Shown piece by piece: positions 1 through 37,769 of a stretch of 37,769 nucleotides of DNA. The notes below the pieces were generated by a model. It had not been told where the DNA came from and did not search any database. It saw only the letters and a list, made by a program, of their open reading frames with translations. How positions within the stretch are numbered: the stretch's first letter is position 1; every line of letters starts with the position of its first letter. The translations under genes were made by a program, and so were the position numbers. The DNA is from a virus: positions 1 through 37,769 of the IMG/VR virus record IMGVR_UViG_3300047440_000409; one strand, written 5' to 3'.

Positions 1-39
1 GAAGTGATGTTCACCGATCCCGGCCCGCGCAACTTCTAA
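1..39 (+). CDS. 3' end of an upstream gene (partial)
   Basis: The first bases read in frame as EVMFTDPGPRNF followed by a TAA stop. This is the C-terminus of a gene that begins before the window. It sits 19 bases ahead of the next structural gene, so it is probably a baseplate or tail gene, but twelve residues are too few to identify it. Confidence 0.5.
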   Translation, partial: EVMFTDPGPRNF

Positions 40-58
40 CAGTCAGGGAGCCAGAACG

Positions 59-460
59 ATGGCACTCAACAAAGACGTTTTTGTCACCTACGACAAGGCT
101 CAGGTCGCCGCCGCCAGCCTACGCGGCGCCCTCAAAGGCGAGCCCTACCCGATCACCGTGACCACCGCGAACAAAACCTTCGTCGTGCCGGACGCGTGGA
201 AGGGCGCCATCGTGCGCATCCAGGCTGAGACGGCCGACGTCTACTACTTGATCAGCGTGGACGCCTCGCTCGCTGTCGTGGACAAGGCGGCGGCGGCGAC
301 CGAGGCCGGCAATCCCATCGTGCTCACGGCGCCTGTGGGCGGCGCTGGCCGGATCGCAAAAGACCAGTGGCTGGACGTGCCCTTCCCCGGGGCCGCGACC
401 ACGTTCGCCCTGCAAGGCTCCGTGGCGGGCGTGGCGCGCTGTCATCTGGCGGAGACTTGA
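59..460 (+). CDS. Hypothetical virion or tail-associated protein
   Basis: This 133-residue protein has no motif I recognise. It is rich in Ala, Val and Thr, lacks a signal peptide or membrane segment, and has the alternating hydrophobic pattern of a small beta-sandwich. An AGGGAG ribosome site lies about 8 bases before the ATG. It directly precedes the fibre gene with a 3-base gap, so a role as a fibre partner, trimerisation factor or small tail protein is inferred from position only. Confidence 0.6.
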   Translation: MALNKDVFVTYDKAQVAAASLRGALKGEPYPITVTTANKTFVVPDAWKGAIVRIQAETADVYYLISVDASLAVVDKAAAATEAGNPIVLTAPVGGAGRIAKDQWLDVPFPGAATTFALQGSVAGVARCHLAET

Positions 461-463
461 GCC

Positions 464-2770
464 GTGAGCACGGAGCGCACGCGAGCTCGCTACCGGCGCA
501 TCCCGCAGACGATGCGGCGCATGCCGGGCGGGCGTAGCGGCGGCACGGGCGGTGGTGGGCAAGCGCAGTCGGGGGTGGAGGCGCTGCTGGGGCTGAGCGG
601 GTTTTCGGCGGCTGACTTTTTCCAGACTGCGGTGGGCGGTGGAGAGGCTGGCGTGGCGAGTGGGTTTGGGCTGGCGTTCATTTATCGGCCGCGTTTGTTG
701 ATCACGGGTACTACCTCGATGGGTGGTCGCGTGAGCGGCGCGTCCGGGTTTCTGCAGTATCACTCGGCGGCCGGAATCCAGATGGCGGCAACGAGCTCGG
801 TTCCGGCTACGGTCTTCTCGAAGGGTCCGATACACACGACGTCGATCCTTGGCAAGGTCTGCTTGTGGATCGGCATCGACAACGGTTCCGCGCTTCGGGT
901 CCACCAGCATCGCGCCGAGCCCTTCGACATCCCCACGCCCATCGTCGGCTACACGCCTGCAGCGTCCAACACCATGTTGGGCAGGTCCTCTGCGACTGCG
1001 CCATACACAGACGGCGACATCATCGCAATGGTCCAGTTTCGCGGCACGCCGACGCAAGCCCAGCTCGAGGCGTTTGCGGACGCGACGCGCGCACGCGGCG
1101 ACTTCCCCGAGTCTGCAGACGGCATGCAGATCACGCACCGCGCATCGCTACGCGACGAGCTACGCGGCACCGTCGTGGTCGACGGGCAGACGGCACCGGC
1201 GCAGCTGACAGACACGATCACGCGCGCGCCGGTCGATGCGCTCGCGCGGCAGGGCTCGCCTGTGGTGCGCGTGATTGACCCGGCGATCGATGGGCGCCGG
1301 ACGCTGGGGGCGATGGGGTTTAGTGCGGCGAACAGATTCCTGACGGCAGTTGATCCGCTGGGCATGGTGGGTGCTGCTGCGCAGTGGAAGGCGTGGTTTG
1401 GCAGAATAGATACTCAGACCGTCAATGTTACCTGCTTCGAGTGCGCACAGTTTTCTCCAACATTGCGCGGGTGGACGTTCGAGCCAGGATCGTCGAATCT
1501 TTTTCGATTTTCCGTCTTCAACAATGGCGTGGTGAACCCGACCCCCTGGTATTCCGTGTCACCTCTTTTCGGCAGACCAGCGCTGTTTGTCGGGGTGACG
1601 ACCGGCAGCGTCGTTCGCCTCTACGTGGACGATGGCAGCGGTCTTGTTCAAGCTGGCGCCGACGCTCCGTCCACGGGATACGTCGTCCCTGTTGGCGCGC
1701 GGGGGTCGCTTGGTGCGCGCGAAGATGGGACGTTGCCGGCGCCCTTCGCCTCGGTGTTCGGCATCGCTGGAGGCGATGCGGAGCCGACGCTTGCCGAGCT
1801 GCAGCAGTTCGCCGCGACCGTGCGCGCGACGGGTCGCATGCCAGCGATCCCGATCCCTAGCAAGACTCGGTTCTCCCACGACCTCACCACCGACACGCTT
1901 GCCAGCGGCGGCGACGCAGTGCCGGCCGTGGTGCTGGACCGCGTGGGCACGGACCACCTGACGCGCGTCGGCGGCGTGTCGTCTGCCGGTGGCCTCACCC
2001 TTGCCCAGCGCACCGAGCGGCTGTGGAGCTACGAGACGAGTCCGATCGCCAACGGCTTCCTCATGTCGGCGTCGTATGGTGATGCGTTCGAGGCAGCCAA
2101 CGTCCAGATCGGCAACACGACAGGTTCGTGGTGGCTCACCGTGACCACGCAGCAGATTGCGACGAATGCCGGCGGCAAGCGGTTCGTCCACAAAAGCACG
2201 GGCAGCGCCGGCTTCCTCGGCTTCACGCTCAACGGCGCCAATTACCAGGTGCAGGCCGCCAACGGCGCTGTGATGACCACGGGCGGCGTCGCGATGATCT
2301 CCGCTTCTGATATTGGCAAGCTTGCCGTCCTGAGCCTCATGTGGGACGCAGCGCAGCAGAAGTTGCGCGTGTTTTACAAGCGCGCCGAGATCGGGCTCGG
2401 CACTGCATTTGCCAGCGGCTACACGCCGGACACCGGCAACCTGTGTTGGGGCGCCACGCGTGCGGGCGGCGGGTCGCCGCAGGACAACGCCAACCAGCTC
2501 GGCATGTGCGGCGGCAATGCCTTGCTCAGCGTTGCGGAGCTGTACGCGCAGCACGACGCCATTCTCGCGAACGACGCCGTCATTCAAGCGGTGCCCGGCA
2601 AGACTGCGCACCTGTGGAACGGTCGGCGCCTCGCTGGCGTGTCGACGTTCACGCCAGGTGTGACGACGATCCCGGACGAGCTCGGCGGTTCGCCCATGGT
2701 GCTGTCCAATGTCGTGGGCAGCGCCGCTATCACGCGCGCGGACATCTTCGCGCGCGCATTCGTAGTCTGA
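464..2770 (+). CDS. Tail fibre / receptor-binding protein with three LamG-like modules
   Basis: This 768-residue protein starts at GTG. After a basic, Gly-rich linker (residues 1-40) come three related segments of about 170-270 residues: roughly 46-215, 285-460 and 500-768. Segments 1 and 2 both begin with GFSAA followed by an aromatic stretch and end with a PT-x-A-(Q/E)-L helix. Segment 3 keeps the same order of strands (for example KLAVLSLMWDAAQQKLRVFY) and ends in a similar helix (LLSVAELYAQHD). The pattern resembles concanavalin/LamG-type jelly rolls, which bind glycans or proteins in many phage fibres. Its place between the tail genes and the lysis cassette fits a host-recognition protein. 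The fold assignment is by eye; the repetition is directly visible. Confidence 0.72.
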   Translation: MSTERTRARYRRIPQTMRRMPGGRSGGTGGGGQAQSGVEALLGLSGFSAADFFQTAVGGGEAGVASGFGLAFIYRPRLLITGTTSMGGRVSGASGFLQYHSAAGIQMAATSSVPATVFSKGPIHTTSILGKVCLWIGIDNGSALRVHQHRAEPFDIPTPIVGYTPAASNTMLGRSSATAPYTDGDIIAMVQFRGTPTQAQLEAFADATRARGDFPESADGMQITHRASLRDELRGTVVVDGQTAPAQLTDTITRAPVDALARQGSPVVRVIDPAIDGRRTLGAMGFSAANRFLTAVDPLGMVGAAAQWKAWFGRIDTQTVNVTCFECAQFSPTLRGWTFEPGSSNLFRFSVFNNGVVNPTPWYSVSPLFGRPALFVGVTTGSVVRLYVDDGSGLVQAGADAPSTGYVVPVGARGSLGAREDGTLPAPFASVFGIAGGDAEPTLAELQQFAATVRATGRMPAIPIPSKTRFSHDLTTDTLASGGDAVPAVVLDRVGTDHLTRVGGVSSAGGLTLAQRTERLWSYETSPIANGFLMSASYGDAFEAANVQIGNTTGSWWLTVTTQQIATNAGGKRFVHKSTGSAGFLGFTLNGANYQVQAANGAVMTTGGVAMISASDIGKLAVLSLMWDAAQQKLRVFYKRAEIGLGTAFASGYTPDTGNLCWGATRAGGGSPQDNANQLGMCGGNALLSVAELYAQHDAILANDAVIQAVPGKTAHLWNGRRLAGVSTFTPGVTTIPDELGGSPMVLSNVVGSAAITRADIFARAFVV

Positions 2771-2786
2771 CGGGGAGGGCTTCAAG

Positions 2787-3128
2787 ATGGAAAGACAGGA
2801 CATATCATCCGAGCAGCAAGAGCTGATCGACGCTTTCAAAAGCGAACAGGCCAGCACCTTCGATCCCGAAGTCGCGGCGGGTTCGAACCTCATCGAGGGC
2901 GACGACATCGAAGTCGACCACCTATACAAGATGCGCGTTATCGCGGGGCAGTGGGGCTGCGTGGCGTGTCTCATTCCCGAGTGGGGCGACTGCATCTTGC
3001 CGATCGGTCTTGTCTACTCTCGTGAGTCGACCCTCATCACCGACAGGGCCGGCCCCAACGGCGAGACGATGCCCATCTTCGACCCACCCGACGAGCCCGA
3101 CGTCGGCGGCGAAGGAGGTGCGCCATGA
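2787..3128 (+). CDS. Hypothetical protein, acidic
   Basis: This 113-residue soluble acidic protein follows the fibre gene and has a strong GGGGAGGG ribosome site 7 bases before the ATG. Three cysteines sit in the middle (GCVACLIPEWGDC), and the C-terminus is rich in Pro, Asp and Gly. Its stop overlaps the next start (ATGA), so the two are co-translated. I do not recognise a family. The position suggests a fibre chaperone or lysis-region accessory protein, but nothing in the sequence proves it. Confidence 0.55.
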   Translation: MERQDISSEQQELIDAFKSEQASTFDPEVAAGSNLIEGDDIEVDHLYKMRVIAGQWGCVACLIPEWGDCILPIGLVYSRESTLITDRAGPNGETMPIFDPPDEPDVGGEGGAP

Positions 3129-3346
3129 GCGAGCAGCCCGATCTCTCCGCGTTTGGTTTCGGCTGGCACGTCAGCGCCGCGAAGTGTCTGCACTGCAGGC
3201 GCTATATCAAGTTCACGCTGACACGTATTCCGTGTGAACAAGAGCTCACGTGCGGCGCTTGCAAGGCTCACTGGCTTCTGATCGCGGAAAGCGAGAGTCC
3301 TGGATACAGGGTGCGGATAGAGCCGCGAAACAAGGTGTTGTCATGA
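3125..3346 (+). CDS. Small zinc-ribbon-like protein
   Basis: This 73-residue protein has two CxxC knuckles (CLHC near residue 21 and CGAC near residue 43) spaced as in a zinc ribbon. There is no membrane segment. It overlaps its upstream neighbour by four bases and the next gene by four bases. The function is unknown; proteins of this size with one zinc ribbon often bind nucleic acid or a protein partner. Confidence 0.6.
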   Translation: MSEQPDLSAFGFGWHVSAAKCLHCRRYIKFTLTRIPCEQELTCGACKAHWLLIAESESPGYRVRIEPRNKVLS

Positions 3347-3489
3347 CCGATCAGAAGAAGGAGAAGAAGCCGCACAGCCTCCAGGACGCCCTGCGCGACG
3401 CGCTCAAGCGCCTGCCCCATGACCAGCAGCAGCGCGTACGCAAGGTGCTGCATGAAAAGGGCGTGCTCAAAGACGTCAAGGGCGAGTGA
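3343..3489 (+). CDS. Small basic hypothetical protein
   Basis: This 48-residue protein is highly charged (MTDQKKEKKPH near the N-terminus) and mostly helical. I chose the ATG that overlaps the upstream stop, rather than a longer in-frame start inside the previous gene, because that overlap is the rule in this genome. Its own stop overlaps the GTG of the next gene. The function is unknown. Confidence 0.5.
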   Translation: MTDQKKEKKPHSLQDALRDALKRLPHDQQQRVRKVLHEKGVLKDVKGE

Positions 3490-4088
3490 CGTGGTGGGCC
3501 CAGAACGGCGACACGGTAGGCAAGGCAGTGGCGCTCGCGCTGACTGCCGGTCTGACGGCGCTGGCGGGCCACCTCAATGGCAAGAACACGCGCGCTCTGA
3601 AGGCCGCAGAGGTCGCGACGCCGCCGACTGTCCCGCCCAAGGCGCCGCCCGCTCTGCCCATGCGCCCGAGCATGAGCCGCGAGGTGGACCTGTCGGCCGT
3701 GCGCATTCAGCTGTCGCGTGCGCTCTTGGAGCTGGACGAGCGCGATGCAGCCTTGCGGCGCGTCCGGGCCACCGCCGAGGAGGACATACGCCGGCAGCGC
3801 GCGACCATCGACCAGCTCGAGACCGAGCTCCGGCGCAGTGCGGCGGCGCTGACCGAGGAGCGTGGGCGGGCCGAGGCGTCGCACGCCGAGAACGTTGCGC
3901 TGATGCGTCAGATCCAGGGAGGCTCCTATGCTCGCGCAACTGACCCCAGAACAGTCCGAGGCGCTGCTCACGGCGCTGCTCCTGATCGTGACCGCGCTGG
4001 CGGCGCTGTTGACGACGTTCGCCGTGACGCTTGGCCGCAAGGTGGTGAGACACCTTTCCGCGCTCAGCGGCGTCCAGGTGAGCGTTGA
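3486..4088 (+). CDS. Membrane-anchored coiled-coil protein, possible inner-membrane spanin
   Basis: The GTG start overlaps the previous stop. Residues about 11-30 form one hydrophobic segment, followed by a Pro-rich linker and a long coiled coil (about 66-147) of the heptad type seen in Rz-like spanins. It sits directly before the holin gene. The last 50 or so residues overlap the holin gene in another frame for 161 bases. They are Arg/Gly/Asp-rich like a shadow translation, so only about residues 1-147 look selected as protein. The spanin role is inferred from topology and neighbours; it could also be an unrelated lysis regulator. Confidence 0.55.
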   Translation: MTWWAQNGDTVGKAVALALTAGLTALAGHLNGKNTRALKAAEVATPPTVPPKAPPALPMRPSMSREVDLSAVRIQLSRALLELDERDAALRRVRATAEEDIRRQRATIDQLETELRRSAAALTEERGRAEASHAENVALMRQIQGGSYARATDPRTVRGAAHGAAPDRDRAGGAVDDVRRDAWPQGGETPFRAQRRPGER

Positions 4089-4431
4089 GCAGCAGCTCAG
4101 GGTCGACTCGGCCATCGCAGCCGGCGTCGCCTACGCCGAGGAGCAGGCGCGCAAGTTCGCGCGTGAGCTCATCGTCGAGGGTCCGCGCACGGGCGAGGAG
4201 AAGCTCGAGGTCGCCAAGACGGCTGCGCGCAGCATCGCGCCGGCTGCGCTCGCCAGCGTCAACGAGCAGCAGCTGGGCATTCTCACCGAGGCCAAGTTGT
4301 CATCGCTGCGCCCGTCACAGGCGCCGCCTGGGAGCGTGCCGCCGTCGTTCGTGCCGAAGCTTCCGGCGCCGCCCGTCTTCACCACGCTCGAGGCGCGCCC
4401 GACACCCGTGCCGCCGAGGCGTAACCCATGA
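3928..4431 (+). CDS. Holin, LLH-type
   Basis: This 167-residue protein has one strong N-terminal membrane helix (about residues 12-34, LLTALLLIVTALAALLTTFA). An amphipathic region follows with the pattern AGVAYAEEQARKF and a downstream EEKLEVAKTAARS, which matches the layout of the LLH holin superfamily (a membrane helix, then an AVxYAEQ-like helix). The C-terminus is a Pro-rich tail. A GGAGG ribosome site lies 6 bases before the ATG. Holins form the membrane lesion that releases endolysin, and the endolysin here lacks a signal peptide, so a holin is needed. The start lies inside the previous gene, an unusually long overlap. Confidence 0.65.
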   Translation: MLAQLTPEQSEALLTALLLIVTALAALLTTFAVTLGRKVVRHLSALSGVQVSVEQQLRVDSAIAAGVAYAEEQARKFARELIVEGPRTGEEKLEVAKTAARSIAPAALASVNEQQLGILTEAKLSSLRPSQAPPGSVPPSFVPKLPAPPVFTTLEARPTPVPPRRNP

Positions 4432-4835
4432 GGAGGCCGGCCATGGTCCGCGACACGGCGATCGTTCTGCTGCTCCTCTTCGCCTACGCCTGTGCCGCCG
4501 ACGCCACCGCCGACACGCGCGTGCGCACTGCCCTCGATGTGCTCGCGCAGGTGATCGACCCGGCCTACTCGGTCGCGATGGACGGCTGCATCGTGCCGCA
4601 ACAGGTGGCCGTCGCGCAGGCCGAGGCGGGCCTCGTCACCCTCGAGCATGCGCAGGCCACCATCGACCACGTGCGCGCGCGCTGCGAGTCCGTGCGCGAA
4701 GGCTTTGAGCAGATTCGCTACCACCACGAGCAAGCGGTCAAGTCTGCCGACGCCGGCGAGCTCGACCAGGCACAGCTGCTGCTCGAGCAGATTCGCGCGG
4801 ACTGGACCGCCCTACGCGTCGGAGGTGCACCGTGA
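4428..4835 (+). CDS. Exported or membrane-anchored lysis-region protein
   Basis: This 135-residue protein has an N-terminal hydrophobic segment with a Cys right after it (VLLLLFAYAC, Cys22). It resembles a signal peptide with a poor lipobox, because Tyr occupies the -2 position. The rest is helical with three coiled-coil-like stretches and two more Cys (near 54 and 86). An ATG at codon 6 is an alternative start. It lies among holin, spanin-like and endolysin genes, so an outer-membrane spanin partner or lysis regulator is possible. Signal-peptide type cannot be decided by eye. Confidence 0.55.
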   Translation: MRRPAMVRDTAIVLLLLFAYACAADATADTRVRTALDVLAQVIDPAYSVAMDGCIVPQQVAVAQAEAGLVTLEHAQATIDHVRARCESVREGFEQIRYHHEQAVKSADAGELDQAQLLLEQIRADWTALRVGGAP

Positions 4836-5047
4836 GCGCGCTCAGCTGGGCCAAGTTTTTTGCGATCATGTTGCCCGAGCTGTCCGCGCTCGGGCGCGAG
4901 CTGTGGAAGCGGCACCAAGGCAACGTGGCCGAGGCACGCAAAGAGCTCACGGCCATCCGGGACCACGGGGCCAGGCTTCGGGCGGCGGAGGCGGAGATCG
5001 ACGCAAGACTCGAGCAGCTGCGGCGTGACAAGCCGGGGGAGCACTAG
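4832..5047 (+). CDS. Small amphipathic/coiled-coil lysis-cassette protein
   Basis: This 71-residue protein starts with GTG overlapping the preceding stop. A short hydrophobic N-terminus (WAKFFAIMLPELSALG) is followed by a charged helix that continues to the end. It ends two bases before the endolysin GTG. It could be a second holin or antiholin or a lysis accessory protein; the hydrophobic part is short for a full transmembrane helix. Confidence 0.5.
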   Translation: MSALSWAKFFAIMLPELSALGRELWKRHQGNVAEARKELTAIRDHGARLRAAEAEIDARLEQLRRDKPGEH

Positions 5048-5049
5048 CC

Positions 5050-5523
5050 GTGAAGCCGACCAGCGACAACAGCGAGGAGAACGCGCCGCCGTGGCTGCGC
5101 ATCGCGCGTGCCGAGCTCGGGCAGAAGGAGATCGCCGGGCCGGCCGCGAACGCGCGCATCGTGCAGTACTTCTCGGCGACGAGACTTGCGCCTCAGGCCG
5201 GCGACGAAACGCCGTGGTGTTCGGCCTTCGCCTGCTGGGTGATGGAGCAGGCCGGCATCCCCTCTCCAGCGCGCGCCAACGCCCGTAGCTGGCTCAGCTG
5301 GGGCAAGGCCCTCACCCGGCCGCGCCTCGGCTGCGTGGTGGTGCTGCAGCGGGGGAACGACCTGTCTCAGGGGCACGTCGCGTTCTGGGTCGGTGCGCAG
5401 AAGGACCGCGTGCTCTTGCTCGGCGGCAACCAGGGCAACGCCGTCAGCGTGAGCGCGTACCCCGTGTTTCGCGTGCTGGGGTATCGGTGGCCGGTGGAGA
5501 CGCAGGCGCCGCTGGTGGCGTAG
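5050..5523 (+). CDS. Endolysin, TIGR02594/CHAP-like cysteine peptidase
   Basis: This 157-residue protein matches the TIGR02594 family of phage peptidoglycan hydrolases, which share the NlpC/P60-CHAP papain-like fold. The expected catalytic residues are visible: Cys57 in TPWCSAFACWVM, His109 in SQGHVAFWVG and Asn127 in LLGGNQGN. The SARSWL-like stretch typical of the family is present as ANARSWLSWG. No signal peptide or separate cell-wall-binding domain is present, so release depends on the holin encoded upstream. The start is GTG, two bases after the previous stop. It is the last + strand gene of the late region. Confidence 0.85.
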   Translation: MKPTSDNSEENAPPWLRIARAELGQKEIAGPAANARIVQYFSATRLAPQAGDETPWCSAFACWVMEQAGIPSPARANARSWLSWGKALTRPRLGCVVVLQRGNDLSQGHVAFWVGAQKDRVLLLGGNQGNAVSVSAYPVFRVLGYRWPVETQAPLVA

Positions 5524-5627
5524 AGGCTTGGCGGCCGCCGTGTACTTTGGCGACTCTTACCTGTGTCACGGGCAGCGACTGGCCAAGCGGGGCGAGTCTA
5601 GCTGAGTGGCGGGCGCTGCGGCCATGC

Positions 5628-5948
5628 TCACGCGCCCTCGTCGAGAAAGTGCTTGAGCAGCTGCTCGCGGAAGTCCGTGCGGGCCATCCATGGCCCGAGC
5701 AAGCGGTGCAGCTTCTGTCCGATGTAGCGGGCTTTGCCAGGGGGCGCCTTGGCGTCGTCCGCGTTCTCGACGTAGTCGACGCCCTGCGCGAGCGCGGCTG
5801 CGCAGAGGTCTGCGTACGCGCTCATCAGCGCCGCAAAGATCTGAAACTCGTGAGCGTCGACCTTCAGCGCCATGTGATAGACGGCCACCTGCGCGGCCCG
5901 CATCATGGCGATCTCGCTCTCGATGGCCGCGTGCCGCTCGGGTGTCAT
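5628..5948 (-). CDS. Hypothetical helical protein, last gene of the tRNA-proximal operon
   Basis: This 106-residue protein is mostly helical, with no signal peptide, membrane helix or metal motif. I took the internal ATG (MTPERHAAIESEIAMM) because the upstream in-frame extension is a Gly/Arg-rich shadow. It converges with the endolysin gene across a 104-base gap that holds a GGCGGCCGCC palindrome (5530-5539) but no clear terminator. The function is unknown; the location between lysis genes and tRNA/integrase is a classic site for cargo expressed from the prophage. Confidence 0.55.
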   Translation of the reverse strand: MTPERHAAIESEIAMMRAAQVAVYHMALKVDAHEFQIFAALMSAYADLCAAALAQGVDYVENADDAKAPPGKARYIGQKLHRLLGPWMARTDFREQLLKHFLDEGA

Positions 5949-5969
5949 GGCGCGTAGGCTGCATCGGCT

Positions 5970-5985
5970 CTTGCGCCTGCGCAAG
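5970..5985. other. Short perfect hairpin
   Basis: CTTGCGC-CT-GCGCAAG is a 7-bp perfect inverted repeat with a 2-base loop in the 47-base gap between two minus-strand genes. It lacks a T-run, so it is not a standard intrinsic terminator; it might be an mRNA-processing or stability element. Confidence 0.35.
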
Positions 5986-5995
5986 TTCGCGCCCG

Positions 5996-6181
5996 CTATC
6001 CACTCCCCGCCTCCACCACCAAGACCACCCTCCCCGCCACGCGCCACACTCCGTGCGAGGGCGCGTAGCCGCCGCCGTCGTAGACCTCGAGGGACAGGCG
6101 CGGCGGGCCGCCTTGGGGCGCTGGGGCGAGCTCGCAGGCGGTGCGGCCGAGGGATAGGCGGCGGAGGGTCCAGTGGGTCAT
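5996..6181 (-). CDS. Small hypothetical protein
   Basis: This 61-residue protein looks like a small beta-rich domain (LRRLSLGRTACELAP, then RLSLEVYDGGGYA and GRVVLVVEAGSG). The composition looks protein-coding rather than shadow-like. It is the third gene of a four-gene minus-strand operon next to the tRNA. No family recognised. Confidence 0.45.
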   Translation of the reverse strand: MTHWTLRRLSLGRTACELAPAPQGGPPRLSLEVYDGGGYAPSHGVWRVAGRVVLVVEAGSG

Positions 6182-6224
6182 GGCCGAGGTATCGGCGGGG
6201 GCGGGGGAGAGGTTGCGCGCGGCG

Positions 6225-6620
6225 TCAGTATGTCCTTCCGCAGAGCGAGCAGTGGCACGGACCCCTCACGTCGCTGCAGCTTTTGCACACGCCCGGCAGC
6301 GGCTCGGTGCCCTCCCCTCGCTTGGCGCGGTCGTATGCCGCCAGGTGCGCACGCGTCTCGATGATAAGCCGGCGCTCGAGCTCAGGCAGCGTCGCCAGGT
6401 ACGCCTCGCCTATGCCGGCGACGATGCCGCGTAGCTCCCCAATGCGCAGCTCGAAGGTGGCCAGCTGGTCGAGGACTGCAATCTCGTCCGGCGCAGTGTC
6501 CGGCCAGCAGCCCTCGCACACGTAGCCGTCGCCGGTGAACGCCAGCGGGCAGCCTTCGACGCCGCACCGGTCGCAGGAGCGGCTGCGCTCGACGTCATGG
6601 GTGTGGTCGCGATCGGCCAT
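6225..6620 (-). CDS. Cys-rich zinc-binding hypothetical protein
   Basis: This 131-residue protein begins MADRDHTHDVERS; the longer in-frame extension upstream is rejected because another small gene occupies it. The N-terminal part carries CDRCGVEGC and CEGC, and the C-terminal end carries CKSC and CHCSLCG, so two zinc ribbons flank a helical middle (about residues 45-100). The layout resembles a regulator or adaptor that binds through zinc knuckles. It belongs to the tRNA-proximal cargo operon; no specific function can be given. Confidence 0.6.
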   Translation of the reverse strand: MADRDHTHDVERSRSCDRCGVEGCPLAFTGDGYVCEGCWPDTAPDEIAVLDQLATFELRIGELRGIVAGIGEAYLATLPELERRLIIETRAHLAAYDRAKRGEGTEPLPGVCKSCSDVRGPCHCSLCGRTY

Positions 6621-6652
6621 GGTCGAGGTCTCGCACGGGCGGCGGGCTGTCG

Positions 6653-6802
6653 TCAAAGTCCGTCCTTCGGCGGCTCCCGCTCCGGCGGCGGCGCCCAGTC
6701 GCGCAGACGCTTGGGGTCGCGGGTGCCGGGTGGGAGGACCACCGGGCGGGGGAAGAAGCGGCGGCGCAGGGCGCGCCAGAGGTCGCGTAGGAGCGAGAGC
6801 AT
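6653..6802 (-). CDS. Small basic protein, first gene of the cargo operon
   Basis: This 49-residue reading frame starts MLSLLRDLWRALRRRFF. It has an amphipathic N-terminal helix rich in Arg, then a Pro-rich tail ending PEREPPKDGL. Its ATG lies just downstream of an ACCTATATAGGT palindrome that supplies a plausible -10 box, and 32 bases separate its stop from the next start. The amphipathic basic helix could touch the membrane surface or nucleic acid. No family recognised. Confidence 0.5.
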   Translation of the reverse strand: MLSLLRDLWRALRRRFFPRPVVLPPGTRDPKRLRDWAPPPEREPPKDGL

Positions 6803-6820
6803 GACCACCTATATAGGTCA
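6802..6820 (-). promoter_or_regulatory. Putative promoter/operator of the tRNA-proximal operon
   Basis: A perfect 12-bp palindrome, ACCTATATAGGT (6807-6818), lies directly upstream of the first minus-strand cargo gene, in the 37 bases between it and the tRNA 3' end. Read on the minus strand it contains TATATA, a fair -10 box, ending 7 bases before the ATG. The -35 region is weak. The operon could also be read through from the tRNA, which points the same way. Confidence 0.4.
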
Positions 6821-6839
6821 TGCGAGGGAGGGGAAACAC

Positions 6840-6914
6840 TGGAGCCCGCGATCCGGGTTGAACGGACGACCTGCGCATTACGAATGCGCTGCTCTACCAC
6901 TGAGCTACACGGGC
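6840..6914 (-). tRNA. tRNA-Thr (anticodon CGU)
   Basis: The minus strand folds as a complete cloverleaf. The acceptor stem is GCCCGTG/CGCGGGC with one G-T pair, and the D stem is GCTC/GAGC. The anticodon stem is GCGCA/TGCGC with loop TTCGTAA, and the T stem is GTCCG/CGGAT with loop TTCAACC. The discriminator base is T and CCA is encoded. The anticodon CGT reads ACG, a common threonine codon in high-GC genomes. The gene lies 240 bases from the integrase stop. It is either the integration target or a phage-carried tRNA. Confidence 0.93.
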
Positions 6915-6915
6915 G

Positions 6916-6943
6916 TTGAGGAATCTTGAGGAATCGAGGAATC
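6916..6943. repeat. Tandem GAGGAATC repeats (integrase arm-site candidate)
   Basis: TTGAGGAATC occurs twice in direct tandem (6916-6925 and 6926-6935) and is followed immediately by a third, shorter copy GAGGAATC (6936-6943). The array abuts the 5' end of the tRNA gene. Tandem 8-10 bp repeats next to an integrase gene fit arm-type binding sites, but binding is inferred. Confidence 0.5.
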
Positions 6944-7050
6944 GACTTTCTGTTGTGATTCCCGGTCTTTACAAGACATGGGAACCTGTTTACGAAGCCG
7001 TCTCCTACCCAATCATCCCGTTCATCAGCAGACCTTTTGCAGAGGCAATC

Positions 7051-7123
7051 CTGAGTGTCTGCATGTCGCGGCGCTAGTTTTTAGGACAAAACGCGGGCGA
7101 TGCTTTGAAGATCTGAGTGTCTG
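7051..7123. repeat. Direct repeat CTGAGTGTCTG, two copies
   Basis: The 11-mer CTGAGTGTCTG is present at 7051-7061 and 7113-7123, 62 bases apart, just downstream of the integrase stop. It is a second candidate for an integrase or excisionase arm site. Confidence 0.45.
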
Positions 7124-7153
7124 TAGGCCATTTGCCGCACCTTGCGCCGAGTC

Positions 7154-8374
7154 TTACTTTCGCTTCTTCGCGGCGAGCTCTTTGAGCGCAACGCGGCTTT
7201 CCTCGACCGCCTTCATACTGGCTATCCCAAGGCCCACCATGTAGCGGCGCACGGTGCTCAGGTCGGCGTGCCCGAGGAAGCTCGCGACCTCTTCTGGACT
7301 CCAGCGCCGGCCGCCCGTGTAGAGGTCGCTGCCAAGCAGGAGGTGCGTCGCGGCGGTGTGACGCAGCGAGTAGAGCGGCACGTGCCGGCGGATGCCTGCG
7401 CGCACGCGGTAGCCCTCGTACTTCTTGCCAGGCTGGGGCTCGGAGTCGGCCCAGCCCCAGTCGTAACCTTTGGCGTGCGGCCTCCCCTTCGGGTGTTCGT
7501 AGTTCTTCGGGCCGAGGAACACCAAGCCGGCCACGGGCTGCCCGCAAGCCATCCACCAGGTTCGGATCGCCTCGAGTGCAATAGGGAGCAGGCTTGCCAC
7601 GTAGTTGCGGTGTTTCTTATGCGTGCGGAACCGGACAAGCGCGGCACGCACGTCGACCCGGTCCCAGGTCAGCAGGTACAGGTCCTTGGGCCGTGCGCCC
7701 GTGAAGGCCAGCAAGGTGAACGCCGCCTTCTGTGCGGGCGGCAGGTCCGCCTCGATGAGCTTCTTGACCTCGTCCTCGCGGAGGAAGTCGAACATCTCGC
7801 CTACCGCGCTGGTGTGTGGCGTCGCGATGGTGCTCTCGGAGATGGTGATGTTCTTGGCCGCGTTCGTGTCGACGTGTCCCTGGATCACGGCCCAACGGAG
7901 CGCGCTGCGCAGGAGGTTGAGCGCGTTCTGGAGCGTCGAACGCGAGGGCCGCTTGCCCTTGCTCTTGCCGTCTGCGATGTCCGTGCGGGCCATCAGGTCG
8001 ACCCAGCGGCGCACGGTCATCTCACTGACCTGTGTGAGCGGCCAGTCGATAAACTCCGCCGACTCCACGCGGGCGGCCCAGCGTGACTTGTCGGTCACGA
8101 GCCGGTGGGCCGGAAGCGCATCGAGGTAGAGATGTCCTAGCCGGCGCAGCGTGAGGACGCCGATGTCGGCGGGGACGTAGTGTCCGGCGTCGGCCCGGCG
8201 CACTGCGTGCAGCGCCAGCATCGCCTCCGCCTTGCCCTTGCTCTCGAAGCTTCCGACCTGCTTTTGGCGCTCGCCTGGGGCGCCGCGGACAAGCACGTCG
8301 AAGCGTTGGGACCCATCTCGTAGGGTCCGCGTCCTGATGGACCCTGCACCGTGCCGTCTCTTGGTACTACTCAA
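7154..8374 (-). CDS. int: Tyrosine recombinase / phage integrase
   Basis: This 406-residue integrase catalyses site-specific insertion of the phage into the host chromosome. The N-terminus has an arm-binding-like region, residues about 75-175 a SAM-like core-binding domain, and 195-385 the catalytic domain. Visible active-site positions are Arg228 (FTGARPKDLYLL), Arg338 in YSLRHTAATHLL, His369 in FLGHADLSTV and nucleophile Tyr378 (RRYM). The position usually occupied by the first His of the HxxR box is Tyr335, a known variant. The start is TTG overlapping the upstream stop, with GGAGGA 5 bases before it. It is the last gene of the long leftward operon, as in lambda-like layouts. Confidence 0.93.
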   Translation of the reverse strand: MSSTKRRHGAGSIRTRTLRDGSQRFDVLVRGAPGERQKQVGSFESKGKAEAMLALHAVRRADAGHYVPADIGVLTLRRLGHLYLDALPAHRLVTDKSRWAARVESAEFIDWPLTQVSEMTVRRWVDLMARTDIADGKSKGKRPSRSTLQNALNLLRSALRWAVIQGHVDTNAAKNITISESTIATPHTSAVGEMFDFLREDEVKKLIEADLPPAQKAAFTLLAFTGARPKDLYLLTWDRVDVRAALVRFRTHKKHRNYVASLLPIALEAIRTWWMACGQPVAGLVFLGPKNYEHPKGRPHAKGYDWGWADSEPQPGKKYEGYRVRAGIRRHVPLYSLRHTAATHLLLGSDLYTGGRRWSPEEVASFLGHADLSTVRRYMVGLGIASMKAVEESRVALKELAAKKRK

Positions 8375-8616
8375 CGTCGTCCTCCAAGCTTCTTATCAAG
8401 CAAGCGGTTCATCTCGGCAATCTCCGCCGGGTCCATTCCGCGCAAAACACGCTCGGCCCGGCGCTTCACCGCCTCGCCGCTCGACAGCTGGCGTTCAGCG
8501 GCCACGACGAACCGGCCGACTGTCTGCTCCAGCCGGGCCACGGTCTCACGGCTCGCCCGCATCTCCTCGGCCAGCACCGTCAGCGCCTTGCAAAGCTCGT
8601 CTTGGTCGTCGGTCAT
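8371..8616 (-). CDS. Small coiled-coil protein upstream of integrase
   Basis: This 81-residue, mostly helical protein (MTDDQDELCKALTVLAEEM) has a heptad pattern through the middle and a basic C-terminus. The start overlaps the endonuclease VII stop and the stop overlaps the integrase start, so all three are coupled. The position beside integrase makes an excisionase-like accessory role possible, but no winged-helix or MerR pattern is seen, so the function stays unknown. Confidence 0.55.
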   Translation of the reverse strand: MTDDQDELCKALTVLAEEMRASRETVARLEQTVGRFVVAAERQLSSGEAVKRRAERVLRGMDPAEIAEMNRLLDKKLGGRR

Positions 8617-9116
8617 TCGTGCCCTCCGAGGTAAGCCGCCGCTTGACGGATGCGTCCCACGTCGTCTTGGAAGTGGCCGATCCCGCGGTTGCACGGCCCG
8701 CAGAGCAGGCCACGGACGCGCCGGGTCTCGTGGCAATGGTCGATGCACGGACTGGCGTCGCCCAAACCTCGCTTCGCGAAGGGGCGACGGCAAATGGCGC
8801 AGGCGTCATTCTGCGCGGCCATCAATCGATCGTAGCGGCCGAGCGACATGCTGTACTTGCGCCAGCATGTCCGGTGGAGTACCTCGCGACCTTGAATCAC
8901 GGAAGGCGGATCGCTGAACTCTCCGCGTGCAAGCCTGTCGACCACGCGCGGGTGGACGCGGATGAGCGGCCGTGGACCGAGTCCGATGCGAACAACTGGC
9001 GCGCGGGTGAGCAACTGCCGTGCCTCGGCATCCGATACGCCAAGGCGTTCGGCCACCTGAGACACGCTGAGCAACGGTTCGCCCTCCCCGAGGCGATAGA
9101 CTTGGTTGCCACTCAT
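8613..9116 (-). CDS. Recombination endonuclease VII-like protein with N-terminal DNA-binding segment
   Basis: This 167-residue protein carries the endonuclease VII signature in its C-terminal half: C106-x2-C109, the catalytic stretch C124-I-D-H-C-H129 and C139-x2-C142 followed by NRGIGHF. This zinc-stabilised beta-beta-alpha-metal fold cleaves branched DNA such as Holliday junctions. Residues about 14-37 (LLSVSQVAERLGVSDAEARQ) look like a helix-turn-helix, an addition not found in the minimal family. I chose the ATG MSGNQVYRLG; the longer in-frame N-terminus looks like shadow sequence. Confidence 0.85.
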   Translation of the reverse strand: MSGNQVYRLGEGEPLLSVSQVAERLGVSDAEARQLLTRAPVVRIGLGPRPLIRVHPRVVDRLARGEFSDPPSVIQGREVLHRTCWRKYSMSLGRYDRLMAAQNDACAICRRPFAKRGLGDASPCIDHCHETRRVRGLLCGPCNRGIGHFQDDVGRIRQAAAYLGGHE

Positions 9117-9169
9117 CACTCCACCCTTCCCCAATCCAAAACCCCGTGCGCGCATCCCCCGCGCGAGGG

Positions 9170-9370
9170 TCACTTCCGGCGCTGTGTGCGCATCTGGTAG
9201 CGAATCGCCGCAGTGGCCTCGTCGACCGTGATGCCGTACCGATGCGCGATGTACGTCCATGACCAGCCGTCCATGAACGCCACCACAATCTTGTGCACCG
9301 AGACGCGCGTGCCTCGGATGCGCGGCGAGCCACTGCAGATACCTGGCGTGCTGACGATCGGGCGAGCCAT
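9170..9370 (-). CDS. DUF433 protein
   Basis: This 66-residue protein shows the DUF433 pattern: an early PIVSTPGICSGSPRIRGTRV stretch and a C-terminal helix-turn-helix-like region (SWTYIAHRYGITVDEATAAI). DUF433 proteins are often antitoxins (VapB45-like) paired with a PIN-like DUF5615 toxin. No such toxin is adjacent; the neighbour is a DUF7768 protein. The start codon overlaps the upstream stop (TGATG). It may be an orphan antitoxin blocking a host toxin, or simply a DNA-binding regulator. Confidence 0.8.
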   Translation of the reverse strand: MARPIVSTPGICSGSPRIRGTRVSVHKIVVAFMDGWSWTYIAHRYGITVDEATAAIRYQMRTQRRK

Positions 9371-9693
9371 CACCACTTCCCCAGCTTCCGATACTCGACC
9401 GGCCGCCCGCACCGCTCTGCGTTCTCGATGCCCGTCTGCATGCCGCGCGAGATGCCGAGGTCGGTGTAGATCACGGTCTTTTCGAGCTCGGCGGCGATGG
9501 CGAGACCGGCTTTGATACCGAGCGCGCGCTCCTCGGGTAGCTCGTCGGACAGCACGCCGATCTGCGTGTAGAGCAGGTGGCTCGCGAACGGGGCTTCGTT
9601 TCTGCGCAGACAGTCATGCATGCAGGCGCGGGCGTAGCGCGTGTTCTCGGCGATGTTGCCGGCGTAGGGGCTTTCAAGGACGACGGTGATCAT
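9370..9693 (-). CDS. DUF7768 protein (nucleoside 2-deoxyribosyltransferase-like fold)
   Basis: This 107-residue protein has the family hallmarks ESPYAGNIAENTRYARACM, FASHLLYTQIGVLSD, ERALGIKAGL and VIYTDLGISRGMQ. The domain is frequent in phage early regions and is thought to adopt a Rossmann-like fold related to nucleoside deoxyribosyltransferases; its reaction is not established. It is co-transcribed and overlaps the DUF433 gene by one base. A role in nucleotide metabolism or in neutralising host nucleotide signals is only a guess. Confidence 0.75.
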   Translation of the reverse strand: MITVVLESPYAGNIAENTRYARACMHDCLRRNEAPFASHLLYTQIGVLSDELPEERALGIKAGLAIAAELEKTVIYTDLGISRGMQTGIENAERCGRPVEYRKLGKW

Positions 9694-9908
9694 GGGTTAG
9701 GCTCCTTGGGCATCTCGTCGACGAGCTGGTCGAACAGGGGGCGCAGCTCCCTTGGTAAGATCGTGCCGTCCAGCGCGGTGTACTCGCCATCCGTGACGAT
9801 CAGGGTGTAGCGGCATGCGTCCCGAATCAGCTGCTTGCCTGCAGTCGACTTGCCGATCGCCTTCCGCAGCTCGCGCGCCAGCAGCTCGACGTTGGTGAGA
9901 TCAGCCAT
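9690..9908 (-). CDS. Small hypothetical early protein
   Basis: This 72-residue protein begins MADLTNVELLARELRKAIG, helical, with a short beta-hairpin region in the middle (RYTLIVTDGEYTALDGT). It has no Cys pairs or membrane segment. Its stop overlaps the next gene start. Unknown function. Confidence 0.55.
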   Translation of the reverse strand: MADLTNVELLARELRKAIGKSTAGKQLIRDACRYTLIVTDGEYTALDGTILPRELRPLFDQLVDEMPKEPNP

Positions 9909-10085
9909 TCATCGCTCCTGTTCCTGCCGCTCGCTCTCACTCTGTGCAGCCCGCCGCTCGATGGCCTCGCCGATGTCCCGCACGGCTGCTGCGAAGTGCG
10001 GGTAGCCGTGCTTGGCCAAGACGCTGGCGGCGCTCTTGAGCTGGCGCGCGTCGAGGTAGGGCGTGGGTGGCGGCGGCGGGCGCAT
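9909..10085 (-). CDS. Small helical early protein
   Basis: This 58-residue protein has a Pro-rich start (MRPPPPPTPYLDARQL), then two helices and a very charged Glu/Arg/Gln-rich end. It ends one base before the ATG of the following gene, and the codon use fits its neighbours. A longer reading frame in another phase here is an Arg/Ser-rich shadow. Unknown function. Confidence 0.55.
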   Translation of the reverse strand: MRPPPPPTPYLDARQLKSAASVLAKHGYPHFAAAVRDIGEAIERRAAQSESERQEQER

Positions 10086-10086
10086 G

Positions 10087-10266
10087 TCAGCCGGCCTTTC
10101 CCTTTGCAGACTCCTGGGCCGCCTTGCGCGCTTGCAACGGCAGCCACCCGAGACACGCCTTACACGTCACCTCGGCGTTGATGTTGGTGAGGAGCACGTC
10201 GGGGTTGCCGCACACGGCCTTGTCATAGCGGTGGTGACGCTTGTGGACCTTGGGCGGGGCTCTCAT
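10087..10266 (-). CDS. Small basic Cys-containing early protein
   Basis: This 59-residue protein has a basic His-rich N-terminus (KVHKRHHRYDKAVCG) and a CKAC knuckle, so Cys19 plus the CxxC pair and nearby His could bind zinc. The ATG overlaps the preceding stop. It is likely a DNA-, RNA- or protein-binding accessory factor of the early operon, but this is a guess. Confidence 0.55.
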   Translation of the reverse strand: MRAPPKVHKRHHRYDKAVCGNPDVLLTNINAEVTCKACLGWLPLQARKAAQESAKGKAG

Positions 10267-10406
10267 GACGCCCTCTCACTGAGCGCGGGCGGACTGCTAG
10301 GCCGACGTGCGCACTCCTCGAACGAGGCGAACAGCGCAGCCAGGCCGAGGAGGAAGATCCACTCGATCGGAGTGAGGCGCCAGTAGTGGCGGGTCCAGAA
10401 GGTCAT
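10263..10406 (-). CDS. Small single-pass membrane protein
   Basis: This 47-residue protein has one hydrophobic helix (about residues 11-26, PIEWIFLLGLAALFAS) flanked by aromatic and basic residues. I chose the ATG that overlaps the upstream stop. Early membrane peptides of this kind can act in superinfection exclusion or host takeover; no direct evidence here. Confidence 0.5.
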   Translation of the reverse strand: MTFWTRHYWRLTPIEWIFLLGLAALFASFEECARRPSSPPALSERAS

Positions 10407-10630
10407 GGCGTCCTCCACAGTTCCGCCAGCACGTTGTGCAGCCATGGCACCGTGGGCCGGCCCTCTCCGGCAGCCTCGATTGCCTTGAGCACGCGCTCGC
10501 GCTCGGCCTTCCGGACCGCGCGCAGTTCGAGAGCCATGGGCAAGACGGTCGAGGCGTACGGTTCGGCGCCCGTCATGCGACGCAGGGAAGCGTGCGCTTC
10601 GGCGATCTCCTTGTTGCCCAGCTCAGTCAC
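10403..10630 (-). CDS. Hypothetical early protein
   Basis: This 75-residue protein starts at a GTG overlapping the upstream stop (GTGA); the longer frame upstream is shadow sequence. It is mostly helical and basic in the middle (LELRAVRKAERERVLKAI). No family recognised. Confidence 0.5.
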   Translation of the reverse strand: MTELGNKEIAEAHASLRRMTGAEPYASTVLPMALELRAVRKAERERVLKAIEAAGEGRPTVPWLHNVLAELWRTP

Positions 10631-11472
10631 GGCTTGCCCAACTGCGCAAGCGCCCGCCCATACTCGACGCCGCGCGCAAAGCCGTCGCCGTAGCCCTCTT
10701 TGTAGGCGTCGTCGGGCTTGTTGGTGGGGGCTCTCGGGCGCACTACCGTCTCGGCCTGCTCGGCCTTGGCGAAGCGTCGCCGGATGATGGCGAGTAGCGG
10801 TAGGACCTCGCCCTCCGGCGCCCATTGGCTGCGCTCAGCCCTGGCCACGTCGGCCTCTTCGCTCGCGCTCAGCGCCGCCAGCGCACTGCGCGGAAACATC
10901 TCGTTCAGCGCGTCGCGTAGCAGGTTCGCGTGGCCACCTGGGAAGATGCTGTTTATGCCAGCCATCCGCTTGGAGAGGCGCTCGGCTTCGTCATGCGTCC
11001 ACTCGCCGCCAGCCTGCGCAGGCTCCGGGATGTCCGCCAGCGCAATGCGCAGCTCGGCGGCGCAGCGCGACTTGTCGGGCTTCTGCTGCTTGGCGCGGCG
11101 CTCGTCCCAATAGTTCGGCAAAGCAGCGATGTCCGTGGGCGCGTCGGGCTGGGGCTCGGCGGGCGGCAGGACGAGCGGCGGGCTCAGGCGGTACTTGACG
11201 GCGTCAAGGGCAAAGGACGCGAGATGCCCGACCGCGATATCGTTGTCATGGTACGCGGTCAGTAGTTCCCGGCGCGCCATCGCGTAGTCCGCCTCGGTCC
11301 ACTCGCCGCCAGTCTGCGGGCCCACCGTGCGCACCGCCCGCTCCAGCGCCCCCGTCAGGATCGCGGTCCGGGAGTCCGGGTACAGCTCCGGGTTGGTCTC
11401 CAGGCGGGCCTCGGCGATCTCTTCCTGTTCGCGCTCGGTGAGCGTGAATGGGCCTGGTAGCTCGGTGGTCAC
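10627..11472 (-). CDS. Hypothetical early protein with internal repeats
   Basis: This soluble protein of 281 residues carries two copies of a GGEWT motif followed by a helix, exactly 100 residues apart (residues 55-59 and 155-159). A segment near 142-152 (RIALADIPEPA) is echoed in the next protein upstream (AALADVPEPA). The C-terminus ends with a YKEGYGDGFARG turn and an amphipathic helix. The repeats suggest a modular helical protein assembled by duplication. The function is unknown; it lies in the recombination operon. Confidence 0.6.
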   Translation of the reverse strand: MTTELPGPFTLTEREQEEIAEARLETNPELYPDSRTAILTGALERAVRTVGPQTGGEWTEADYAMARRELLTAYHDNDIAVGHLASFALDAVKYRLSPPLVLPPAEPQPDAPTDIAALPNYWDERRAKQQKPDKSRCAAELRIALADIPEPAQAGGEWTHDEAERLSKRMAGINSIFPGGHANLLRDALNEMFPRSALAALSASEEADVARAERSQWAPEGEVLPLLAIIRRRFAKAEQAETVVRPRAPTNKPDDAYKEGYGDGFARGVEYGRALAQLGKP

Positions 11473-11849
11473 TTGGCACCGCCATGCGCGGCCAGCAGCT
11501 TCGCCGCCGCTGCCTCGTAGTGCATCTTGTCAGCGTGCTCCCAGCGCGAACTGCCCATCGCCTCGCACAGCGTCTGGCCGGGCGTCTGCTCAACCGCCAC
11601 GCATTTCGGGAAGCGCTTGCGCAGTGCCTGGATCACCAGGCCAATCGTCTTGCCGCCGCGCTCCTCGTTGTCCAGCCCCTCCGCGAGCCTGAGTGCCTCG
11701 GCCTCCTCCTTGCTCAGTGCCTCGACCGCCGGCTCCGGGACGTCCGCAAGCGCGGCTTCGAGGCCCTCGCGAATCACATTGTCTACGCCGCCATGCGCCA
11801 TAGCGCGCGCTACCCGGTAGCGTTTGACCATCTCGTCGGTGACCTTCAT
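11469..11849 (-). CDS. Hypothetical early protein related to its neighbour
   Basis: This 126-residue protein begins MKVTDEMVKRYRVARAM, a start typical of phage early proteins of unknown function. It contains AALADVPEPA near residue 33, which it shares with the adjacent 281-residue protein. It is helical with no metal motif. The start and stop both overlap neighbours. Confidence 0.55.
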   Translation of the reverse strand: MKVTDEMVKRYRVARAMAHGGVDNVIREGLEAALADVPEPAVEALSKEEAEALRLAEGLDNEERGGKTIGLVIQALRKRFPKCVAVEQTPGQTLCEAMGSSRWEHADKMHYEAAAAKLLAAHGGAK

Positions 11850-12565
11850 TCGCCCCCTCCCGTCCCGGTGAACAAGTCCTGCTGCTGCGCCGGCGGCCCT
11901 GCTGCGGCCTCGGCTTCCTTGCGTGCGAGGTACTTCTGAAACTCCGCGTCCTGCACCATCCGCCGCTCCTCAATCAGCGCGAGCAGCTCGGCGGCCGGGT
12001 AGTCGCGGATCTTCTTCTTCTCGTGTAGCCGCCACAAAAGCCGCCCGGTGGCGCGCGCATCGGCCAGCGCGTTGTGGGCGCCGTCGAGCGCGACGCCCCA
12101 GCGCGCGCAGCACGTCTCGAGGCGGTGGCGGCCCTTGCCCGAGACGTACTTGTCGAGGGTGCGGATGACGACGAGAGGATCGAGCCACAGGTGCGCTGGA
12201 TCAAACATCGGGCAGTCGAGGCCGTTGATGAAGCGATGCAGGATCGGACGGTCATAGCCGGCGTTGTAGGCGACCGGGAGAGCGTCGTAGGCGACGTCGA
12301 GGATCTCGCCGGCCACCGTCTCGAGCCAGGGCGCGTCCTGCACCATCTCGTCGGTGATGCCGTGGATGGCGGTCGCTTCCGCCGGAATGAGACAGTCAGG
12401 CTTGAGGATGGTGTAGAAGCTCGCGACCTCTTTGCCGCCCTCGAAACGCACGGCCGCGACCGACACGGGCGAGCACTCGGTGGGCGAGACCCCGGTGGTC
12501 TCAAAATCCAGCACGATTAGCGGCAGCGTGGTCCACGGCTGTGTCAGATCGAGCACGACCGTCAC
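11846..12565 (-). CDS. DnaQ-like 3'-5' exonuclease (DEDDh)
   Basis: This 239-residue enzyme has all three exonuclease motifs of the DEDDh group. ExoI is Asp20/Glu22 in VLDFETTG, ExoII is Asp105 in NAGYDRPIL, and ExoIII is His164 and Asp169 in HNALADARAT. Enzymes of this family remove nucleotides from 3' ends and act in proofreading or recombination. Residues 185-239 form an extra helical, Gln/Ala-rich tail. Its gene overlaps recT upstream by four bases, so it probably trims ends during recombination rather than acting as a polymerase subunit; no DNA polymerase is seen in the window. Confidence 0.85.
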   Translation of the reverse strand: MTVVLDLTQPWTTLPLIVLDFETTGVSPTECSPVSVAAVRFEGGKEVASFYTILKPDCLIPAEATAIHGITDEMVQDAPWLETVAGEILDVAYDALPVAYNAGYDRPILHRFINGLDCPMFDPAHLWLDPLVVIRTLDKYVSGKGRHRLETCCARWGVALDGAHNALADARATGRLLWRLHEKKKIRDYPAAELLALIEERRMVQDAEFQKYLARKEAEAAAGPPAQQQDLFTGTGGGE

Positions 12566-13470
12566 CCCTCTTGGCCCGGCTCACGCACTTCCCCAGTCTC
12601 CGTGTCGTAGGCGACGCTGGACTCCGGCTCGCGCTCGCGCTCTACAGACTCGCCCTCGGTGTCGACGATCGGACGCATCCCCATGCGCTCGACCGAGTCG
12701 TTGACCACGCTGTCGAACATCTGGACGCGCCCCTCGTCCGCGCGCTGCTCGAGCTGCTCGGCAATCGCGAGCTCGCTCGACTTGGGCACCCACTTGAACA
12801 AACTGCGCACGGCAGTCTTGCGCGCCATGGACTCGTAGTCGGTCTGCCAGGGGCCGCTGCTGCCGGCGGCGGAGCGCTTCCTGCGCTCGTTGATCTGGGC
12901 GGCGCTCAGGACTTCGAACACCTTGCCGCCGGTCGACAGTGCCGCCACCGCGTAGACGTAGGTGATCGGGCGCGTCTCGCGGTCGCCGTCGATGGCGGGC
13001 TCGTGCTCGATGTCTTCCTCGAGGCCGTACTTGACCCGGAAGTGGTCGCCGTCGCGCACGACGCGGGTCCAGATCTTCTCAACCTTGCCCGAGCGCAGCG
13101 CCAGCTCGATCATGCCCTGGTAACCCACGATGAGCGTGCACTCGGTGGTGTTCGCCTTGTTGTTGCGGCGCGGAATCAGGTAGGCGTGCCCGTTGGGGGT
13201 GTTGACGTCGAGCCCGAGCTGGGCGGCTTGCATCACGCAGCCAAAAAAGGTCTCCGGGGTGGTCTTGTCGAGGTCGCGCGTGGTGCGCAGCGCCGTCAGG
13301 ATGATGCGCGCCATCTTCTCGGGCTTGATGTGCTGGGGCAGTGCGCGCTTGATTTCCGACAGGAACGTCGGGTCGTTGACTTGCTGCGCCAGCGTCTTGC
13401 GCGTGGTCTGCACAGCGCCGTTCTGCGGCTTGGTGATGCGTCCGTCTGCCTCGGTGCGTGGTCCGGCCAT
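12562..13470 (-). CDS. recT: RecT-family single-strand annealing protein
   Basis: This 302-residue protein matches RecT. Conserved stretches include TFFGCVMQAAQLGLDVNTP, GHAYLIPRRNN, CTLIVGYQGMIELALRSG and KTAVRSLFKWVPKS. RecT anneals complementary single strands and promotes strand exchange after a 5'-3' exonuclease exposes them. The partner YqaJ-type nuclease lies 4 bases upstream. I used the ATG MAGPRTEADG; the 35 residues upstream in frame are a Ser/Arg shadow. The acidic C-terminal tail (about residues 250-302) probably binds partners such as SSB, by analogy. Confidence 0.92.
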   Translation of the reverse strand: MAGPRTEADGRITKPQNGAVQTTRKTLAQQVNDPTFLSEIKRALPQHIKPEKMARIILTALRTTRDLDKTTPETFFGCVMQAAQLGLDVNTPNGHAYLIPRRNNKANTTECTLIVGYQGMIELALRSGKVEKIWTRVVRDGDHFRVKYGLEEDIEHEPAIDGDRETRPITYVYAVAALSTGGKVFEVLSAAQINERRKRSAAGSSGPWQTDYESMARKTAVRSLFKWVPKSSELAIAEQLEQRADEGRVQMFDSVVNDSVERMGMRPIVDTEGESVEREREPESSVAYDTETGEVREPGQEG

Positions 13471-13474
13471 GGTG

Positions 13475-14518
13475 TCAGTCTCCCTTTGCTTTTTTGCGGA
13501 GCAGCATGCGTGCGCCCCGACTGGTGGTCTTGAGCGTGAAACCCGAGCCGTCCGGCAGGACGCAGCGCTCGGCATCGGTCATCTCTTGGCGGACCTCGTT
13601 CTCAAAGCGCTTGAGCTTTTCCTCGAGCGCCTTGTTGTCGGCCTTCAGCACGTCGTAGAGGTCGGCGCGCTCCATCCAGTCGCCGCCCAGGGCAAGCACC
13701 TTGTCGGGTCGGTGCAGCGGGTAGAGCTGGGCGATGGTGTGCCGCGCGCTCTCGGACGCGTCGGCGGCAGGCTCCACGCCGAGCTCGATGTGCTGGCGCA
13801 TGAACAGGCGCGTCAGGTTCACGATCTGACGCTCGAGCAGCCCGGACTCGTCGACCTCCACGTCATCCCAGGCAAGGCGCTGGCCGGCGATCAAGGCGGC
13901 GCCCGTGGTCTTGGCGGTACCGAAGACGAGCGCTTCCTGCGCGCACTGGATGCGGTAGTAAAGCGGCACGCCCTCGTGCCAGTGCTCGGCCGACGTGAAG
14001 CCGATGTTCTTGGTCTGCAGCGGCCACCAACCCTCGCAGTGCTCGACCAGTTCGTGGGTCAGCCTGTCGATGCTGGCGCCCTTCTTCATCGCGGTGCGGA
14101 TGTGCCCGAGCGTGCGGCTGATCTGTGTGGCGCGCGCGCCGTGCTTGGGGTCATCCGTCACCAGCGCGTCGGGCGTGGCGCTCAGCCAGGGCCAGCGCGT
14201 CGAGCGCAAGAGCAGCCCGAACGGCACGGTGAAGCGTCCGGTGCGCTTGCTGTAGCCGCGCACGATGGACTCCTCGAGCTCGTTGCCCCAGAATACAAAC
14301 TCCTTATCGTCGAGGTCTGGGCCAGGCGCACGGCCAGTCTTCTCCGCCCACAAGGCCAACAGACTCGACCAGGGCGAGACGCCGAGCACCGCTGCGGCTT
14401 CCGAGGCGCCGATCGTCTGCCGGCGCATGGCAAGCCAGCGCTCGCGCTCACGCGAGTCACAGCCCACCGCGTAGGGCAGCACGGAGGACGCCACGGGAGC
14501 GCGCAGCAGAGCGGTCAC
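13475..14518 (-). CDS. YqaJ-family viral recombinase (5'-3' exonuclease)
   Basis: This 347-residue lambda-exonuclease-like nuclease begins at a GTG overlapping the upstream stop. Recognisable blocks are IGASEAAAVLGVSPW, FWGNELEESIV (candidate metal-binding Glu), LSATPDALV (Asp) and LQTKN, where families usually show ExK; here a Gln replaces the Glu. Two further helical regions follow, including a coiled coil (KALEEKLKRFENEV) near the C-terminus. It is expected to resect double-stranded ends for RecT. The Q-x-K variant deserves a check before full activity is assumed. Confidence 0.85.
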   Translation of the reverse strand: MTALLRAPVASSVLPYAVGCDSRERERWLAMRRQTIGASEAAAVLGVSPWSSLLALWAEKTGRAPGPDLDDKEFVFWGNELEESIVRGYSKRTGRFTVPFGLLLRSTRWPWLSATPDALVTDDPKHGARATQISRTLGHIRTAMKKGASIDRLTHELVEHCEGWWPLQTKNIGFTSAEHWHEGVPLYYRIQCAQEALVFGTAKTTGAALIAGQRLAWDDVEVDESGLLERQIVNLTRLFMRQHIELGVEPAADASESARHTIAQLYPLHRPDKVLALGGDWMERADLYDVLKADNKALEEKLKRFENEVRQEMTDAERCVLPDGSGFTLKTTSRGARMLLRKKAKGD

Positions 14519-14736
14519 GACGTCGCCCTCCGCTTGCTGAAACCGAGGTTCTGCAGGCTGCGCGCGCGGGTGGCGGCCTCCTCTTTCGTCGCGTAGGGCC
14601 CCTGCACATCGCGCTGCTCGGGTGCGGCGCCGCGCGCTCCGACGAGCACGAAGAACCGACACGCGAACCGGGCGATGGTGGCGCAGCGCTGCCCCGGCAG
14701 GATCAGGTCCTCGAGCTGCTCGACCAGCGGGCTCAC
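14515..14736 (-). CDS. Small hypothetical early protein
   Basis: This 73-residue protein starts at a GTG overlapping the upstream stop (MSPLVEQLEDLILPG). A beta-strand pair (CATIARFACRFFVLVGARG) is followed by a helix, KEEAATRARSLQNL. The shape suggests a compact alpha/beta domain. Part of the coupled recombination operon; no family recognised. Confidence 0.5.
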   Translation of the reverse strand: MSPLVEQLEDLILPGQRCATIARFACRFFVLVGARGAAPEQRDVQGPYATKEEAATRARSLQNLGFSKRRATS

Positions 14737-15119
14737 TGGGCCACCTCCCGGAGCGGAAAGGCCTCGGCGTCCAGCTCGAGGATGCGCGCAGTGACGGCGG
14801 CCTGGGCGGCTTCGAGCGTGGCGAAGTTCGCGCCGATGGTCTCGCTGGTGGCCTCGCTGGCGCCCTTGGGCAGATAGCAGCGCGCTGCGTAGATGTGGCC
14901 GGGTCCGCGGCCGGGGTAGACCCAGAACGTGCCGTACACGGGATGCTCGAGGGTCATCGAGTAGGCGGCCCAGCCGTTCGCATCGGCCGCCGGCGTCGAC
15001 GCGCCCAGTGCAGCCTCCAGCGCCGCGCGCATGTCGCGCAGGGTGGCCGGGCCAGGCGTGCAGCCCTCGTCCTGAAACCAGACTGCCAGCGCAATCCTGA
15101 CTTGCTCGTCGGTGATCAT
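14733..15119 (-). CDS. Hypothetical early protein
   Basis: This 128-residue protein begins MITDEQVRIALAVWFQDEG, a helical start common among phage early proteins, then RDMRAALEAALG, a beta-rich middle (YGTFWVYPGRGPGHIYAA) and a helical end. No metal or catalytic motif is seen. I used the ATG overlapping the upstream stop. Confidence 0.55.
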   Translation of the reverse strand: MITDEQVRIALAVWFQDEGCTPGPATLRDMRAALEAALGASTPAADANGWAAYSMTLEHPVYGTFWVYPGRGPGHIYAARCYLPKGASEATSETIGANFATLEAAQAAVTARILELDAEAFPLREVAQ

Positions 15120-15349
15120 GGCGCCCTCCTGACGGGGCGGAGCAGACTGGGGACGTCGCTCGGCGGCGTGCCGTGTCTGCTGAGGCTGTCTGCAACGGTG
15201 CACGCATGGTCGAGGTGCGCGTACCAGTCGGCCCGGCCGTCGTATACGACGCGCCAGAGGCCGTTCATGCGCTCGACGTCAGCGCGACCGAAGCCGCCGG
15301 TAAAGGTGAACGGCTCGCCGTGGCGGTGTGTCTGTCGCATGTTCGTCAT
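15116..15349 (-). CDS. Small hypothetical early protein
   Basis: This 77-residue protein has a short basic N-terminus, a beta-hairpin region with several aromatics (RMNGLWRVVYDGRADWYAHL) and a Pro-rich end. The ATG chosen overlaps the stop of the zinc protein gene upstream by one base. Unknown function. Confidence 0.5.
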   Translation of the reverse strand: MTNMRQTHRHGEPFTFTGGFGRADVERMNGLWRVVYDGRADWYAHLDHACTVADSLSRHGTPPSDVPSLLRPVRRAP

Positions 15350-15639
15350 CACAGTTCGTCCTCCATCCAGCCGAGCAGCGTCATGCTCTCGGCAGTCAAT
15401 CCGCCGCACGTGGCGGCTTCAGCCTCGCGTCGCACGCGATCGGCTCTGCTGCGCGCGCGGTCGCAGCTGGGGCACTCGCAGGCATCGTCGTCGTGATGCT
15501 CAGCTACCAAGTCATGCTCGCAGTCCAGACACACAGGGCCGCGCGTGATCGGCTCGAGGTGCGTCACGTCGACCAGGAACTCAACGCGCGTGAAGACTCC
15601 GCACAGCGCGCAGGGCAGCTCGCGATAGGTACAACTCAT
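15349..15639 (-). CDS. Small protein with three zinc-knuckle-like motifs
   Basis: This 96-residue protein has CALC near residue 12, CLDC near residue 39 and CECPSC near residue 57, followed by a basic helix (RARSRADRVRREAEA). These make one or two zinc ribbons with a nucleic-acid-binding look. I rejected the longer frame upstream as shadow. It probably acts as a regulator or adaptor in the early operon; no named family. Confidence 0.55.
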   Translation of the reverse strand: MSCTYRELPCALCGVFTRVEFLVDVTHLEPITRGPVCLDCEHDLVAEHHDDDACECPSCDRARSRADRVRREAEAATCGGLTAESMTLLGWMEDEL

Positions 15640-16127
15640 ACGCCCTCCCGCACGGGGCCGAAGCTGAGCGGCACGAACAGGTAGGTCGCGCCGCGCTCCG
15701 GGTCGTAGTCGTCGGTGGTCTGCACGGCCTGCACGGGCGCACCGCAGTAGCGGCCGTCGCGATGGGGCTGCACCAGGTAGACCTGGTCTTCGCCATACGC
15801 GCCGTAGTGGTAGGGCTCGTAGACGACTTCGAGCACGTCGACCTGGTCTGCACGGAGCGTCAGGTCCGGGCGCGTCAGGTCCTCTGACTGTTCCGTGTCC
15901 ACGATGGACTGCAGCAGACTGCGCGCGTGCCACTCCTCGCCGTGCCAGCTGCAGTCATGGCGGCGGCACGACTCGAGCGTGTCCAGCGCCTCGGCGACTT
16001 CCTCGAGGCTGGCGGCGCGCACGCGCTTCTCGTCGCCGTCGATGGCGTCGGTCGCGAGCTGGCAGATGGGGGCGCTGGCGCAGGCGAAGGCGCACCACTC
16101 CATTGCGCATGGAGAGTGCCAGGTCAT
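15636..16127 (-). CDS. Hypothetical early protein, Cys-rich N-terminus
   Basis: This 163-residue protein begins MTWHSPCAMEWCAFACASAP and has six cysteines within the first 60 residues. A helical stretch (ASLEEVAEALDTLESC) and a beta-rich C-terminal half with many Tyr and Asp follow. The N-terminal Cys cluster could bind metal. It is the second gene after the leftward early promoter, so it is made early in infection. Unknown function. Confidence 0.55.
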   Translation of the reverse strand: MTWHSPCAMEWCAFACASAPICQLATDAIDGDEKRVRAASLEEVAEALDTLESCRRHDCSWHGEEWHARSLLQSIVDTEQSEDLTRPDLTLRADQVDVLEVVYEPYHYGAYGEDQVYLVQPHRDGRYCGAPVQAVQTTDDYDPERGATYLFVPLSFGPVREGV

Positions 16128-16675
16128 GCGCGGCTCCTTCGCGTGCCGCGTGCAATCTGGGAGACCGTCGTCTGGTGCATGTCACAGCACACCGCGACCT
16201 CGCGTTGCGACATGCCGAGCGACAGCAGTCGGCGTACCTCGCGAACGTCGCCGTCCGTGTGACGCGCGTGGCCGTTCCGCTCTCCGGTGTTTCCTCGGCC
16301 ATTCGCGATCGCATCGCGAATGTTCGCACTCCGCGTGTCCGCGCTGAGGTGCGCCGGGTTCACGCACCGACGGTAAGAAATGTCTCGCGGCTTGCGGTAC
16401 CGCTCGCAGCTGTGGCAGACGTCGAGTCCTGCCGGGATGGGGCCCTTGTGCATCGCGAACGATGATCGGTGAGCCAATTTCTCATCGCTGAAGCTGAAGC
16501 ATCCGTAGCCGCTGTTGTTCACGGCGCCGAGCCACATCCAGCAGCCGAACTCGTTGTCCTCGGTCTTACTCCGGAACAGATCGAGCACGGCCTGAGTCGC
16601 CACGCGCCGCGAGCATTTGCGCAACGCGCTGAGCACAGGGCGTTGGTGCGGTGGAGGGGGTACAACCTGAGTCAT
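16124..16675 (-). CDS. HNH endonuclease with C-terminal helix-turn-helix
   Basis: This 183-residue protein has an HNH_3-type nuclease core: GCWMWLGAVNNSGYGCF, LAHRSSFAMHKGPIP, VCHSC (His88) and CVNPAHL (His109). A C-terminal helix-turn-helix follows (MSQREVAVCCDMHQTTVSQI), the arrangement found in free-standing homing endonucleases. A TTG 36 bases upstream is in frame, but ATG 16675 is preferred because the likely promoter overlaps the longer version. As the first gene of the leftward operon it is expressed early. It could be a selfish homing nuclease or have been recruited for phage DNA metabolism. Confidence 0.82.
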   Translation of the reverse strand: MTQVVPPPPHQRPVLSALRKCSRRVATQAVLDLFRSKTEDNEFGCWMWLGAVNNSGYGCFSFSDEKLAHRSSFAMHKGPIPAGLDVCHSCERYRKPRDISYRRCVNPAHLSADTRSANIRDAIANGRGNTGERNGHARHTDGDVREVRRLLSLGMSQREVAVCCDMHQTTVSQIARGTRRSRA

Positions 16676-16683
16676 TCGACAAG

Positions 16684-16711
16684 CGTATACGGAAACCGTA
16701 TGCGCCGACAA
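16684..16711 (-). promoter_or_regulatory. Leftward early promoter with operator O1
   Basis: A perfect palindrome, ATACGG-AAA-CCGTAT (16687-16701), sits between TTGTCG (-35 candidate, 16706-16711) and TATACG (-10 candidate, 16684-16689) with a 16-base spacer on the minus strand. It matches two sites in the repressor-Cro gap. A repressor bound here would block the whole recombination-integrase operon. The predicted start point falls about one base before the HNH ATG. Confidence 0.65.
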
Positions 16712-16741
16712 GATCGAAGCTTGCGCTTTGTGGGTGCGCTA

Positions 16742-17041
16742 TCAGGCGGAGCGGCGTCGTGCGGTCGTGGGGTGTCGCGTCGCACGATGCAGAGGCTTCA
16801 CTCCTCCGACGTAGCGAAACCCATGTGAGCGGACGCGTGAGCGGACGGCTGCCTCAGTTGGCTGCCGCCCGAGCTCGCGGCCCACCATCGCCCGGCAGGC
16901 CGCGGTCGCGATTGCGTCGTCGCTCACACCCGGCCCGATCACGATCCGTCCGTGTCGCGTTAGGCGAAGATGCCCGCACTCGTCTGAGCGTGACACCCAC
17001 AACCTCGCGAATTTCGCCAGCTCCAGCGCGGTGAGCTCCAC
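16742..17041 (-). CDS. Hypothetical protein downstream of the repressor
   Basis: This 99-residue protein starts at GTG (MELTALELAKFARLWVS) with a G-rich stretch (GGGGGGGAAT) before it. It is basic, with no clear domain, and ends in an Arg-rich tail. It follows the repressor in the same direction, 76 bases away, and stops before the leftward promoter, so it would be expressed with the repressor in the lysogen. Candidates are an immunity accessory or superinfection-exclusion protein, by position only. Confidence 0.5.
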   Translation of the reverse strand: MELTALELAKFARLWVSRSDECGHLRLTRHGRIVIGPGVSDDAIATAACRAMVGRELGRQPTEAAVRSRVRSHGFRYVGGVKPLHRATRHPTTARRRSA

Positions 17042-17117
17042 ATTCCCCCCCGGGGTTTAGGTGCTCACCGTACAGACCCATCTGAGGTGGTGACAAGGGC
17101 GCCAAATTCTTTGCGGG

Positions 17118-17732
17118 TCACCTGTAGCGAGGCTGCCTCTGCGGAGTGGACTTGTGAGGAGGCTTCGCACGCTTCTTTTTGAAGTCTTCGCTCTTTGCTT
17201 CCACTGGTTCGTACGCTTTTTCGAGCTGTTTCTCGACGCGCTTGGCCAGCTCTCGGTTCTCCGCAAGCTCCTCTGCATACCTGGACGGCTTGAGCTTATT
17301 GCGGAGCAGGAACAGGTAGGTCTCGTAGAAGTTAGCGTCGGGCTCGAGATTGATGGGAGGCAAGGTGTCCCTGAGATTGGTCATCTCCAACTCAGTGATG
17401 TCCTTGGGAGCAATGGGACTGTTGAGAAACTCTTCGAGCGCCTCGGCGCATCGGTCGCGATGAATCGTCATCTCCGATTGCTTGTCGAGGTGTCCCTTGG
17501 GTAGCCCAAGCACCCGCTCGACCTCGCGACGATTGCGCGCCGCCACGGCCGTCTTTCCGTTGAAGGCTCCCTTGCCGCTGCACCAGTCAGAGACGGTTGC
17601 CTGGCGGATGCCCATCTTGCGCGCGAGCTTTGCTTTATCGAGCCCCAGCCGTTCGAGCTCTACCTCGAGGTATTGCCCCGGAGTCAGAATCATCTCGGCG
17701 TAGTCTGCGGGCCGCACGTACACCACGTCCAT
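17118..17732 (-). CDS. CI-like phage repressor (XRE helix-turn-helix)
   Basis: This 204-residue protein has an N-terminal helix-turn-helix at about residues 18-60 (LDKAKLARKMGIRQATVSDW) of the Cro/CI/HigA type. The remaining 140 residues are helical, with a long charged coiled coil and a basic tail. There is no LexA-like peptidase domain (no AG cleavage site, Ser or Lys catalytic motif), so RecA-stimulated self-cleavage is unlikely. The gene lies divergent to a Cro-like gene with matching operators in the gap. The ATG directly abuts operator O2 and lacks a ribosome site, as with a leaderless message. Confidence 0.8.
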   Translation of the reverse strand: MDVVYVRPADYAEMILTPGQYLEVELERLGLDKAKLARKMGIRQATVSDWCSGKGAFNGKTAVAARNRREVERVLGLPKGHLDKQSEMTIHRDRCAEALEEFLNSPIAPKDITELEMTNLRDTLPPINLEPDANFYETYLFLLRNKLKPSRYAEELAENRELAKRVEKQLEKAYEPVEAKSEDFKKKRAKPPHKSTPQRQPRYR

Positions 17733-17747
17733 ATACGGTTATCGCAT
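17733..17747 (-). promoter_or_regulatory. Operator O2 at the repressor promoter
   Basis: ATACGGTTATCGCAT matches O1 and O3 in the consensus ATACGGWWANCGYAT. It touches the repressor start codon. On the minus strand the overlapping sequence TGCGATAAC contains an extended -10 candidate (GATAAC) ending 5 bases before the ATG. Binding here should autoregulate the repressor, and the message would be leaderless or nearly so. Confidence 0.6.
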
Positions 17748-17778
17748 ATCACGGCTGGAGCGGTCGAGCGTTCACGGA

Positions 17779-17807
17779 TTGCTTTTCATACGGAAAGCGC
17801 ATACGTT
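17779..17807 (+). promoter_or_regulatory. Rightward early promoter with operator O3
   Basis: ATACGGAAAGCGCAT (17788-17802) is the third copy of the operator. TTGCTT (17779-17784) is a possible -35, and CATACG or ATACGT near 17800-17806 a weak -10. The ATG of the Cro-like gene follows at 17815 with no ribosome site between. Repressor binding would shut off the replication region. Confidence 0.55.
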
Positions 17808-17814
17808 TTTCGTG

Positions 17815-18033
17815 ATGGACTTTCCGACGTGGCTGAAACAGCAACCGCACGGCGCACTTACGCGAGTGTGGCGCGACAGCGGTGTTTCTTGGCACAGCGT
17901 CAATCGCGCGAAGCGGCACAAGGTCGGCCTCAAGGTCGCTGTGTTGATTTCGCGCGCGACAGGCGGCGCTGTCTCTGTTGCTGAGCTGACCGACTGCGAT
18001 GCGCTCGACACCGAGCCTCGCCGCGTCGCCTAA
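17815..18033 (+). CDS. Cro-like regulator
   Basis: This 72-residue protein has one helix-turn-helix (about residues 12-45, ALTRVWRDSGVSWHSVNRAK) and the SVAELT ending common in phage Cro/YdaS-type proteins. It is the first gene of the rightward early transcript and divergent to the repressor. Its expected role is to bind the same operators and favour lytic growth. I chose the ATG after the promoter; the 12 extra in-frame residues upstream run through operator O3. Confidence 0.72.
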   Translation: MDFPTWLKQQPHGALTRVWRDSGVSWHSVNRAKRHKVGLKVAVLISRATGGAVSVAELTDCDALDTEPRRVA

Positions 18034-18054
18034 CCCGCGCGCCCTTTTCTTGAT

Positions 18055-18252
18055 GTGACGACAACCACGGAAGCCGGGGGGCACACCGTGACTCAGACAC
18101 TCGTCTCACACTCAGGTTTGTGCGCGCACGCAGCGGGCTTCCCCCCTTGCGGCGTGCGCGTACTGGTCAGCACTCTGCAGGCGGCGCCCTGGCCCACCCT
18201 CTCCGGCGCGCCGCCTGCAGGCTGCTGCTGTGCTCCGAGAGGCAGGCCATGA
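18055..18252 (+). CDS. Doubtful small reading frame
   Basis: A GTG-initiated frame of 65 residues fills the gap between the Cro-like gene and the next gene, and its stop overlaps that gene's ATG, as in true neighbours here. It is rich in Thr, Pro and Cys (PAGCCCAPRGRP) without any recognisable motif, and it contains a 13-bp inverted repeat that probably has a DNA or RNA role. If it is not a gene, this stretch is a 215-base regulatory leader. Confidence 0.3.
   Translation: MTTTTEAGGHTVTQTLVSHSGLCAHAAGFPPCGVRVLVSTLQAAPWPTLSGAPPAGCCCAPRGRP
18175..18220. other. Large perfect inverted repeat
   Basis: CTGCAGGCGGCGC (18175-18187) pairs perfectly with GCGCCGCCTGCAG (18208-18220) around a 20-base loop. 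It sits about 140 bases into the rightward early transcript and 28 bases before the next ATG. It has no T-run, so it may be a Rho-dependent pause, an antiterminator-type RNA element or a translation-control hairpin. Confidence 0.55.
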
Positions 18253-18473
18253 CGACCGAGGTTTCGCTCGGCGTCGCTCTCCTGATCGCGATGGTTGGAT
18301 TCGCGGTCGGTGTTGCCCTCGGGACGAGCACGGCGAATGGCTCCTGGGTCGACGCCGCAGAGAACGGCTGTCGCCGATGCGTTCGCGGGCGCCTGTTCCA
18401 CGTCTACGACGACAAGGACGCCCGCCAGCGCGACCACATCCTCAGGATGCTGGCGGGGGATCGCGATGTCTGA
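18249..18473 (+). CDS. Small membrane protein
   Basis: This 74-residue protein has an N-terminal hydrophobic helix (about residues 6-24, SLGVALLIAMVGFAVGVAL), then a soluble part with CRRC and a charged end. It overlaps the following gene by eight bases. Single-pass early membrane proteins may alter the host envelope, but no family is recognised. Confidence 0.5.
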   Translation: MTTEVSLGVALLIAMVGFAVGVALGTSTANGSWVDAAENGCRRCVRGRLFHVYDDKDARQRDHILRMLAGDRDV

Positions 18474-18711
18474 CACGCGCGCCATCCTCCCCGGCCACCG
18501 CGTGGTGCTGGTCGATGCCTCAGGCCGCCTGGTCCGCCAGCGTGGGCGCGTCTTGCGCGGCCTGGTGCTGTCGGTCGATGTCTGGGACGTGGCGCTGGTC
18601 GAGCTCGCGCGCTCGGGCGAGAAGGTGACGCGCGGGCTGCGCTTCCTTCGCCGCTGTCCTGAGCTGGCCTTTTGCCGGCCTGCGCTGCGACTGGCGCCGG
18701 GGGCAGCATGA
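18466..18711 (+). CDS. Hypothetical early protein, small beta-rich domain
   Basis: This 81-residue protein has alternating strands (HRVVLVDASGRLV, GLVLSVDVWDVALVEL) suggesting a small beta-barrel. No motif is recognised. Its stop overlaps the ATG of an HTH gene. Confidence 0.5.
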   Translation: MSDTRAILPGHRVVLVDASGRLVRQRGRVLRGLVLSVDVWDVALVELARSGEKVTRGLRFLRRCPELAFCRPALRLAPGAA

Positions 18712-18950
18712 TGCGCCCTATCCCCGGCCTCGCAGAGCGCGTCGGCGCGCGCATCCGTGAGCTCAGGCTGGACGCCGAGATGTCGCAGCGGCAGCTGGCC
18801 GACCGCGTTGGCCTGCACCGGCCGGTCATGGGCAGGATCGAGCGCGGCCTCCATCAAACAGACCTGCACACCATTGCGCGCATCGCCCATGCGCTCGAGC
18901 TGGACCTGCTCACGGTACTGGCGCCGTGCCTCGACCAGGAGGGCGTATGA
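18708..18950 (+). CDS. XRE-family helix-turn-helix regulator
   Basis: This 80-residue protein is essentially one HTH_3 domain: LAERVGARIRELRLDAEMSQ, then QLADRVGLHRPVMGRIERG and HTIARIAHALELDL. It is a DNA-binding regulator of the second rank, downstream of the Cro-like gene. Possible targets are the late promoter or the immunity operators. Tandem ATG codons (18708 and 18711) leave the start uncertain by one residue. Confidence 0.82.
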   Translation: MMRPIPGLAERVGARIRELRLDAEMSQRQLADRVGLHRPVMGRIERGLHQTDLHTIARIAHALELDLLTVLAPCLDQEGV

Positions 18951-19177
18951 AGCCGCGCGATGTGGTCCTGAGTGTCGTCGTGTCGATCGACGACAAGGGC
19001 GAGTTTTACGGCTCGGCCATGCTCGGCGAGGTCGCGCTCGTCACCGGGCCGTGGACCACGCTGGACGCGCTTTTACACAGCGTGGGGCGGGAGTGGGCGG
19101 CGCGGCAGAAGCTCGATGTGGATGCCGAGCCTGACGGCGTGCAGGACGTGGTGGACGCGCGGGCGTGGATTGTCTGA
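18947..19177 (+). CDS. Small hypothetical early protein
   Basis: This 76-residue protein has a beta-strand pair at the N-terminus (DVVLSVVVSIDDKGEFYGSA), a helix (ALLHSVGREWAARQ) and an acidic C-terminus. The start overlaps the HTH gene stop. Unknown function. Confidence 0.5.
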   Translation: MKPRDVVLSVVVSIDDKGEFYGSAMLGEVALVTGPWTTLDALLHSVGREWAARQKLDVDAEPDGVQDVVDARAWIV

Positions 19178-19196
19178 CCAGGAAAGCGGGTGCGTG

Positions 19197-19574
19197 ATGC
19201 AAGGTTCGATCGTCGAAAAGCTGCCGTGTGAACTGACGCGCGACGAGAAGCTCCAAAAGGCCGACCAGATGGCCGAGCACCTCAAAACGCGCGCTGAGGT
19301 CGAGCTCGAGGCTTCGAGTGTGGCTGGCACGTTCAAGCGGCGGATCAAGGAGCTGGACCGTGCCATCGGCGACCGCGCTGAAGAGGTCCGCACCGGCATC
19401 GAGTATCGCCCTGTGGAGTGCGCCATGCGCGATCGGTTCCGGGACAACCAGGTCGACACGGTCAGGCTCGACACGGGTGAGATCGTCAGATCGCGGCCCA
19501 TGACCATCCAGGAGCGGCAGGGATCGCTCTCGCTGGTGGATGACGACGACGGCGAGAATGTGACGCGGCAGTAA
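19197..19574 (+). CDS. Hypothetical phage protein, helical then beta
   Basis: This 125-residue protein starts MQGSIVEKLPCELTRDEK, after an AGGAAAG ribosome site. A long charged helical stretch (about 14-65) is followed by a strand-rich end (ECAMRDRFRDNQVDTVRL, GEIVRSRPM). I have seen this two-part layout in phage proteins of unknown function near replication genes. It does not match a named enzyme. Confidence 0.55.
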   Translation: MQGSIVEKLPCELTRDEKLQKADQMAEHLKTRAEVELEASSVAGTFKRRIKELDRAIGDRAEEVRTGIEYRPVECAMRDRFRDNQVDTVRLDTGEIVRSRPMTIQERQGSLSLVDDDDGENVTRQ

Positions 19575-19589
19575 GGGCGGCACGCTGTG

Positions 19590-19664
19590 ATGTCCGACGT
19601 TCATACAGGGTCGCGCGCGTCTGACTGGCCTCGGCTGAAAGCGGGGGAGCAGTGCACGCCGTGA
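19590..19664 (+). CDS. Possible 24-residue leader peptide before the helicase gene
   Basis: ATG at 19590 opens a 24-residue frame (MSDVHTGSRASDWPRLKAGE and four more) whose TGA overlaps a GTG of the helicase gene at 19661. The overlap pattern is like other coupled genes here, but the frame is very short and may be chance. Confidence 0.25.
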   Translation: MSDVHTGSRASDWPRLKAGEQCTP

Positions 19665-21208
19665 AGCAGGCTCATCCGAGCAATGGCGGCGGCAGCCATG
19701 TCAGTCGCGTCCAGCGGGCCGAGCCGCCGCCGCTCTGCGACCTCGAGTCGGAGCGGACGTTTCTGTGCTCGTGCATCACGAAGTATCCGGAGCTCATCCT
19801 CGAGAGTGGGCTGGCCGCGCACGACTTCTACTCGGGCGCGAACGAGACCGTGTTCGCGGCGCTGCTCCATCTGGTTGCCAACGGCATCGAGGTCAGCGAC
19901 CTGACGCTGCAGAGTCGGCTGCGCGACGCCGGTCTGCTCGGCTCGGTGGGCGGCGGCGAGTACATCGAATCGCTGGTCGCCGTTATCCCCGATCGCAAGC
20001 ACGACTTCATACGGCTGCGCCGGCTGGCGCGACAGCGGGAGCTTCAGCAGATTGGGCGCTCTCTGGGCGCTGCGGGCGGCGACGAGTTCCACTCCCTGTG
20101 CCTGCGCTTCGGCGCCAAACAGCGCGAGGTCGACGCCCTCGTTGGGGAGCGGCAGGCGCCGCCGTACATGCTGCTCGGTGAGTTCTTCGAGCGCGAGGTG
20201 CGGCCGATTGGCGAGCGGCTGTCGATGGGGTTCGCGTCGCTTGACGCTTCGATGCGTGGTGGCCTGCCGCCGCGCCAGCTGATTGCGCTACTCGGGGCGC
20301 CTGGCTCGCGCAAGACGAGTCTGGCCACGTACTGGGCGGACCTGTGGGAGCGGGCGGGCTACGCGGTGGTGTTTCTGGCGGGCGACGAGGCGGGCTCCAA
20401 GATTGCCATTCGCCTGGGGCAGCTGGCAGGGGTCTCACGCGACGGCATCGAGGCGGAGGGCGACGAGGGCGACGCAAGCCGCGCCTGTGCCGTGGCGCAG
20501 CTTCGAGGGCGGCGCATCGTGCTGCTGGACCCGCGCGTGATGCAGGGGACCACGACCATCGAGACTGCCGAGCGCGTGCTCCTGCACCTTGCTGGCGACC
20601 GGCCGCGCGTGCTGATGATCGACTCGCTGCAGAGCGTGTTCACGGAGGCCTCGTTCACGGCGGCGGATGAGCGCGAGCGCATCACACTGGGCATCAACCT
20701 GTGTCGCGGGATTGCAGACCGCGGCGCCATCGTCGTGGCCATCAGCGAGATGTCGCGCGCGGGCTATCGCACGGGGGACCGCTCGAGTGACGTCTCGGTG
20801 CTTGCTGCTGCCAAGGAGAGCGGGCGTGTGGAGTATGCGGCGGACTTGCTGATGGGGGCGCGCCCGGTGCTCGAGGAGCCGCTGCTGATGGACCTCGAGA
20901 TCGGTAAGTCGCGACCTGGAGACAAGCTCGAGCTGCGGCTGAAGTTTGACCGCGACCGCGCGTCCTTTGCCGAAACTGCGGCGCCCTTGCGCGACCAGGT
21001 GCAGGGGCAGGCGCAGCGTCGGCTGGACAAGGGCAAGGAGCGCGTGCGGGCGGTGCTGCAGGAGCACCACGACCTACACAGTTCGCGCGAGGTGCTGGCC
21101 CACTGCGACGGCACGCGGTGGGTCAACCTCGAAGCCTTCAACGAGATGCTCAAGCATGGCGAGGTGGTCCGTGTTGGGAAGGCCTTCCGTACGGTGGTGG
21201 GGACATGA
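19652..21208 (+). CDS. DnaB-like replicative DNA helicase
   Basis: This helicase of about 518 residues has an N-terminal DnaB-type helical domain (about 29-125, LESERTFLCSCITKYPELIL) and a RecA-like motor with Walker A GAPGSRKTS (215-223) and Walker B VLMIDSLQ (320-327). A C-terminal winged-helix-like tail of about 80 residues follows, ending EMLKHGEVVRVGKAFRTV. It unwinds DNA at the replication fork and should recruit host primase and polymerase, since none is encoded here. Two GTG starts (19652 and 19661) are possible; the second would couple to the upstream mini-frame. The origin-like repeat array begins right after this gene. Confidence 0.88.
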   Translation: MHAVKQAHPSNGGGSHVSRVQRAEPPPLCDLESERTFLCSCITKYPELILESGLAAHDFYSGANETVFAALLHLVANGIEVSDLTLQSRLRDAGLLGSVGGGEYIESLVAVIPDRKHDFIRLRRLARQRELQQIGRSLGAAGGDEFHSLCLRFGAKQREVDALVGERQAPPYMLLGEFFEREVRPIGERLSMGFASLDASMRGGLPPRQLIALLGAPGSRKTSLATYWADLWERAGYAVVFLAGDEAGSKIAIRLGQLAGVSRDGIEAEGDEGDASRACAVAQLRGRRIVLLDPRVMQGTTTIETAERVLLHLAGDRPRVLMIDSLQSVFTEASFTAADERERITLGINLCRGIADRGAIVVAISEMSRAGYRTGDRSSDVSVLAAAKESGRVEYAADLLMGARPVLEEPLLMDLEIGKSRPGDKLELRLKFDRDRASFAETAAPLRDQVQGQAQRRLDKGKERVRAVLQEHHDLHSSREVLAHCDGTRWVNLEAFNEMLKHGEVVRVGKAFRTVVGT

Positions 21209-21531
21209 GACACGCACACAACACAGTGTCCTGTTTCGGGGCGTTTCGGAGTGTTTCGAAACGTTTCGAAACGGGCCATCTGAGCGCGTTTCTCGCCCGT
21301 TCTCCGACCACCGGAGGTGGTCGAAACGGCCGAAACGCCTCAGCACAAGGCCGAAACACCGGTGTTTTTACAAATGTGCCAATCGAAACGCACCGAAACG
21401 GCCGAAACACCGGCAAATATGCGATCGAAACGCTGCGGCCCAGCGCGAACTGCGAGGACGAGAGCCGAGCCATGAGTGATCAGCCAAAACGCGCTCCGGG
21501 ACTGCTTCAGCGCGATGGGGTGGCGCCATGA
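21205..21531 (+). CDS. Doubtful reading frame across the origin-like repeats
   Basis: A 108-residue frame starts with ATGA overlap to the helicase and ends overlapping the next gene. Its protein is low in complexity (GRNGRNASAQGRNTG and the like) because it translates the DNA hexamer repeats. The 10-base period of those repeats is not a multiple of three, which argues that selection acts on DNA rather than protein. A short frame within it (ATG 21472, 19 residues) is an alternative gene. Confidence 0.25.
   Translation: MRHAHNTVSCFGAFRSVSKRFETGHLSAFLARSPTTGGGRNGRNASAQGRNTGVFTNVPIETHRNGRNTGKYAIETLRPSANCEDESRAMSDQPKRAPGLLQRDGVAP
21233..21431. repeat. CGAAAC/GTTTCG hexamer array, probable replication origin
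   Basis: GTTTCG occurs at 21233, 21243, 21253 and 21263, an exact 10-base period. CGAAAC occurs at 21257, 21267, 21322, 21331, 21352, 21384, 21394, 21403 and 21426, mostly 9-10 bases or a multiple apart. The left block faces one way and the right block the other. In the left block two 10-bp palindromes GTTTCGAAAC stand in direct tandem (21253-21272). A 14-bp palindrome AAACACCGGTGTTT lies at 21354-21367, next to AT-richer DNA. Phased repeats beside a replicative helicase gene are the hallmark of iteron-type origins. Confidence 0.65.
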
Positions 21532-21761
21532 CCCCGGGTCAGCGCGTGCTCTATCGCGTGCGTCGCCTTGGCGAGGATCCTCGGAGGCGCTCGCGTGGCG
21601 AGTACGTGGTGCTTGGCGTGGGCACGGTCCGTTCCAGCAAGCCACTTGAGCCGAGCGGCGGGTGCATGTACCAGGTCGAGCGCGACGACGGCACTGCGGT
21701 CACGTTCGACGGCATCGGCCTCTACCGGCACGAGGTGCGCGCACTGGGGGGCAAGCCATGA
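21528..21761 (+). CDS. Small hypothetical protein, beta-rich
   Basis: This 77-residue protein (MTPGQRVLYRVRRLGEDPRR) has a pattern of short strands and loops reminiscent of a small SH3-like barrel: GEYVVLGVGTV, then MYQVERDDGTAVTFDGI. It overlaps both neighbours. SH3-like small phage proteins often bind DNA or RNA ends; here this is inference. Confidence 0.5.
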   Translation: MTPGQRVLYRVRRLGEDPRRRSRGEYVVLGVGTVRSSKPLEPSGGCMYQVERDDGTAVTFDGIGLYRHEVRALGGKP

Positions 21762-21946
21762 CCCGTCAGTTTCTCAACAAGCCGCCGTGTCTTGAGTGCG
21801 GCAAGGCCGCCGAGATGGGCCTCGCGTCGGACGGGCGCCAGCTCTGGCACTGCATTGCGTGCGCGAAGATGCTTGCGGTGAAACTCAAGCTCCCGGCGGT
21901 CGCGGCTGCAGCGCACGACGCAGAGCGGGAACGGAGTCAGCGATGA
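21758..21946 (+). CDS. Small zinc-ribbon protein
   Basis: This 62-residue protein has CLEC (near residue 11) and CIAC (near residue 32), a single zinc ribbon, followed by a helical Ala-rich end. The start and stop overlap the neighbouring genes. Possible nucleic-acid-binding cofactor of the replication module. Confidence 0.55.
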   Translation: MTRQFLNKPPCLECGKAAEMGLASDGRQLWHCIACAKMLAVKLKLPAVAAAAHDAERERSQR

Positions 21947-22593
21947 CCCGCTACGTCCTCGGCCTCGACCAAGCCTCCACCAGCGGCTGGGGCATCGCCC
22001 CGGAGCGCGGCCCGGTCCTGCGCCACGGCCTGGCCAGGAACGCCCAGGAGCGCCTCGCGGTGGTCCGGCTGGCCCTCGAGTACGTCGGCGGCGATGCGAG
22101 GCTCCTGTGGGCCGTACTAGAGCAGCACGACCACTTTCCGCTGGAGCGCCTCGGCAAGCACGACAAGACCACGCCGCGGCAGGGCAAGGGCTTTGTCCAG
22201 CGCGGTCCCAAGCAGATTGCTGGGCTGCACAAAGCCGCCGGCCGCTGGCTCGAGCAGCTGGAGCTGGCGGGCGTGCCGGACGCGCATGTCTCGGAGGTCA
22301 GGCCCACCACGTGGCGCGCACGCATCCACGGCGTGACCAAGGGCGACCAGATCAAGCAGGCGGCCATCGACTGGGCCAGTGCGCGGGCCGGCGAGCTCAT
22401 CACGCAGCACGACCACGCCGAGGGCTACTGCGTCACTGCGTGGGCCGCGCTCGATGGGTTCGCCCGGTATGACCACGAGCTTGCCGTGGCGCGCATCGGC
22501 GCACGGGACAAGCGCGGCCAGGCCAAGCAACTCGGCCTGCCGGACATGCCGGCGCACAAAGCAGTCCAACGCAGTAGCAGCGGGAGGTTCTGA
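21943..22593 (+). CDS. RuvC-like Holliday junction resolvase
   Basis: This 216-residue protein has the RNase H-like fold signature of RuvC. Asp9 sits in VLGLDQASTSGWGI, Glu60 in LWAVLEQHDHF, and a C-terminal acidic pair near HDHAEGYCVTAWAA (Asp157/Glu160). The stretch VRPTTWRARIHG followed by basic residues is also usual. RuvC family enzymes cut Holliday junctions symmetrically, resolving branched phage DNA before packaging. It is separate from the endonuclease VII gene in the other operon, so the phage has two resolvases. Confidence 0.8.
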   Translation: MTRYVLGLDQASTSGWGIAPERGPVLRHGLARNAQERLAVVRLALEYVGGDARLLWAVLEQHDHFPLERLGKHDKTTPRQGKGFVQRGPKQIAGLHKAAGRWLEQLELAGVPDAHVSEVRPTTWRARIHGVTKGDQIKQAAIDWASARAGELITQHDHAEGYCVTAWAALDGFARYDHELAVARIGARDKRGQAKQLGLPDMPAHKAVQRSSSGRF

Positions 22594-22596
22594 GAC

Positions 22597-23001
22597 ATGG
22601 GCGGAGCATCGTACGGAGTGATCTGCGGAATGCTGTACGTCGACCGATTCAGTCAGACGGTGCGCTGCTATTGTCGCGGCCATCTGCGCTATGGTGGGCG
22701 CTGTCGGGAGCACGACGAGCTGCCGGGTCGCCTCGCAAGCGGGCGCTTTGTCTGCGGGTGGCAGCGCTCGGACGGCGCGCCTCACTGTCAGAACCCGGTG
22801 CACATCCAGGGTAGGCGCTGTCACATCCACGCGCCGAGCCAGGTTCAGGAGCGCGAGCAGCGGCAGCGGGCGGAGCTCAAGGAGAGCCTCTTCAAAAAGC
22901 TCAAGCAGCAGCGGCGCGTCGAGCGGGACCTTGGGTGGATTCGGGCGGAGCTTGCGCGGCTGGGTGAGCGGGTGGATGCGGAGACGGAGGCGGCGGAATG
23001 A
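22597..23001 (+). CDS. Cys/His-rich protein with C-terminal coiled coil
   Basis: This 134-residue protein has Cys and His throughout the first 80 residues (CYCRGH, CREH, CGW, HCQNPVH and CHIH), suggesting two or more zinc sites. A long helix follows (ERDLGWIRAELARLGERV). A GGGAGG ribosome site is 9 bases upstream. It is probably a DNA-binding accessory factor, possibly an HNH-like remnant without a clear HNH core. No family named. Confidence 0.55.
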   Translation: MGGASYGVICGMLYVDRFSQTVRCYCRGHLRYGGRCREHDELPGRLASGRFVCGWQRSDGAPHCQNPVHIQGRRCHIHAPSQVQEREQRQRAELKESLFKKLKQQRRVERDLGWIRAELARLGERVDAETEAAE

Positions 23002-23315
23002 CCGAGCTCTACACGCCTGCGGCGCTCTACACGCCTGCGGAGATCTCCCTGGGCCAGGTCCTCGACCTCATTCCCGAGGACCACCCCATCTTCGTGCGCC
23101 TCGAGCGCGCCGATGAGGACTTCGGCCGCCCACTCGGCGATGGGCTCAGGCTCCAGCGCTGGGCCACGGCACTCGTTGTGCTGCACTTTGCCGAGCGCAC
23201 GCCGCGCGATCGTGCCGAGCTCGCGCACGCCTACAGCAACACGGTGTGGGCTGTCTATTCGGCGTGGCGGTGGCCTTGGGAGGGGTGTGATGGATGTCGG
23301 GAGGCGGCGCAATGA
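22998..23315 (+). CDS. Hypothetical early protein
   Basis: This 105-residue protein has a short N-terminal repeat (LYTPAALYTPAEIS) and a helical core with several Trp in the second half (NTVWAVYSAWRWPWEGCDGC). A CxxC stands near the end. No domain recognised. It overlaps both neighbours. Confidence 0.55.
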   Translation: MTELYTPAALYTPAEISLGQVLDLIPEDHPIFVRLERADEDFGRPLGDGLRLQRWATALVVLHFAERTPRDRAELAHAYSNTVWAVYSAWRWPWEGCDGCREAAQ

Positions 23316-23482
23316 ATATCGCGTGGCTCCCACTGCACGTGTGGCTGGCCATCTGGTCGATGCACATCAGCTGGTGGCTCACAGGCTTCTGGGTCTTCGC
23401 TATCGCGTTCGACCTAATCGAATACCACCGCGCGCTTCTCAAGTCCGACAGGTTTGCAAGCGACCAGGAGATCAACCCATGA
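23312..23482 (+). CDS. Small Trp-rich membrane protein
   Basis: This 56-residue protein starts MNIAWLPLHVWLAIWSM. One or two closely spaced hydrophobic helices rich in Trp (about residues 4-37) end in a charged tail. I chose the ATG overlapping the upstream stop over a start six codons earlier. Its position among late-early genes would fit an antiholin or superinfection-exclusion peptide, without proof. Confidence 0.5.
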   Translation: MNIAWLPLHVWLAIWSMHISWWLTGFWVFAIAFDLIEYHRALLKSDRFASDQEINP

Positions 23483-23712
23483 AGCAACAAGCCACCAAGC
23501 ATCACCTCCAGCCGGTGGACCCGCCGGTCAACAACGTGCCAGGCCCCACCGACGAGGCGAAGGGCGATCCGGGCTTTCTGCTCCAAGCGGCACGGAGGCT
23601 CGAGCTGGCTGGGGGCGGTGACGAGGACGAGTCCGACGAAGGCGATGAGCCTGACGAGGACGACGACGAGGACGCGCCTGAGTCGCCGCCGGCGCCTGAG
23701 CCTGGGGCCTGA
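23479..23712 (+). CDS. Small protein with extremely acidic C-terminus
   Basis: This 77-residue protein has a basic N-terminus (MKQQATKHHLQP) and an acidic end made mostly of Asp and Glu with Pro (about residues 48-77). Acidic tails of this kind are seen in DNA mimics and in SSB-like C-termini. A DNA-mimic anti-restriction role is possible but only suggested by composition. Confidence 0.5.
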   Translation: MKQQATKHHLQPVDPPVNNVPGPTDEAKGDPGFLLQAARRLELAGGGDEDESDEGDEPDEDDDEDAPESPPAPEPGA

Positions 23713-23714
23713 CG

Positions 23715-23978
23715 ATGTTGCGGCTCGACTTGCTCGCGCTCGACCTCACGCGCCGTCGCAGTTCGCGACCGCTGCGCGCTGTTGCGTTGGAGATCGGCAT
23801 CAGCGCCGCAACACTCCTCCGCATCGAGAGCGGCAAGGGGCCTGACCTCGAGAGCTTTGCCAAGCTCTGCCGCTGGCTCGGTACCAACCCGAATCGATAT
23901 CTCGGGTTGACGGTGTCGTTCAACAGGACGGAGAAGGCGTTTCTCGGCGCGATCGAGCGCTACGTGGGGTCGCCATGA
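23715..23978 (+). CDS. XRE-family helix-turn-helix regulator
   Basis: This 87-residue protein has HTH_3 features: LRAVALEIGISAATLLRIES, GKGPDLESFAKLCRWLG and a short C-terminal extension. It starts two bases after the previous stop. As the last regulator before the late region, it is a candidate activator of the late promoter just downstream. Confidence 0.72.
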   Translation: MLRLDLLALDLTRRRSSRPLRAVALEIGISAATLLRIESGKGPDLESFAKLCRWLGTNPNRYLGLTVSFNRTEKAFLGAIERYVGSP

Positions 23979-24340
23979 CCGCCCGCCCTCGCATTGAGTC
24001 GCCCACCGCCCGCGCGAGCATGGCGCTCGTCGCTGCGCGCTCCATCCCCGGCAGCATCGAGGCGCGGCTCGTCCACGGCTGCACGTGTGCGCCGAATCGA
24101 GGCTGCATAGGGTGCCAACGCGATTGGAAGCCTGACCAGGTGGAGCACTGGCAAAGCCTCATTTGCCTGGGCTGCCCGGCGCATGGGCGGCTGCTCGAGC
24201 GGTACGTGATGCGACTGCGCTCGCCTGACGACTCGGGGGTGAGGAGGCACCCTGCTGCAGTGCCTCAGCAGGAGACTCAGCGCCGGCCTCTGTGGGCGCG
24301 CGTTGGGCTGGTGGTCCGTGCGTGGCTGGCGGGGTGGTGA
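23975..24340 (+). CDS. Cys-rich hypothetical protein
   Basis: This 121-residue protein contains HGCTCAPNRGCIGCQRDW and, 30 residues on, CLGCPAH, giving a clear zinc-binding set of four or more Cys. The C-terminus is basic and hydrophobic (RVGLVVRAWLAGW). It is the last gene before the late operon. Unknown function; it could bind DNA near the late promoter. Confidence 0.55.
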   Translation: MTARPRIESPTARASMALVAARSIPGSIEARLVHGCTCAPNRGCIGCQRDWKPDQVEHWQSLICLGCPAHGRLLERYVMRLRSPDDSGVRRHPAAVPQQETQRRPLWARVGLVVRAWLAGW

Positions 24341-24499
24341 GGGCGCCAGCGGGCGCACAGGGGCGGCGCGAAGGCCGCGCGAGGCGATCCCCCCTCCAAC
24401 AGTGCTGGGGGTCCCAAGGCCGGGGGGCCACGCGCGCAAACTTCAGTTAAGTTTTCGTCAATTTTTTTGGCACCCTAGTAAAGTCGAGTAAAAGTTGCC
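24341..24499. other. Intergenic region before the late operon
   Basis: A GC-rich first half holds several overlapping short inverted repeats: GCGCC-AGCG-GGCGC near 24343-24356, CCCCC facing GGGGG near 24390-24417, and a GGCCGGGGGGCC block. They may end early transcription. The last 60 bases are a sharp AT-rich island with the late promoter candidate. No gene seen. Confidence 0.5.
24467..24494 (+). promoter_or_regulatory. Late promoter candidate
   Basis: TTGGCA (24467-24472, 5 of 6 matches to the -35 consensus) and TAAAAG (24489-24494, 4 of 6) are separated by 16 bases, within the only strongly AT-rich stretch of the region. It also carries AGTAAAG-TCG-AGTAAAAG, a direct repeat that may bind an activator. 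The start point would fall near 24501, right at the first codon of the terminase small subunit gene. Confidence 0.55.
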
Positions 24500-25162
24500 G
24501 TGAAAACGATGCCACACGCGCGCGCGTCTACCGTCGCGACTGAGCCGTCCACCGCGTCTACAGCGGTTACGCCTGTAGATCCGCTCGCGTGCGTCCCGCG
24601 CACCGAGGGCCAGCGGCTCTTGCAGCACGTGCCTGGCACGCTCAACGCCATCGCGGCCAAGGTCCAAGCGAGCAAGCCGGCGGTCTCCACGTGGCGCATC
24701 GGCACGCGCACACCTGACATCAGCGCACGTCGACGCCTGTGGGCCGCGTTCGAGATCCCGATCGAGGCGTGGGAGTGCGTGCCGGGCGCGCTCGAGCCCG
24801 CTGCCGAACTCGACGGCGACCAGGGCGACGAGGACGAGGAAGCCGACGAGGACGACAGCGCCCATCACGAGCAGTCGATCCTCGACCACGTCAACCACCG
24901 GCTGCGGGCCGCGCGCAGGGTGGTGGTTGCGAAGGGACTCACCACCCGTGAGCGCATCCTGGCAAACGCCGACTACGACCGGGCCATCGCAGCGCGCGCC
25001 AAGTACCTACACGAGCAAGAGCTGCAAGAAGACCGCATCATCCGCCAGCACCCCAAGTGGCGCGAGCTCAGGGCGGTCATCATCGGCGTGCTGGTCAAAC
25101 ACCCTGCCGTGGCACGCGAAGTGGAGGCGGCGGTCAAGGCAAGCCTCGGAGACGACGAGTAA
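24500..25162 (+). CDS. terS: Terminase small subunit (putative)
   Basis: This 220-residue protein precedes the large terminase by 14 bases. Residues 38-92 form an HTH-type DNA-binding domain (LLQHVPGTLNAIAAKVQASK, then TWRIGTRTPDISARRRL). An acidic linker (105-125) and a helical region follow, where an oligomerisation coiled coil is expected. Small terminases recognise the packaging site and feed the large subunit. The start is GTG 24500 or ATG 24509; the promoter position favours the latter. Identity rests on position and architecture, since small terminases are poorly conserved. Confidence 0.7.
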   Translation: MKTMPHARASTVATEPSTASTAVTPVDPLACVPRTEGQRLLQHVPGTLNAIAAKVQASKPAVSTWRIGTRTPDISARRRLWAAFEIPIEAWECVPGALEPAAELDGDQGDEDEEADEDDSAHHEQSILDHVNHRLRAARRVVVAKGLTTRERILANADYDRAIAARAKYLHEQELQEDRIIRQHPKWRELRAVIIGVLVKHPAVAREVEAAVKASLGDDE

Positions 25163-25176
25163 GAAAGGGGCGCGCT

Positions 25177-26880
25177 TTGGGCACATCGACGATCGCGCAC
25201 GAGGTCAGCACGCGCCGCGTGGGGCGCCCACGCAAGGACGCGTCGCCGGCCCCGGTCGTGCTCACCTTTATGGGCGACTTCCTCGCGTCGCTCTCGCCCG
25301 CCATCCACGCCGCCAGCGGCATCCGCTTCCCCAGCCCGCACTATCAGGCCGACCCGGTGGCATTCGGGCGCGAGATCCTCGGCGTCGACTTCTGGAGCCG
25401 TCAGATCGAGATCTTGGAGGCTGTACGCGATCACCCGCGCGTCGCGGTGCGGTCCGGCCACAAGATCGGCAAGAGCTTCGCCGCGGCGGCGCTGGCCCTC
25501 TGGTACTACTGCTCGTACGAGTTCGCCCGTGTGGTGATGAGCTCGACCACGGCGCGGCAGGTCGATGAGATCCTGTGGCGCGAGGTGCGCATGACGCACG
25601 CGCGCTCCGGCCGCTGTCTCGAGTGCAAGCACGCCATGGAGCAGGCGCGCGCACGTGGCGACCGCCTTGACGTGCCGCGGCCATGTCCGCACTCGAGCCT
25701 GATTGACGGCGACCTCGGTGACACGGCACGCACCGGCTTCAAGAGCGCCGACTTTCGCGAGATCGTCGGCTTCACGGCGTCCCAGGCCGAGGCGGTGGCC
25801 GGCATCAGCGGGCAGAACGTCCTGTACATCGTGGACGAGGCGTCGGGCGTCAACGAGTTCGTGTTCGAGGCCATCGAGGGCAACCGCGCCGGCAAGGCCA
25901 AGCTCGTGCTGTTCTCGAACCCCACGCAAAACCAGGGCACCTTTTACGACGCGTTCAACAGCAAGGCGCGCTTTTGGAAGACGATCACCGTGTCGAGCGA
26001 GGACACGCCGAACGCCATCGCCGGCCACACCGTCGTGCCTGGGCTTGCCGAGCGCGAGTGGATCGATGAGAAGCGCGAGGAGTGGGGCGAGAAGTCGCCG
26101 CTGTTCATCGTGCGTGTCAAGGGCCAGCACGCCGAGTACGAAGAAGGGAAGATCTTCAGCGTGCACGAGATCGCGCAGTCCGTGGCGCGGCGGAGTGAGA
26201 CGCCGGCGGAGGGGCGCCTCTACATCGGCGTCGACCCGGCCGGTGAGAAGGGCACCGGCGACGAGGCCGCGTTCTGTTGCCGTCGCGGTCTCAAGCAGCT
26301 CGAGTTCGAAATCCCGCGTGTCGGGCTCACCGAGGACGGGCACTTGACCACGGTGCTTGTGCTCATCGAGCGCCACAAGCTGCCGCGCGAGACGCCTGTG
26401 GTGGTGGTCGACCGGGACGGCTCCATCGGCAGCAAGGTCTACAACGCGCTCCGGGGCTATGCCGAGCACAACCCCGGCTCGTTCGAGATCGTCGGCGTGC
26501 GCGGGTCGGACAAGTCGCAACGCCAGCCGCTCGTCTACCACCTGATGCGCGAGGCGCTCACGGCGAGTCTAAGCGCGTGGTTTCTGGCCGGCGGCGCCAT
26601 TGTCGACGATGCCAAGCTGGAAAAGGAGCTCCACGTGATGGAGTGGCGCCAGCGGCCCGACGGTCGGATGAAGGTCACCGACAAGTTGACCCTGCGCAAA
26701 GTCCTCGGCCGCTCGCCCGACCGCTACGACGCGCTGGCGCTCTCGACCTGGGAGCCGCTGTCCCTGCGCGAAGAGTCGGCCGCCTCGGACACCATCACCC
26801 GCGCGCGCGAGCAGCGGACGCCCTACGATCGCGGTCCCATGGATCCGTACGCCGGCGCGCGTGCCTGGGAGCGGCGGTAG
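25177..26880 (+). CDS. terL: Terminase large subunit
   Basis: This 567-residue DNA-packaging motor starts at TTG with AGAAAGGGG 6 bases before. The ATPase domain has Walker A SGHKIGKSF (93-101), Walker B VLYIVDEAS (215-223) and the coupling motif LFSNPTQ (246-252). The nuclease domain begins with Asp353 in YIGVDPAGEKGTGDEAAF and has a second acidic stretch, VVVVDRDGSIG. An insertion in the ATPase domain carries C147-x2-C150 and C170-x-H172, a possible zinc site. The protein pumps DNA into the prohead and cuts it. The longer in-frame start overlaps the small subunit gene and is rejected. Confidence 0.93.
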   Translation: MGTSTIAHEVSTRRVGRPRKDASPAPVVLTFMGDFLASLSPAIHAASGIRFPSPHYQADPVAFGREILGVDFWSRQIEILEAVRDHPRVAVRSGHKIGKSFAAAALALWYYCSYEFARVVMSSTTARQVDEILWREVRMTHARSGRCLECKHAMEQARARGDRLDVPRPCPHSSLIDGDLGDTARTGFKSADFREIVGFTASQAEAVAGISGQNVLYIVDEASGVNEFVFEAIEGNRAGKAKLVLFSNPTQNQGTFYDAFNSKARFWKTITVSSEDTPNAIAGHTVVPGLAEREWIDEKREEWGEKSPLFIVRVKGQHAEYEEGKIFSVHEIAQSVARRSETPAEGRLYIGVDPAGEKGTGDEAAFCCRRGLKQLEFEIPRVGLTEDGHLTTVLVLIERHKLPRETPVVVVDRDGSIGSKVYNALRGYAEHNPGSFEIVGVRGSDKSQRQPLVYHLMREALTASLSAWFLAGGAIVDDAKLEKELHVMEWRQRPDGRMKVTDKLTLRKVLGRSPDRYDALALSTWEPLSLREESAASDTITRAREQRTPYDRGPMDPYAGARAWERR

Positions 26881-26883
26881 CTC

Positions 26884-27099
26884 GTGACACGCGGGCGACG
26901 GCAGCTGATCGCGCTCCTGCAGCACGTCCCGGCGCGTGAGGTGGCGGTCCGTGTGCACGTCACGAAGTCCTGTGTTTCTCGATGGCTATCGGGCTCGCGC
27001 ATCCCGTGCGAGCGGGCGCGTATCCTGCTCGAGGCGCACTTGCGGATCCCGGTGGAGGCGTGGCGCGTCTACCTTTCGCGGTTCGATAGACGCCCCTAG
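26884..27099 (+). CDS. HTH protein paralogous to the terminase small subunit N-domain
   Basis: This 71-residue protein starts at GTG. Residues 9-60 align with residues 39-91 of the small terminase: both have LLQHVP, then VS or VST before W, G-x-R-x-P, and IPVEAW or IPIEAW. Only the DNA-binding domain is kept. It is probably a free DNA-binding copy that may regulate packaging initiation or compete for the pac site. It lies between large terminase and portal, where no such gene is usual. Confidence 0.7.
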   Translation: MTRGRRQLIALLQHVPAREVAVRVHVTKSCVSRWLSGSRIPCERARILLEAHLRIPVEAWRVYLSRFDRRP

Positions 27100-27133
27100 T
27101 TGACACTGAGTGCCATGCCCTCGTGGCGCACTC

Positions 27134-28513
27134 ATGGCCAGAATGGGCTTGCGTCAAACACTCGCGCGTGCGGCGGCCTCGCTGATCGGGCTCAGCGCGT
27201 ACGAAGTGCAGCCCAGCGCGTTCTCCGGCGCCACGATCTCCGAGGCGGACGAGGAGAGGTATCGCAAGCTCTACGGCGGGCAGCTGCAACGGCAAGAGAC
27301 GTCGACCACGCGCTGGTACATGAGCGACCTCGAGGTGTGCGAGACGGCCGCCGACCAGGGGCTTTTGAAGCCGGCGGCGAAGCTCATGCGGGCGGCGCTA
27401 CGTGACGGCGTGATCAGCGGCGTGCTCTCGACGCGCACCAGCGGGCTCGTCCGCTTGCCCAAGACGTTCCGTGGTGATGCCGAGGCGATCAGCGCCTTGG
27501 AACTCGGACACGACAGCACGCGCGCCGTGTTCGATGAGATCTTCCCCCCGTCGGAGCTCGCCGCGTTCGCTGCAGACGGCGAGCTGCTCGGCGTCGGCAT
27601 CGGCAAGCTCGTGCCCGTGTCGGGCCGGGACTATCCCGTGTTTGTCCGGCTGGATCCCGTTTTCCTCGTGTACCGCTGGCAAGAGAATCGGTGGTACTTC
27701 GAGGGCATCGCCGGGCTGGTCCCAATCACCCCGGGAGACGGCGTCTGGATCCTGCACACGCCCGGCGGTCGCAACGCGCCCTGGCAGCATGGTCTGTGGC
27801 GCAGCATCGGGCGGGCGTACATTCGCAAAGAACACGCCGCGCTCCACAAAGACAACTGGGAGGCGAAGCTCGCCAACCCCGCACGCGTCGCCGTGGCATC
27901 CACCGGCGCGAGCGAAGAGGAGCGGCAGGGCTTCTTCTCCCAGTTGCTTGCGTGGGGCATCAACACCGTGTTCTCGCTCCCGCCCGGCTGGGACGTGAAG
28001 ATCGTGGAGAGCAACGGCCGCGGACACGATTCGTTCAGCACCACGATCCAGGAGCAGAACACCGAGATCACAATCTGCATCGCGGGCCAGACGGTCACGA
28101 CGGACGGCGGCACAGGCTTCGCGAACGCGGATATTCACAAGAGCATTCGCGCCGACTTGATCAAGGCCACGGCGGACAGTCTCGCCTACACAATCAACAC
28201 ACAGGGCCTGCCCGCCTTCATCGTCGCGCGCTGGGGCGAGGACGCGCTGGCGACCAAGTCCGTGGTGGTCGCGTGGGACGTCACGCCGCCCAAGGATCGC
28301 AGCGCCGAGGCGCAGAGTCTGCTCACGGTCGCCACGGCGATCACGGCGCTCACCGACGCGCTGAGCCGACACCAGCGCGAGCTGGACGTGGGCGCGCTCG
28401 CCGCTCGGTTCGGCATCCCCATCCTGAACGACGCCAACGGCGACGGCGAGCCTGACGTGGTGCGCGAGTCGTCCGACGACTCGACCGTCACACCGATTCG
28501 GAGGGCCGCTTGA
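27134..28513 (+). CDS. Portal protein (DUF935/Mu gp29-like)
   Basis: This portal of about 459 residues matches the DUF935-type family. Features seen are SDLEVCETAADQGLLKPA, a long stem region with LANPARVAVAS and the block SFSTTIQEQNTEITICIAGQ, where the Gln-rich helix is typical. The portal forms the dodecameric ring through which DNA enters and to which the tail attaches. A GTG at 27110 is also in frame; I prefer ATG 27134 (MARMGLRQTL) because of its basic amphipathic start. No ribosome site is clear for either. Confidence 0.78.
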   Translation: MARMGLRQTLARAAASLIGLSAYEVQPSAFSGATISEADEERYRKLYGGQLQRQETSTTRWYMSDLEVCETAADQGLLKPAAKLMRAALRDGVISGVLSTRTSGLVRLPKTFRGDAEAISALELGHDSTRAVFDEIFPPSELAAFAADGELLGVGIGKLVPVSGRDYPVFVRLDPVFLVYRWQENRWYFEGIAGLVPITPGDGVWILHTPGGRNAPWQHGLWRSIGRAYIRKEHAALHKDNWEAKLANPARVAVASTGASEEERQGFFSQLLAWGINTVFSLPPGWDVKIVESNGRGHDSFSTTIQEQNTEITICIAGQTVTTDGGTGFANADIHKSIRADLIKATADSLAYTINTQGLPAFIVARWGEDALATKSVVVAWDVTPPKDRSAEAQSLLTVATAITALTDALSRHQRELDVGALAARFGIPILNDANGDGEPDVVRESSDDSTVTPIRRAA

Positions 28514-29952
28514 TGCGCGTCGCCCAGCATCGCTTCCAACGGTCGGGCAACCTCGCGCTCGACCCCTCGGCATTCTTCTTTCTGTTCGCCGAGCGAGAGG
28601 AGCTCGAAAACGAGCGCGTTGGCGACGTCGAGATCATCACTGTCTGTGGTCCACTCACGCACCACGGCGAGGGCTGGTTTGATAGCTACGACGAGATTCT
28701 AGGCCGCGTCGACGTCGCTTGCGCCGGCACGGCGGCAACGATCTGCCTCAAGCTCGACAGCCCCGGCGGCGATCTCTCGGGCTGCTTTGAAGCGTCGCGC
28801 GCGGTCCGCGCGCGGTGCAAGACTGCTGGCAAGCGGCTCGTCTCCTACGTGGAGGGCAATGCGTGCTCGGGCGGGTACGCGCTGGCGTGCGCGGCGGAGA
28901 CCATCTACGTGGCGCCGACTGCAATCGTGGGCTCGATTGGCGTGCTCAACACGCGCGTCGACGCGACCGCGAACGACGCAGCCTACGGCATCCGCTTCTC
29001 GCTCGTTGGCTCCGGCAAGTACAAGGCCGACGGCCACCCGCATCAGCGGCTTTCAGACAGCGAGGTCGAGCGGACGCAGGCCGTGATCAACTCGCTGGCC
29101 GCAGTCTTCTTCGAACTCGTCGCCGAGCAGCGCGGCATGGACGCCGACGCCGTGGGCGCGCTCGAGGCGGGGATCTTTCATGGTGAGTCGGCGGTGGGCG
29201 CCGGCCTTGTCGACCAAGTCATGTCGTTTGACGCAATGCTCGCGACGCTCGCGGGGGATGGAGAGACACCGATGCCGGGAGTCAACAAGGTAGAGGCCAC
29301 CGAGGAAGAGGAGACGCCGCAAGCCGGGAAGGATCTCGACGACGCGCGCGCTGCCCTTCAAAAGGCAGCCGAGGGCGAGGGCGACGACGCAGAGCGCGCA
29401 CGCCGTGCGCTGGCTGCGCTCGACGGCAAGTCGGACGACGACGAGGAAGAGGAAGAGCGCGGGGAAGACGCGGCCGCCTCCACCGCGGTTTCGAGCCAGA
29501 CCGCGGGCGAGATGGGAACGACCATCACCACGCTGTCGACGCGCCTGGCGAAGCTCGAGAGTCAGAACGAGGCGCTGTCCCGCCGTGAGTTTCTCGCGTC
29601 GCGACCAGACCTCGCGCCGACTCTCGTCAAGGTCCTCGAGACCAAGCCGCTGACCGAAGTGCGGGCGATCGTGAACGCGATGCCCAAGCCCAAGGCGCCT
29701 GATCTCGCCGCCACGGCAACGGTACCCGTGACGCGCGGCGCAGGGCAGACCAGTCCCGCGATCTCGGCCAGCGGCGGGACGCCCACCGCGGACTCGCGCG
29801 ACTCGTCGTGGCTCGACAAGCAGATGGGTCTGTCGGTCGAGCAGAGCGGCGTCAAGCGTGACGAGCATGTGTTGCGGTTCAACCTGGCTGGCCTTGCGCC
29901 GGCCACGAACAAGCCGGCCACTGCGCCGGCTGAGGGGAGCGCATCGAAATGA
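28513..29952 (+). CDS. Head maturation protease (S49) fused to scaffold
   Basis: This 479-residue protein has an N-terminal S49 (SppA-like) peptidase domain. The likely nucleophile is Ser119 in EGNACSGGYALAC and the likely base Lys171 in GSGKYKADGHPH. The LDSPGGDLSG motif is also present. Residues about 255-480 are acidic and helical (EEEETPQ, DDDEEEEERGED, SQNEAL), as in scaffolding proteins made with the protease in lambda-like and related phages. It cleaves the prohead proteins after assembly. The ATG overlaps the portal stop. Confidence 0.85.
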   Translation: MRVAQHRFQRSGNLALDPSAFFFLFAEREELENERVGDVEIITVCGPLTHHGEGWFDSYDEILGRVDVACAGTAATICLKLDSPGGDLSGCFEASRAVRARCKTAGKRLVSYVEGNACSGGYALACAAETIYVAPTAIVGSIGVLNTRVDATANDAAYGIRFSLVGSGKYKADGHPHQRLSDSEVERTQAVINSLAAVFFELVAEQRGMDADAVGALEAGIFHGESAVGAGLVDQVMSFDAMLATLAGDGETPMPGVNKVEATEEEETPQAGKDLDDARAALQKAAEGEGDDAERARRALAALDGKSDDDEEEEERGEDAAASTAVSSQTAGEMGTTITTLSTRLAKLESQNEALSRREFLASRPDLAPTLVKVLETKPLTEVRAIVNAMPKPKAPDLAATATVPVTRGAGQTSPAISASGGTPTADSRDSSWLDKQMGLSVEQSGVKRDEHVLRFNLAGLAPATNKPATAPAEGSASK

Positions 29953-30362
29953 CTGCACTGGCAAAAGCTCGCGCGAAGTCGTTCGAGCGATGGACACACC
30001 ACCTCTTCCCTCTCGCCGTCGGCAACAAGGCATTCGCCGGGGGAATCGCCGGGGTCGATCTTTCGACAGGCAAGGTCGAACCAGGCCACGTCGAAAATGA
30101 CCTGTTCATTTTCGGCACGTTCGACGAGGACGTCGACGCAACGACCGTAGAGAAGCCGGTCAACGTCGACTTTGGCATGGAGATCCAGGTCGAGCTGCTC
30201 GCGAACGACGGCACGATTACGGCCCTCATGCTCGGACAGCTTGCGTACGCCGTCGACGATCAGACGGTCGGAGCCAGCGGCACCGGCACCTCGGTCGTGG
30301 GCCGGATCTGGGAAGTGAAGACCAATGGCCTAGTCGCTGTGCAGCTCTTGCTGTCGCGCTAA
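29949..30362 (+). CDS. Head decoration / capsid cement-like protein
   Basis: This 137-residue protein has a beta-rich pattern with many short strands (IAGVDLSTGKVEPGH, FIFGTFDEDVDATTVEKPVN and VGRIWEVKTNGLVAVQLL). It lies between protease and major capsid protein, the standard place of head decoration proteins that bind the expanded capsid surface. GAGGGGAG lies upstream of the ATG, which overlaps the previous stop. Family match is by context and pattern, not by a definite motif. Confidence 0.6.
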   Translation: MTALAKARAKSFERWTHHLFPLAVGNKAFAGGIAGVDLSTGKVEPGHVENDLFIFGTFDEDVDATTVEKPVNVDFGMEIQVELLANDGTITALMLGQLAYAVDDQTVGASGTGTSVVGRIWEVKTNGLVAVQLLLSR

Positions 30363-30383
30363 CGGCAGAGAGGACAGTAAGAC

Positions 30384-31430
30384 ATGCCAGCCATCACTCC
30401 TAGTTTCATGATGGACCTGCAATCGCGGATGACCATCATCAGCGAAAACGAGTACGCGAGACTGACCGCGGCCAAGCACCAGTGGTGGCGCCGGGTCGTG
30501 CGCACGCGTACCACCGACGCAGCCAAGGACATCCTGCTGTGGCTGCTTTCCACGGCGCAGATTCACGACGAGGGCAAGGGCGGCAACATCCGCTTTGACT
30601 CTATCGTGTCGGCGTACACCACGATCGAGCACAAGTTCGCCGGCGCTGGTCTCAAGCTGTCGCGTGCCCAGCTCACGGACACCGACGGCCAGGGCGTCAA
30701 CCTCGCCGCCGCCTGGTCGCGCGACATCTCGGCGCAGATGATCTACTACCCGCAGAAGCTCGCCGCGCACTTCCTCAAGAACGCGGACGTCGCCGGCGTG
30801 TACACGGCGTACGACGAAAAGCCCTTCTTTGCGACCGACCACCCGATCAACGTGTACAACCCGGCGGTCGGAACATTCGCGAACCTGTTCACCGGCACGG
30901 CGAGCGGCGGCTACCCCGGCAAGCTTCCGATCGACGACACCGTCCCGCTCGACACGGCGATCCAGAACTTGCAGAAGGCGCTGTCTTACATCGCCTCGAT
31001 CAAGATGCCCAACGGGGACGATCCCCGGTACCTGGACGGTGTCTCGCTGATCGTTCCGCCGCGCATGGCCTTCCGTGCCGCGCAGATCACCGGCGCGAAG
31101 TACATGGCGCAGACCACCTCGGCCGGCGGCGCCGCAACCGCTGATGTGGAGGCAGCGATCCGCAACATGGGGATGAGCGAGCCCGTCGTCGCGCGCGAGC
31201 TCGCCGGGTTCGAGAACGACACCACCTACTTCATCGCGTCCGACCAGCTCGATGCGACCGAGCTTGGCGCCGCGATCTTTACCGAGCGCGAGGCGTTCCA
31301 GGTGAACTACTACGGGCCGCAGGACCAGGCGACCTTGAACCGCGCCGACGAGTTCGAGTGGCACTGCAAGGGTCGTAACGGTCTGTCCGCCGGCCACCCG
31401 TACGCCCTGTTCAAGTTCAAGGCGACGTAA
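30384..31430 (+). CDS. Major capsid protein (Mu gpT-like)
   Basis: This 348-residue protein resembles the Mu-like major head subunit gpT family. The N-terminal helix region is MPAITPSFMMDLQSRMTIIS, followed by a segment equivalent to the E-loop and a core with KPFFATDHPINVYNPA, DGVSLIVPPRMAFRAAQI and EFEWHCKGRNGLSAGHP. It forms the icosahedral shell with an HK97 fold. AGAGGA precedes the ATG at a good distance. No start ambiguity. Confidence 0.82.
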   Translation: MPAITPSFMMDLQSRMTIISENEYARLTAAKHQWWRRVVRTRTTDAAKDILLWLLSTAQIHDEGKGGNIRFDSIVSAYTTIEHKFAGAGLKLSRAQLTDTDGQGVNLAAAWSRDISAQMIYYPQKLAAHFLKNADVAGVYTAYDEKPFFATDHPINVYNPAVGTFANLFTGTASGGYPGKLPIDDTVPLDTAIQNLQKALSYIASIKMPNGDDPRYLDGVSLIVPPRMAFRAAQITGAKYMAQTTSAGGAATADVEAAIRNMGMSEPVVARELAGFENDTTYFIASDQLDATELGAAIFTEREAFQVNYYGPQDQATLNRADEFEWHCKGRNGLSAGHPYALFKFKAT

Positions 31431-31434
31431 GCCC

Positions 31435-31908
31435 ATGAGCCAGTACGTCACGGTCCCGGAGTTTCGGACGCGCTCGGTGATTCCGGGCGCGTATGTCGAC
31501 GAGCTCGAGATCGGCGCGCCTGGCTTTCTGCAGTCACGTCTGGTCGCCCGCTCCTCGTTCACGGACAGGTACCTTGGCAGGCGCTTCCCCGTGCCGTTCG
31601 ATGCGCCCTACCCGGAGGCGGTGCTTGACTGGGTGGTCCGGCTTGTGACGCCGGAGGCGTATCTACGTCGCGGCGTCGACCCGTCCGACCTGAGCATGCA
31701 GAGCGCGATCGATTCAGCGGCCCGCGCCGAGGAAGAGATCCGGCAGGCCGCCAACGGCGAGATGCTGATCGACTTCTACACCGAGGACAAGCGCTCGCGC
31801 ATCACCAAGGGCGCACCGCTCATGTACAGCGAGACCTCGCCGTACGTGGCCGGCGACATCCAACGCTCGACCGGGCGACTCGAGGATCGCCAGCGTAGGG
31901 GCACGTGA
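31435..31908 (+). CDS. Head-tail connector (gp36/DUF1320-like)
   Basis: This 157-residue protein begins YVTVPEFRTRSVIP, the form typical of the DUF1320 gp36-like neck proteins. Helical segments follow (AVLDWVVRLVTPEAYLRRG and AIDSAARAEEEIRQA). It follows the capsid gene, as the neck protein does in Mu-like phages. It likely seals the portal and joins the tail. No strong ribosome site; likely translated by coupling. Confidence 0.68.
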   Translation: MSQYVTVPEFRTRSVIPGAYVDELEIGAPGFLQSRLVARSSFTDRYLGRRFPVPFDAPYPEAVLDWVVRLVTPEAYLRRGVDPSDLSMQSAIDSAARAEEEIRQAANGEMLIDFYTEDKRSRITKGAPLMYSETSPYVAGDIQRSTGRLEDRQRRGT

Positions 31909-32291
31909 TGGACGATCTCGACGCGATGATCGCCAAGATCCGGAGCATCCCGGAGCTCGTCAAGCGCGCCGCGCCCGACGTCGCTGAGGCCGTGCACGAG
32001 TCCATCCTCGAGACGATCCAGGCCGGCACGGACCCGGAGGGCAAGGCGTGGGCGCCGCGCAAGGCGGACGGCGGACGGCCGCTCGCCGGCGCTGCGCACG
32101 CCGTCAAGGCGGCCGCTATCGGCTCGCGCATCCTGGTGCGCGTCGCCGGCCCGGAAGCGCGGCACCACCTCGGCCGAGGTCGCGGCGGCACGGTGCGTGG
32201 GATCATCCCGACGCGCCTCACACCGCAGCTGGCCCAGCGCGTGCGCGATATCCTCGTGGAGCACTTCCGCGAGCTGGTCAAGGAGGGCTGA
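31908..32291 (+). CDS. Tail completion / neck protein
   Basis: This 127-residue basic protein has an N-terminal helix (MIAKIRSIPELVKRAAPDVA), a middle Gly/Pro-rich part with GKAWAPRKADGGRP, and a closing helix, LAQRVRDILVEHFREL. This outline is common among phage virion-morphogenesis and gp10-like proteins at this position. The ATG overlaps the previous stop. Confidence 0.65.
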   Translation: MDDLDAMIAKIRSIPELVKRAAPDVAEAVHESILETIQAGTDPEGKAWAPRKADGGRPLAGAAHAVKAAAIGSRILVRVAGPEARHHLGRGRGGTVRGIIPTRLTPQLAQRVRDILVEHFRELVKEG

Positions 32292-32294
32292 ACC

Positions 32295-32846
32295 GTGGCG
32301 ATCGTCTTCGCACTGCCGCGCCTCTACGAAGCTGTGCTCGCCCGGTTTGCCAACGATGGCCTGGGCGACGTGGCGCAGTCGTTCGGGTGGCTCGCTCCCG
32401 CCGAGCAGATGCGGTCGACCAAGCGCATCGTGTGGACGCCGGGCGACGACGGCGGGAACCTCGGCGCTGTCGCCGCGCCCCGGTACACAGGCGGCAACCC
32501 TCGGCAGCTGGCCACGCTGGTCGAGCTCTTCACGGTCGAGATCTCGTCCTACGACAGCGCCGCGCCGGTCAACGAGCTGGCGCAGTACCAGGGCGCGCGC
32601 GAGCTGTACGACGCCTGGCTGAGCGCCGTCGAGTACGAGGCGCACGGCACCTATCTGATTATCTCGAGCAAGTGGGTGGGCGGCGATCGCGCTCGCCGTG
32701 CCGGCGCGGCCATTCGCGTGGTGCTCTCTGTGCGCGCGCCCATCTACAGCGCGCCGCGTCTGGTCGCTCCCGTCGACACCGGCGTAGCCATCGACGCACA
32801 CGAGCTCGACCTCACCGAGTCTCTCGACGTTTCGTCACCCGCCTAA
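32295..32846 (+). CDS. Tail terminator-like protein
   Basis: This 183-residue protein starts at GTG with AAGGAGG eight bases before. A mixed alpha/beta pattern (VELFTVEISSYDSAAPVNEL, TYLIISSKWVGGD) and its place directly before the sheath gene fit a tail terminator, which caps the tail tube and joins it to the neck. Family recognition is by place and layout. Confidence 0.6.
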   Translation: MAIVFALPRLYEAVLARFANDGLGDVAQSFGWLAPAEQMRSTKRIVWTPGDDGGNLGAVAAPRYTGGNPRQLATLVELFTVEISSYDSAAPVNELAQYQGARELYDAWLSAVEYEAHGTYLIISSKWVGGDRARRAGAAIRVVLSVRAPIYSAPRLVAPVDTGVAIDAHELDLTESLDVSSPA

Positions 32847-32856
32847 AGGAGCCCGC

Positions 32857-34305
32857 ATGTCCCAACCTGCAGTCACTATCACCGAGCTGGACGGCGCGCT
32901 CGGCGTGCTCCCCGCGAGTGCGGGCAAGCTGCTCGCCATCGTCGGGTCCGCTTCGAGCGGCCCCAAGAATCAACCGGCCACCTTTGCGCGCACGAGGGAC
33001 GTGGCCGCCACGTTCGGGAGCGGGCCCCTGGTCGAGGCCGCTTGCCACGCGCTCGAGGTCTACGGTCGACCGGTCGTGATCGTCCGGACCAATGACACCA
33101 CGGCGGGCGCGCCGGGTACGCCTGTCATCACCGGCGTGACCGGGACGAGCATCATCACGGTGACTGGCGTTCCCGACGATGACTACGAGCTCGTGTTCAA
33201 GGTCATCAACGGCGGTACGAAAGGCACGGCTGGCATCACGTTCGTGTACTCGCTCGACGGCGGCCGGACGTGGTCGCCGTTGACGGCGCTCGGCATCGCC
33301 GCGTCGTACCCGATTCCCGGGGCGGGCTCGCTCGCCATCGCGTTCGGCGCCGGGACGCTGGTCGCCGGCGACATCGCGACCAGCCGCACCACGCCGCCGC
33401 AGTGGAACACGTCCGACCTTGGCCTGGCCCTGGACGCGCTCGCGAGCTCGTCTGTCAACTGGGAGCTGGTGGAAATCGTCGGCGCCATCGACGCCACCGC
33501 GTTCGATCTGCTCGAGGTCAAGATCGCGGCACTCCACGCAGCGGGCAAGGAGCGCGCTTGGATCGGCAGCGCGCGCGTCCCGAACGCGGGCGAGTCCGAG
33601 GCCACCTACCGCGCCGCGCTCAACACAATCTTCGACTCGAAAGCTACCTTGCGCGGCCAGCTGTGCGCCGGTGCGTGCAAGCTCATCTCGAGCGTGTCTG
33701 GCCGAAAGTACAGGCGGCCAATCGTGCTGACTGTGGCAGCCGTCGAGGCGTCGCAGAGTGAAGAAGTCAACGCGGCGGACGTCACGCTCGGCGGGCTCAT
33801 CGGCGTGTCGATTCGCGACGTCAACGGCAACCCGGACGAACACGACGAGTCGATCAACCCCGGTCTCGATGATGCGCGCTTCACGGTCCTGCGCACCTGG
33901 GAGGGCGAGTCGGGCGTGTACATCAACCGGCCACGCATCTTCTCGCCGGGCGGCTCGGACTACCAGCTGCTCGCCCATCGGCGCGTCATGAACCTCGGCC
34001 ATGCCGCGCTTCAAAGCTACTTCCGGCGCCGGCTCAATAAGCCCGTCCTGGTGAGTGCCGCGACCGGGTTCATCCTCGAGGAGGAAGCGCTCGAGATCGA
34101 GGCCGGTGCGCGCGAGGCCATGCGCGCGCTGATCATGGCCAAGCCCAAGGCCTCGGCCGTGACGTTCGCGCTGTCGCGGGTCGACAACTTGCTCTCGACC
34201 AAGACGCTCACCGGCGACGCGCGGATCATCCCGCTGGCGTACAACGAGTTTATCAACCTGACTGTCGGGTTTCTCAACCCGGCGCTCCAAGTGCAGGCGG
34301 TCTAA
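32857..34305 (+). CDS. Tail sheath protein (DUF2586-like)
   Basis: This 482-residue protein has the architecture of contractile-tail sheath proteins. The N-terminal strand (VTITELDGALGVLPAS) can swap between subunits. An Ig-like insertion of strands lies at about 85-200, and the C-terminal core has ESGVYINRPRIFSPGGSDYQ and LLAHRRVMNLGHAAL. AAAGGAG lies six bases before the ATG. The sheath contracts to drive the tube through the envelope, so the phage is a myovirus. Confidence 0.85.
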   Translation: MSQPAVTITELDGALGVLPASAGKLLAIVGSASSGPKNQPATFARTRDVAATFGSGPLVEAACHALEVYGRPVVIVRTNDTTAGAPGTPVITGVTGTSIITVTGVPDDDYELVFKVINGGTKGTAGITFVYSLDGGRTWSPLTALGIAASYPIPGAGSLAIAFGAGTLVAGDIATSRTTPPQWNTSDLGLALDALASSSVNWELVEIVGAIDATAFDLLEVKIAALHAAGKERAWIGSARVPNAGESEATYRAALNTIFDSKATLRGQLCAGACKLISSVSGRKYRRPIVLTVAAVEASQSEEVNAADVTLGGLIGVSIRDVNGNPDEHDESINPGLDDARFTVLRTWEGESGVYINRPRIFSPGGSDYQLLAHRRVMNLGHAALQSYFRRRLNKPVLVSAATGFILEEEALEIEAGAREAMRALIMAKPKASAVTFALSRVDNLLSTKTLTGDARIIPLAYNEFINLTVGFLNPALQVQAV

Positions 34306-34308
34306 ACC

Positions 34309-34788
34309 ATGTCCGACCAGATCAGAATCAACGGCAATCTGTTCTCGTGGGGATCGATCATCTGCAAGGTCGACGGCGACCTGTTCAGCGGGTTCAACTC
34401 GATCACCTACGGCGACAAGCGCGAGCGCGTCAAAGGCTACGGCATGGCGCGCCACCACGTCCCGCGTGGGCGCTCGGCCGGCAAGTACACCACGGAAGCC
34501 GGAAAACTCGGCGGCACACTCGACGCCGTGCACGCCTTGCGCGAAAAACTCGCAAGCTTGTCACCCGACAAGATCTCGTACGGAAACGCCGCGTTTCTGA
34601 TCACCGTCCAGTACGTGGAAAGCGACCTGCTGCCGCTGCACATCGATCTGGTGCGGTGCGTGATCGTGGGCGACACGACCTCGCACGAGGAGGGCCCCGA
34701 TCCACTCAAGGGCGAGCTCGAGTTCGATTACTTCTACATCCTGCGCAACGGCTTGACGCTGTTCGACGCAAGTAAGGGCCTGCCATGA
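34309..34788 (+). CDS. Tail tube protein
   Basis: This 159-residue protein follows the sheath gene directly, the universal order of contractile tails. It has the beta-sandwich layout of tube proteins: ITYGDKRERVKGYGMA, then LGGTLDAVHALREKL, and TSHEEGPDPLKGELEFDYFY near the end. It polymerises into the inner tube. The stop overlaps the ATG of the chaperone gene. Confidence 0.78.
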   Translation: MSDQIRINGNLFSWGSIICKVDGDLFSGFNSITYGDKRERVKGYGMARHHVPRGRSAGKYTTEAGKLGGTLDAVHALREKLASLSPDKISYGNAAFLITVQYVESDLLPLHIDLVRCVIVGDTTSHEEGPDPLKGELEFDYFYILRNGLTLFDASKGLP

Positions 34789-35270
34789 GCAACGTACCCA
34801 ACTGGAAAGACAACGTCGCCGTGCTGCCGCCCTCGGAGATCGCACTCAGCGAGCGCCTGCAAAACGCGCGGCTCGAGCGGTCGCGCATTGCCGAGGAGCG
34901 CGACAAGCGCGAAGCGGCGGCGGCGCTGGTCGCGGAGGTCGAGGCCGAGGAGCGCGCGCTCCGGGACGAGCAAGCGATCGAGGGGGCGATTGCCGAGCAT
35001 GGAGAACTCGGCGGCAAGATCAACACCTACCCGACGACGCTCGGCGTGGTGATCCTGAAGAAGCCGAACCACGTCCTGTTCCGGCGCTTTCAAGATCTGG
35101 GCGAGTACAACCACGTGGAGTGCGAAAAGCTCGTGCGCTCGTGCCTCGTCCATCCCGACAAGAGCGAGTTCGACCGCTACATCCAGGAACAGCCCGGCAT
35201 CCTCATCCCGCTGGCCAACGTCGCGTGCGCGCTCGCGGGCGTGAAAGTGGGGGCGGCCGCGGGAAAATAA
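34785..35270 (+). CDS. Tail assembly chaperone, short form (G-like)
   Basis: This 161-residue protein has a charged, helical first half (SERLQNARLERSRIAEERDK, LVAEVEAEERALRDEQ) and a second half with FRRFQDLGEYNHVECEKLVR. It lies between tube and tape measure genes, the place of the paired chaperones that coat the tape measure protein during assembly. Translation ends at TAA 35268-35270, directly after a slippery heptamer. A fraction of ribosomes shift by -1 and make the long form. Confidence 0.78.
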   Translation: MSNVPNWKDNVAVLPPSEIALSERLQNARLERSRIAEERDKREAAAALVAEVEAEERALRDEQAIEGAIAEHGELGGKINTYPTTLGVVILKKPNHVLFRRFQDLGEYNHVECEKLVRSCLVHPDKSEFDRYIQEQPGILIPLANVACALAGVKVGAAAGK

Positions 35271-35455
35271 GCGCGCTGCTGGCGAGCACGCGCGACGATC
35301 TCGGAGTCGCCGCCTCGTGTCTCTTGGCAGCGCTCGGCACGGAGCCGGAGGAAGTCGACGGGTCTTATGTCAGGGCGTACGTGGGCGCCGTGTGGATGGC
35401 CGAGGCGATTCGGGATCTCAGTCTGATACGCAAGGGACTGTCGAGCGGAGGCTAG
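34785..35455 (+). CDS. Tail assembly chaperone, frameshifted long form (GT-like)
   Basis: Ribosomes slipping -1 at GGGAAAA (35261-35267) read Lys then ISALLASTRDD and 51 further residues, giving a 223-residue fusion ending at TAG 35453-35455. The extension (about 62 residues, helical, with GSYVRAYVGAVWMAEAIR) has no start codon of its own between the short-form stop and its end that fits an independent gene, as in lambda G/GT. The long form binds the tape measure and recruits tube subunits in the known family. This entry describes the joined product; the shift occurs at 35267. Confidence 0.78.
35261..35267 (+). promoter_or_regulatory. Programmed -1 ribosomal frameshift site
   Basis: G GGA AAA fits the X XXY YYZ slippery pattern in the chaperone frame and stands immediately before its TAA stop. 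After slipping, the next codons (ATA AGC GCG) open the continuing frame. No obvious strong stem-loop was worked out downstream, although the following bases are GC-rich. Confidence 0.78.
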
Positions 35456-35459
35456 TCAG

Positions 35460-37364
35460 ATGGGCAAGGCGGACGCAGAGGCGACATTCGAGGTCAACCT
35501 CCAGGACGGCACGAGCAAGACGGCCGAAACCGCCGCCGGCGCGCTCAAGAAGCTGCAAGCGTCCATCCAGGCCGACAACGCGGCGCTGCGACAGATGCAA
35601 GCCGCGATGAAGAACCTCCAAGGTGGTAGCTCGGTCAACATCGCCCAGTTCAAGGCGCTCAAGCAGCAGATCGACGCCAAGAAACAGTCCATCGCCGCGG
35701 CGCAGTCCTCGTACATCTCGCTCGGCGGCTCGCTCAACGGCGTCAAGAGCAAGAGCGAAGCCGCCAAGGAGGCCTTCGCCAAGATGCAGAAGGACGCGCA
35801 GGCGTTGCCCGGCCCGGTCGGCGCCATCGCGTCCCAGTTCGCCGCGCTCAAAGGCATGCTCGCCGGGGGCGCCATCGCGCTCGGCGTCGCTGCGATTGCG
35901 CTGGCCGTCGTCGCGCTCACGGCCGCTACGGTCGCCGCCGTGGCAAGTCTGTTCAAGTACGGGCTCGCCCAGGGCAACGCGGCGCGGGCCGAGCTCCTGC
36001 GCCTCGAGGGCCTGACCAAGATGCGTAACTGGTATGGCATTGCGGCAGGCAGCGCGACCGAGATGCAAGGCGCGATCGATCGTGTCAGCGCTTCGAGTGC
36101 GCTCGGTCGTGACAAGGTCGGCCAGTACTCGGAGCAGCTCTACAAGGCGGGGCTACGCGGCGAAAACCTCGCCGTGGCGCTCGAGGCGGCATCCATCAAG
36201 GCCAGCGTGCAGGGCGACGCGGCGGCCAGTGCGTTCGTGGGCTGGGCCGCCGGCGCGAACCTGGCCGGACGGTCGGTCAAGGCGCTTGCGGACGACGTCA
36301 AGGCGCGCCTCGGCGGCATTGCGGCGCGGCAGATGCTCGACCTGGATGTGCAGTCGCAGAAGCTGCACGAGTCCTACGCCGCGCTGTTCACCGGCATCGA
36401 CTTCGAACCCGTACTTGCCGCCCTCAAAGGCATCACGGACCTATTCTCCCAGAGCACGTACAGCGGCAAGGCGCTGAAAACGATCGTGACCGTCATGTTC
36501 AAGCCGATGATCGCGACCGTGGAGTACCTCGGCCCGCTGGTGAAGCGCTTCTTTCAGGGCCTGATCATCGGCGCGCTCCAGCTGAGCATCGTGCTGCTGA
36601 AGGTGCGCAAGTGGTGGCGCGAGGCATTCGGGGACAGCGACGTCCTCAGCAACATGGACAAGCAGAACGCCGCACTCAAGCTCGGCACGATCGCCGTGAA
36701 GCTGATCGGCGCGGCGTTTGTCGTGACTGGGGCGCTTATCGTGGGCGCGCTTGTGGCTGCACTGCCCTTCATTTGGGCGGCTGTCGTGGCCGTGGGAGCG
36801 CTGGCCATCGAGGGACTCATCCTCGCCGCGCCGTTCATCCTCGCCGCCGTCGCGATCGGCGCCGTGATCGCGGCGGGCTACCAGCTTTACCGGCTGTGGA
36901 AGGAGATCGACTGGAAGTCGCTCGGCAGTGCCATCGTCGATGGCATCGTCAACGGCCTCAAGGCGGGCGCGCAGTGGGTTGTGGACGCCGTGACCGACCT
37001 CGGCACGAGCGCCATGAACGCGCTCAAGAGCACGCTGGGCATCTCGTCGCCCTCCAAGGTGTTTGCTAAGCTCGGGCTGAGCCTTCCGCAAGGCGTGACG
37101 GCCGGCGTTCAGGCGGGAACACCAGGTGCGCGCCGTGCCGTGGCCAATATCGTCGACGCACCGAGCATTCCGGCCGTGCCGAGCTCGCCGGCTGGTGCGC
37201 CTGCGCCAAACAGCGCGCAGAAGACGATCACGATCAACGTCGGGGACGTGAACGTCACGGCGCAGGACGGTCAGCAGGCCCAGTCCATCGCCGCCGACAT
37301 CAAGCGCGAGCTCATGCGCGTGCTCGAGGGCGTCGCCATCGAGATCGGAGCGTCGCCAGCATGA
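35460..37364 (+). CDS. Tail tape measure protein
   Basis: This 634-residue protein has an N-terminal helical coiled coil with Ala/Gln/Lys (about 20-115), one hydrophobic stretch at about 135-170 and a second at about 415-475. Near 525 it has the LGISSPSKVFAKLG motif found in many tape measure proteins. The C-terminus is an Ala/Pro linker and a small beta segment (KTITINVGDVNVTA). It sets tail length and is ejected into the host envelope. It is short for a myovirus, so the tail should be short, roughly 95 nm if the common 0.15 nm per residue holds. GGAGG lies 8 bases before the ATG. Confidence 0.88.
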   Translation: MGKADAEATFEVNLQDGTSKTAETAAGALKKLQASIQADNAALRQMQAAMKNLQGGSSVNIAQFKALKQQIDAKKQSIAAAQSSYISLGGSLNGVKSKSEAAKEAFAKMQKDAQALPGPVGAIASQFAALKGMLAGGAIALGVAAIALAVVALTAATVAAVASLFKYGLAQGNAARAELLRLEGLTKMRNWYGIAAGSATEMQGAIDRVSASSALGRDKVGQYSEQLYKAGLRGENLAVALEAASIKASVQGDAAASAFVGWAAGANLAGRSVKALADDVKARLGGIAARQMLDLDVQSQKLHESYAALFTGIDFEPVLAALKGITDLFSQSTYSGKALKTIVTVMFKPMIATVEYLGPLVKRFFQGLIIGALQLSIVLLKVRKWWREAFGDSDVLSNMDKQNAALKLGTIAVKLIGAAFVVTGALIVGALVAALPFIWAAVVAVGALAIEGLILAAPFILAAVAIGAVIAAGYQLYRLWKEIDWKSLGSAIVDGIVNGLKAGAQWVVDAVTDLGTSAMNALKSTLGISSPSKVFAKLGLSLPQGVTAGVQAGTPGARRAVANIVDAPSIPAVPSSPAGAPAPNSAQKTITINVGDVNVTAQDGQQAQSIAADIKRELMRVLEGVAIEIGASPA

Positions 37365-37769
37365 CCTGGAACCCGATCGATGAGCCGTGCGACTACATCA
37401 AGCTGTCCGACGTCAAGTCGCCGGGCCTCGCGGACGTGTCGGGCGCGTCCTCGGTGCGGCGCTGGGACGAGCGCGAGGGGTTTGGCATCTCGGGCGCGTT
37501 CAGCGTCTTCAAGGGCCGCGGGCTCGCGCACTTCTCGGTCAAGCTGCGCCTCTACTCGGTCGAGGACTGGGAGGGCTGGTACGCGTTCAAGCCCATCGTC
37601 GACAAGCTCCCGACGCGACGCGGTGGCAACGGCAAAGACTCAGGCGTGCTCGACATCTGGCACCCGCTTTTGGAGTCGCTCGACATCAAGGCCGTCGCGG
37701 CGGCCGAGGTGATGCAGCCCGAGCAGACCGACAGCGGCGAGTGGACCATCGAGATCAAGTTTCTCGAGT
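37361..37769 (+). CDS. Tail/baseplate protein, cut by window end (partial)
   Basis: The gene starts at an ATG overlapping the tape measure stop and runs for 136 codons to the window edge. The protein has DYIKLSDVKSPGLADVSG near the N-terminus and a beta-rich pattern (FSVKLRLYSVEDW). It follows the tape measure, where the first baseplate hub or tail-completion protein is expected. No definite family can be named from the fragment. Confidence 0.6.
   Translation, partial: MTWNPIDEPCDYIKLSDVKSPGLADVSGASSVRRWDEREGFGISGAFSVFKGRGLAHFSVKLRLYSVEDWEGWYAFKPIVDKLPTRRGGNGKDSGVLDIWHPLLESLDIKAVAAAEVMQPEQTDSGEWTIEIKFLE

Follow-up and report, generated by a model that had tools for sequence, protein, structure and literature searches.

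The window considered here, meaning the whole stretch of DNA that was analysed, is the complete IMG/VR virus record IMGVR_UViG_3300047440_000409, which is 37,769 bases long and has a GC content of 67%. It looks like the genome of a temperate tailed phage because it encodes an integrase, RecE/RecT-type recombination proteins, a large terminase, and helix-turn-helix (HTH) regulators (17118-17732, 18672-18950, and 23715-23978). The direction of the genes switches at about 17.7-18.7 kb. The plus strand at 19652..21208 carries the gene for a DnaB-family replicative helicase of 518 amino acids with a C-terminal extension, and 25 bp past its stop codon an array of short repeats begins. Small genes of unassigned function lie near the array at 21528-21946, and the gene at 21943-22593, which adjoins the array, is recognizable as RuvC-like by the motif GLDQASTSGWG only and has no match in Pfam or PHROG; relatives of this gene occupy the same place in two related loci (L001 and L020). 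Flanking the terminase gene, the segments 24500-25162 and 26884-27099 both encode a related HTH-like domain, as seen in their cross-matches to L001.

The CGAAAC/GTTTCG array

Thirteen copies of the hexamer lie within 199 bp (21233-21431), and the copies, the 10-base period and the palindromes described in an earlier sequence-only reading of this DNA are all present where that reading placed them. The left block (21233..21272, plus strand) consists of four GTTTCG iterons with an exact 10-bp period, at 21233, 21243, 21253, and 21263, the last two of which run into tandem palindromes, GTTTCGAAAC (21253-21262 and 21263-21272), that contribute CGAAAC copies at 21257 and 21267. The right block (21322..21431, minus strand) holds seven CGAAAC iterons, equivalent to GTTTCG on the minus strand, at 21322, 21331, 21352, 21384, 21394, 21403, and 21426, and these face the left block. 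Three further elements, assigned to neither strand, can be read from the sequence: a stem-loop between the two blocks, CGACCACC-GGA-GGTGGTCG (21305..21323); a 14-bp palindrome, AAACACCGGTGTTT (21354..21367); and the most A+T-rich stretch of the array, TGTTTTTACAAATGTGCCAATCG (21363..21385), which reaches an A+T fraction of 0.57 and is a possible melting site.

The density of the hexamer is exceptional for this genome. Counted over the whole record there are 26 copies, half of them in the 199-bp array and the other 13 spread over the remaining 37.5 kb, and dinucleotide shuffles of all 37,769 bp gave 17.8 ± 3.8 copies, which corresponds to about 0.1 expected in the array. Elsewhere in the record no hexamer of any kind occurs more than seven times per 250-bp window (1475 windows examined), compared with 13 here, and shuffles of the array region itself produced a maximum of six. 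The proposed enrichment is present, and the view that selection acts on the DNA is supported. A minus-strand open reading frame of 107 amino acids does span the array (21150-21473), but its codon-position GC is flat (0.60/0.59/0.56, compared with 0.73/0.47/0.86 for dnaB), and wholly different words stand at the same place in relatives; on these grounds a coding explanation is rejected, and the region does not look coding. The frame has no match in Pfam.

Nor is the hexamer a DnaA box, as the sequence-only reading had recognized. No copy of TTATNCACA occurs in the window array when up to one mismatch is allowed, which rules out an oriC-like origin built on DnaA boxes. The cumulative GC skew has no minimum at the array, a test that had been suggested for an origin and that says little in this genome because gene direction switches at about 17.7-18.7 kb.

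The helicase and its C-terminal tail

Assignment of the gene at 19652..21208 to the DnaB family is supported by Pfam matches above cut-off to the DnaB N-terminal domain (PF00772, 5.1e-10) and to DnaB_C (PF03796, 8.4e-10), and by a PHROG match to the DnaB-like helicases of phrog_19 (1.7e-31). In both Pfam and PDB comparisons the motor is of the DnaB/DnaB_C type and not of the SF3/AAA+ type (D5, MCM-like); a hexameric ring is expected from the family. DnaB chains in the PDB (2q6t, 6bbm, and 6t66) cover residues 25-448 only, leaving an extension of about 70 residues at the C-terminus that is absent from DnaB chains of known structure. The AlphaFold2 model of the full-length protein is poor (pLDDT 66.6), and its best Foldseek matches are nevertheless DnaB proteins.

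The tail itself (residues 443-518; 20978..21205, plus strand) is modelled better. From an 11-sequence alignment, AlphaFold2 gave a pLDDT of 87.9 and a helix-helix-helix-strand-strand order, which is predicted to form a winged helix with its recognition helix at about residues 489-501. Foldseek matched the tail weakly to PDB entries (best E 0.075), with winged helices dominating the top of the list. On the strength of this predicted fold, and of the covariation with the repeat word described below, the tail is a candidate iteron-binding domain and the helicase a candidate self-contained initiator.

Among the named phages of INPHARED the DnaB-with-tail type is absent, and only Staphylococcus phage DnaB proteins without a matching tail were found; two scans of GTDB genomes with helicase alignments returned no confirmed relative of the helicase.

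Arrays beside related helicases

Comparison drew on about 90 related loci distributed over two helicase families. A scan for the DNA pattern, blind to protein, led to L020, in which the same hexamer stands directly after a DnaB homologue (L088 is the contig of L020), and protein scans supplied further DnaB-type homologues. The output of the pattern scan was full of GTTTC-type microsatellites and of one large freshwater class, and L030 was excluded, with one copy in the second orientation. Among the classes with at least two copies in each orientation, three adjoin a helicase gene whose product has a winged-helix-like tail (L020/L088, L045, and L005) and one does not (L017/L062/L082).

In 14 DnaB-type loci, the window included, an array starts no more than about 45 bp past the helicase stop codon, and about nine different words are used: GTTTCG in the window and L088; GGTTCC in L083, L085, L090, L091, L092, and L182; GGTACC in L084; AGGTCC in L086; AACCTTGCC in L093; CTGCGG in L189; CAACAGT in L195; and TGTTCC in L198. 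The place of the array is therefore kept among relatives while its word changes. Iterons on the same strand mostly follow one another at steps of 8-12 bp, most commonly 10 bp, and the head of the array repeats this period in L088 (15, 25, and 35 bp after the stop) as well as in L083, L086, L189, and L198, where the words differ. Homologous arrays also carry a hairpin beside or between the iterons.

Presence of an array follows the tail. Arrays accompany 14 of 20 helicases with the extension and none of the five relatives whose sequence stops immediately past the RecA domain (L199-L203; Fisher p 0.009). Among the exceptions, the arrays of L191-L193 are displaced some 300-450 bp downstream, that of L197 lies within the reading frame, the array of L001 is weak at best, and L196 lacks one. 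The L197 array (4000-4260) is an iteron-like series of CGGCAC in a long reading frame, just past the helicase domain. The contig of L198 has a Toprim/AAA_25-type helicase gene (73-1389) whose product has a tail resembling a winged helix and whose stop codon precedes a GGTACCA array. A short DnaB-type helicase fragment (2770-3546) with a tail and its TGTTCC array follows 2 kb beyond; possibly one replication cassette has here been caught in the act of replacing another.

The word itself also changes with the tail. Core identity of the window helicase is 0.44 to L088, which shares its word, and 0.44-0.47 to L083-L086 and L182, which have other words, whereas tail identity is 0.41 to L088 and only 0.15-0.21 to the others. 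When core similarity is controlled for, tail and word correlate across the 14 loci (91 pairs) with a partial r of 0.40 (permutation p 0.008); when tail similarity is controlled for, core and word give 0.03. On these data alone the indication that the tail, and not the core, predicts the word in the DnaB-type family is suggestive, because the sample is small and the measure of word similarity crude.

These comparisons bear on the possibility that the array is an origin bound by a separate small phage protein or by a host protein, the helicase being recruited secondarily. A division of initiator and helicase is common in phages, as in lambda O and P, and the small genes of unassigned function at 21528-21946 could supply such a protein, as the sequence-only reading had proposed. 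Against this, PHROG and Pfam comparisons matched none of the nearby genes to a known initiator or loader, the RuvC-like neighbour is common to loci with and without the word of the window, and the word class follows the helicase tail and not its core. A separate initiator is thus unlikely; the array tracks the helicase and its C-terminal winged-helix extension, and the proposal of a small initiator encoded nearby is not supported.

A second group of explanations is addressed by loci that share neighbouring genes with the window. L002 encodes a repressor 96.6% identical to that of the window, a product 98.8% identical to that of 17779-18033, and an HTH protein with 67% identity, and the CGAAAC array is absent from it. 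The slot of the window helicase is taken in L002 by a primase-helicase of the SF3 D5 type, whose gene bears an array of its own, CTGTGGGGAC, at the 3' end, while the repressor and flanking genes remain, from which it follows that helicase and array were replaced together and their neighbours stayed. The 3' end of this SF3 D5-type gene reads through its own GTGGGGAC array (L002:4960-5212), which is both coding and repeat. An operator cluster for the phage repressor or another HTH regulator could be imagined from the three HTH genes at hand and from the existence of iteron-like operators elsewhere, but the array sits after a gene, the divergent promoters near 17.7-18.7 kb hold a single copy of the hexamer (18261), and L002, with its nearly identical repressor, contradicts a repressor operator; operator function of any such kind is extremely improbable.

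Packaging (pac/cos) or partition (centromere) sites would also be made of repeats. Direct-repeat arrays serve as ParR/TubR-type centromeres, and in two isolate proviruses GTTTCG/CGAAAC arrays lie between a gene with a helix-hairpin-helix (HHH) domain and the terminase gene. However, the array of the window follows the helicase; the terminase of L001 is 96% identical, yet L001 lacks the CGAAAC array, which contradicts a packaging site; and the phage encodes an integrase, with no ParA/ParB-type protein among about 20 proteins scanned. Taken together, a packaging or partition role for the window array is highly improbable. The arrays of the type found in the two proviruses (L062:10874-11046, L082:243-415, and L017:32-107) contain both orientations and, in those proviruses, are bounded by a helix-hairpin-helix/HTH gene and the gene for the large terminase subunit; their context is different and perhaps concerns packaging.

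Strong evidence for the same point comes from a sister family of Toprim+AAA_25 helicases. It was reached through the DNA pattern only, by way of L045, in which a CGAAAC array directly follows a Toprim_3+AAA_25 primase-helicase that is related to RSF1010 RepA; one protein of the family, P0006, matches RSF1010 RepA (1g8y, E 2.5e-5). Named relatives include Salicola phage CGphi29, Idiomarinaceae phage 1N2-2, and Alteromonas phages PB15 and XX1924, with the array words GGGACA, GGTACA, and GGTTCA. The 80 IMG/VR loci of the family yielded 54 nonredundant ones with at least five copies, to which 12 word classes were assigned from the arrays; no array was found at the relative ct76p945 or at some of the 80 loci (L110 and L168). 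The first iteron lies a median of 23 bp past the stop codon (range 2-56, n=50). Inverted repeats in the arrays are longer than those in the helicase gene itself. In a large class of freshwater phages (L005:4094-4270 and about 35 similar loci, e.g., L009, L014, and L022), the Toprim/AAA_25 helicases have a winged-helix-like tail, and TTTCGGTAA-type arrays overlap the end of the helicase gene.

Among 516 variable columns in the 54 loci, from which loci without a clear word (13 weak loci) were omitted, the 20 that share most information with word class (adjusted mutual information) are all located in residues 618-658 of 679, which form the winged helix of the tail, and the best is column 635. Because columns and words share ancestry, p values are approximate. 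The pair L113 and L127 provides an example, with cores 97% identical and tails that differ by Q/V at 635 and at three further positions of the helix segment compared: the L113 tail reads SAKQYIKPSSPGK and its word is GGTAAC, and the L127 tail reads SAKVYIKPSATGK and its word is GGAAC.

DnaA boxes (TTATNCACA) are enriched about 36-fold in the arrays of the AAA_25 family, with 64 in 18.1 kb of array regions compared with 29 in 294.7 kb elsewhere, and at least one occurs in 24 of the 54 loci. In part of the family (L104, L112, and L113) the helicase stop is separated from the iterons by tandem boxes, TTATCCACA, which are absent from DnaB-type arrays. The enrichment counts for the sister family only, because neither the window array nor the other 12 DnaB-type arrays tested contain a box.

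A putative initiator built on a DnaB ring

If a helicase reads its word through its tail domain, tail domain and word should change together from phage to phage, and in two helicase families they do. This covariation suggests that the winged helix of the helicase tail, and not another protein, sets iteron specificity. Theta replication of the phage very probably begins at the array, whose iterons would be recognized by the product of the helicase gene directly upstream, by means of a winged helix at the C-terminus of a DnaB-type ring helicase; an origin beside the helicase gene, as the sequence-only reading had supposed, is on computational grounds the best reading. For the window this rests on homology of plan, because the DnaB-type arrays are without DnaA boxes.

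The mechanism envisaged has three steps. Several helicase subunits would bind the phased iterons of both facing blocks through their C-terminal winged helices, the phasing placing several subunits on one face of the helix. The DNA between the blocks would then open at the A+T-rich stretch (21363-21385) and stem-loop (21305-21323), the facing blocks and the stem-loop bracketing the DNA that opens. Rings would finally be placed on the single strands at the origin, perhaps with no separate loader; the host primase (DnaG) would join through the retained DnaB N-terminal domain, and replication would be bidirectional.

Iteron initiators commonly control their own synthesis as well, and the array could be a site at which the bound tail exerts autoregulation or controls copy number, the origin being elsewhere. 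Such an arrangement is very unlikely: the array is 3' of the gene to be controlled, the arrays of the sister family contain clustered DnaA boxes, and the layout equals that of proven downstream origins (PMC7581432; PMC4234260).

In broader terms, we consider it rather probable that an origin-recognition winged helix was acquired by an SF4 ring helicase of the DnaB family, which thereby unites initiator, loader, and motor in a single polypeptide, that two RecA-fold families share this plan, and that their tails follow an amino-acid-to-iteron code that flips with few residues. Bacterial replication depends centrally on the loading of DnaB-type rings, a step believed to require separate initiators and loaders. 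The open-access literature yielded no account of a DnaB that carries an origin-binding domain, and such a protein, if the reading is true, would allow origin recognition and ring loading to be studied together in a one-protein system. Near-isogenic pairs, with 97% identical cores and different iterons, make the recognition code directly testable; the helicase tail would let origins be predicted in uncultured phages; and the origins would be mutually distinct, swapping as helicase-plus-array cassettes.

The placement of iterons directly 3' of an initiator-helicase gene, part of what had been called an unusual design, is already known; unusual is that the helicase is a DnaB. In SaPI Rep and SCCmec Cch2 the C-terminal part of the helicase recognizes short iterons directly 3' of its own gene, and two rings have been proposed (PMC7581432); the downstream iterons are shared with the window, as the C-terminal reading of iterons would be, although those helicases are described as DUF927-type and MCM/SF3-like, whereas the window motor is an SF4 RecA-fold ring of the DnaB type that retains the DnaB N-terminal domain. 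The alpha protein of phage P4 likewise unites helicase and origin recognition in one polypeptide, with a C-terminal winged helix that binds iterons (PMC4234260), but joins a Toprim primase to an SF3 helicase, whereas the window protein lacks a primase domain and is driven by an SF4 motor; in L002 the SF3 counterpart occupies the very slot of the window helicase. The pRN1 protein ORF904 is a helicase with a C-terminal winged helix and an origin 3' of its own gene, orf904 (PMC4234260), and differs in combining an AEP primase with an SF3 helicase and in having as origin a stem-loop of about 100 nt without iterons. RSF1010 also employs a RecA-fold hexameric helicase (RepA) at an iteron origin, but divides the work among separate polypeptides, with RepC recognizing the iterons, RepA serving as helicase, and RepB' as primase (PMC4234260). 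Bacterial DnaB proteins (2q6t, 6bbm, and 6t66) align over their whole length to residues 25-448 of the window helicase; their chains end where the winged-helix extension begins, and they need separate initiators and loaders. By plan, the window system would work like the initiators P4 alpha, SaPI Rep, Cch2, and pRN1, and its helicase stands outside their helicase families because its motor is DnaB-type.

Follow-up and report, generated by a model that had tools for sequence, protein, structure and literature searches.

Two related helix-turn-helix genes flank the large terminase gene beside a predicted cos site

How small terminases read cos sites in a sequence-specific manner is described as unresolved in the available part of a review of these proteins (PMC9611059). 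The phage record analysed here, a stretch of 37,769 bp (IMG/VR record IMGVR_UViG_3300047440_000409, hereafter the window), raises a related question: what is the role of a small stand-alone helix-turn-helix (HTH) protein that resembles the HTH of a probable small terminase and is encoded on the other side of the large terminase gene? A phage group that encodes the reading domain a second time, alone and beside the motor, would provide a natural dissection of cos reading. Our literature search found no publication describing small-terminase DNA-binding domains in a pair, or a stand-alone gene of this kind.

Two related HTH domains around the large terminase gene

The locus lies on the plus strand. 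P0001 (HTH-long), a probable small terminase of 220 aa, occupies positions 24500..25162, from a GTG at 24500 to a stop codon at 25160–25162, and consists of an N-terminal Cro/C1-type HTH, an acidic linker and a helical C-terminal region. The large terminase gene, TerL, follows at 25177..26880 (Pfam Terminase_6N, 22.1 bits with a cut-off of 22; phrog_2, E 2.1e-25). P0002 (HTH-short), a stand-alone HTH of 71 aa, begins with a GTG at 26884, 3 nt past the TerL stop, and runs to 27099 (26884..27099, stop codon 27097–27099). Directly downstream is a Mu-type portal protein (27134..28513; Pfam Portal_Mu, E 1.3e-37). The gene order is fixed: cos, in some relatives a phrog_4102-like gene, HTH-long, TerL, HTH-short and portal.

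An earlier note, made from the sequence alone, had placed both small open reading frames at these coordinates, where we found them, and had proposed that they share a DNA-binding domain. By pairwise BLASTP the two proteins are identical at 27 of 62 positions (44%; 43.5 bits, E 2e-11), and when all 37,769 bp were searched in six frames P0002 matched itself and P0001 alone (E 2.3e-9). Sequence and profile comparison place the HTH that P0001 has in common with P0002 at 24602..24778 (+). All the motifs singled out in the earlier note are present, namely LLQHVP in both proteins, VSTW/VSRW, GTRTP/GSRIP and IPIEAW/IPVEAW. Their spacing, said to be the same, is identical from VSxW onward but differs before it, with 16 versus 14 residues from LLQHVP to VSxW. 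Nor is LLQHVP constant: in the relative L004 it reads LLQLVP in the P0001 counterpart and LLQHVS in the P0002 counterpart, so that its exact identity in the window is, as far as these sequences indicate, partly accident.

Profile methods gave the same picture. A comparison of 14 P0002-type with 16 P0001-type proteins aligned 62 columns with an E-value of 1.1e-17. Against the stand-alone profile, built from 14 P0002-type proteins and containing no P0001-type sequence, the HTH of P0001 scored 40.1 bits over query positions 10–62. The best HTH across 101 bacterial genomes, which we took as the background maximum, reached 30.8 bits (at E 0.01, 31 of the 101 genomes gave a match), and no PDB chain scored above 19.7 bits. 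The window's pair is therefore more alike than random HTH domains, and the resemblance noted earlier is borne out. Among relatives the cross-score varies: 12 of 19 P0001-type HTHs (20 records) exceeded 30.8 bits and seven did not, while the larger survey placed 40 of 80 records above it. Two XRE-type HTH genes of the window (23715–23978 and 17118–17732) did not match the stand-alone profile, and a third, at 16139–16213, did so weakly. This weak match falls within a protein encoded at 16127–16711 (−), which combines an HNH_3-like segment with an HTH_3-like one at its C-terminus. Two related HTHs thus flank TerL, and the second copy lacks the linker and the C-terminal helical part, as had been suggested.

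A predicted cos site and a probable small terminase

The packaging site was located from the ends of related contigs and from sequence conservation. Genome termini were read from assembled contigs, of which 34 of 79 start 21–210 bp before the first packaging gene, against 0.4 expected for random ends in 40 kb. YCGG is found at offset 12–16, mostly at exactly 14, in 21 of these 34 left ends, compared with 6.7% of random windows. The left-end register starts right after GGGGGGC in records that read through the site; the window has TCAG, not YCGG. Right ends fall 19–22 nt after ACAGT in nine of 11 contigs of at least 40 kb whose right ends were read (G127, G128, G129, G146, G147, G148, G149, G150 and G151), the others being G018 and G001. 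Such a right end was not seen in seven shorter contigs, which are not expected to reach the genome end. These contig ends are the probable mark of a cos site, with unique, sequence-fixed termini adjoining the terminase genes. Assembly ends at the motif in L092 and L090 were also considered as genome ends and rejected: those loci had merely been trimmed (the motif lies at 27548 and 30588 in the records), and the genome-end claim rests on other contigs. The two ends of G001 (L094 start, L095 end) carry similar, non-identical 40-nt stretches after the cos motif, reflecting either a tandem repeat or a strain mixture.

Upstream of P0001, a 48-bp block at 24381..24428 (+) is 100% identical by blastn between the window and the relative L005; the adjacent P0001-type proteins are 32–33% identical. 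This block forms the core of the predicted cos, which the contig ends of relatives place at 24399..24428 (+), with a probable site overall of 24380–24445. For the window we predict a right end near 24419 (..CAAGG) and a left end at 24429, which would leave a 9-nt cohesive overhang between them (24420–24428, CCGGGGGGC) of inferred length and polarity. Across relatives, the distance from right to left contig ends suggests an overhang of 9–10 nt.

A scan of IMG/VR with the pattern ACAGTNNNGGGGNNNNCAAGGCCGNNGGG returned eight contigs, three known and five new, and a P0001-type gene with the core upstream of it is present in each of the new ones. Loosening the pattern raised the number to 13 contigs; among the five added to the original eight, L112 is the only one with a P0001-type gene. 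A relaxed core (CCC, ACAGT, GGG) precedes the first packaging gene in 14 records and is absent from the 545 kb of plus strand searched downstream. These 14 comprise 12 of the 21 records that lack the phrog_4102-type gene and have more than 260 bp upstream, together with L147 and L156, which have the gene; among records with more than 260 bp upstream, no relaxed core was present in nine of 21 without the gene and 18 of 19 with it. Between the predicted cos and P0001, GTAAA repeats occur nine times against 0.08 expected, which local AT-richness can explain.

P0001 is the first gene after the predicted cos in the window, and the location of the site supports its assignment as a small terminase. 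Its AlphaFold2 model (mean pLDDT 82) predicts an HTH at residues 36–92, a low-confidence linker and four C-terminal helices within 127–216, an arrangement consistent with the N-terminal HTH followed by a helical core seen in small terminases. The small terminase subunits treated in the available part of PMC9611059 likewise have an N-terminal HTH, a linker and a helical core and are encoded next to TerL and cos. P0001 differs from them in that none of the family profiles searched names it a terminase. One of 16 P0001 relatives matched phrog_57 (E 0.0028). Fold searches with P0001 matched its HTH part and repressor-like proteins, with no terminase ring among the hits and none at E 0.001, and searches of named phages with P0001, one P0001 counterpart and two P0002 counterparts gave nothing at E 0.01. 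The adjoining predicted cos, the modelled HTH and the helical C-terminus nevertheless support the earlier assignment, and P0001 is probably the small terminase.

A further protein has to be accounted for. Of the 80 contigs that have a P0001-type gene, 26 encode a protein from a different family ahead of it, and the one member tested (L013, 5002–5454) matched phrog_4102, 'terminase small subunit', at E 1.4e-12. With this gene lying between cos and the P0001-type gene, these 26 contigs have three small packaging-module proteins. The site and the phrog_4102-type gene at first appeared mutually exclusive, an artefact of a search limited to about 600 bp upstream of the P0001-type gene. In L147 and L156, sites of the same type in fact lie upstream of the phrog_4102-type gene, and six records with this gene have one at their right ends. 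Since the site type is the same with and without this gene, the P0001 family is, by inference, the better candidate for a constant cos reader. An insertion in the recognition helix of P0001-type proteins, present in six of seven records without the strict motif and none of nine with it, may be a lead and is treated only as such; 'without' here refers to the strict pattern, and both relatedness and the phrog_4102-type gene confound the contrast.

An old companion of the large terminase

TerL relatives were gathered from viral contigs and via a DNA pattern, giving a survey of 85 contigs that leaves out three extra partial loci (L094, L096 and L098). A P0001-type gene was seen in 80 of them, the other five loci beginning too near TerL; in L019 it is located elsewhere in the record. 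In 79 of 85 the interval between TerL and portal holds a P0002-type gene, a count that includes L179/L093, whose copy is at the opposite end of the record (L098). When TerL was clustered at 95% identity, the gene was present in 62 of 68 clusters. It is absent from six contigs (L017, L133, L160, L164, L174 and L191), where the TerL–portal gap is 68–124 bp in five and 1.5 kb in L191, so packaging can probably do without it. Beyond this group, no P0002-type gene was found in the available loci of 66 distant TerL relatives (L021–L086, 24–33% identity over the best segment), nor in those of L087 and L088, the only two distant relatives recovered by a TerL scan of genome contigs, both from bacterial genomes.

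P0002-type proteins have a median length of 74.5 aa, a median pI of 11.3 and a net charge of +8 (n=78); P0002 itself has a pI of 11.7 and a net charge of +10. In 57 of 78 cases their start codon and the TerL stop overlap; in 12 the start follows within 30 nt and in nine it lies elsewhere, with the proviso that starts were chosen by script as those nearest the TerL stop, which leans towards overlap. Comparison of the window with L004 gave dN/dS values of 0.27 for P0002, 0.32 for P0001 and 0.09 for TerL (values against L005 were near saturation and set aside), which indicates that P0002 is under purifying selection. The gene is kept in 23 of the 26 records with a phrog_4102-type gene (the exceptions are L160, L164 and L174) and in all 12 records with the site close to the P0001 counterpart. 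Judged by this distribution, P0002 is neither a recent copy nor the passenger of one site variant; its near-universality, its coupling to TerL and its retention alongside the phrog_4102-type gene mark it as an old, fixed part of the module.

Whether the two HTHs arose by duplication is a separate matter. In a tree of 38 HTHs, 17 of 18 P0001-type rows cluster together (92/91), to the exclusion of the stand-alone rows. The three outgroups sit on long branches among the stand-alone rows, so a single duplication is not proven. Recent duplication was ruled out, given the presence of the gene in 79 of 85 relatives and the finding that a P0001-type and a P0002-type HTH from one genome resemble each other no more than two from different genomes do (30.2% versus 29.7%, permutation p 0.27, 12 records). 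The recognition helices of the two groups also differ. Both HTHs could instead be independent recruitments of a common phage HTH subclass, their resemblance then saying nothing of shared function; this account concerns ancestry and is compatible with any of the functional readings below. A Nitratiruptor phage protein encoded beside a LexA-type repressor is 39% identical to P0002 over 49 residues and is placed inside the tree, which fits independent recruitment, as do the seven of 19 relatives that fail to exceed the background maximum. Set against this, no HTH in 101 bacterial genomes equals the window's score and the profile–profile match spans the whole domain of 62 columns, and we consider this origin rather unlikely.

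Candidate roles for the stand-alone protein

AlphaFold2 models P0002 as a five-helix HTH (pLDDT 88). The top Foldseek neighbours of the model are XRE-type; the structural neighbours include P22 c2, HigA, SinR and YdaS, with a best E-value of 6.9e-3 and none at E 0.001. The model and its neighbours point to a predicted Cro/C1-type fold, and family scores stay under the curated Pfam cut-offs (HTH_23, 18.6 bits against 24.6; HTH_31, 18.2 against 27). Having no oligomerisation core or TerL-contact region in its 71 residues, P0002 is an HTH only, and for this reason we do not file it as a small terminase.

Our preferred reading, held tentatively, is that P0002 is a conserved, basic, TerL-coupled, putative DNA-binding accessory of cos packaging. 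In its favour are a similarity to P0001 that exceeds background HTHs, the conserved place behind TerL with overlapping codons, the basic character, purifying selection, the HTH model, the predicted cos just upstream of the operon and the longer version of the gene in L018. Weighing against it are the six contigs that lack the gene, the regulator-like neighbours of the protein, the tree in which a single duplication is not proven, and a recognition helix that does not track the strict cos motif after control for relatedness. It is placed ahead of its main rival, in which P0002 is a small Cro-like regulator that represses or tunes transcription or translation of its own late packaging and head operon. 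That alternative is a possible one: the named fold and profile neighbours of P0002, from solved structures and families, are mostly transcriptional regulators or antitoxins of the Cro/C1, HigA and YdaS types, the protein is very basic and stands alone, and several relatives have an inverted repeat in the gap that separates this gene from portal. The repeat is near perfect, with arms of 13–14 bp, in L010 (3531–3600, about 14 bp) and L012 (2030–2100), where it could be an operator or a translational hairpin, and is shorter in the window. However, no operator conserved across relatives was seen in this gap, and P0002 differs from the known Cro/C1-type regulators in lying inside the packaging operon, directly behind TerL and in most relatives with overlapping codons.

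The earlier note had suggested that the stand-alone copy might be a natural competitor at the packaging site or an evolving second initiator, and our results do not support either. Competition with P0001 that limits initiation would be a domestic version of Rpp, the protein of Gram-negative phage-inducible chromosomal islands. According to the available part of PMC6739421, Rpp acts with the packaging machinery of the helper phage, mimics the DNA-binding part of TerS, forms a heterocomplex with it and switches cos specificity. P0002, too, is a separate small protein with a TerS-like DNA-binding part, in its case without a TerL-contact region. Yet Rpp, as described there, is encoded by a satellite, redirects packaging and has a dimerisation domain, whereas P0002 is phage-encoded and nothing more than an HTH. 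Its gene persists in 79 of 85 relatives, is coupled to TerL in 57 of 78, and has been retained in 23 of the 26 records that also have the phrog_4102-type gene. Its HTHs form a separate group with different recognition helices, own pairs are no closer than foreign ones (p 0.27), and the recognition helix of P0002-type proteins does not track the strict cos motif (partial r 0.02, p 0.33; 16 records, controlled for how closely the TerLs are related and for the remainder of the domain). We regard competition as improbable. Lambda gpW, the product of a small gene between large terminase and portal, is about the size of P0002, and position and length alone would suit a head-joining or virion protein; P0002 has no gpW-type family match and is modelled as an HTH, which makes this role highly implausible.

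As a terminase accessory, P0002 would be made together with TerL and would act at or beside cos, on a half-site of its own or alongside the HTHs of P0001, where it would help the cutting complex to assemble or to find its position. As it lacks an oligomerisation part, the ring and the motor contacts would come from P0001. A more specific and distinctly speculative version is that cos is read by a pair of paralogous HTH proteins whose genes flank the motor gene. P0001 would supply the oligomer and the TerL contact and P0002 DNA contact only, and the two would combine as a mixed assembly of HTHs on a cos that is asymmetric (an ACAGT side and a CCGG side). If true, two-HTH reading of cos would amount to a resident and cooperative counterpart of what satellites do to phages with Rpp. 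The predicted cos (24380–24445), and the strict pattern that picks out the terminase module, offer substrates for binding, cutting and co-complex tests.

Three smaller observations were made in passing. One relative, L018, has a 204-aa version of the stand-alone gene (5062–5676) which by eye appears to contain two further HTH-like stretches. In the window, a complete tRNA-Thr (CGT) gene at 6840–6914 (−) lies beside a tyrosine integrase gene at 7154–8374 (−), and is probably the attachment site used by a temperate phage that has a Mu-like portal and capsid. The window also encodes a DUF2586 protein (32857–34305, E 1.7e-24) in the position of a tail sheath.
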